DNA of 32,628 bases from a virus: positions 1 to 32,628 of the IMG/VR virus record IMGVR_UViG_3300039210_000132; one strand, given 5' to 3'. Of the stretch, positions 1 through 32,628 are shown in pieces. The position numbers and the translations under genes were made by a program. Numbering within the stretch: the stretch's first letter is position 1; every line of letters begins with the position of its first letter. The notes below the pieces were generated by a model. It was not told where the DNA came from, searched no databases, and was given only the letters and a program-made list of their open reading frames with translations.

Positions 1-1332
1 CTAAAAACCAGGTTCCAACAAATCAACCATCATTGTTTTGATCTTATGAGGCCAAGAACCAAACTTCAAGTGCAAATATTTGCCTTAGCTGAACAGCTCC
101 CGAATTTGGCTAAAAAATTACAGCCCTGGGCTTTTGAAAACTGTATTACTCATTTTGGTTATAGAACTAAAACCGCTACTTCCTGCTTAAGCTGCGGCCA
201 CCAATGGAAGGGTAAGCCAACATCTAAAACAGATACCTGCCCGGCTTGCAAACGTAAATTAAATATTAAAGATACCCGAAAAAAGAAAATTAGTCAATGT
301 AGTTTTTTTAGCGTTATTGATGTTCACAAAGGGTTTCAGCTTAATAGATACTTTGAAATATATAGCCATCACAGGGCCGGTGAACAGCCCCGGATATTAG
401 TTTGGGAGATAGTTCAACAATGGATGCAGCCCAGCGGTAAAAACGAAGTTATCGCGCGTAATAGAACACTGAATTATTATCAGGATACTTTTAATGGATA
501 TCTCGAAATTAGAGATAGAAGCAACCTTACTAATAAATACAATATTTTCCCTGATAAGGTTTATCCTAATGCAAAGTGTCTGCCAATATATAAGCGGAAT
601 GGGTTTAAAGGTAGGTTTGGTAACATAAGCCCGTATAATATGTTCACTTATATTATAACCGATAATAAAGCAGAAACATTGCTTAAATCTAACCAAATGG
701 CCTTGTTGGAAGCCAGAATTGGCAACAGAGATAATTCAGTGGATGAATATTGGAACTCAATTAAAATATGCATCAGAAGAAATTATATTGTTCAGGATGC
801 TATTACCTGGCTTGACTACCTTGAACTGCTTAGGCACTTCAATAAAGATCTTAGAAACCCAAAATACGTTTGCCCGGAAGATTTAAAGCGCGCCCATGAT
901 AAGCTGGTAGCAAAGAAGAATGAAGCTGAAAAACGTCTTTTATTGGAGAAACAAAGATCGAAGATAGATGCTGACCAAAAGGCATATATTGAAGCCAAAT
1001 GGCCATATTTTGGGCTTGTTTTCTCAAGGAATAATTTAACGATTAAACTATTAGAGAGTGTAATGGAATTCTTTGAAGAAGGCCACGCTCACAAGCATTG
1101 TGTTTATACAAATGAGTACTATAAAAAAGAAAACTCACTTGTATTATCGGCAAGAGTTGATAGTGTCCCTGTGGAGACTATTGAGCTTTCCCTTACCAAT
1201 ATGAAAATAGTTCAGTCTCGAGGCTTGGGAAACAAAGTATCAGCATATAATGAACAGATTATTGAGTTATTAAACAAAAATATGAGTGTCATTAAAAAAA
1301 GGTACAAAGAGTTAAAAAGCGTTGTAGCATGA
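1..1332 (+). CDS. PcfJ-like protein (left end possibly outside the window)
   Basis: The first ATG is at 46 and gives 428 residues, but the frame has no stop back to base 1, so the true start may lie outside the window. ATG 46 is the likelier start because related proteins begin with a similar basic MxPxTK segment (from memory). Counting from ATG 46, the N-terminus carries a zinc-ribbon-like pair of CxxC motifs (C47/C50 and C65/C68). Residues about 340-415 resemble the PcfJ C-terminal domain: GHAHKHCV, then a beta-rich stretch ending QSRGLGNK. PcfJ was named from the conjugative plasmid pCF10, and relatives are common in phage and plasmid replication regions, but their biochemical role is not settled. 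The stop overlaps the next start by 4 nt (ATGA), so the two genes are probably translationally coupled. The family call is fairly sure; the function is unknown. Confidence 0.72.
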   Translation, partial: LKTRFQQINHHCFDLMRPRTKLQVQIFALAEQLPNLAKKLQPWAFENCITHFGYRTKTATSCLSCGHQWKGKPTSKTDTCPACKRKLNIKDTRKKKISQCSFFSVIDVHKGFQLNRYFEIYSHHRAGEQPRILVWEIVQQWMQPSGKNEVIARNRTLNYYQDTFNGYLEIRDRSNLTNKYNIFPDKVYPNAKCLPIYKRNGFKGRFGNISPYNMFTYIITDNKAETLLKSNQMALLEARIGNRDNSVDEYWNSIKICIRRNYIVQDAITWLDYLELLRHFNKDLRNPKYVCPEDLKRAHDKLVAKKNEAEKRLLLEKQRSKIDADQKAYIEAKWPYFGLVFSRNNLTIKLLESVMEFFEEGHAHKHCVYTNEYYKKENSLVLSARVDSVPVETIELSLTNMKIVQSRGLGNKVSAYNEQIIELLNKNMSVIKKRYKELKSVVA

Positions 1333-1766
1333 TTGTGCAGTTAATTAATAATATAAACCTAAAGTCATTAAAACGTGGCTATCAGGGTAGAACCTTATGT
1401 AATGAAAAATTAGCAAAGCTTATTGAAGAATGGGTCAACACAGAAAAGCCGTCAGAATATTATTTCGCGGATAAATATAATATTCACCCGCGTACTGTTT
1501 TCAGGCTGATTTCACAGCATTATAAAGGCCATGTAAACAATGGTGTTGCAATCACTTTGCAATCCAAAATAAACAACATGCCTGCCTTTAGGCCAGGAAG
1601 AAAGGTGGAGATATCGAACCGTAAAGCTGGTAATATCATCGCTCTTTTTAGAAGTAATCCTAAAGCAAGCATAGCAGTTATTGCTGCTAAAACCCGGGTC
1701 CATCCTGATGTTGCCGGTAGAATTATAACGAATTATTTAACCAACAAATATTGCGAGGTAGCATAA
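1329..1766 (+). CDS. Hypothetical protein, helix-turn-helix-like
   Basis: A 145-residue basic protein that I do not recognise. Two segments look like helix-turn-helix units. Residues about 36-66 contain EYYFADKYNIHPRTVFRLIS, and residues about 98-135 run through an AVIAAKTRVHPDVAGRII-type segment. This suggests a DNA-binding protein of the kind found beside phage replication genes; that is inference from helix pattern only. It starts inside the stop of the PcfJ-like gene and its stop TAA shares one base with the ATG of the replication protein at 1766, so it sits in a tightly coupled early operon. Confidence 0.65.
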   Translation: MIVQLINNINLKSLKRGYQGRTLCNEKLAKLIEEWVNTEKPSEYYFADKYNIHPRTVFRLISQHYKGHVNNGVAITLQSKINNMPAFRPGRKVEISNRKAGNIIALFRSNPKASIAVIAAKTRVHPDVAGRIITNYLTNKYCEVA

Positions 1767-2629
1767 TGGCAAAAGCAGGTTTTATTTATTACTCAGTCGA
1801 TACTAACCGGTACCAGGACATCAGGATCAAGAAGCTTAAAAAGCATCATGGCCGGGACGGTGTGGCTATTTATGATTATATATTATGTGAAATTTACCGG
1901 GTAAAAGGATATTTCATCGTGTGGGACGAAAGTACTGCCTTTGACGTAACTGATTACTGGGGAATGACGGAAAATGCCGTTAAAGAGATAGTTAAATACT
2001 GCGGTTCAGTGGGTCTTTTCAATCAGGAACTACTATCCGGCGGGGTAATAACATCCGCGGCAATTCAAACCAGGTTTTTAGACTGGAGCAAAAAAGCTAA
2101 AAGAAGCCCAAATTCTTACATTATTCAGGAAAAACATATCATTCTTCCGGAAGAATGTATAAAAATTCCGGAAGAAATTGACAAAGAAAAGGAAAGTAAA
2201 GAAAAGGAAAGTAAAGAAAAGGAAAGTAAAGAAAAGGAACAGAAAGGAGAGAATTACGCCCGCGATGTTTTTTTTGAAAATTTGATTTTGGAATTTTTTG
2301 GATTTAATGAAATATCGCACCTGGACAAGTTAAAATTGATCTCTGCCTGTTGTTCCGCGCAATTTTATGCTGGCCGGCTTGATTTTTTTAAAAAACAATT
2401 TGAGGATTACCAGGACTGGATAGGAGAAATTGGGGTTAGGTACCGGCATAATTTTTTAAAATTCATGGGTAACCAGGCCAACAGGTTTGCAGATGGCAGT
2501 TGGAATGAAGAAAACTGGGGCCAAAAATTATTGGATCGAAAAAAATCAATAACTCAATACCAACAGCAAACAGATCGCGGGGTAGCCGCTGTAATTGACA
2601 AATTTTCAAATATTAAAATGCGTGGATAA
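1766..2629 (+). CDS. Replication protein with Lin1244/Lin1753-type N-terminal domain (DUF4373-like)
   Basis: The chosen start is ATG 1766, which overlaps the previous TAA; the in-frame TTG at 1751 is less likely. The product is 287 residues. Residues about 1-100 match the Lin1244/Lin1753-like N-terminal domain: YYSVDTNRYQDIRIKKLKKH, then GVAIYDYILCEIYR, a winged-helix-like fold found in phage replication or DnaD-like proteins. A charged linker of KESKE repeats (bases 2186-2239) joins it to a C-terminal domain with aromatic/Trp motifs (YRHNFLKFMGNQANRFADG). The family is known to sit in phage replication modules; origin binding or helicase loading is an inference. The next gene overlaps it by one base. 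Confidence 0.75.
   Translation: MAKAGFIYYSVDTNRYQDIRIKKLKKHHGRDGVAIYDYILCEIYRVKGYFIVWDESTAFDVTDYWGMTENAVKEIVKYCGSVGLFNQELLSGGVITSAAIQTRFLDWSKKAKRSPNSYIIQEKHIILPEECIKIPEEIDKEKESKEKESKEKESKEKEQKGENYARDVFFENLILEFFGFNEISHLDKLKLISACCSAQFYAGRLDFFKKQFEDYQDWIGEIGVRYRHNFLKFMGNQANRFADGSWNEENWGQKLLDRKKSITQYQQQTDRGVAAVIDKFSNIKMRG
2186..2239 (+). repeat. 15-bp tandem repeat inside the replication protein gene
   Basis: The unit GAAAAGGAAAGTAAA occurs three times perfectly (2186-2200, 2201-2215, 2216-2230), followed by a partial GAAAAGGAA. It is in frame and encodes a KEKES repeat forming a charged linker between the two domains. Because the unit is a multiple of three, slippage would lengthen or shorten the linker without breaking the gene. 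Confidence 0.9.
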
Positions 2630-3435
2630 TGAGCAATATTGTTAAAATTCAAAACGATAACCCCCTGTTAAAGCCGAATGTTTTAGCGGTGGTAAGGTCT
2701 GAACTGTTTAATGCAGTTAATGCATCGATAGCCAAATGCTATGCAGACTTAAATTTTAAAGTTCCGGAAGATCCTACTTACCTGGTGAACGAGGTAACGG
2801 ATAGCATTTTGAAAAACTATCCTTCCATGCGGCTGCAGGAAATACCGGAAGCTTTTGCAAAAGGTATCCGGGAAGAATATGGTAAATATTTCGGCTTATG
2901 TGTAATATCATTTGAAAAATTCATAGAGGGTTATCTGGCCAGTGAAGACCGTTTGAAGCTGGTTGAACAAAAAAACAGGCTGCTGATCGAAGAAAAAACC
3001 GAACCAACAGCTGAAGATAAATTTATGACTGCAAAGGCCCTTTGCATACAGGCCTATGAAAATGTTAAAGTTAACAGGCCCATAGGTTTAACTGCCTTAA
3101 CTGTTTTCACCTTTCTTAATAATCTGGAAATGATTGATAAGGAGTTTAAAGCCGGCATAATGAAAAACGCGCTTGACCTGGTTATCCAGGATAAGGAACT
3201 TGAAGCCAGCTTTTGTACTGATATAAATCGGCGCCGGATATTAAATGCCGAACTGGAGCTGCTAAGGGATAACATCGCTAAAGACATTATTACCAAAGAG
3301 CAATATGCCGAAGTGGTTAAAACCGCGAAGCGGATCGCCCTTAATAATTATTTAAGAAACCTGATTATGGATGATACAGATCTTGCTGAACTGGTTGAAG
3401 CAAAACGCGAAATATATTTAAGTGGTAATGGATAG
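2629..3435 (+). CDS. Hypothetical protein, partner of the replication protein
   Basis: A 268-residue, largely helical protein with no domain I can name. An IPEAFAKGIREEYGKYFGL segment near residues 78-96 resembles a motif (GxxxEYGxYxGL) that I associate with proteins coded just after Lin1244/Lin1753-type replication proteins in Bacteroidota phages. That link is from memory and unverified. The start ATG shares a base with the preceding TAA, and its stop overlaps the start of a small zinc protein at 3428. A replisome or helicase-loading accessory role is plausible from position only. Confidence 0.65.
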   Translation: MSNIVKIQNDNPLLKPNVLAVVRSELFNAVNASIAKCYADLNFKVPEDPTYLVNEVTDSILKNYPSMRLQEIPEAFAKGIREEYGKYFGLCVISFEKFIEGYLASEDRLKLVEQKNRLLIEEKTEPTAEDKFMTAKALCIQAYENVKVNRPIGLTALTVFTFLNNLEMIDKEFKAGIMKNALDLVIQDKELEASFCTDINRRRILNAELELLRDNIAKDIITKEQYAEVVKTAKRIALNNYLRNLIMDDTDLAELVEAKREIYLSGNG

Positions 3436-3571
3436 TCAAACTGATCAGCTTTTTATATCAACCAAAATAGAATGCGCAAAATGTAAATTTAAAAGGGAGA
3501 AGGAAGTCTTTATGAATAGGCTGAATGATATGATCATCTGTGAAGAATGTGGTTACTACTTTATATTATAA
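3428..3571 (+). CDS. Small zinc-ribbon protein (47 aa)
   Basis: A short open frame begins with ATG 3428, overlapping the upstream stop by 8 nt, and ends with TAA 3571. The product has two CxxC knuckles, CAKC at residues 16-19 and CEEC at 38-41, spaced as in a minimal zinc ribbon. Tiny zinc-ribbon proteins are common in phage early regions; no function can be assigned. The overlap with the upstream gene and the paired cysteines argue that it is real. Confidence 0.6.
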   Translation: MDSQTDQLFISTKIECAKCKFKREKEVFMNRLNDMIICEECGYYFIL

Positions 3572-3613
3572 GGCTTTAAAACCAGTGCAATTAAATACTA
3601 TAAACGTTAAAAT

Positions 3614-3736
3614 ATGAAAGCCTTGGTATTAATTATTTCCGGTTTATGCCTGTTGTCGATAGGATACTTTGTATATGCAATAAAACATGCTATGCCTGAT
3701 CCGGAAGAAGATGATAACAAATTAAAAAACACCTGA
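3614..3736 (+). CDS. Small single-pass membrane protein (40 aa)
   Basis: An open frame of 40 codons starts at ATG 3614. Residues about 3-23 are a continuous hydrophobic helix (LVLIISGLCLLSIGYFVYAI), followed by an acidic tail (PEEDD). The stop TGA overlaps the ATG of the nucleotidyltransferase at 3736, which supports real, coupled translation. The likely place is the inner membrane with the acidic tail on one side; the role is unknown. Confidence 0.5.
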   Translation: MKALVLIISGLCLLSIGYFVYAIKHAMPDPEEDDNKLKNT

Positions 3737-4326
3737 TGGAACTTATAAAAGCTAAAAAAATAGCAACGGCGATATGTTACCAGCTGCTGCCTTATTGCTC
3801 TAAAATTAATATAGCCGGATCAATTCGCAGGAAGAAACCGGAAGTGAAGGATATTGAAATTATCTGCGTTCCGAAAAAAATATTGGCCCAATTTGAAAAT
3901 CTGTTTGAAAGGACGGAAATATCAATAGTTGACCCTGAATTTGCCAAAACTGTATTATCCCTTGGCCAGGTTATAAAAGGGGTTCCGCAAGGCAAGTACA
4001 TGCAACTTGAACTACCGGAGGGCATTAAGCTTGACTTATTCATCCCTGCTGACTTTGACTATTACAGGCAGTTTGCTATCCGTACAGGCAGCGCGGACTA
4101 CTCCGCTAAGATAATAGCTGCCGGCTGGAAGAGAATAGGCTGGTGCGGCGCTGATATTGGATTGAGATTAATAAAGGACTGTACCGAACATAAAGGCCCG
4201 GACGGCAAAACAAAATATAAATGCGAACGCGCTAAAAACAATAGGCCCCCGGTATGGCAGTCTGAAGAAGAGTTCTTTAAATGGATTAAAGTGCCATTTA
4301 TACAACCGGAATTTAGAAATGTATAA
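3736..4326 (+). CDS. DNA polymerase X-like nucleotidyltransferase
   Basis: A 196-residue protein with the polymerase-beta-superfamily signature. It shows AGSIRR (residues 27-32), the first metal-binding pair D39/E41 in KDIEI, a third acidic residue D100 in LDLFIP, and RTGSADYS at 116-123, like the RTGS motif of family X polymerases. It lacks the 8-kDa N-terminal lyase domain and helix-hairpin-helix units of full PolX, so it is close to a stand-alone palm domain. The second carboxylate of the first pair is Glu rather than the usual Asp. It may add nucleotides to DNA or another acceptor; the substrate cannot be read from sequence. It is coupled to the small membrane protein upstream by a one-base overlap. 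Confidence 0.78.
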   Translation: MELIKAKKIATAICYQLLPYCSKINIAGSIRRKKPEVKDIEIICVPKKILAQFENLFERTEISIVDPEFAKTVLSLGQVIKGVPQGKYMQLELPEGIKLDLFIPADFDYYRQFAIRTGSADYSAKIIAAGWKRIGWCGADIGLRLIKDCTEHKGPDGKTKYKCERAKNNRPPVWQSEEEFFKWIKVPFIQPEFRNV

Positions 4327-4339
4327 ACATTAAAAAAAT

Positions 4340-4399
4340 ATGAAAAAGACAAGTATGAGAGAAATACCAATTTTATTCAGCAAAACTAAACCTTATTAA
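4340..4399 (+). pseudogene. Possible remnant of an ASCH-like gene start (19 codons)
   Basis: A 19-codon frame starts at ATG 4340. Its second Met begins MREIPILFSKTKPY, then a stop. MxEIPILFS closely resembles the usual N-terminus of phage ASCH-like proteins (IPILFSxxMVxAI...KTQTRR, from memory), but the rest of such a protein is missing here. An intact ASCH-like gene with KTQTRR lies at 5791. This may be a decayed duplicate, a very short peptide or chance; confidence is low. Confidence 0.25.
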
Positions 4400-4408
4400 A
4401 TAAACACG

Positions 4409-5122
4409 ATGAACGAACTGCAAAAAACAATTAACTACTTTCAATTTAAGCATATTGAAAGCAACCGACCTATTGATCAACGCCACGTCAACGGTCTGAT
4501 AGCAAAAATATCCGATAAAAATCTTTTACATTTATTCCCGATCCTCGTTAATTCTAAATTTGAAATCATTGATGGCCAGCATCGCCTGGCTGCAGCTGAG
4601 AAATTAAAATTATATATTTATTACACCGTAGATGATCAGATAAGTAAAGCGGATATCGCAAATGTTAACGCGCTGTCAAAAAATTGGAATATTAATGATT
4701 ATATAAATTACTGGACAGTTGAAAAGAAAGAGGGATTTGATATGCTGAGTTCATTTATGATCGATAATCCACTTATACCTCCATCAACTGTCCTGATGAT
4801 GTTATCAACCGGCAAAAAGCGCGACCTTGACGGGCTAAGGCGTGGCGTTATTGATGTCTCCAACTATGATCAAGCCCTTATTATAGCAGGCATAGTAAAA
4901 GAGTATAGCCTCATAATCACTTTTGCCTACGACCGTAATTTTGTATTAGCGGTGATAAACTGTATATATACTCAGGATTATGACCACGAGGTAATGAAAA
5001 GAAAGATTGAATATCAAAGCCGATCATTGGTAAAATGTGTTAACGTGAAGCAATATAACGGCATGTTTGAAGAAATATATAACCATGGCCAACAAAAGAA
5101 CCGCTTAATAATAAAATTATAA
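4409..5122 (+). CDS. ParB-like N-terminal domain protein
   Basis: A 237-residue protein. Residues about 8-70 match the ParB/Srx-type N-terminal domain: a region specifying substrate positions, then PILVNSKFEIIDGQHRLAA with the diagnostic DGQHR at 55-59. The rest is helical and unlike the DNA-binding centre of chromosomal ParB. ParB-like domains bind and hydrolyse CTP in ParB itself; in phage proteins the same fold is found in regulators and DNA-modification systems. No ParA partner is visible, so plasmid-style partition is not supported. Its stop overlaps the next ATG (5122). Confidence 0.72.
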   Translation: MNELQKTINYFQFKHIESNRPIDQRHVNGLIAKISDKNLLHLFPILVNSKFEIIDGQHRLAAAEKLKLYIYYTVDDQISKADIANVNALSKNWNINDYINYWTVEKKEGFDMLSSFMIDNPLIPPSTVLMMLSTGKKRDLDGLRRGVIDVSNYDQALIIAGIVKEYSLIITFAYDRNFVLAVINCIYTQDYDHEVMKRKIEYQSRSLVKCVNVKQYNGMFEEIYNHGQQKNRLIIKL

Positions 5123-5511
5123 TGGCACTTAGTTTTCAGGAAAGATATAGGCGGGCTAAGGCGGAAGCTAAGGCGGAAGCTAAGGCGGAAGCTAAGGGTA
5201 AACCGGCTAAAATTAAATCTGTAAAACCATTAAAGGCAAAGACTTTTAGAGTTTCTGTTAAAGAAAACACCCTGGAGCAAAAAGCCAGGCAAATAGCTAT
5301 TGCCCGCCAGGCACAACGGTCGGTTCCATCGCGTGATAAAGTCTTTCAAACACTTCCGCTAAACCTTGCTGATAAAATACAGGTACGTATTGACCATAAA
5401 ACAATAGTGTATGTATTACCGGGAACTGATATTGAAAAGATAAAGGAGAAATATCTGAAAAAACCAAAACCAAAAAATGATGATGGTTTGCCGCCTGTAT
5501 ATCAATTTTGA
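5122..5511 (+). CDS. Hypothetical basic protein with KAEA repeats
   Basis: A 129-residue strongly basic protein that I do not recognise. Residues about 12-28 are Ala/Lys/Glu repeats (three copies of AEAK coded by a perfect 12-bp repeat), predicted to form a single charged helix. The central part is rich in Lys/Arg/Gln. The C-terminal part (VRIDHKTIVYVLPGTDIEKIKEKYL) looks like a small folded beta-alpha unit. The start ATG overlaps the ParB-like gene's TAA by one base, so the two are coupled and may act together. DNA binding is possible from charge alone. Confidence 0.6.
   Translation: MALSFQERYRRAKAEAKAEAKAEAKGKPAKIKSVKPLKAKTFRVSVKENTLEQKARQIAIARQAQRSVPSRDKVFQTLPLNLADKIQVRIDHKTIVYVLPGTDIEKIKEKYLKKPKPKNDDGLPPVYQF
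5161..5196 (+). repeat. 12-bp tandem repeat (KAEA-coding)
   Basis: The unit GCGGAAGCTAAG occurs three times in perfect tandem (5161-5172, 5173-5184, 5185-5196), preceded by a degenerate GCGGGCTAAG. It is in frame and codes for A-E-A-K repeats. Confidence 0.9.
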
Positions 5512-5641
5512 AAAAATTAGCAACATCCTGTGGTTATATGATGCACCCGATAAAATCATCACTGTTAATGATACCATTTTTGATGTAAATAAGGTAGAAG
5601 ATTACGCGGACTGGTTACTTAGCCATTATAAAATAAAATAA
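5477..5641 (+). CDS. Hypothetical small protein (up to 54 aa)
   Basis: An open frame starts at one of three consecutive ATG codons (5477, 5480, 5483) inside the end of the preceding gene, in another frame, and ends with TAA 5641. The product has a beta-rich core (LYIN...ILWLYDAPDKIITVNDTIFDV) and a helical end (VEDYADWLLSHYK). That reads like a folded domain and not like random translation. No family is recognised. Extent and overlap fit the compact early operon. Confidence 0.5.
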   Translation: MMMVCRLYINFEKISNILWLYDAPDKIITVNDTIFDVNKVEDYADWLLSHYKIK

Positions 5642-5646
5642 ATAAT

Positions 5647-5787
5647 ATGAACATGAAAAGATTAATCTGTTTTTTAAAGGGCCATGTGTGGCTTTACTGG
5701 GCTGATCCGTATAAAAGGCAATGCAATAGATGCAACAGCCGCCAAATGAGAGTGCCTTACATAAAGGACAATTGGTTTAATTATTAA
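5647..5787 (+). CDS. Small DUF1660-like zinc-knuckle protein (46 aa)
   Basis: A 46-codon frame from ATG 5647 (or Met3). The pattern is MKRLICFLKGHVW followed by CNRC at residues 27-30, then a basic tail. This resembles small prophage proteins of the DUF1660 type (C-x-x-x-GHxW ... CxxC), which are predicted to bind one metal ion using Cys and His; the resemblance is from memory. It lies five bases after the previous stop and three bases before the ASCH-like gene, which supports a real gene. Function unknown. Confidence 0.5.
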   Translation: MNMKRLICFLKGHVWLYWADPYKRQCNRCNSRQMRVPYIKDNWFNY

Positions 5788-5790
5788 ATT

Positions 5791-6444
5791 ATGAGAGGAT
5801 TATTGGCAATAGAGCCGCTTTATCATCAAATAGTAAAAGGCAATAAAACACAGACAAGGCGATCAGGCGGATTGGATGTAGTTAACGAAAACCCGGATGA
5901 TTGGGAGATAACTGGATATACTGGTGAAATGGGTGGCGATTTGATAGAGGTTGATTTTTGCGATTATATGGGTAGTCAACGAAATATATACTTAAAGCCA
6001 CGTTATAGGATTGGTGAAGTACTTTACCTGAAAGAGCCATATTGCATGGATAACTTTGGAATGGCTGGTAAACCTTATTATAAATACGATGACCCGCATC
6101 CAAGCGTAATTAAATGGAAAAATAAGCTATTTATGCCTACATCAGCTGCAAGAGCATTCGTTAAGATCACTAGTATAAAATGTGAGCGGCTATTGGATAT
6201 ATCCGATGAGGATTGTATCACGGAGGGCATCACAAACATGGGTTATCACGGCTGGAAAAACTATTTATCAAAATCAGGCAATGAGTATGAACTTACCTCA
6301 AAGGAAAGTTTTTTATCCCTGTTTAAGTTTGCCAATAAAATGAAACCATCAGCCGTAATACCTAATCTATGGGTATGGGCATACACTTTTGAATATTTAC
6401 TAGAATTTAAACTTGGTAAAATTCCATCTAAAACAGAAATGTAA
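5791..6444 (+). CDS. ASCH/PUA-like phage protein
   Basis: A 217-residue protein with the N-terminal pattern IEPLYHQIVKGNKTQTRR (residues 7-24). The KTQTRR signature is typical of ASCH-like proteins in phages. A second block (YRIGEVLYLKEPYC, residues about 71-84) and a later segment with IKCERLLDISDEDCITEGI match the usual layout of this family. ASCH domains have a PUA-like fold and are thought to bind RNA or modified nucleotides; the exact phage role is not established. Start ATG 5791 follows a short gap after the DUF1660-like gene. Confidence 0.72.
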   Translation: MRGLLAIEPLYHQIVKGNKTQTRRSGGLDVVNENPDDWEITGYTGEMGGDLIEVDFCDYMGSQRNIYLKPRYRIGEVLYLKEPYCMDNFGMAGKPYYKYDDPHPSVIKWKNKLFMPTSAARAFVKITSIKCERLLDISDEDCITEGITNMGYHGWKNYLSKSGNEYELTSKESFLSLFKFANKMKPSAVIPNLWVWAYTFEYLLEFKLGKIPSKTEM

Positions 6445-6459
6445 TTAACAATTACAGAC

Positions 6460-6900
6460 ATGAATATTAAAAATCACACTTCCGAAGTACCGGCTTCTAC
6501 ATCACAGGGCCGTATCGAAAAGAACCTGGTAGCAGCCGGCGCCCGGGATATAATGAAACGTTATGATGATAACGGCATTTGTTCATCCATAGCTTTTGTT
6601 TTTCCAATGGATGGCAAGGCGTTAACCTTTCAACTGCCCGCCCGTGTTGAGGCCATCTATACAGCCTTAATGGAAAATTATACCAAGCCTACTGAGAGAA
6701 GTTATGTTATTGCCAGGGCCCAGGCGGAACGTACCGCATGGAAGATAATATCTGATTGGGTAGAAATTCAAATCACTATGATCAACCTGGAGCAAGCCGA
6801 GGCGTTGCAAGTTTTCTTTCCTTACCTATCAGATGGAAAGCAAACCTTTTATGAACGGATCAAGGAGAATGACTTCAAAATGCTAATATCCGGCCAATAA
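6460..6900 (+). CDS. Hypothetical conserved phage protein
   Basis: A 146-residue protein with a disordered Ser/Thr-rich N-terminus. A beta hairpin ([20 protein letters not shown], about residues 43-62) follows, and then helices with a conserved-looking [20 protein letters not shown] segment. I associate this layout with an early-region protein found in many Bacteroidota phages, without known function. It begins 15 bases after the ASCH-like gene. The 86 bases after it (6901-6986) hold no supported gene. Confidence 0.6.
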
Positions 6901-6986
6901 TCTTACGGATACGTAATGAATGTAATGAATACACAAATAGCAACAATAGCCGGTATATTTAATTAAGATTATCAATCTAAAAACGC

Positions 6987-7313
6987 ATGAACATAAAAGA
7001 ATTGATTGACCGGCTTTATGAAGCCAAAGAGTCCGGGCATACTGAAAAACACCTGGAAGAAGAAATATTTAAGTATTGTGCGCAGGATGATAAAATTATA
7101 CCTGCACTGCTTTCTATACTTGCTCAGGAACGCATTGATAAATCTAATCTGTTAAGTGAAATGGGCACTGAGTTGAGTATGGGTTTGGCTACTTTGGAAG
7201 CTTTCACCAATGACAAAGAGCAGGTAGAATCTACCAAATTGCGAATTAAAATATTTTACAAAAAGTGGGAACATAAAATCCAATGTTGCTTTAAAATACC
7301 CGGGTTAAAATGA
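6987..7313 (+). CDS. Hypothetical helical protein (108 aa)
   Basis: An acidic helical protein of 108 residues, unrecognised. Leu/Glu/Lys spacing in residues 1-90 suggests a helical bundle. The stop overlaps the ATG of the nuclease-like gene at 7310 by 4 nt (ATGA), so the two are probably translationally coupled and may work together. No catalytic motif is visible. Confidence 0.55.
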   Translation: MNIKELIDRLYEAKESGHTEKHLEEEIFKYCAQDDKIIPALLSILAQERIDKSNLLSEMGTELSMGLATLEAFTNDKEQVESTKLRIKIFYKKWEHKIQCCFKIPGLK

Positions 7314-7846
7314 AGCCAGCCGAAGCAAAAGCCATAATAGAAGATTGCCGCAAGCGTGGCTATATAGAGCATGACGGTGTGTTTTATCCGCCTGCCCAGG
7401 CAGCGCGGCGGCAATTGTCGCAAGCTGCACTAAAGCCGGCCCGAAAGCCTAAAGCTAAACGTACCGGCTGGATTGATGACGAGCTCAACATTCGAAATAA
7501 GGAAAAATATCAGGATATGTTCATGCGCCTTGTTAAAATAGAATTAGGTTTAAGTGTATGGCCCGAGTTTTATTTTACCCTCGAAAAGCAGTACCGCTTT
7601 GATTATGCTATACCAACCGGGTGTAATAACACCATGTTAAAAATTGCTATTGAGGTCGAGGGCGGCATTTGGGCCAAAGGCAATAGCGGGCACTCTTCCG
7701 GCACTGGTATCGCCCGGGACATGAAAAAGAGCACGCTGGCCAATGTTAACGGCTGGACATTGATACGCTGTACGCCCACCGATATAAAAAACCAGCCTGG
7801 GAAAGTGATAGACTTAATTAAGAAATCAATCGAAAATAAAAAATAA
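7310..7846 (+). CDS. PD-(D/E)XK-like nuclease
   Basis: A 178-residue protein. A basic N-terminal half (residues 30-50 rich in Ala/Lys/Arg) precedes a core with FDYAIP (D98), then IAIEVEGG (E115, E117) about 17 residues later. A GHSSGTGIARDMKK segment and the strand GWTLIRCTP follow. This D...ExE layout with a trailing strand is that of PD-(D/E)XK nucleases, similar to phage VRR-NUC or resolvase-like proteins. A role in recombination or DNA maturation is inference; Holliday-junction specificity cannot be claimed from sequence. It is the last gene of the early block, followed by the tRNA. Confidence 0.68.
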   Translation: MKPAEAKAIIEDCRKRGYIEHDGVFYPPAQAARRQLSQAALKPARKPKAKRTGWIDDELNIRNKEKYQDMFMRLVKIELGLSVWPEFYFTLEKQYRFDYAIPTGCNNTMLKIAIEVEGGIWAKGNSGHSSGTGIARDMKKSTLANVNGWTLIRCTPTDIKNQPGKVIDLIKKSIENKK

Positions 7847-7855
7847 TATTCTTAT

Positions 7856-7885
7856 TTGAATAGTTGCGAATAATTTATACTTTTA
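7856..7885 (+). promoter_or_regulatory. Predicted Bacteroidota-type promoter of the tRNA
   Basis: TTG at 7856-7858 is followed by exactly 19 bases and TACTTTTA at 7878-7885. This matches the Bacteroidota primary-sigma consensus TTG-N19/20-TAnnTTTG except for the last base. Transcription would start near 7891, five or so bases before the tRNA at 7896. This is the best match to the host consensus that I noticed in the window. Confidence 0.55.
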
Positions 7886-7895
7886 GACTTAATAA

Positions 7896-7969
7896 TGCGG
7901 AGTAGAGCAGCCGGTCAGCTCGTCGGGCCCATAACCCGAAGGTCGCAGGTTCGAGTCCTGTCGCCGCAA
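7896..7969 (+). tRNA. Initiator-type tRNA-Met (CAT anticodon)
   Basis: A 74-nt cloverleaf folds well. The acceptor stem has one A6:G67 mismatch, the D-stem is GAGC/GCTC, the anticodon stem is TCGGG/CCCGA with loop CCCATAA, and the T-stem is GCAGG/CCTGT around TTCGAGT. Initiator features are the three consecutive G:C pairs at the end of the anticodon stem, A11:T24 in the D-stem, and a weak 1:72 pair (T:A). CCA is not encoded. Position 33 is C instead of the nearly universal T. The anticodon is read as CAT at 7929-7931. It has its own promoter candidate upstream and lies in the only sizeable gene-free stretch of the window. Confidence 0.9.
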
Positions 7970-8080
7970 CATTCTTTCCCTGTTTAAGAAATCGGAGGTA
8001 ATATTCAGGTAAAAGCCCCGCCGAAGTGGTACCGGTAATTATACGATAGGCGAAAATCGGAGTAACCACAAGATGCAGCC
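7970..8080 (+). other. Gene-free stretch between tRNA and terminator, possibly structured RNA
   Basis: No credible protein gene is visible on either strand here. A nested stem is possible: GTGGT (8026-8030) can pair with ACCAC (8065-8069), enclosing CGAT (8044-8047) paired with ATCG (8056-8059). ATCGGAG occurs twice (7991-7997 and 8056-8062). The stretch would be transcribed between the tRNA and the terminator, so it may be a processed tail or a small RNA. It matches no RNA family that I can name. Confidence 0.3.
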
Positions 8081-8115
8081 AGCAAACCCCCGGTAAATGC
8101 TCCGGGGGTTTTGCT
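8081..8115 (+). terminator. Strong hairpin terminator after the tRNA
   Basis: AGCAAACCCCCGG pairs with CCGGGGGTTTTGCT around an 8-nt loop (taaatgct), with a single bulged base, giving a 13-bp GC-rich stem. The run of T lies within the 3' arm. It separates the early block plus tRNA from the packaging operon that starts at 8152. Confidence 0.75.
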
Positions 8116-8151
8116 TATATAACTAAAATTAAACTATTAACTATTAACTAA

Positions 8152-8556
8152 GTGAGTAAGCATAAGTATATTAAAACGCCCGAAAAGCTTTGGGGCCTAT
8201 TTATAGCTTACATGGCTGATACAAAAGCCAAGCCTTATTTAAAGCATGACTTCGTAGGAAAAGACGGCGACTCGGTTAACCGAAGGCTGGAGCGACCACT
8301 AACATGGGTAGGCTTCGAATGCTACCTATATGACAATAAAATAATTTGCAATCTTTCAAGTTATGAAGCTAACGCCGATAATTCTTATAAAGATTATCTA
8401 CCTATCATAACGCGCATTAAAAGATTTATCGAGAAAGATCAATTCGAGGGGGCAACCGCCGGAATATTTAACGCTAATATAATTGCCAGGAAATTAGGGC
8501 TTGCGGATAAGCAGGACATTAAACTTGATGTATATGATGTTAAGCTTAATCTATAA
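8152..8556 (+). CDS. Terminase small subunit (Gp3-like DNA packaging protein)
   Basis: A 134-residue protein starting at GTG 8152; no in-frame ATG fits better, because the conserved YIKTPEKLWGLF segment lies at residues 6-17. The layout YIKTPEKLW...FVGKDGDSV...ERPLTWVGFECYL, ending FEGATAGIFNANIIARKLGL, matches the Gp3-like terminase small subunit family. Small terminases bind the packaging site and hand DNA to the large subunit, which is coded nine genes downstream at 11934 in the same overlapping operon. This is the first gene after the terminator. A heptamer repeat (ACTATTA twice, 8133-8146) lies just upstream. Confidence 0.78.
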   Translation: MSKHKYIKTPEKLWGLFIAYMADTKAKPYLKHDFVGKDGDSVNRRLERPLTWVGFECYLYDNKIICNLSSYEANADNSYKDYLPIITRIKRFIEKDQFEGATAGIFNANIIARKLGLADKQDIKLDVYDVKLNL

Positions 8557-9047
8557 TGACAAGGGATAAGATCATAACCGACTTGTTTGTCTCTAAAGAT
8601 TTTACCGGCTGCATTGCAAAGATGAAACCGGAATGTCTGCAAGACGAATTAAAGTCCGAGGTGGCATTGATCTTATGCGAGATGAGCGAGGAAAAGATAT
8701 TGGAACTCTATAACTCAGGCGGATTAAAATTTTATACGGTACGGATCATATTAAATTTAATAAAAAGCAACACCAGCCCATTTTACAAAAAATTCAGGGG
8801 CAATAATATTGAGTTATCTGAATTAATAGAGCCATTTATAGAGCAACCGGAGCCATGTTTAAATGATAAAAAGGACTCGGCCATTTTAGGAATAGAAAAC
8901 CTTTACTGGTACGACCGGGAGATTATCAAGCTATACGGAAAGCTCGGAACATACAGGGCGGTGGAAGCCGAAACCGGGATACCATTTGAAAGTATATATA
9001 AAACAGTGCAAAGGGCCTGCAAGGCGATTAGAAAAAAAGTAGCATGA
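8556..9047 (+). CDS. Sigma-like helix-turn-helix protein
   Basis: A 163-residue protein. Residues about 113-163 read WYDREIIKLYGKLGTYRAVE, then a recognition-helix-like PFESIYKTVQRACKAIRKK, similar to sigma-70 region 4 or to the winged part of phage late regulators. The N-terminal 110 residues are acidic and helical without a clear region 2, so it is not a complete sigma factor. Its place beside the small terminase is compatible with a late-gene regulator or with a DNA-recognition partner for packaging. The start overlaps the previous stop by one base and the end overlaps the next gene by four. Confidence 0.6.
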   Translation: MTRDKIITDLFVSKDFTGCIAKMKPECLQDELKSEVALILCEMSEEKILELYNSGGLKFYTVRIILNLIKSNTSPFYKKFRGNNIELSELIEPFIEQPEPCLNDKKDSAILGIENLYWYDREIIKLYGKLGTYRAVEAETGIPFESIYKTVQRACKAIRKKVA

Positions 9048-9271
9048 GCAATATCGAATTAATAATAACAGCACTATCAATAGCTTTCTGCTGGATTAAT
9101 ATAATCCAGTGGCCAAAGTTTAAGCCTTTTAACTGCATGATGTGCCTGACCGGGTGGCTGGCATTAGTATTAGCAATACTGACAGGGCATGGAATCTGGA
9201 GTATATTATTTTACCCGGTTGGTTGTTTTGCCGGCGCCATGTTTGAAGCTGTTAAATATAGGTGGCTATGA
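9044..9271 (+). CDS. Small membrane protein (75 aa)
   Basis: Hydrophobic stretches at about residues 5-22, 33-48 and 50-66 suggest two or three membrane helices, with a CMMC motif at 31-34 between the first two. ATG 9044 overlaps the previous stop (ATGA), and its stop overlaps the glycosyltransferase start at 9268. It sits directly before a glycosyltransferase, so it could anchor surface-modification enzymes at the membrane, or be an unrelated packaging-region protein; neither is shown. Confidence 0.6.
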   Translation: MSNIELIITALSIAFCWINIIQWPKFKPFNCMMCLTGWLALVLAILTGHGIWSILFYPVGCFAGAMFEAVKYRWL

Positions 9272-10227
9272 GAATAATCGGACTTGTAAATAAAGATAGC
9301 GGGCCAGGGTTTCACCGGATTATCATGCCGTTGCTACTCATGCCTGATATTGATACCTACATCACCAATTCAATTACTGAAGAAGACTTTGAAAAGGGAT
9401 GCGACGCGGTTTATTATAACCGGATAATCGGCGATGATGTACTAAAGTTAGCCATTAAACACAAGGCTAAGATAATTGTAGACATTGATGATTACTGGCA
9501 CCTGGATCATTATCATATCGCGTTCGACGATTATAAAAATGGCGGGTTTGCTAATTTACAGATCAGGCACATGCAAGTCGCCGACGTGATTACAACTACA
9601 CACGAGCGATTAGCTGAATTAATAAGGCCGTATAACTCAAATGTGATTATTTGCCCGAACGCTATCCCGGATCACGAATATTTCAAGACTGAAAAAAGCG
9701 AGAGTAAGCTGCCCCGCATTTTTTGGCAGGGCAGTATCACGCACGAAAAAGATATAATGCTTTTAAAAAATCCATTTAAAAGGTTAAATAATTGCGCTAC
9801 TATCATAGCCGGGTATACCGATCATCCTGTTTGGAAAAAGATGGTTAACGCCTTTACCAACGGCTTATCACTGCCTGGGATGGTGCTGCCTGGTAAATCA
9901 CCTTTTGAGTATTATTCTAATTACAGCCATGCGGATATATGCATAGCGCCCTTAGTTGCCTCACGCTTTAACGCGCTGAAATCAAACCTAAAAGTATTAG
10001 AAGCCGCTCATTGTTCTTTGCCTATTATCTGCAGCAAGGTTGACCCATATTTGGATTTGCCGGTGTTATATGCCGAGAGCCAAAAAGATTGGTTTAAGCA
10101 TATAAATAACCTTATTCACGACGAGGGTATGCGGAATGAGTTAGGCACAATACTTAACGGTCATTGCAAAATAGAATACAACTTTCAAACGATAAACCAA
10201 AAAAGATATGAAAACTTTAAAGATTAG
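9268..10227 (+). CDS. GT-B fold glycosyltransferase
   Basis: A 319-residue protein from ATG 9268 (ATGA overlap with the upstream stop; the GTG six bases earlier is less likely). It shows the two-domain GT-B layout. An N-terminal Rossmann-like half has IIVDIDDYWHLD (residues 69-80) and ADVITTTHERLAELIRPY. A C-terminal half has IFWQGSITHEKDI, a segment with the nucleotide-sugar site pattern (ADICIAPL...FNALKSNLKVLEAA), and a helical end. This resembles family 1/4-type transferases. Donor and acceptor cannot be read. It opens a carbohydrate-modification group with the TylF-like methyltransferase at 10730 and the GT9-like protein at 11260, placed between the two terminase genes. Confidence 0.75.
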   Translation: MRIIGLVNKDSGPGFHRIIMPLLLMPDIDTYITNSITEEDFEKGCDAVYYNRIIGDDVLKLAIKHKAKIIVDIDDYWHLDHYHIAFDDYKNGGFANLQIRHMQVADVITTTHERLAELIRPYNSNVIICPNAIPDHEYFKTEKSESKLPRIFWQGSITHEKDIMLLKNPFKRLNNCATIIAGYTDHPVWKKMVNAFTNGLSLPGMVLPGKSPFEYYSNYSHADICIAPLVASRFNALKSNLKVLEAAHCSLPIICSKVDPYLDLPVLYAESQKDWFKHINNLIHDEGMRNELGTILNGHCKIEYNFQTINQKRYENFKD

Positions 10228-10408
10228 CTTTCCATTTTCTGATACGCAACCCATCGATGGCCAATTGGCGGATGGCTTTAATATTGAGCAATATAAAGCA
10301 GGTATTGGTCTCATGCCGTCTCAATCATCAATAACATTTTATACCACTAAGGGTGTAATAACTCTCGGCCCGGAAGTATTTAAACAGGCTGTAATAGAAA
10401 TAAGCTAA
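10208..10408 (+). CDS. Hypothetical small protein (66 aa)
   Basis: A beta-rich 66-residue protein with no recognised family. It starts inside the last codons of the glycosyltransferase (20-nt overlap, different frame), and its stop shares a base with the next start. Alternating hydrophobic residues (SITFYTTKGVITLGPEVF) suggest a small beta fold. Membership in the unbroken chain of overlapping genes supports expression. Confidence 0.5.
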   Translation: MKTLKISFPFSDTQPIDGQLADGFNIEQYKAGIGLMPSQSSITFYTTKGVITLGPEVFKQAVIEIS

Positions 10409-10737
10409 TGCTATCACAAGACCAACAAGATTTCTTAGAGCAGAACCGCCCGCATTATGACACGCTGATCAAAGCGGACTTCCTGACTAATTTAGGATAC
10501 CAGGTCAAAGAGGAATTATTAAACACAGCGAGAGTATTCGCCCCTGCCTATCAAGCCAACTTATGGTGCGGGCCATGCGTTTGCGATTTGGTGAAGTTTG
10601 TATATACGCAATATGATAAATGGCTATTGGCGCAACCAAAGGAACTACCTGCAGATGTTCAAAGGGCCACGTTCCCAAAACATGACAAACCTGAAATAGC
10701 AAAAAAGAAACGTAAAAACCCCAATAAAAATGGATAA
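10408..10737 (+). CDS. Hypothetical protein with conserved Cys/Trp motif (109 aa)
   Basis: A helical protein with a central WCGPCVCDLVKFVYTQYDKW segment (about residues 51-70) and a Lys-rich, Pro-rich tail (KPEIAKKKRKNPNKNG). The motif CGPC resembles a thioredoxin active site but the surrounding pattern is helical and short, so thioredoxin activity is not proposed. The layout recalls small packaging-region proteins of Bacteroidota phages. The stop overlaps the methyltransferase start by 8 nt. Confidence 0.55.
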   Translation: MLSQDQQDFLEQNRPHYDTLIKADFLTNLGYQVKEELLNTARVFAPAYQANLWCGPCVCDLVKFVYTQYDKWLLAQPKELPADVQRATFPKHDKPEIAKKKRKNPNKNG

Positions 10738-11263
10738 TACCTTAATCACAAATGACCGGCTGGAAACATTCAAGCGTAATGCGCAATTAATCCCTCCGGG
10801 GTTAATTGCCGAGGTAGGCGTATACAGGGGCGGATCATTAAAGTATTTAGCGGAGTTGTTTCCAGATAGGCAGGTTTGGGGATTTGATACATTTGAGGGG
10901 TTGCCGCCGGAGCATTGGAATAAGGACGAGCGCCATAACCCCGGCGAGTTTTCTGATACCAGCATAGAAGCGGTAAGAGACTTCGTTAATTCAAAAAATG
11001 TTCATTTAATAAAAGGGCTTTTCCCATGGAGTATAGAAAGTACCGGCGGTATTGAAAATATTGCATTGGCGCACATTGACACGGATTTTTACCTGTCAGT
11101 TAAGGCGTGTATCGAATGGTTCGCGCCCCGCATGGTTAAGGGCGGCATGATCGTATTTGACGACTACGGATGGGGCAACTGCCCCGGCGTTAAAAAGGCA
11201 TTGGATGAATCCGGGTTAAAGTTTTGCGTTAGTGCAAACTTCCAAGCATTAGTGGTAATATGA
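10730..11263 (+). CDS. TylF/MycF-like SAM-dependent O-methyltransferase
   Basis: A 177-residue class I methyltransferase. SAM motif I is EVGVYRGGS (residues 28-36), the post-strand acidic residue is D53 in GFDTFEGLP, and the metal-binding acids typical of the TylF (macrocin O-methyltransferase) group are in HIDTDFY (D117, D119) and FDDYG (D144, D145). It is shorter than antibiotic-pathway TylF proteins, as is usual for phage and capsule-locus relatives. The likely substrate is a sugar hydroxyl, consistent with flanking glycosyltransferases; this is inference. It overlaps both neighbours (8 nt and 4 nt). Confidence 0.82.
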   Translation: MDNTLITNDRLETFKRNAQLIPPGLIAEVGVYRGGSLKYLAELFPDRQVWGFDTFEGLPPEHWNKDERHNPGEFSDTSIEAVRDFVNSKNVHLIKGLFPWSIESTGGIENIALAHIDTDFYLSVKACIEWFAPRMVKGGMIVFDDYGWGNCPGVKKALDESGLKFCVSANFQALVVI

Positions 11264-11946
11264 TAATCAGGAACGACAATGATCTGATCGGGGATTTTAT
11301 AGGCACTATCCCGGCAATGCAGGCATTAGGGGCGGATGTAATCATAAGGGAAAGCATGGTGCACCTTTTTAATATGACCGGATTAAAACGCGCTTATATA
11401 AATGAAGATTTGTCTTTTGATTTGCACGCGGCATTTGAACTTGCCAGCCGGGAAAACCTGCACATGATACAGGCTAATTTTGCTTATGCCGATTTACCTG
11501 TTCCGCAGGATATACCAAAGCCGATTTTAAAAATTAACCCCTGCCATGCGCCTGTGTTTGATTTTCTGCTGGCCCCGTTTAGCCGCTCATTACCACCGGA
11601 GCAAAAATGGGATAAATGGCAGGAGCTTGTTGATGCGATGCCCGGCAAGCAGTTTGCTTTGTTAGGCGATCCCGCTATTGACCCTGTTGATTTCATCAAA
11701 GCGCCTAACATTACCCCGCAATTCGGGCACTCCATGGACTACGTTTGCAACCTGCTAAAAAACAGCAAGCATGGTTTAATAAGCGTTGTTACCGGCATAT
11801 CTCACCTGGCGCATGCGCTGGGGGTAACTAATTATTTGTTTTTTAATCAGGGACGCTGGGGGCAAAACCCTGACGCGGTATTATTTGATAAACACATACC
11901 CGATATAGAAGTGGAAGAAGTTGTATTTCGATTATGCCAACAATAA
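11260..11946 (+). CDS. Glycosyltransferase family 9-like (heptosyltransferase-like) protein
   Basis: A 228-residue protein with the GT9 layout in shortened form: GDFIGTIPAMQAL at 11-23, LLAPFSRS at 103-110 followed by KWDKW, LLGDP at 134-138, then TGISHLAHALG at 178-188 (compare the DTGxxHLAAAL motif of heptosyltransferases). The first Asp of that last motif is replaced (VVTG). True heptosyltransferases are about 320-350 residues, so the N-terminal domain is reduced and activity on ADP-heptose should not be assumed. A sugar-binding or transfer role in a surface-modification set is inferred. The large terminase starts 13 bases before its stop. Confidence 0.65.
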   Translation: MIIRNDNDLIGDFIGTIPAMQALGADVIIRESMVHLFNMTGLKRAYINEDLSFDLHAAFELASRENLHMIQANFAYADLPVPQDIPKPILKINPCHAPVFDFLLAPFSRSLPPEQKWDKWQELVDAMPGKQFALLGDPAIDPVDFIKAPNITPQFGHSMDYVCNLLKNSKHGLISVVTGISHLAHALGVTNYLFFNQGRWGQNPDAVLFDKHIPDIEVEEVVFRLCQQ

Positions 11947-13145
11947 ACTATACGCGCCCCTTTCTCTACCCCTACCAGCTTGCTATACTAAACAGCAAAG
12001 CCAGGTTCACCGTAACTATTGCGGCGACTAAGGTTGGAAAGACGGCAAGCCATATCGTTTGGTTATTCGAGCAGGCTTTAAAGTGTAAAGCCAATCAATC
12101 AGTTTGGTGGGTAGCACCGACAATAGGCCAGGCGAAAATCGCATTTGATCGCATGAAAGTGCAGATCAGTAATAAGGACCTGTTTACTGCGAACGAAACG
12201 AATAGGACCATTACGCTCATTACCGGCGCTAAGATGGAATTTAAGACCGCTGAAAAGCCGGATAACCTTTATGGGGGTGACGTTTATGCGGCGGTATATG
12301 ACGAGTACACCAGGGGCCGTGAAGAAAGCTGGCACGCGTTACGCTCAACCCTAACGTCCACCGGGGGCAAATGTAAATTCATAGGGAATGCAAAAGGGAA
12401 AAAGAACTGGGGCTACAAGTTGGCAATAAAGGCAAAGTCAGGCGATGATCCGAACTACGAGTATTTTAAAATAACCGCTTACGACGCGGCAAGCGCCGGA
12501 ATGAAAACTAAGGACGGCAGGCCATTCATTGAAGAGATAGAGGATGCTAAAAAGGATTTGCCAGAAAGCGTGTTTAATGAGCTGTACCTTGCGGAAGCAA
12601 GCGAAGATGGAAGTAATCCTTTTGGTTTACAGTATATAGCTCAATGCACTTATCCGTTATCAGATAAGCCGGCTGTTTGCTTTGGGACTGACCTGGCAAA
12701 GAAGTTCGACTTTACCGTAAATATAGGGCTTGATAAGTTTGCTTATGTATCGCACTTCGATAGGTTTCAAAAGGATTGGCGGCAAACAACCGAAACAATA
12801 TTAGGGCTGCCGGTAGCTCCTTTAGCGATAGACAGCACCGGCGTTGGCGATCCTATTGCGGAAGATATCGCAAGTAAGCGGGATAATGTAACGCTAAAGG
12901 TATTCACCCAACGAAGCAAGCAGCAGTTAATGGAAGGGCTGGCCTATGCTATTCAGCGGCGAGAGATATTCTTCCCGGAAGGAATGATAAGGGAAGAGTT
13001 AGAGGCATTTGAATTTGAGTACACCCGGACAGGGGTAAAGTATTCAGCGCCGGAAGGAACGCATGATGATTGTGTTTGCGCCTTAGCTTTGGCATATAGC
13101 ATTTGGAAAGATAGCGTTAATATGGGCAGTATAAGTATTTGGTAA
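11934..13145 (+). CDS. Terminase large subunit
   Basis: A 403-residue packaging motor. The ATPase half has a Walker A variant AATKVGKT (30-37), an adenine/motor segment VWWVAPT (57-63), a Walker B with catalytic Glu in VYAAVYDE (D123, E124), and a coupling-type motif GNAKGKKNW (151-159). The RNase H-like nuclease half has D253 (GTDLAKKFDF), D300 (AIDSTGVGD) and the HDD at 378-380 (GTHDDCVCALALAY). ATP drives DNA into the prohead, and the nuclease cuts the concatemer. It pairs with the small subunit at 8152. All key residues are present; the gene is complete. Confidence 0.9.
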   Translation: MPTINYTRPFLYPYQLAILNSKARFTVTIAATKVGKTASHIVWLFEQALKCKANQSVWWVAPTIGQAKIAFDRMKVQISNKDLFTANETNRTITLITGAKMEFKTAEKPDNLYGGDVYAAVYDEYTRGREESWHALRSTLTSTGGKCKFIGNAKGKKNWGYKLAIKAKSGDDPNYEYFKITAYDAASAGMKTKDGRPFIEEIEDAKKDLPESVFNELYLAEASEDGSNPFGLQYIAQCTYPLSDKPAVCFGTDLAKKFDFTVNIGLDKFAYVSHFDRFQKDWRQTTETILGLPVAPLAIDSTGVGDPIAEDIASKRDNVTLKVFTQRSKQQLMEGLAYAIQRREIFFPEGMIREELEAFEFEYTRTGVKYSAPEGTHDDCVCALALAYSIWKDSVNMGSISIW

Positions 13146-13149
13146 CTTT

Positions 13150-13183
13150 CGCCAACAAAACAAACTAAATTATATTTAACAGT
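13150..13183 (+). promoter_or_regulatory. Two-block leader before the tail-chaperone-like gene (copy 1)
   Basis: CGCCAACAAA (13150-13159), 11 bases, then TATATTTAACAGT (13171-13183) directly before ATG 13184. The same two blocks with the same 11-base spacing recur at 14172-14205. TATATTTA fits the TAnnTTT core of a host -7 element, but the usual TTG at -33 is missing and the upstream block stands there instead. It may be a phage-specific late promoter or an activator site. Confidence 0.5.
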
Positions 13184-13810
13184 ATGACGTGGGAAAATAT
13201 AACACTCCAGCAATTTCAAGACATTCATAGATTATCCCTTACTGCCAATATCGATGAGATCGAAAAGCTAAGCCGGGTAATATGTATACTTTACAATAAA
13301 ACCGAAGCGCAGGTTGACGAAATGTCAATACTTGGGTTTAATGAACTTGCTAAAGATTGCAAGAAGTTTTTATCAACCGATACCATACCGGGAAAGCCTG
13401 TAAGATCATTTAGGGTAGGTGTAAAAAAGTACGCTATCAACTACCGGCCAACTGAATTGAAGCATCGTCAATACGTTGAGATACTTCACTTCTCCGATAA
13501 GCCGGTTGAGAATATGCACAACATTATGGCTTCGCTTGTAACCCGTGTTAAATGGGGATTTAAGATCAGGAACAAAGCAAGCAATCATGAAGAGATTGCA
13601 AGCGATATGCTCAATGCTCCATTATTCGCCGTTTATCATTCATGTGTTTTTTTTTGCAAACTCTACAGGGATTTAATAGAACATACCCGGGACTTTTTGA
13701 TAAAGGAAATGATGAGCAAGGGGGCGACGAGGAACCAGGCAACGAGACTGCTGACCAATTCAATAAACGCTATGGATGGATTTATTCAACAGAGCAGGTC
13801 GCTCGCTTAG
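13184..13810 (+). CDS. Tail-assembly-chaperone-like protein (zero-frame product)
   Basis: A 208-residue protein. The N-terminus (MTWENITLQQFQDIHRL) and the following helical domain recall the protein coded after the large terminase in many Bacteroidota phages; a small beta region (FRVGVKKYAINYRP) lies near residues 76-89. A run of nine T (13647-13655) is read here as V-F-F-C. The frame continues 51 residues beyond it as a sensible helical sequence (KLYRDLIEHTRDFLIKEMMS...). A second open frame, -1 relative to this one, starts at the T run and extends to 13929. This G/GT-like layout suggests that this product is the short chaperone. The chaperone call is inference from layout. Confidence 0.62.
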   Translation: MTWENITLQQFQDIHRLSLTANIDEIEKLSRVICILYNKTEAQVDEMSILGFNELAKDCKKFLSTDTIPGKPVRSFRVGVKKYAINYRPTELKHRQYVEILHFSDKPVENMHNIMASLVTRVKWGFKIRNKASNHEEIASDMLNAPLFAVYHSCVFFCKLYRDLIEHTRDFLIKEMMSKGATRNQATRLLTNSINAMDGFIQQSRSLA

Positions 13811-13929
13811 AAGACATTCCCCTTGATCTGGCATACGAATTACCGGTTGTACAGGTATTGAATGATCTTAGTTATTTAAAGGCAAAGGCTGAACATGAGA
13901 AGCGGTTGCTGAAAGAATGGAGTAAATAA
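13642..13929 (+). CDS. Second-frame extension (GT-like), by -1 frameshift or own start
   Basis: This -1 frame is open from 13591 and codes for about 90 residues after the T9 run: a Gly/Glu-rich linker, then RYGWIYSTEQVARLEDIPLD and LPVVQVLNDLSYLKAKAEHE, which reads as a folded helical domain. In the zero frame the codons at the run are TTT TTT preceded by T (13648-13654), a T TTT TTT heptamer that fits the X XXY YYZ rule. A -1 shift would give a fusion of about 248 residues. The alternative is independent initiation at ATG 13642, immediately before the run. Both frames look protein-like between 13656 and 13810. A miscounted homopolymer in the assembly is a third possibility. Confidence 0.6.
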   Translation: MCFFLQTLQGFNRTYPGLFDKGNDEQGGDEEPGNETADQFNKRYGWIYSTEQVARLEDIPLDLAYELPVVQVLNDLSYLKAKAEHEKRLLKEWSK

Positions 13930-13930
13930 A

Positions 13931-14149
13931 TCAAATATCAATTATTCCTAAAGCGATCAATTGATGCTGAATAGTGTTCTCCTGTACTGTATTCAGTGGC
14001 GAACCGCAAATGGGGCATTTTAGCTTGCCGTACACATAATCTTTTATTTTCACCTCAATGGTTGCGCATTGTGTTATCTCTATGCAGTCATACCGGGGGC
14101 AGCTTAATTGGATTATATCATTGTCTATATTATACCTCTTTGGCGACAT
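13931..14149 (-). CDS. Reverse-strand small zinc-binding protein (72 aa)
   Basis: A 72-residue protein on the opposite strand to its neighbours, filling the gap between two tail genes almost exactly (it ends one base after the forward gene's stop). Cysteines at 17, 22, 28, 45 and 48 (CPRYDC and CPICG) form a zinc-ribbon-like arrangement, followed by a helical end. No family is recognised. Its placement, orientation and separate control are those of a phage extra gene (moron). The forward leader of the next gene lies just beyond its start. Confidence 0.6.
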   Translation of the reverse strand: MSPKRYNIDNDIIQLSCPRYDCIEITQCATIEVKIKDYVYGKLKCPICGSPLNTVQENTIQHQLIALGIIDI

Positions 14150-14171
14150 AAGTAATAAAGTTACAAATTCC

Positions 14172-14205
14172 CGCCAACAAACTCAAATATTTTATACTTA
14201 ACGGT
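14172..14205 (+). promoter_or_regulatory. Two-block leader before the 14207 gene (copy 2)
   Basis: CGCCAACAAA (14172-14181), 11 bases, then TATACTTAACGGT (14193-14205), one base before ATG 14207. Block 1 is identical to the copy at 13150 and block 2 differs at two of 13 bases, while the 11-base spacer is different in sequence but equal in length. This is the pattern expected of a protein-binding or promoter element. Confidence 0.5.
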
Positions 14206-14206
14206 A

Positions 14207-14854
14207 ATGGCACAAAGTATAAGCTCGGCACAGGCAGGCGCAATATCAAGCGGTTTCTTAGGTGGTTTAGGATCAGATAAAGCAACTGATTTTACACCAA
14301 AGGAAAGCTTAACGGCGCTTATAAAGGTTGCCGGGATATTAATTGAAAAGGTAGGCGAGAATTTGCATCAATCCGCACAGGTATCATCCGGCGCTTTATC
14401 TGATAGCTTTAAAGTTAACAACCCATCAAGCACAGGCAAAACTATTCACTTAGATATTGAGGCGCTTGATTACTTCGACTTCCAAAACAAGGGAGTGCGC
14501 GGCGTAAGGGGCGGCGGCAGTATGGGTAACTATAGTTTTAAATCCGCGTTCCCATCTGCTGAAATGGTTAAGTCTATTACCGCATGGATAGCCAGAGGCG
14601 GAGCGTCTACTTCTATTATTTCAAAGCCGGTAAGCAATCTCGAATCAAAAAATAAATCAATAAGCCAATATGATCACGCCTTTGCTGTTGCCCGTTCCAT
14701 AAAAATACATGGCATAAAAGGAAGCGGATACCTGGATAAAGCAATTAAAATAGCCCAGGAATATTCACAGGATGTATTAGGCCGGGCGCTGGCTATTGAT
14801 ATAATAAATGCATTACCAAAAAACTTAAACGATGGCAATAGTAATAAACGCTAA
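14207..14854 (+). CDS. Putative head-tail joining or tail completion protein
   Basis: A 215-residue protein. The N-terminal 30 residues are Ser/Gly/Ala-rich. A helix (LTALIKVAGILIEKVGENLHQSA) is followed by a beta segment (SSTGKTIHLDIEALDYFDFQN) and a GVRGVRGGGS loop, then helices. The helix plus beta sandwich pattern recalls HK97 gp10-like tail completion proteins, but there is no firm match. It lies at the start of the forward tail run after the reverse-strand zinc gene, and the next gene starts 22 bases before its stop. Confidence 0.5.
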   Translation: MAQSISSAQAGAISSGFLGGLGSDKATDFTPKESLTALIKVAGILIEKVGENLHQSAQVSSGALSDSFKVNNPSSTGKTIHLDIEALDYFDFQNKGVRGVRGGGSMGNYSFKSAFPSAEMVKSITAWIARGGASTSIISKPVSNLESKNKSISQYDHAFAVARSIKIHGIKGSGYLDKAIKIAQEYSQDVLGRALAIDIINALPKNLNDGNSNKR

Positions 14855-16373
14855 TCCGGGCAGCTATTACAGCGCGCAAGGAGACTTAATATTTGTGGTG
14901 TACGAAGCGACAAAGGCAAATGATCCGGTTACTTACCCAGATTATAAATATGTAGCTGATGTTTACATCGGTTCGACATTGGCTGTAAGGCTAAAGAAAG
15001 TACCGCAGCCTGACAATAAAAGGGGCGTGTTCAATATCGGGGACGTAGTAAGGAGTTATTTCGCCACAACGTTCGATCCCGATGCTACTGCTTTGCTGGC
15101 CCAGGAGTTAGGACTGGCTGATTTTTTTATCGATGTAACGGTAAAGTTTGGAGAAGAATATGATTTTACGCTGTATACAAACCTTACGGTAGATAGCCAG
15201 CGCAGGTATTATAATCATTACAATGGCAGATTATTAGGCACTAATACCAATTTGCCGCCTTACGTGGATAAGGTAGTGTCGTTACGGCCATACGCGGTAG
15301 CGGTAATGGGCGAAGATAACTTTACCTTCCTCCCCTACTTCCCATTAACCAGCAATCCGTACAATGTAGTTATCACCAAATACGGCGCAGCGGCTCCGGG
15401 GGTGCCGGTGCTGATAGAATGGGGTTATTTTACATCAGACCCATATAGTACAGTGGATAGCGAGACCATGCAGTTTGGCTTGTCTTATATCTCCGGTGCA
15501 AACTCGCATTCGCTGAATTACACCAGCGCGGGAAACCTTAAATATTTGGTACTTAAAGAACCGGCAACGGAGCCGGTAAAAACCAATTGGTTTAATACAT
15601 CGTTCAATTACGGAACGTTTCCGGATGCTGTATTTCGGGAGCCGGTAGTTATCGGGGCATATCGCTATTATGTTTCAAGGGAACCGGTAGTTTTGGATTC
15701 CACTTCCTTTGCGATCACCTATAGCAACTTATCCGCAGGAAGCTCTACGCCGGCCGTAGCCAGCAATACTTTTACTGTTGTTTTAACACCTGCAGAAGCA
15801 TTAAAGTTACAGGTGCTGAATGTTAGCCCCGGCATGATCAATATTTTAACGCCTGGTTTTATTGATGATGCTGTACTATACTATACAGTGCAGGTTGGGG
15901 CCGCAAGCTTGTATAGGTTTGATATGGTGTGTGAAGCGAGGTTTCAGGTTTACCGATTGCACTTTTTAAATAAATTCGGCGGCTTTGAAACCCGGAATTT
16001 TACAAAGGTATCGCGCGATGCTATCGATATTGTAAAAACAAGCTTCGGCAAATTGCCATATACGATAGATAGCGACGGCCATGTAAATTATTTTAATTCA
16101 AACAATAATGTCTATAACGAAACCAAATCCGTATACGCCAGCCAGTACACCGAAAAGCTAACATTAAATACCGATATATTAACCGATGACGAATATATAT
16201 GGCTGGGCGACCTCGCATTATCCCCAATGGTTTATATCGAGCAGGACGGCTTCTTTAGGCCAGTATCCATAACTAATACAAATTATGAATTCAAAAAGCA
16301 TGTAAACGATAAGTTGACTAACCTAATCATTGACCTTGAATTTGGAGAAATGTATAATGCGCAATACCGGTAA
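14832..16373 (+). CDS. Tail structural protein (unknown, 513 aa)
   Basis: A large beta-rich protein without signal peptide or membrane segment. The N-terminus (NPGSYYSAQGDLIFVVYEAT ... KYVADVYIGSTLAVRLKKVP) resembles a conserved protein of Bacteroidota siphophages that lies next to the tail-tip gene. The C-terminal third has FGGFETRNFTK and a block ending LTNLIIDLEFG. It overlaps its neighbours on both sides (22 bases upstream, one base downstream), so it is produced with the tail-tip and tape-measure proteins. A distal-tail or baseplate role is inferred from position. Confidence 0.6.
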   Translation: MAIVINANPGSYYSAQGDLIFVVYEATKANDPVTYPDYKYVADVYIGSTLAVRLKKVPQPDNKRGVFNIGDVVRSYFATTFDPDATALLAQELGLADFFIDVTVKFGEEYDFTLYTNLTVDSQRRYYNHYNGRLLGTNTNLPPYVDKVVSLRPYAVAVMGEDNFTFLPYFPLTSNPYNVVITKYGAAAPGVPVLIEWGYFTSDPYSTVDSETMQFGLSYISGANSHSLNYTSAGNLKYLVLKEPATEPVKTNWFNTSFNYGTFPDAVFREPVVIGAYRYYVSREPVVLDSTSFAITYSNLSAGSSTPAVASNTFTVVLTPAEALKLQVLNVSPGMINILTPGFIDDAVLYYTVQVGAASLYRFDMVCEARFQVYRLHFLNKFGGFETRNFTKVSRDAIDIVKTSFGKLPYTIDSDGHVNYFNSNNNVYNETKSVYASQYTEKLTLNTDILTDDEYIWLGDLALSPMVYIEQDGFFRPVSITNTNYEFKKHVNDKLTNLIIDLEFGEMYNAQYR

Positions 16374-18445
16374 TGAGAACTGAAGTATTTATTGAAAATA
16401 ACAAGGCTGATATTAGCGCCGATATTTCTTCGCTAATAACATTTGCCATTGATGATGTCGCCGACTTTAGCGCCAGGCAAACCTCATTCAGCAAGACTAT
16501 CATTTTGCCGGGGACATCAGGCAATAATAAGCTATTAGGGCACGTGTTTCAAATAGGGCAAAGCAACGCATACGATGCGACGCAGCCTAATTTTGGATAT
16601 AATTTCAATGCCAGTAAAAGCGCGAGCTGTATTATATTTCAGGATAATATACAAACTTTTAAGGGGGTGCTGCGGCTGATGCAGATCAATATCGATAAGG
16701 GGCGCCCTGAATATGAAGTGTCAGTTTTTGGGGATTTGTTTTCGTTGAACGTGGCCCTGACATCGGGCAAGTTAGAAGATTTGGACTTTAGCAGATACAA
16801 TACGGCTTTTACGATTGCTAACGTGGTGGGCAGTTGGGATTCCATTGATGGTTCGGGGGTGTACTTTCCCTTAATAGATTACGGCACCTATAGCTATAAT
16901 AAAAAGGACTGGGACATCAGGACCTTCCGCCCGGCCCTGTATGTAAAGGAGTATATAGATAAGATGTTTGCCGCATCGGGGTTTACGTATGAATGCGATC
17001 TGTTTGGTACGGCAAGGTTTAAAAGCCAGGTGGTTCCATTCAATAAAAAAACACTGCTTCAATTATCGTCGCCTGTATTTAACGCGTATGTATACACGCC
17101 ATATAACGCGTTGGCCGGATCAACAACATCCGCTAATGTTAAATTTAATTCATTTACGGCAAACGGGTTTATCATTGATGGCGCTAATGAAGTGATTAAA
17201 TATATCTCTCCGGATGCCGCCGTGTTCAATGTTTATATGTCAGCAACGATAAAAGTTGGCAATGGGGCCATATTAACCGGCAGCCATATGGTTTATGTAG
17301 ACTTTGTACAAAACGGAACAATAATAGAAACACAGCCATATAATGCGCCTATAGGCATAAGTATAATTACACTCAGCACAAGCAAGCCGCTAAGTGTTTC
17401 CCAGAATGATACGTTTAACATTATCGTGCGAAAAGACAACCCGACAACGTTAGTGGCCGTAGCGGTAAACGCCGCCGCCTTAACCGGGGCTACAGACGGA
17501 TTAACCTATAATGAAATAGTATACGGCGCGGCCCTTATCGTAAATGACACCATCCCAAAGAATATAAGGCAAATCGACTTTTTAGTATCGATTGTAAAAC
17601 TTTACAACCTGTATGTTTATGAGGATAAATTTAACAGCCGGTTAATCCATATTAAGCCATACGTGGATTTTTACGGAACCGATAATAGCGATTCAGTTGA
17701 TTGGACTTATAAGCTGGACAGGAATAAGCCAATTACCTTAAAGCCCATGAGCGAGCTCAATGCCAAAATTTATGAGTTTAAATTAAAACAGGATTCCGAT
17801 TATTACAATGATCTGTATAGCAAGCGTTACGGCCAGGATTATGGCAGTTACATTTACGACAGCCAGTATGAATTCACCGCGCAAAAAAATAGCTTTGAAC
17901 TGATATTCTCGCCAACTCCATTAGTGGGCTATACCGGCGAAGATAAGGTTTACAGCACTATCTTTAAGCGTACAGGAACCGACAACGATCCGACAGAGGA
18001 GCGGACAGATAGCAATATCCGCATTCTTCAGGTAAAAAAGGTTACCGGCGTTACAAGCTATGACATTAAAGATGGGGCAACCGTATTAACTTCCGTGACT
18101 AATTATGGTTATGCCGGTCATTTTAACGACCCTGACGCGCCATCTGATGACCTGAACTTCGGGGCATTGCAGGAGATATTCTTTGAATTGGCTTCCGGCG
18201 AATTAAGCAATGATCAGTTTAATATCTACTGGTCGGCTTATATGGCTGAAATAACGGATAAGGATAGCAAGCTGCTCACGGCGTACTTCTATTTAAAGCC
18301 GAAGGATATTTTTGATCTGGACTTTTCAAAATATATAACAGTGGACGGAACATTATTCCGGCTAAATAAAATTACAGATTACAATATGAGCAACCCGGAT
18401 ACATGCCAGGTAGAGTTATTAAAAGTAAATTTTACAAATTACTAA
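16373..18445 (+). CDS. Tail tip/baseplate structural protein (690 aa)
   Basis: A 690-residue beta-rich protein. The N-terminus MRTEVFIENNKADISADI and the following RQTSFSKTIILPGTSGNN segment look like a conserved opening of Bacteroidota phage tail proteins, resembling distal-tail or hub domains. The middle part (residues about 215-330) contains Ig-like beta repeats, and the C-terminal part (FDLDFSKYITVDGTLFRLNKI) looks like a further beta domain. ATG shares a base with the previous TAA. It lies directly before the tape measure, in reverse of the usual tape-measure-then-tip order. The exact tip role is inference. Confidence 0.62.
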   Translation: MRTEVFIENNKADISADISSLITFAIDDVADFSARQTSFSKTIILPGTSGNNKLLGHVFQIGQSNAYDATQPNFGYNFNASKSASCIIFQDNIQTFKGVLRLMQINIDKGRPEYEVSVFGDLFSLNVALTSGKLEDLDFSRYNTAFTIANVVGSWDSIDGSGVYFPLIDYGTYSYNKKDWDIRTFRPALYVKEYIDKMFAASGFTYECDLFGTARFKSQVVPFNKKTLLQLSSPVFNAYVYTPYNALAGSTTSANVKFNSFTANGFIIDGANEVIKYISPDAAVFNVYMSATIKVGNGAILTGSHMVYVDFVQNGTIIETQPYNAPIGISIITLSTSKPLSVSQNDTFNIIVRKDNPTTLVAVAVNAAALTGATDGLTYNEIVYGAALIVNDTIPKNIRQIDFLVSIVKLYNLYVYEDKFNSRLIHIKPYVDFYGTDNSDSVDWTYKLDRNKPITLKPMSELNAKIYEFKLKQDSDYYNDLYSKRYGQDYGSYIYDSQYEFTAQKNSFELIFSPTPLVGYTGEDKVYSTIFKRTGTDNDPTEERTDSNIRILQVKKVTGVTSYDIKDGATVLTSVTNYGYAGHFNDPDAPSDDLNFGALQEIFFELASGELSNDQFNIYWSAYMAEITDKDSKLLTAYFYLKPKDIFDLDFSKYITVDGTLFRLNKITDYNMSNPDTCQVELLKVNFTNY

Positions 18446-18446
18446 T

Positions 18447-20597
18447 ATGTCAAACACCGTAATAGCCGCGTCGTTAACCTTAGATGCCGAACAAGCGTCA
18501 ACAAGCGTTAAGTCCTTTAAGCAACAATTAAGGGAAGCCCAAAATGAACTGATAGGGATACAGGAGCAATTCGGCGAAACAAGCACACAGGCTATCGCGG
18601 CGGCGAAAGGGGTTGGCGATCTGAAGGCTAAGATAAAAGACGCTAAAGAAGTAGCGGACTTGTTTAATCCGGAAAAAAAGTTTCAAGCCTTCGGCAATGC
18701 TGTTCGAGCATCCGTTGGCGGTATAACTGCGTTAACCGGGGCTATGGCCTTATTTGGCGGCCAGAGTGAAGAGGTTCAGGCGGCCATATTAAAAGTGCAG
18801 GGAGCATTGGCATTAACTGAAGGCGTAAATACATTGGCCGATGCCGCGAAAGATTTCACGAGGCTAAAAGTAGTCGCTATGGATGCGTTTAATGGTATCA
18901 AAGCAGCGATAGGAAGTACAGGCATAGGGTTATTTGTTATCGCGTTGGGGGTTATCGTCGCTTATTGGGGCGACATAAAGAACGCGGTAGGGCTTGCAAG
19001 CAGGGCGCAGGAAAAGAATTTGGAAACAGCTACTAAAGCATTCGAAGTAGAAAAAAGCAAACTTGATATATTGCAATCGCAGGATAACTTACTGAAACAG
19101 CAGGGAGTTTCGGAGCAAGAAATACTGGATATAAAAAACAAACAGCTCGAAGCGTCCATTAAGGCAGCGATCAAGCAATTGGAAGCCCAAAAGGTTTTAA
19201 CTGACCAGGCTACGCAAGCGTCCATTAAATGGAAAGCGACCCTTGCTGCTGGGTTCGGGGGCTTAGGTAGTTTCTTCCATCCCGAAAAAGTTAAGGCGGA
19301 GGGCGATCAAACCAACAAGGCGTTGGAATTGGAAATTAAAAAACTACAAGACCAACTGGCAGGCAACCAAATGGCTGTAATTGCCACTACAAATGCGTTT
19401 AATCAAAAGGTTTTAGGCTTAAACCACGACGCTGCGGTCGCCGGGATAACAGATGCCTATAAACTTTCGCAGATAAAACTGAAGAATGATTTCGAGGCGC
19501 AAAAGGCGCAGATAACGCAGGAGTACACTAATGTTCAGCAACGCAATGAGCTGATCGGCGCGGCCCAGCGAAAGTATGAAGCCGAAGCATCGGCATTGAG
19601 CAAGGCAAACGCCAGGACACGGGCCGCTGATTTGCGGAAAATACTATTTGATACCTATACCGCCAATATTCAGGATCAGGAGGTACTGGCGAAACTGCAA
19701 TTAAAATACCAGCTGGATATAGACCTCGAGGCGGCCGATTATGAAATAGCCAACCTTACCGCGAGGAACAAAAAGAAAGCCGCTTTAACCAAAGAGTATG
19801 ATGAAAAGATTAATACTATCCGGGCAAAGGGCCTACTCGACTTTCAAACAAAATGGACGGAATCAATTGCTAAAAGAGATGCGGCGGATTCCAAAATGCA
19901 AACAGATGAGTTAAATGAGAAGCTTGACAAAGAAAAAGAACTAAACTATCAATCATTAAAACTGGATGAAGAAATAGGGAACATGCGCTTAGACCAGGCG
20001 GGCCAAAAAGCGGCTGCATCGATGGAGCAATTGCATGAATGGTATGATAAGAAAATGGCGCTTGTGAAAGGCAACGCAAAAGCCGAGGCTCAATTATTTG
20101 CAGAATATGAACGGCAAAAAACTTTAATTGCCAAATTAGAGCAAGAGGAGCGAATGGCAACTATTTCAAGTAGTTTGGGCCAAGCGGCTGATCTATTTGG
20201 AAGGGCGACAGCGGCTGGCAAAGTGTTAGCGATAGCTTCAGCCACAATAGACACTTATCTTTCGGCGCAAAAAGCATATACCTCCTTAGCTGGTATTCCG
20301 TTTATAGGGCCAACAATAGCGCCAATTGCAGCGGGAATTGCGATTCTTAGCGGCCTTGCTAATATTAAAAAAATTGTATCCGTTCAAGTACCAGGTGGTG
20401 GTGGGTCTTCGCCATCTGGAATATCGGTTCCGGCTCCGTTAACGCCACGCCCACAAGTCAGCAACACCCAATTACCACAAAATCAAATTAATCAAATTGG
20501 CAATGCGACGGTTCGGGCATTTGTCATAGAATCGGATGTAACAAATAGCCAGGAAAGGATTACGCGCTTAAACAGGGCAGCGCGGTTAGGCGGCTAA
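18447..20597 (+). CDS. Tape measure protein
   Basis: A 716-residue protein of Ala/Lys/Glu-rich coiled coils (about 25-85, 190-260, 290-330, 350-590). It has hydrophobic helices at about 155-177 (GIGLFVIALGVIVAYWGD) and 600-650 (IPFIGPTIAPIAAGIAILSG), as expected of tape measures. A Gly/Pro-rich linker leads to a C-terminal motif, FVIESDVTNSQERITRLNRA, characteristic of tape measures in Bacteroidota phages. At about 1.5 angstrom per residue, the tail would be near 107 nm, which is a scaling rule, not a measurement. The stop overlaps the end of the reverse-strand DUF4468 gene by 4 bases. Confidence 0.8.
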   Translation: MSNTVIAASLTLDAEQASTSVKSFKQQLREAQNELIGIQEQFGETSTQAIAAAKGVGDLKAKIKDAKEVADLFNPEKKFQAFGNAVRASVGGITALTGAMALFGGQSEEVQAAILKVQGALALTEGVNTLADAAKDFTRLKVVAMDAFNGIKAAIGSTGIGLFVIALGVIVAYWGDIKNAVGLASRAQEKNLETATKAFEVEKSKLDILQSQDNLLKQQGVSEQEILDIKNKQLEASIKAAIKQLEAQKVLTDQATQASIKWKATLAAGFGGLGSFFHPEKVKAEGDQTNKALELEIKKLQDQLAGNQMAVIATTNAFNQKVLGLNHDAAVAGITDAYKLSQIKLKNDFEAQKAQITQEYTNVQQRNELIGAAQRKYEAEASALSKANARTRAADLRKILFDTYTANIQDQEVLAKLQLKYQLDIDLEAADYEIANLTARNKKKAALTKEYDEKINTIRAKGLLDFQTKWTESIAKRDAADSKMQTDELNEKLDKEKELNYQSLKLDEEIGNMRLDQAGQKAAASMEQLHEWYDKKMALVKGNAKAEAQLFAEYERQKTLIAKLEQEERMATISSSLGQAADLFGRATAAGKVLAIASATIDTYLSAQKAYTSLAGIPFIGPTIAPIAAGIAILSGLANIKKIVSVQVPGGGGSSPSGISVPAPLTPRPQVSNTQLPQNQINQIGNATVRAFVIESDVTNSQERITRLNRAARLGG

Positions 20598-21151
20598 AAA
20601 TCATCTTTTGATTTACTGTACATTGTCTTTTTAAGATCAGCCAATAGCTCATTAATAAGTATGTCGGATTGTATTACATATCCTTTAAATCTACTCCTGT
20701 ATTCGCCGTTGGCTTTTTTTGTCTTCTCTAAGCCAGATGCGCCTTTTACAACTATATCATCTAAGGTTAAGTGATACCCTAACGATGACTGATCATGTAC
20801 TGAAATATCTGTTATCTCATATCTATACCTGCCATCCTTTACGGCGATAGATATAGTATACTTCAATAAGAAGTCAATAGAGGCTATCATGTATTTAAAA
20901 CTCGATGAAGCAGCCCCTTTACCAATAATCTTGCCCGCATCTTTATCATCCATTTGCAATACGCTTTGAGCGGATCTAAATGTTTTGGCAAACCACTCTC
21001 TCGCCCTGGTGTATAGCTCGTCTTTTAATACACCATCCACCTTTATAACTTCAGTATATAATACCTTGTTCGTCGCAGAATCGATAGGAACGGTTTGCGC
21101 ATGCGCTATAATAGGCAGCATTAAGATAATTACAAGTAAAATTCTTTTCAT
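20594..21151 (-). CDS. Secreted DUF4468 domain protein (reverse-strand extra gene)
   Basis: A 185-residue protein from Met at 21151 (a Met five codons upstream at 21166 is less likely because the signal peptide starts MKRILLVIILMLPIIAHAQ). After cleavage at AQ, residues match the DUF4468 TBP-like domain: VIKVDGVLKDELYTRAREWF, FRSAQSVLQMDDKDAGKIIGK, then a beta segment. DUF4468 proteins are exported proteins common in Bacteroidota chromosomes; their function is unknown. It stands on the opposite strand between the tape measure and the protease, so it is probably an extra gene expressed on its own, perhaps in a lysogen. No good host promoter is visible upstream. Confidence 0.82.
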   Translation of the reverse strand: MKRILLVIILMLPIIAHAQTVPIDSATNKVLYTEVIKVDGVLKDELYTRAREWFAKTFRSAQSVLQMDDKDAGKIIGKGAASSSFKYMIASIDFLLKYTISIAVKDGRYRYEITDISVHDQSSLGYHLTLDDIVVKGASGLEKTKKANGEYRSRFKGYVIQSDILINELLADLKKTMYSKSKDDF

Positions 21152-21245
21152 TTTATGAATTCCCATTATTAAAATTGGTTAAATTGATTTATAAACCTCG
21201 TACTATTTTCCCATAAAAACAAGTAAATGAAACAAAAGCGCCATT

Positions 21246-21259
21246 CCTATATCTATAGG
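21246..21259. promoter_or_regulatory. Perfect inverted repeat before the protease gene
   Basis: CCTATA-TC-TATAGG is a perfect 6-bp inverted repeat with a 2-base centre, ending one base before ATG 21261 and lying in the divergent gap with the DUF4468 gene. It could be an operator or a short mRNA hairpin hiding the start; a palindrome of this size could also be chance. Confidence 0.4.
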
Positions 21260-21260
21260 C

Positions 21261-21866
21261 ATGGAGTTAAAATGCTATAAATGTGTAATCGACCCGGATA
21301 TAACCAGCGATTTAGAGGTTTCTTTTGTCGCCCTGGTTGACCGCCCGGCAATTGATCGGAACTTTTTATCCTTCAATGAAAGGCAAAGGTTCAGTTTAAA
21401 CGAGGACAGGCAGATAATCTCCGGGCCCGCCATGATCGCGGGACTGCCGATGTACCGAAAGGATGAAACATTCGGGGAGTACTATGTGGAGTTTGATGCT
21501 GAAACCATCCTGTCAATAGTTCAGAAGTTCAACGCAAAGGGCTATATGCAGAATTTCAACCTGTTCCATGACGAGAATCAACAGCTCCCGGGCATAACCA
21601 TTTTCAATTCATTTATCAGCGATCCGTCTTTGGGTATCCAGCCAATGCAGGGATTTGAGGACGTGGCCGATGGCAGCTGGTTTATATCCGCTAAGGTGAA
21701 TAACGACGAAGCGTGGGGAAAAATAAAGGACGGGTCCGTAAAGGGGTTCTCTGTTGAGGGCATATTCCAATATGTAAAAATGCAATCCCAAAAGGCAAAG
21801 CTTACGCCGGATGAGACGGTTTTAAAAATACTTGACCTTTTAAAAGAAACAACCGGCCTGATTTAA
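21261..21866 (+). CDS. Prohead protease (XkdF-like, S78-related)
   Basis: A 201-residue protein. FVALVDRPAID (22-32) and GPAMIAGLPMYRKDETFGEYYVEFD (55-79) match the XkdF-like phage serine protease family, with the putative catalytic His103 in LFHDEN and Ser164 in GFSVEG. The gene directly precedes the scaffold candidate and capsid genes, which is the usual order. It should process the scaffold and capsid N-terminus during head maturation; that is known for the wider group and inferred here. It is the first forward gene after the reverse-strand DUF4468 gene. Confidence 0.78.
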   Translation: MELKCYKCVIDPDITSDLEVSFVALVDRPAIDRNFLSFNERQRFSLNEDRQIISGPAMIAGLPMYRKDETFGEYYVEFDAETILSIVQKFNAKGYMQNFNLFHDENQQLPGITIFNSFISDPSLGIQPMQGFEDVADGSWFISAKVNNDEAWGKIKDGSVKGFSVEGIFQYVKMQSQKAKLTPDETVLKILDLLKETTGLI

Positions 21867-21892
21867 TATATACCTATAAAAAGCAATACGCA

Positions 21893-22780
21893 ATGTCTGA
21901 AAAATCAACAGAATCTCTAAGTATCCTGCAAAGGATCAAGCAATTATTTGCCGACACTTTGCCAACTTCTTATAAGCTGGCCGATGGTACAGATGTAACT
22001 ATAAGTCTTTTAGACGTTGGCGGCGATTTCCTTATCGGAACCGATCCGGCAGCGGAAGGGACCTATACTTTAATGGATGGCACAAGTGTAGCTGTTGATT
22101 CAGCCGGAAAAATTACTTCGGTAACGGATCCTTCAGAGTTCGCGGCTACAGATTATAAACTTTCAGGCGGGGATACTATATCAGTTGATAAGCTTGAAGT
22201 AGGCGGCAAAGTTACAAAAGGGGATGCCCCGGTTGCGGAAGGCGACTGGACCTTAGAGGACGGCACTACCTTCTCAACCGATGCCAACGGGGTAATAACC
22301 GTATTAGTTGCGCCAAAAGCGGACGACACCCAGGGCTGCGCGAAAATGACCAAAGAACAAGTACAGGCATACGCCGACGCAATGGTTGGCGATACAGGCG
22401 ACCAAATGTCAAAGATGGTTACCTGCATAAAGGCATTGATGGAATGGTGCTTTGGCGAGGAATTACAGGAAACCCCGGAACAGACATCCGCCGAAGCGGA
22501 AGCCGAAAAACTGAAAGATGACGCTATCGCCATTTATAAACAGGGGCTTGCAAAAGCGGAGTTAAAGCTGTCAAAACAGGAAGCAACTATAGCCAGGCAA
22601 GGTGAAACAATTACCCAGATACTGGAGCTAATGACGCAATTAGCAGAAGCGCCCGCGGGCGATCCGCCGGTACAAAGGAAATCAATTTTTAGTGGTGAAA
22701 TACCACAAGGCAAAAAAGGCGCGATTGCCCGCTATGCCGATGCAGCACAAAAGTTAAACGATCAAAACATAAAAAACTAA
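21893..22780 (+). CDS. Putative scaffold protein with two internal repeats
   Basis: A 295-residue acidic protein between protease and capsid, so a scaffolding role is likely. Residues 27-77 and 88-138 are two copies of one beta-rich module (YKLADGTDV... / YKLSGGDTI..., each running through AEGxxTLxDGT and ending GKIT/GVIT). A Cys-bearing helical segment (KMTKEQVQAYADAMVGDTGD) and a coiled coil (about 195-250, AEAEKLKDDAI...) follow, then a basic C-terminus, as in scaffolds. The repeats are not typical of lambda-type scaffolds and may be decoration or quality-control domains. Sequence similarity to known scaffolds is not visible. Confidence 0.55.
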   Translation: MSEKSTESLSILQRIKQLFADTLPTSYKLADGTDVTISLLDVGGDFLIGTDPAAEGTYTLMDGTSVAVDSAGKITSVTDPSEFAATDYKLSGGDTISVDKLEVGGKVTKGDAPVAEGDWTLEDGTTFSTDANGVITVLVAPKADDTQGCAKMTKEQVQAYADAMVGDTGDQMSKMVTCIKALMEWCFGEELQETPEQTSAEAEAEKLKDDAIAIYKQGLAKAELKLSKQEATIARQGETITQILELMTQLAEAPAGDPPVQRKSIFSGEIPQGKKGAIARYADAAQKLNDQNIKN

Positions 22781-22784
22781 ACCA

Positions 22785-23765
22785 ATGGCATACAACGTAT
22801 CAGCCCTAACCGACTACACTATTGAGAACCAGGACCTGCTTGTTATGCGGTCATTGTTCTACGCCAAAACGCAGTCCTTAATTCAAAAAGAGGGCAACGT
22901 TATGACCGGCGTTAAATCATCTGAAAAGATTAACATCCTGGATACTGACGCTGTATTTCAAGTGGGTGGTACCTGCGGGTTTAACTCTTCAGGTGCAACA
23001 GCCTTTACACAACGTACAGTTACTGTAGGCAAAATAAAGGTTAATGAAAGCCTTTGTCCTAAAGCGCTGGAAGCTAAATATACTCAAAAGGCTTTAGCTA
23101 AAGGCTCACGGTATGAGAGCATCCCTTTTGAGCAGCAATATACCGACCTTAAATCCGGCACTATATCAGATCAGCTGGAAACCGGCATCTGGCAGGGGGA
23201 TACTGATTCGGTGGATGTGAACCTTAATAAGTTTGACGGGCTAATCAAATTAGTTGATACTGCCGCCGCATCTGTATTATCAAACGCGGCAGCTTACATA
23301 GCAACAGGAGCGCCGATTGCAGCATCAACCGGCATAACACTTGCAAATGTTAAAGGCATTGTAGGTTCAATGTGGCTGGCCCTGCCCGCTAAGGTGCAAG
23401 GGAAAGATGACGTGCGCGTATTCTGCGGATGGGATACTTTCAACAAGTTTATTTCTGCTTACACAGATAGCAACCTATTCCATTTTGCACCGGGCGGCGC
23501 GGAAGTTAAACAGGAAAATGGCGAGGTAGTAATACCGGGCACGAATTACATCTTAACCGCAGTACATGGTTTGGATGGGACTGACCGCCTGTTTGCCCTG
23601 CGCATGAGCAATATCTACTTAGCAGTGGATTTGGAGAACGAAGAGGAACGTTGGGAAATATTCTTTGCGAAAGAAGCCGATGAAGTTCGCTTTGTCGCTG
23701 AATTCAAAGAAGGTATAAACGTTGCCTTCCCGAATGAGATCGTATCATTTAAATTAACAGCTTAA
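22785..23765 (+). CDS. Major capsid protein
   Basis: A 326-residue protein. Context and layout fit a HK97-fold capsid subunit: an N-terminal helix region (TDYTIENQDLLVMRSLFYAKT), a beta-rich middle (VTVGKIKVNESLCPKALEAKYTQKAL, an E-loop-like segment), a helical P-domain with a YTDLKSGTISDQLETGIWQGD stretch, and a C-terminal domain ending AVDLENEEERWEIFFAKEA with EFKEGINVAFPNEIVSF. Gene order (protease, scaffold candidate, this gene, tail tube) supports the call. No long N-terminal delta domain is present, so scaffolding is supplied by the upstream gene. Four bases separate it from that gene. Confidence 0.78.
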   Translation: MAYNVSALTDYTIENQDLLVMRSLFYAKTQSLIQKEGNVMTGVKSSEKINILDTDAVFQVGGTCGFNSSGATAFTQRTVTVGKIKVNESLCPKALEAKYTQKALAKGSRYESIPFEQQYTDLKSGTISDQLETGIWQGDTDSVDVNLNKFDGLIKLVDTAAASVLSNAAAYIATGAPIAASTGITLANVKGIVGSMWLALPAKVQGKDDVRVFCGWDTFNKFISAYTDSNLFHFAPGGAEVKQENGEVVIPGTNYILTAVHGLDGTDRLFALRMSNIYLAVDLENEEERWEIFFAKEADEVRFVAEFKEGINVAFPNEIVSFKLTA

Positions 23766-23773
23766 TCATTCAC

Positions 23774-23791
23774 AGCCCCTTAACCGGGGCT
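23774..23791 (+). terminator. Hairpin after the major capsid gene
   Basis: AGCCCC pairs with GGGGCT around ttaacc, followed by TTAAATATT. The T-tract is short, so it is more likely an attenuator or mRNA-stabilising hairpin than a full stop; it would let less message reach the tail-tube gene than the capsid gene. Confidence 0.45.
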
Positions 23792-23804
23792 TTAAATATT
23801 CAAT

Positions 23805-24311
23805 ATGGCATGCGCGTTAACCCAGGGGTTTAATTTAGATTGTCGGGATTCGATCGGCGGTGTAAAGTACCTGTATATTATTGAAACCGGCAATATCAGC
23901 TCAATTACCGAAGCAAGCGGGGTTGTTACAGCCTTGACCCTTGCAGGTACGCCGAGGCGCTATAATCTCATCAGGGACACGTCTAATTTTTCGGAAACAT
24001 TAACCGTTAGCGAACAGAACGGGACTGTATTCGCCGCCCAAAGCGTTGAAATTGTAATTAACAAGCGCCAGGCAAATACACGAAATGAAATAATGCTGCT
24101 GGCTAAAAATAATCTGACATTCTTTATCGTGGACAACAACGGCAAGGGATGGATGATAGGGCGTGAGTTTGGCTTAGTGCTGGGCGCTGCTGTAACCGGG
24201 AGCGGGATGGCATGGGGCGACAGGAATGGCTATACCTTGCCATTTGCCGGAAATGAAAAAGAGCTTGCCCCGGAAATTGCGGCAGATGTATTGGCTACTT
24301 TGGCAGCATAA
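23805..24311 (+). CDS. Major tail tube protein (candidate)
   Basis: A 168-residue beta-rich protein. MACALTQGFNLDCRDSIGGV, followed by strands (VKYLYIIETGNI), an NFSETLTVSEQNGTVFAAQ segment, and SGMAWGDRNGYTLPFAGNE near the end, matches the layout that I associate with tail-tube-like proteins in Bacteroidota siphophages. The size (about 170 residues) fits tail tube subunits, which stack in hexamers around the tape measure. It follows the capsid gene after a hairpin and is followed by a strong terminator, so its supply is set separately. Confidence 0.62.
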   Translation: MACALTQGFNLDCRDSIGGVKYLYIIETGNISSITEASGVVTALTLAGTPRRYNLIRDTSNFSETLTVSEQNGTVFAAQSVEIVINKRQANTRNEIMLLAKNNLTFFIVDNNGKGWMIGREFGLVLGAAVTGSGMAWGDRNGYTLPFAGNEKELAPEIAADVLATLAA

Positions 24312-24338
24312 AAAGGGCTTAATAGGAAGGTTATAATG

Positions 24339-24372
24339 GCCGTTTAGGATTAAAAACCTTAAACGGCTTTTT
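24339..24372 (+). terminator. Rho-independent terminator after the tail tube gene
   Basis: GCCGTTTAGG and CCTTAAACGGC form a 10-bp stem with one bulged base, loop about 8 bases, followed by TTTTT (24368-24372). It ends the protease-capsid-tube run and marks a transcription break before the connector genes. Confidence 0.75.
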
Positions 24373-24389
24373 GTTAGAAACAAATCGGC

Positions 24390-24405
24390 ATTATATATAT
24401 ATAAT
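24390..24405. promoter_or_regulatory. AT-rich palindrome before the 24409 gene
   Basis: ATTATATATATATAAT is a 16-bp perfect palindrome three bases before ATG 24409, directly after a terminator. TTG at 24371 lies 20 bases before a TATATATA that would be a poor -7 element. This may be a promoter or operator for the connector operon; AT-rich composition makes chance palindromes more likely. Confidence 0.35.
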
Positions 24406-24408
24406 GGT

Positions 24409-24792
24409 ATGCTGGAGCTTACCACAGGACAGACAAATGAAAAAATAATAGTTACGCTTTCGGAATTAACAACCCTGGCCGCGCCGAACTATCTATTTAT
24501 TTTCGAGCATATAACTACCAAAAATATTGTCGCCCTGGTAATGGGTGCGGATGAAAGCCTATTTCCTGAAAGATTCAATCAATTTGAAATTAATACCATG
24601 GTCCAGTTTGCCGATCAGCCTCCGGGCAAATGGAATTATACCGCGTATGAACAAGCAAGCCCGGCCAATAAAGACCCTTTATTAGCCGTACAGCCAGCTT
24701 TGGAATACGGACAAATGAATTTATACAAGACGGAGGATTTTGATTATGACAAATACAATGAACCGGTAACATACAAAAGCTACAATGGTTAA
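24409..24792 (+). CDS. Hypothetical head/connector region protein (127 aa)
   Basis: A 127-residue beta-rich protein starting with ATG 24409, just after the AT palindrome. The sequence LELTTGQTNEKIIVTLSELT, a beta strand pair, and an end rich in YDKYNEPVTYKSYNG recall a small protein found next to portal genes in Bacteroidota phages. Similar small beta proteins act as head decoration or fibres, but I cannot assign one. The portal gene begins 8 bases before its stop, in another frame. Confidence 0.55.
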   Translation: MLELTTGQTNEKIIVTLSELTTLAAPNYLFIFEHITTKNIVALVMGADESLFPERFNQFEINTMVQFADQPPGKWNYTAYEQASPANKDPLLAVQPALEYGQMNLYKTEDFDYDKYNEPVTYKSYNG

Positions 24793-26704
24793 AAAAGCAA
24801 CGAAAGCAGAAGATACAATACCCGGCGTAGTGGTGGTAAAGTTTGCAGATGTAGAGATACCTGAATTTAAAGAGGTGCGCAATAAGGACTATGTGCTGTA
24901 TGGGAAAAGCAATCTTTATCCGCAGTACCTTACCTACCTGTATAATAAATCAGCCAAGCATAGCGCCATAATAAACGGCAAAAGCAAGTACATTTTCGGC
25001 GGCGGATTCGCGGGCGCTTCTATTGATGAACTTGAAAAAATACCGGCTATTAACCGGGATGGTGAAACATGGAACGATGTTGCTAAAAAAGCGGTAAAGG
25101 ACGCTGAGATATACGGCGGTTATCGCTTAATGGTGATCTGGAATACTATAGGTAGCAAACCAGCGGATATATTTCATATTGAATTCGAGAAGATCAGGGC
25201 CGACAAAGAATCGGGATTCTGGTATAAATACAATTGGGCCGATTTAAGAGAGGAAGCGATACATTATCCAGAATTCAACCCCAATGACAGAAGAGGCGTT
25301 CAGCTATTCTCGTACAATGAGTATAGGCCGGGAACCAATATCTACCCGTTGCCCGAGTACCTGGCCTGTAATAATTATATAGAGACTGATATTGAAATAA
25401 GCAAGTTTCACCTGTCATCCATACGCAATGGCATGATGCCGAGCAAGGCTATTGAATTCTTTATCGGTGATCCGCCTGACGAGAAGAAGCGGGAAATAGA
25501 AAGGTCATTTTCAAAGAAATTTTCAGGAGCGGAGAACGCCGGGAAGTTTGTAATGATATTCAATACCGGCAAGGATAAATCGGTTAATATAACAGACCTG
25601 TCCGCATCTGAACTGGATAAACAATTTGACCTGTTAAACAAAACCTGCCAGCAGGAAATATTCACCGGACACCAGGTTACTTCGCCAATGCTTTTCGGAA
25701 TCAAGGAAGAAGGGCAATTAGGCGGATCAACTGAGCTTTATACCGCCTATCAAATATTCATTAATACTTATGCCAAGCCAAAGCAAATGGACCTGGAAAA
25801 AGTGGTTAATTACTTTCAATCCATTAGCGGCCAGGTGCCCGATCTATACATACAGCAGCTTGACCCTATCGGCAACCAGGTTGATGTCAAGGATGTGGTC
25901 AATTCGCTTCCTAAAGAGTATGTATTTAAATTATTAGGCATACCAAAAGACCTTTGGGATACGCCAAATATCGGTTCGGATAACAAGCCAACGCCAACAA
26001 TACCGATTCCGCCGATCACTCAAATATCAAAGTTTACAAAAAAAGACAGGCAGCGGGAAGATGATAGGGCGATCGGCATGTTCTCAATTTGCGGGGACGC
26101 TAAGGATGATTATCACCTGGTAAAGAAAAAGAAGGTAGGATTCAGCAGTATGTCGGAATGCGCCGAAGATGAGATTGGCTTTTGGCAAAAGGCATCATTT
26201 AAGGAAACTACCGTAACAAATACAGAGGCTTCAATCCTTGATCTGATAAAAAAAGATAAGCGGGTTACGCCTGAAGTTATCGCGGGGGTAATTGGCAGCA
26301 CTACGGAATATATAACGGCTAAAATAGCGTCCCTTCAGAAGCGGGGGTATATTTCAAGCGATACGGTAGATGTGGGGGATGATACGGAGATTGTTCGGAC
26401 AGTTGAAATGCCTATTAACGATATAAGAAACGACAGGGGCGAGCCGGAAACCACGCAGATATTCGTTAAATATTCCTACGAGGGCCCGCAGGATGACCGA
26501 AACAGGGCCTTTTGCGCTAAGCTTATGGAACTTAACAGGTTTTACAGCCGCTTTGAAATAGAGCAGATATCGCAGCAATTGGGCTATTCTGTTTTTGACA
26601 GGCGCGGCGGCTTCTGGCGGCACCCGGACGGAATTACTACACCTTATTGCAGGCATAACTGGATGTCAAACATAGTGGTTAAAAAAGGGAGGGATACGGC
26701 ATGA
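24785..26704 (+). CDS. Portal protein fused to a MuF-like C-terminal domain
   Basis: A 639-residue protein. Residues 1-380 have the portal layout: YLYNKSAKHSAIINGKSKYI, a wing region, a helical stem-like stretch (EIERSFSKKFSGAENAGKFVM) and a crown-side TGHQVTSPMLFGI. A linker leads to a winged-helix-like unit (about 482-525, ILDLIKKDKRVTPEVIAGVI) and then to a C-terminal block (about 560-633) with DRNRAFCAKLMEL and GGFWRHPDGITTPYCRHNW, which resembles the C-terminus of MuF/SPP1 gp7-type minor head proteins. The portal forms the DNA-entry ring and binds terminase. The MuF-like part being in the same chain is the odd feature. No separate minor head gene is seen nearby. Confidence 0.72.
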   Translation: MVKKATKAEDTIPGVVVVKFADVEIPEFKEVRNKDYVLYGKSNLYPQYLTYLYNKSAKHSAIINGKSKYIFGGGFAGASIDELEKIPAINRDGETWNDVAKKAVKDAEIYGGYRLMVIWNTIGSKPADIFHIEFEKIRADKESGFWYKYNWADLREEAIHYPEFNPNDRRGVQLFSYNEYRPGTNIYPLPEYLACNNYIETDIEISKFHLSSIRNGMMPSKAIEFFIGDPPDEKKREIERSFSKKFSGAENAGKFVMIFNTGKDKSVNITDLSASELDKQFDLLNKTCQQEIFTGHQVTSPMLFGIKEEGQLGGSTELYTAYQIFINTYAKPKQMDLEKVVNYFQSISGQVPDLYIQQLDPIGNQVDVKDVVNSLPKEYVFKLLGIPKDLWDTPNIGSDNKPTPTIPIPPITQISKFTKKDRQREDDRAIGMFSICGDAKDDYHLVKKKKVGFSSMSECAEDEIGFWQKASFKETTVTNTEASILDLIKKDKRVTPEVIAGVIGSTTEYITAKIASLQKRGYISSDTVDVGDDTEIVRTVEMPINDIRNDRGEPETTQIFVKYSYEGPQDDRNRAFCAKLMELNRFYSRFEIEQISQQLGYSVFDRRGGFWRHPDGITTPYCRHNWMSNIVVKKGRDTA

Positions 26705-27279
26705 GCTTGAATATACTATTGGTTTCGGACGACATGATAAAGGATAGGACCGTTATTCATGGAAACATTGACCCGAAACTAATCTACCCTGATATTAAGG
26801 TAGCCCAGGACATGTATATCATGCCGCTGCTGGGCAGCGCCTTGTATAATAAAATACAGGCAGATATCAGCGCCGATGTATTAATCGACCCTTATAAAAC
26901 ATTGCTTGATAAATACATTGTTGACGCGCTGATTTATTACACGTTAACCGATTTGCCGCAAACATTATCCTATCAGTTTTGGAATAAAGGCGTGGTCAGG
27001 AAGGTAGGCGACAATACGCAGCTGCCTACCATGAGCGAGCTGATTGACGTATCAAATAAATACAAAAGCCGGGCAGAATTTTACGCTAACCGGTGCAGGC
27101 TTTATTTAAGGCAGTATGCAGCGACGTTATTCCCCGAGTACCTGAACCCGGGCAGCGGATTGGATGACATGCGACCGGAGCATAAAGCGTACTCAATGCC
27201 GATTTATTTAGGCGACGACTGCGGGAATTATAAAACATACGAACAAAAATACCAGGGCAATAAACCAGACTGTTGTTGA
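26701..27279 (+). CDS. Head-tail connector (adaptor) protein
   Basis: A 192-residue helical protein. The N-terminal block NIDPKLIYPDIKVAQDMYIMPLLG, followed by a long helix bundle (LLDKYIVDALIYYTLTDLP) and a second helix set (YKSRAEFYANRCRLYLRQY), matches the small all-helical connectors that follow portals in Bacteroidota phages. These form the ring under the portal. The start overlaps the portal stop by 4 nt (ATGA). The end has two Cys (DCC) of unknown meaning. Confidence 0.62.
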   Translation: MSLNILLVSDDMIKDRTVIHGNIDPKLIYPDIKVAQDMYIMPLLGSALYNKIQADISADVLIDPYKTLLDKYIVDALIYYTLTDLPQTLSYQFWNKGVVRKVGDNTQLPTMSELIDVSNKYKSRAEFYANRCRLYLRQYAATLFPEYLNPGSGLDDMRPEHKAYSMPIYLGDDCGNYKTYEQKYQGNKPDCC

Positions 27280-27282
27280 GCT

Positions 27283-27426
27283 ATGCCAAAAAAAATAAGT
27301 GTAAAAAACGAGACAAAACTAAAACTGTATTTAGCCAAGCAAAATGCTAACATTAAATCAAATTGTACGGAGAATAAAAACAATAGCGCTTCAGCACAAG
27401 CAGTTAAGAAACTTCTACTTCGGTAA
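27283..27426 (+). CDS. Small basic protein between connector and tail terminator (47 aa)
   Basis: A 47-codon frame from ATG 27283, three bases after the connector stop, ending at 27426. It begins MPKKISVKNETKLKLYLAKQ and stays Lys/Asn-rich and helical to an end with VKKLLLR. The last 83 bases lie within the next gene in another frame. No family is recognised. Position and even composition argue for expression, but it could be noncoding. Confidence 0.4.
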   Translation: MPKKISVKNETKLKLYLAKQNANIKSNCTENKNNSASAQAVKKLLLR

Positions 27427-27805
27427 CGTAACTGACTTTATTGAAGATAAGCAAACCCGCTATGCGTCCTTATTTCTGCAGGATAACCAGGGGGTTATTG
27501 ATGTGGCGGGGAAGGTTGTGTCCTACAATTTTAAAATGTTTTTGCTGGACTTAGAGAATGTTAGTAACGAAACTCAAAAAAATACCCTTGATGTTCAATC
27601 CGACATGGCAAGCGTTGCGACTGACCTGTTAGCAGAATTTAATCATTCAGATTATCTCGATTGGAAGCTTTCTTCCGGCAGCAGCTTTGGATTAGTAAGA
27701 GAATCCTTTGATGACATAGTCGCCGGTATCGTTGTTGACCTTACAATCCAAATTCCTTACGACAATAACACTTGCGCTGTTCCAAATATTAACGAAAATG
27801 TATAA
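27344..27805 (+). CDS. Tail terminator-like protein (153 aa)
   Basis: A 153-residue alpha/beta protein. The pattern LNQIVRRIKTIALQHKQLRNFYFGNVTDFIE, then strands YASLFLQDNQGVIDVAG and VVSYNFKMFLLDLENV, then VQSDMASVATDLLAEF and IVVDLTIQIPY, is the layout of tail terminator proteins in this type of phage (compare lambda gpU). Such proteins cap the tail tube and attach it to the head. It lies directly after the connector, as expected. The start at 27344 overlaps the small basic gene. Confidence 0.6.
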   Translation: MLTLNQIVRRIKTIALQHKQLRNFYFGNVTDFIEDKQTRYASLFLQDNQGVIDVAGKVVSYNFKMFLLDLENVSNETQKNTLDVQSDMASVATDLLAEFNHSDYLDWKLSSGSSFGLVRESFDDIVAGIVVDLTIQIPYDNNTCAVPNINENV

Positions 27806-28343
27806 CCCATCCTTACATACCGCCACCAATAAGCCAATCGGGTTAATAAGCAAGCCGGTGGATGCGCGCACGTATTATTACGATAGTGTAAACTTTGTTT
27901 ATAGGGCCTATGTGAGCGAGGCAGAGGTATTGGCTTATTTAACCACAGACGAAAGCCGCACAGGGCAGTTTAGTATTATCATCAATACAGATGGCAGCCT
28001 TTCAAATGGAGTTATAACAGGAGGGGTAAATAGTGAGTGGTGGTTTAAAAACGGCGTATCTGATGACGATTTAAAGCTTAAGCACGATGCGCCGCAAGAA
28101 GTTGAATTTACCGCTGCTACCGGGATCGTGATTAACTGGCAAACAGATGATATAATTACCGGAACGACGTATGCCGATTACTTCGGCAACACCCTGCCCA
28201 AACCAGCGGTATACATTAACACCGGCGTTACGGACGAAGTAACCAAAAAGGATTTTGACCTAAAGATAATCAGGACGACGGGGTTAATTACAACAGTAAC
28301 ATTTGACTGGGCAACAAGCGAAACAGGCTATATAATTTTTTAA
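27798..28343 (+). CDS. Tail accessory protein before the fibre (181 aa)
   Basis: Start chosen at ATG 27798 (MYNPSLHTATNKPIG), 8 bases inside the preceding stop; the longer frame back to 27732 would place 22 residues of unlikely sequence in front. The protein is beta-rich, with RTYYYDSVNFVYRAYVSEAEVL and GFSI-type strands through NGVITGGVNSEWWFKNG. It resembles short proteins placed before the tail fibre gene in these phages, possibly the fibre's anchor. It ends one base before the fibre start. Confidence 0.55.
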   Translation: MYNPSLHTATNKPIGLISKPVDARTYYYDSVNFVYRAYVSEAEVLAYLTTDESRTGQFSIIINTDGSLSNGVITGGVNSEWWFKNGVSDDDLKLKHDAPQEVEFTAATGIVINWQTDDIITGTTYADYFGNTLPKPAVYINTGVTDEVTKKDFDLKIIRTTGLITTVTFDWATSETGYIIF

Positions 28344-28344
28344 T

Positions 28345-31023
28345 ATGAAACGGATAATATTATACACACTTTTATTTTTAACTATTGCGGGTAAATTATT
28401 TGCGCAGGACCCGTTACCAGCAAGTCCAACTGTCGCATCTATACAAGGTTATTATAAAATAGTTGGGGGGGATACGATAAGATATATTTATCAATCAAGC
28501 ATAGGCTGGATGAAGCTTGCCGGGCGCACATGGGTAGACACCCGCCTTAACGGCACAACATCAACAATGCCGGTATTCACATCTCAACATCAAATAGGCA
28601 ATTCTCACCAAACTGATAACGGGACGGTAATAGGTGCGACAGAAAGCTATAAACAGCAATGGTCGAGTGCTGATGGTTCGGGATACCTTCATTACGATAA
28701 TTTAGGGAATCATATTTTTAGTTTAACCAGGCAATCAAATGATGTATCATTAAGCGCATTTAATGGCGTTGGCCTTTCAGGCGGGAACCTTGCAACACCC
28801 GGGAATACCTATGGATTATATGTGGATTATGCAAATAACGTGCATATCTATAACCAGGCCTGGGCGAATTTTACACTTCCCAGTTATGATTTTTCTACGC
28901 AGATCGCTAATTCGGCATTTGTTAAGAATTTGGAACGAAGCAAGTCCCCTTACTTTTCTGATTACATCTTTACGCCTACTTACGGACAATCTAACTCAAA
29001 CTCGGGAGGCCTGGTTGCACTCTATACAGTATCGCAGCCGTACAGCACAACAATGCCGAGGTATGGAGTGTTTGCGGTAGACCCGGGCACACCGATAGCG
29101 CCGCTGGTAAAATTCGCTGAAACGGTTTCGGAAACTCCGCTAAGCGGGATAACGCAAAATTTTGCTTCACAATTTTATGCCGATACGCACATACAGTGGC
29201 AGAGCGACTCGCTGAACATGGTAGCCGCAGCCTGCGGGGTTGGGGGGCATAGCATAAGTCAATTAAGCTATGGTACGGCTGATTATGCAAGGCTTATAAA
29301 CACGACTGACAGTGTTTTATCAATAGCGAACAATAATCACCAGTCATTCAGTGTACCCTATATTTTTTGGATACAAGGCGAAACAGATGTTGATGCGAAC
29401 ACAGCTAATTATAATGACCTGCTCGGTACCCTTATAAATAACGTATCAAATTCCATTAAGGCTATTGACCACCAGCAAAATGATATTCCTTTTATCAGCC
29501 CGCAGCTGGCTTATGGTATAACCAACACCAACAAATTCAACATGGTGGCCGGGGTGCAGAATATCTTTAATGATTTAAGCCATCTATTTACGCTGGCTTG
29601 TCCGAGTTATCAATTTTGGTATTCTGTACAAACGCCTGATACGGTGCATTTGACACCTGCTTCACGCCGCCACATGGGTGGGTATTTAGGTTTGGCGGCA
29701 GAGTACCAGACGGTTCATAAAAGCAAGTTTCAGCCGTTATCACCTGTAAACATGCACGTTTCGGGGAACACAATCCAGGTTACGTTTAATGTCCCTGTGG
29801 CCCCGCTGGTAATCGATACGACTGACGTAACAAATCCAAACAATCAATATGGGTTCAGTTTGAGAAATGGTTCCTCCACTATTGCCATATCAAACATCCA
29901 TGTGCTGAACAATAATACCATTACAATGGAGGCCGCGTCGTCTCCCGTGGGAGATACGCTGTATTATGCTGTAACTCCTGCATCATCACCGGTTGTAAGC
30001 GGGGATAGCGTAAGGTTTAGGAACAGGGGATGCCTGCATGACAGCCAACTAATTAAAGACCCTTACGATGGTTATACCTATTATAACTGGTGCCTGATGT
30101 TTAAAATGCCGGTAATCGGTGACCCCAACGCCATATTATATACCAACAATGGTAATGCTTCTGTGGAAGGGTCCTTTTTAGTAGGATCATTATCAACAAC
30201 GACCCCTATCGCTGATGCTTCTATCGCATCTGCACCAACATGGAACTCTAAACAGAATGCCCTCACTAACGGGACGGGCGTAGCTTCTTTGGCGGGCGGG
30301 ACTATATCAATTGGTCAGGATGTTTCCACAGGGGCTAACGCTGTATTTAACAGCATGAGTTTAACGCAGGGGATAAACGTTGGCAATTATCCTTATGGGT
30401 ATAGCATAGGCGGCTCACTTGTGCTAATCGGAGATGGTACCGATGTAGTATTTTTCCCTGTATCAAGCGGGGGAGTAATTCAGTGGAATAATTTTGCAAG
30501 AAGCGCCAAGAACATGTGGTTGACTGATGCAGGGGATTTGACATTAAGGGGTAATGTTTCAACACCTGGGAGCATCCTCACAAATACTTCAAGCGGCACG
30601 CCAGTCACCGATAGTATTCTTGTTAAAAATGCCACAACGAATTTGATAAAAAAAATAGCGGGCAACTATTATGCTGCCACCAGTTCAGGGACATGGACAC
30701 CAGCAAGCAGTACGGTAACGCTTACGGTTAACGATACCTATTACCAAACAGTTGGTGGTATGACGACCGCGTTTTTTAATATAACTTTCCCTGTATCGGC
30801 AAGTTTAAACTCGGTGGCCATCACAGGTTTGCCAACTGCGCCCTATGACTATTATCCATTATCTATAAGCGTTAACACTTCTGGACTGGCTATTTTAGGT
30901 CAAACACAGACAACGGACTCAACAGTATTATTAACAGACAACAGCAATACTGCCATAACATACACTCAAATGAGCGGTAAGACATTGGCGGGGTCGGTAA
31001 CTTATAGAATTTTTTACCCCTAA
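28345..31023 (+). CDS. Tail fibre/spike with SGNH sialate-esterase-like domain and signal peptide
   Basis: An 892-residue protein. Residues 1-21 form a Bacteroidota-type signal peptide (MKRIILYTLLFLTIAGKLFAQ). Residues about 205-450 contain an SGNH/sialic-acid O-acetylesterase-like domain: GQSN with Ser216, the GVGGHS segment near 298, WIQGETD (342-348), and DTVHL with Asp432 and His435 as dyad. An Ig-like domain follows (VNMHVSGNTIQVTFNVPVAP). The last third is repetitive beta/Ser/Thr-rich fibre (LTLRGNVSTPGSIL, TWTPASSTVTLTVNDT). It probably removes acetyl groups from surface glycans at host contact. A signal peptide on a virion fibre is odd; the protein could instead be an exported enzyme. 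Confidence 0.72.
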   Translation: MKRIILYTLLFLTIAGKLFAQDPLPASPTVASIQGYYKIVGGDTIRYIYQSSIGWMKLAGRTWVDTRLNGTTSTMPVFTSQHQIGNSHQTDNGTVIGATESYKQQWSSADGSGYLHYDNLGNHIFSLTRQSNDVSLSAFNGVGLSGGNLATPGNTYGLYVDYANNVHIYNQAWANFTLPSYDFSTQIANSAFVKNLERSKSPYFSDYIFTPTYGQSNSNSGGLVALYTVSQPYSTTMPRYGVFAVDPGTPIAPLVKFAETVSETPLSGITQNFASQFYADTHIQWQSDSLNMVAAACGVGGHSISQLSYGTADYARLINTTDSVLSIANNNHQSFSVPYIFWIQGETDVDANTANYNDLLGTLINNVSNSIKAIDHQQNDIPFISPQLAYGITNTNKFNMVAGVQNIFNDLSHLFTLACPSYQFWYSVQTPDTVHLTPASRRHMGGYLGLAAEYQTVHKSKFQPLSPVNMHVSGNTIQVTFNVPVAPLVIDTTDVTNPNNQYGFSLRNGSSTIAISNIHVLNNNTITMEAASSPVGDTLYYAVTPASSPVVSGDSVRFRNRGCLHDSQLIKDPYDGYTYYNWCLMFKMPVIGDPNAILYTNNGNASVEGSFLVGSLSTTTPIADASIASAPTWNSKQNALTNGTGVASLAGGTISIGQDVSTGANAVFNSMSLTQGINVGNYPYGYSIGGSLVLIGDGTDVVFFPVSSGGVIQWNNFARSAKNMWLTDAGDLTLRGNVSTPGSILTNTSSGTPVTDSILVKNATTNLIKKIAGNYYAATSSGTWTPASSTVTLTVNDTYYQTVGGMTTAFFNITFPVSASLNSVAITGLPTAPYDYYPLSISVNTSGLAILGQTQTTDSTVLLTDNSNTAITYTQMSGKTLAGSVTYRIFYP

Positions 31024-31033
31024 AAATAAACAC

Positions 31034-31038
31034 GGAGG
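31034..31038 (+). promoter_or_regulatory. Shine-Dalgarno-like GGAGG before the 31046 gene
   Basis: GGAGG lies seven bases before ATG 31046. Most starts in the window lack such a site, as is usual in Bacteroidota, so this small gene may be set for strong or early translation. Confidence 0.45.
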
Positions 31039-31045
31039 ATAAAAC

Positions 31046-31150
31046 ATGTGGTATATAATAGCAGGGTGTATAGCCGTAGGAATTATTATAACAGTCCTTT
31101 TGATGAAGTATGATTGCGTAGAAATTAACGCTGATGATGAAGATTTTTAA
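31046..31150 (+). CDS. Small membrane protein with acidic tail (34 aa)
   Basis: A 34-codon frame from ATG 31046, preceded by GGAGG. One hydrophobic helix (about 2-20, WYIIAGCIAVGIIITVLLM) is followed by an acidic tail (DADDEDF-like). It lies directly after the fibre gene and before the lysis genes, so an accessory lysis or membrane role is possible. Too short for family assignment. Confidence 0.5.
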   Translation: MWYIIAGCIAVGIIITVLLMKYDCVEINADDEDF

Positions 31151-31155
31151 ATAAG

Positions 31156-31323
31156 ATGATAGAGTACCTAACCAATTTGGCCGAAGCCGTTAACCGCTTA
31201 AACGTAGAGGAGCGTGCTTTGTGGAATAAGATCATTGGTTCCATGGGTGATTTGAAATTAGTTAGAAAATCGGAAGCAGTAAAGGCAGCGGGCCCGGATA
31301 CGATAAATAAAATTGATGATTAA
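31156..31323 (+). CDS. Hypothetical small helical protein (55 aa)
   Basis: A 55-codon frame from ATG 31156, five bases after the previous stop, and followed at once by ATG 31324. It is helical with alternating charges (EYLTNLAEAVNRLNVEERAL). No family is recognised. Tight packing between lysis-region genes supports a real gene. Confidence 0.45.
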   Translation: MIEYLTNLAEAVNRLNVEERALWNKIIGSMGDLKLVRKSEAVKAAGPDTINKIDD

Positions 31324-31809
31324 ATGGAAACAGCATCACCGCGTCTTTTACAGCAATTGCACCCTAAAATAAGGAACCAGGCTTTGGCGGCATGGATGGA
31401 CGCATGCGCGGCGACACCAAAGCCTGTTCACCCGCAAATTGTTGAAACATTAAGGACGTTTGAAAGGTCGGATCATTTATTTCAGCTGGGCCGGACGATA
31501 ATCAATCCTGACGGCCAAAGTAAAAGCAATCCGATGGGCGGCATCGTAACCTACGCCAAAGGCGGGCAGTCGCTGCATAATTACGGCTTGGCCTTAGACC
31601 TGGTGATGATGGTGAACGGCAAGGAGGACTGGACGATAAATATAAAAGTGGTAGAGATTTTTAAGGCGCATGGCTTTGCATGGGGAGGAGATTGGAAAAA
31701 AAAAGACTCGCCGCATTTTCAAATGGCGTTAGGCCATACTTGGCAGGATTTATTGAAAATGCACGATAACAAAGAATTTATAACAGGGACTAATTATTTA
31801 AACATTTAA
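31324..31809 (+). CDS. M15-family endopeptidase (L-Ala-D-Glu type)
   Basis: A 161-residue zinc peptidase. Zn ligands H85 and D92 are in SLHNYGLALD (83-92), and H131 in SPHFQM (129-134), the pattern of M15 peptidases such as T5 and Listeria-phage L-alanyl-D-glutamate endopeptidases. It would cut the peptide stem of peptidoglycan. No signal peptide is visible, so it needs the holin. Its start abuts the previous gene's stop. It complements the GH24 lysozyme coded after the holin, so the phage carries two wall-cutting activities on different bonds. Confidence 0.85.
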   Translation: METASPRLLQQLHPKIRNQALAAWMDACAATPKPVHPQIVETLRTFERSDHLFQLGRTIINPDGQSKSNPMGGIVTYAKGGQSLHNYGLALDLVMMVNGKEDWTINIKVVEIFKAHGFAWGGDWKKKDSPHFQMALGHTWQDLLKMHDNKEFITGTNYLNI

Positions 31810-31821
31810 AAACTATTGATT

Positions 31822-32049
31822 ATGAAAAATTGGAAAACTACACTGGCCGGGGCATTGGCGCTGGCATTGGTTATCTCGCACGCTATTTGGCCGGCGGTTA
31901 TGACTACCGAGCTGGCAACAGGCATTTCAAGCGTGCTTGTCGCTGCAGGGCTGCTGGTTGCGAAGGATGGCAACGTAACAGGGGGCACAGTGCTTAATTC
32001 AAACAATGACGCATCTATTGTTAAACAGTCAGCAAAAGAGGACAAATAG
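31822..32049 (+). CDS. Holin-like protein (75 aa)
   Basis: Start chosen at ATG 31822; the in-frame TTG at 31816 is less likely. Two hydrophobic segments (about 6-27 and 32-50, LAGALALALVISHAIWPAVM and ATGISSVLVAAGLLVA) are followed by a short soluble tail with KDGNVTGG, which I associate with holins of this type in Bacteroidota phages. It would make the inner-membrane hole that lets the endopeptidase and lysozyme reach the wall. It lies between the two. Confidence 0.68.
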   Translation: MKNWKTTLAGALALALVISHAIWPAVMTTELATGISSVLVAAGLLVAKDGNVTGGTVLNSNNDASIVKQSAKEDK

Positions 32050-32051
32050 CC

Positions 32052-32519
32052 ATGCGGTTAAGCGACAACGGCGCGTTGCTGATAAAAGATTTCGAGGGGC
32101 TAAGGCTGGATGCCTACCGTGATAGCGCCGGGGTGTGGACGATTGGATACGGCTCGACACGTTACCATGATGGCAAGGCGGTAATGCCCGGCGACAGGCT
32201 CGCAAATGAAGAGCAGGCGGATGCGTTGTTCAGGAACACTTTAGGGCAGTATGAGGAGGCGGTGAACAGGCATATAACCGTACCCATTTCGCAGAACCAG
32301 TTTAACGCGCTGGTATCATTCGCCTACAATGAGGGAACCGGGGCGCTGGCAGGATCAACGCTTGTTAAAAAGTTAAACGCCGGGGATTACCAGGGTGCCG
32401 CCGCCCAGTTTTTAGTATGGAATAAAATTACAGATCCGAAAACCGGGTTAAAGGTTGTTTGCCCTGACCTTAACGCGAGGAGAAAACAAGAACGACAATT
32501 ATTTTTAAGCCATGTTTAA
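32052..32519 (+). CDS. GH24 lysozyme (T4-type endolysin)
   Basis: A 155-residue muramidase. The catalytic triad is E15, D24 and T30 in DFEGLRLDAYRDSAGVWTIG, with the same spacing as T4 lysozyme (E11, D20, T26). Further family marks are FNALVSFAYNEG and a C-terminal LNARRKQERQLF. It cleaves the beta-1,4 bond between MurNAc and GlcNAc. No signal peptide or SAR helix is seen, so release depends on the holin. It starts two bases after the holin stop. Confidence 0.9.
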   Translation: MRLSDNGALLIKDFEGLRLDAYRDSAGVWTIGYGSTRYHDGKAVMPGDRLANEEQADALFRNTLGQYEEAVNRHITVPISQNQFNALVSFAYNEGTGALAGSTLVKKLNAGDYQGAAAQFLVWNKITDPKTGLKVVCPDLNARRKQERQLFLSHV

Positions 32520-32628
32520 CGAAGTGAAAAATATAGAAGAACACGATATTAAACTCACCTCCCGGCAATTGGGGGTGTATGCCAGCGGGTTGATCTTCGG
32601 TGCATTCATGGCCGCCGGAGTTTACTTT
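32512..32628 (+). CDS. Membrane protein cut by the right edge
   Basis: The frame opens at ATG 32512, 8 bases before the lysozyme stop, and runs past the window end for at least 39 codons. Residues from about 20 form a hydrophobic helix (LGVYASGLIFGAFMAAGVYF) after a polar start. Place and helix fit a spanin-like or second holin-like protein, but the rest is not visible. Confidence 0.5.
   Translation, partial: MFNEVKNIEEHDIKLTSRQLGVYASGLIFGAFMAAGVYF

Follow-up and report, generated by a model that had tools for sequence, protein, structure and literature searches.

When a run of nine T lies where two reading frames of a phage gene overlap, the question arises whether expression changes frame at the run to give both a short and an extended protein, and whether such a change would occur during transcription or translation. 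We addressed this in virus record IMGVR_UViG_3300039210_000132, using a stretch of 32,628 nucleotides (hereafter, the window). A sequence-only reading of the window had proposed that the run joins the two frames of a tail-chaperone-like gene comparable to lambda G/GT by a ribosomal −1 slip on T TTT TTT, that the bases following the run code in both frames, and that an assembly miscount at the run could mimic this picture. The features concerned are listed in Table 1.

Table 1. Features of the locus in the window, with the evidence on which each is based.
Feature	Position	Strand	Evidence
Terminase large subunit, directly 5' of the gene	11934..13145	+	PHROG phrog_2, E 2.7e-27
Zero-frame ORF, G-like short product, 208 aa	13184..13810	+	AlphaFold2 pLDDT 93; homologues
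T9 run, frame-change site	13647..13655	+	9 or 10 T in 227/227 distinct regions
T_TTT_TTT heptamer within T9	13648..13654	+	Sequence
−1 frame T-like domain, 91 codons + stop	13654..13929	+	Homologues, continuous L068, model pLDDT 79
Overlap open/coding in both frames, 155 nt	13656..13810	+	Codon-position substitution profile, synonymous resampling
Tape measure protein, three genes 3' of the gene	18447..20597	+	PHROG phrog_24676, E 2.5e-7

In the window, the zero frame crosses the run as GTT TTT TTT TGC, and the −1 frame, read as an ORF, runs open between 13591 and its stop at 13929. Residues 1–157 of the zero-frame product are common to it and to the predicted fusion. The run is the only T9 on the plus strand of the window, alongside a single T8 and a single A9; in the genomes of T9-bearing phages, runs at other places were too few to show whether T9 is depleted there. 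The window is identical to parts of a circularly permuted 46,963-base contig (DHIR01000113.1, binned as Mucilaginibacter sp. UBA4741), in which the T count is equal; this is a separate assembly, although its reads are possibly shared with those of the window. The genome to which the window belongs measures ~47 kb, of which ~14.3 kb (C19:16860-31194) are absent from the window.

To place the run in an evolutionary context, we collected a homologue set of ~300 loci; the queries were the zero-frame protein and the −1 domain, each also in the form of alignments, together with divergent members. The peptide patterns used in the search were back-translated with degenerate codons and lay mostly outside the run, so the search did not select for T9 as DNA. 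A run of 9 or 10 T was present at the homologous site in 306 of the 307 matched loci, showing that the T9 in the window is not a chance occurrence. Among 227 distinct homologous regions, extending down to ~20% identity, 222 have T9, five have T10 and none has a shorter run, and the T10 cases that were examined have arisen by in-frame substitution. A cultured representative, Nonlabens phage P12024L, carries C-T9-A at the homologous site, with its two frames annotated separately as genes 40 and 41. Searching cultured phages with the window protein (tblastn) gave no true match, and these relatives were reached only via divergent members of the set. Across homologues, the zero-frame tail after the run ranges from 47 to 265 nt, so that up to ~88 codons are read in two frames.

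Both frames are under constraint in this overlap. The largest group supplied 77 sequences, from which 942 matched pairs were compared for substitutions, scored by zero-frame codon position. The rates per site at positions 1, 2 and 3 were.060,.045 and.286 on the 5' side of the run,.090,.131 and.128 in the overlap, and.025,.220 and.023 past the zero-frame stop, with non-overlapping bootstrap intervals for the contrasted codon positions. This profile marks a passage from coding in a single frame to coding in both, and then in the second frame only. When either frame was resampled synonymously, the other seldom stayed open over the length seen in the real sequences (median p.006 and.0035). In the window by itself, the zero-frame tail does not exceed the length to be expected from the −1 protein (resampling p 0.54); the constraint on the tail becomes visible across homologues. 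The AlphaFold2 model of the zero-frame protein has a mean pLDDT of 93 that includes the helices encoded past the run, and the T domain model is less certain. The joining of two frames at the T9, and the dual coding of 13656–13810 that the sequence-only reading had suggested, are hence borne out by several hundred homologues, and its concern that the zero frame might be unconserved past the run is answered.

An independent view of the predicted fusion comes from relatives that encode it directly. The only retrieved homologue lacking a T run (L068; IMGVR_UViG_3300004461_002080, 3083-3757) is one continuous fusion ORF of 225 aa, to which the predicted window fusion aligns over 243 columns at 34% identity (E 2e-37), without a gap at the junction. 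The overlapping zero-frame tail is lost in L068, where the other frame closes soon past the junction; judged from its sequence, this locus would represent a natural loss, or an ancestral absence, of recoding. No close relative of L068 was present in the viral contigs searched. Fusion-length proteins of Duneviridae (Flavobacterium phages 2A and laban6-1, Cellulophaga phage Ingeline; phrog_25418) and of Bacteroides phage BT-TP2 also align through the same point, but differ from the window gene in being encoded in one continuous frame without a T run. The N-terminal part of the Flavobacterium phage 6H protein gave a profile match to the gene family (E 1.9e-5). By itself, the T domain gave no significant profile match to the phage 2A protein (E 0.2), and the relation to that protein is thus drawn from the whole-length alignment together with the N-terminal match. 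The phage 6H record (KC959568, L310) has an apparent one-base frame error at ~10380 relative to phage 2A, as a result of which the homologous protein is annotated as truncated, 191 versus 293 aa. Another protein of fusion length, the 243-aa BFVD entry A0A6J7WJY4 from an uncultured phage, matches both the G-like and the T-like models and is possibly a further single-frame fusion, either natural or miscounted.

These comparisons bear on three explanations that would dispense with recoding. A homopolymer miscount during sequencing or assembly of a truly continuous gene would agree with the single frames of L068 and the distant relatives, but those genes are entirely without a T run, the same count recurs in hundreds of contigs, in cultured P12024L and in the second assembly, and both frames are constrained; none of the 227 distinct regions has a run of seven or eight T. 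The comparative data therefore contradict a miscount, to which we attach next to no probability. Replication slippage at the T9 might instead generate a mixture of genomes with fused and unfused genes, given that homopolymers mutate easily and that one partial contig (L017) does contain a true inserted T in the run. Against such phase variation, the DNA run is nine in all but the five T10 regions, where the frame is kept by substitution, and the constraint on the zero-frame tail indicates that both products are needed, making this a very improbable account. Finally, the T-like ORF could be a separate gene with its own start and no fusion, as the ATG at 13642 in the window and the separate annotation of the two P12024L frames might suggest; however, the −1 frame around the run contains no ATG at all in 55 of 56 representatives, it opens only 5 nt before the run in eight of them, the conserved −1 sequence begins at the run, and L068 and the Duneviridae relatives encode the fusion in one frame, so that a separate start is effectively contradicted and highly unlikely.

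We next consider what the gene encodes. It yields a short protein and, through a conserved −1 frame change, a C-terminally extended form, and it lies in the tail block upstream of the tape measure gene; in both respects, and in having a helical short protein, it is like lambda G/GT (PMC5009743); in the model, the zero-frame protein is also compact. This likeness is one of arrangement, without significant sequence similarity, and it holds across several hundred homologues; we infer a G/GT-type organisation on this basis, as distinct from family membership by sequence. The direct adjacency to the tape measure gene that is typical of lambda is absent in the window, where three genes intervene, and the related gene of Cellulophaga phage Ingeline lies two genes before the tape measure gene. 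A terminase match was obtained in 202 of the 213 loci with enough sequence, and in 122 of these 202 the terminase is directly adjacent upstream, the distances being rough extrapolations. The sequence-only reading had found three points unusual, namely the homopolymer, the length of the overlap and the position after terminase; they are indeed so in comparison with lambda, but they are the rule in this Bacteroidota phage family, in which a position right after terminase is usual.

Pfam and PHROG scans of the window proteins returned nothing for this gene. Searches of the PDB by sequence and by fold yielded no match above chance level, and no characterised fold relative was found. Weak matches to chaperone families were found for one member each (phrog_18582, E 0.003; PF10109, Phage_TAC_7, E 0.08), and a BFVD match to an annotated tail assembly chaperone had E 0.3. 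A library family that has neither an assigned function nor a frameshift annotation, phrog_32199, is matched by 37 of 55 family members (best E 1.8e-115), and by the window protein only at E 0.067. The protein pair could be another tail or connector component, which would be compatible with either mechanism of frame change and would fit the lack of a confident match to a solved structure or characterised family and the distance from the tape measure gene in the window. Against this speak the short and extended pair with its −1 frame change, its location 5' of the tape measure gene, the weak chaperone-family matches and the place of the Ingeline gene, and we regard such an identity as unlikely. 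From architecture, synteny and the weak profile matches, the best reading is that the gene is quite probably a G/GT-type tail assembly chaperone gene.

Programmed ribosomal frameshifting has a textbook example in lambda G/GT, and a survey by Xu, Hendrix and Duda (2004) reportedly describes conserved frameshifts in tail genes. The T9 run would also suit slippage by RNA polymerase. Slippage at nine A or T is known from Shigella mxiE, Thermus dnaX and IS elements, and insertion of a single U in mxiE fuses two overlapping ORFs, giving the longer product (PMC1088944, PMC5009743). Nine A or T is a length that many bacteria avoid, that matches the RNA:DNA hybrid, and at which single-base insertion prevails (PMC1088944, PMC5009743, PMC5574713). 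The junction here carries at least nine T throughout the runs examined, and one inserted U yields exactly the −1 frame.

We used a tree of 211 sequences, with the count restricted to phase 1 rows, to map substitutions in and around the run. None of the nine T positions changed. By comparison, each third position in the 14 codons on the 5' side of the run changed 9–53 times, the base that precedes the run 11 times, and the two that follow it 10 and 11 times. At least 15 exchanges among Tyr, Trp, Cys and Leu occurred in the codon that closes the run, which stayed T-first throughout. Moreover, a run of 9–10 T is kept in three codon phases, its length being maintained irrespective of phase: phase 2 is represented by a marine clade of 11 sequences plus one T10, with 1 to 3 origins on the tree, and phase 0 by one T10. 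The shift in phase is seen in a comparison of AGT GTT TTT TTT TGG AGT with AGT TTT TTT TTG TCG AGT, in which codon number is equal. Since the invariant block comprises nine T and a slippery heptamer needs seven, the pattern fits transcriptional slippage somewhat better. Part of it may, however, have another origin: the codon at which the run begins (codon 0) is always hydrophobic, with T as its second base, and the base that opens the closing codon doubles as the second base of a Leu or Phe codon in the −1 frame, so that selection on the two frames' proteins may be what keeps the two outer Ts. Transcriptional slippage is for this reason a lean and not proof.

The competing account keeps the G/GT arrangement and places the frame change at the ribosome, by tandem −1 slippage on T_TTT_TTT. 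Were this so, the heptamer at 13648–13654 is the sole possible site in the window. A usable T_TTT_TTT occurs in every sequence with the run. Ribosomal slippage is the established mechanism of lambda G/GT and is conserved widely among tailed phages (PMC5009743); U_UUU_UUU is also a shift-prone motif in E. coli (PMC4066793). Seven T would nevertheless suffice, yet 0 of 227 regions fall below nine, and T9/T10 is the only site seen in this family, without any other heptamer, unlike the varied heptamers of lambda G/GT-type genes. The last heptamer base is never C, whereas 33% of upstream Phe codons end in C and U_UUU_UUC is an efficient frameshift site in E. coli (PMC4066793). Neither a folding signal for conserved RNA structure up- or downstream of the run (56 representatives, pseudoknot-free folding) nor SD-like matches above control near it were detected, and the +1 frame closes past the run only slightly quicker than control, a difference on which we place no weight. 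Phage frameshift sites commonly lack RNA structure, and stimulators of either kind are frequent but not required. On balance, the sequence pattern leads us to favour slippage by RNA polymerase with some confidence, and ribosomal frameshifting stands as a serious but less probable alternative.

The following scheme would account for these observations. Plain expression would produce the 208-aa G-like protein, while in a fraction of expression events a move to the −1 frame inside the T9 would give a 248-aa fusion of residues 1–157 with the 91-aa T-like domain, the overlap encoding the last part of G together with the first part of T. RNA polymerase would reiterate in the nine-T run, leaving some mRNAs with ten U, in which ordinary translation joins the frames. 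By analogy with lambda, both products may act in a set ratio as tail assembly chaperones; the G part would attach to the tape measure protein, and the T part would bring in the tail tube subunit. The recoding site, the fusion and the constraint on both frames are established here by sequence comparison, whereas the chaperone role, the transcriptional level and the product ratio are what we infer from it. Taking identity and level together, a G/GT-type gene of a Bacteroidota tailed-phage family whose frame change most likely takes place in transcription is a reading we hold as somewhat better than even; the fuller proposal, that the family sets its chaperone ratio by RNA polymerase slippage at an invariant T9 with up to ~88 dual codons, we put barely above an even chance.

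Recoded tail chaperone genes and slippage at nine T in bacteria are both already known. The gene resembles the mxiE, dnaX and IS cases in having nine T or A at a frame junction, and differs from these bacterial or IS genes in being a phage morphogenesis gene with long dual coding, for which transcriptional slippage is proposed from sequence patterns. Our literature search turned up no tail assembly chaperone gene reported to undergo transcriptional slippage, and T9 slippage in such a gene with a jointly constrained overlap of up to 265 bases was not found described; the subscription literature lay mostly outside the coverage of the search, so this absence is not proof of novelty. If the proposal is true, the same decision would have moved from the ribosome to RNA polymerase, with the product ratio settable at either level. 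In dnaX, too, the ratio of products can be set at the level of the ribosome or of RNA polymerase. For annotation, a T9 in the gene after terminase of Bacteroidota phages would serve as a rule for loci now recorded as one or two hypothetical proteins, and the many sequences of the family form a large natural collection for following how two overlapping protein domains evolve when constrained jointly. The cultured Nonlabens phages make the mechanism directly testable.

Other features of the window were recorded alongside the locus. Directly after the T-like ORF, a small minus-strand ORF (13931-14149) has a four-cysteine, zinc-ribbon-like spacing (CPRYDC...CPICG). Directly 5' of terminase (9262-11946), translations give the impression of two glycosyltransferase-like ORFs and one methyltransferase-like ORF, and the ORF at 1751-2629 encodes a protein with short KEKES repeats, located at 2078-2320.
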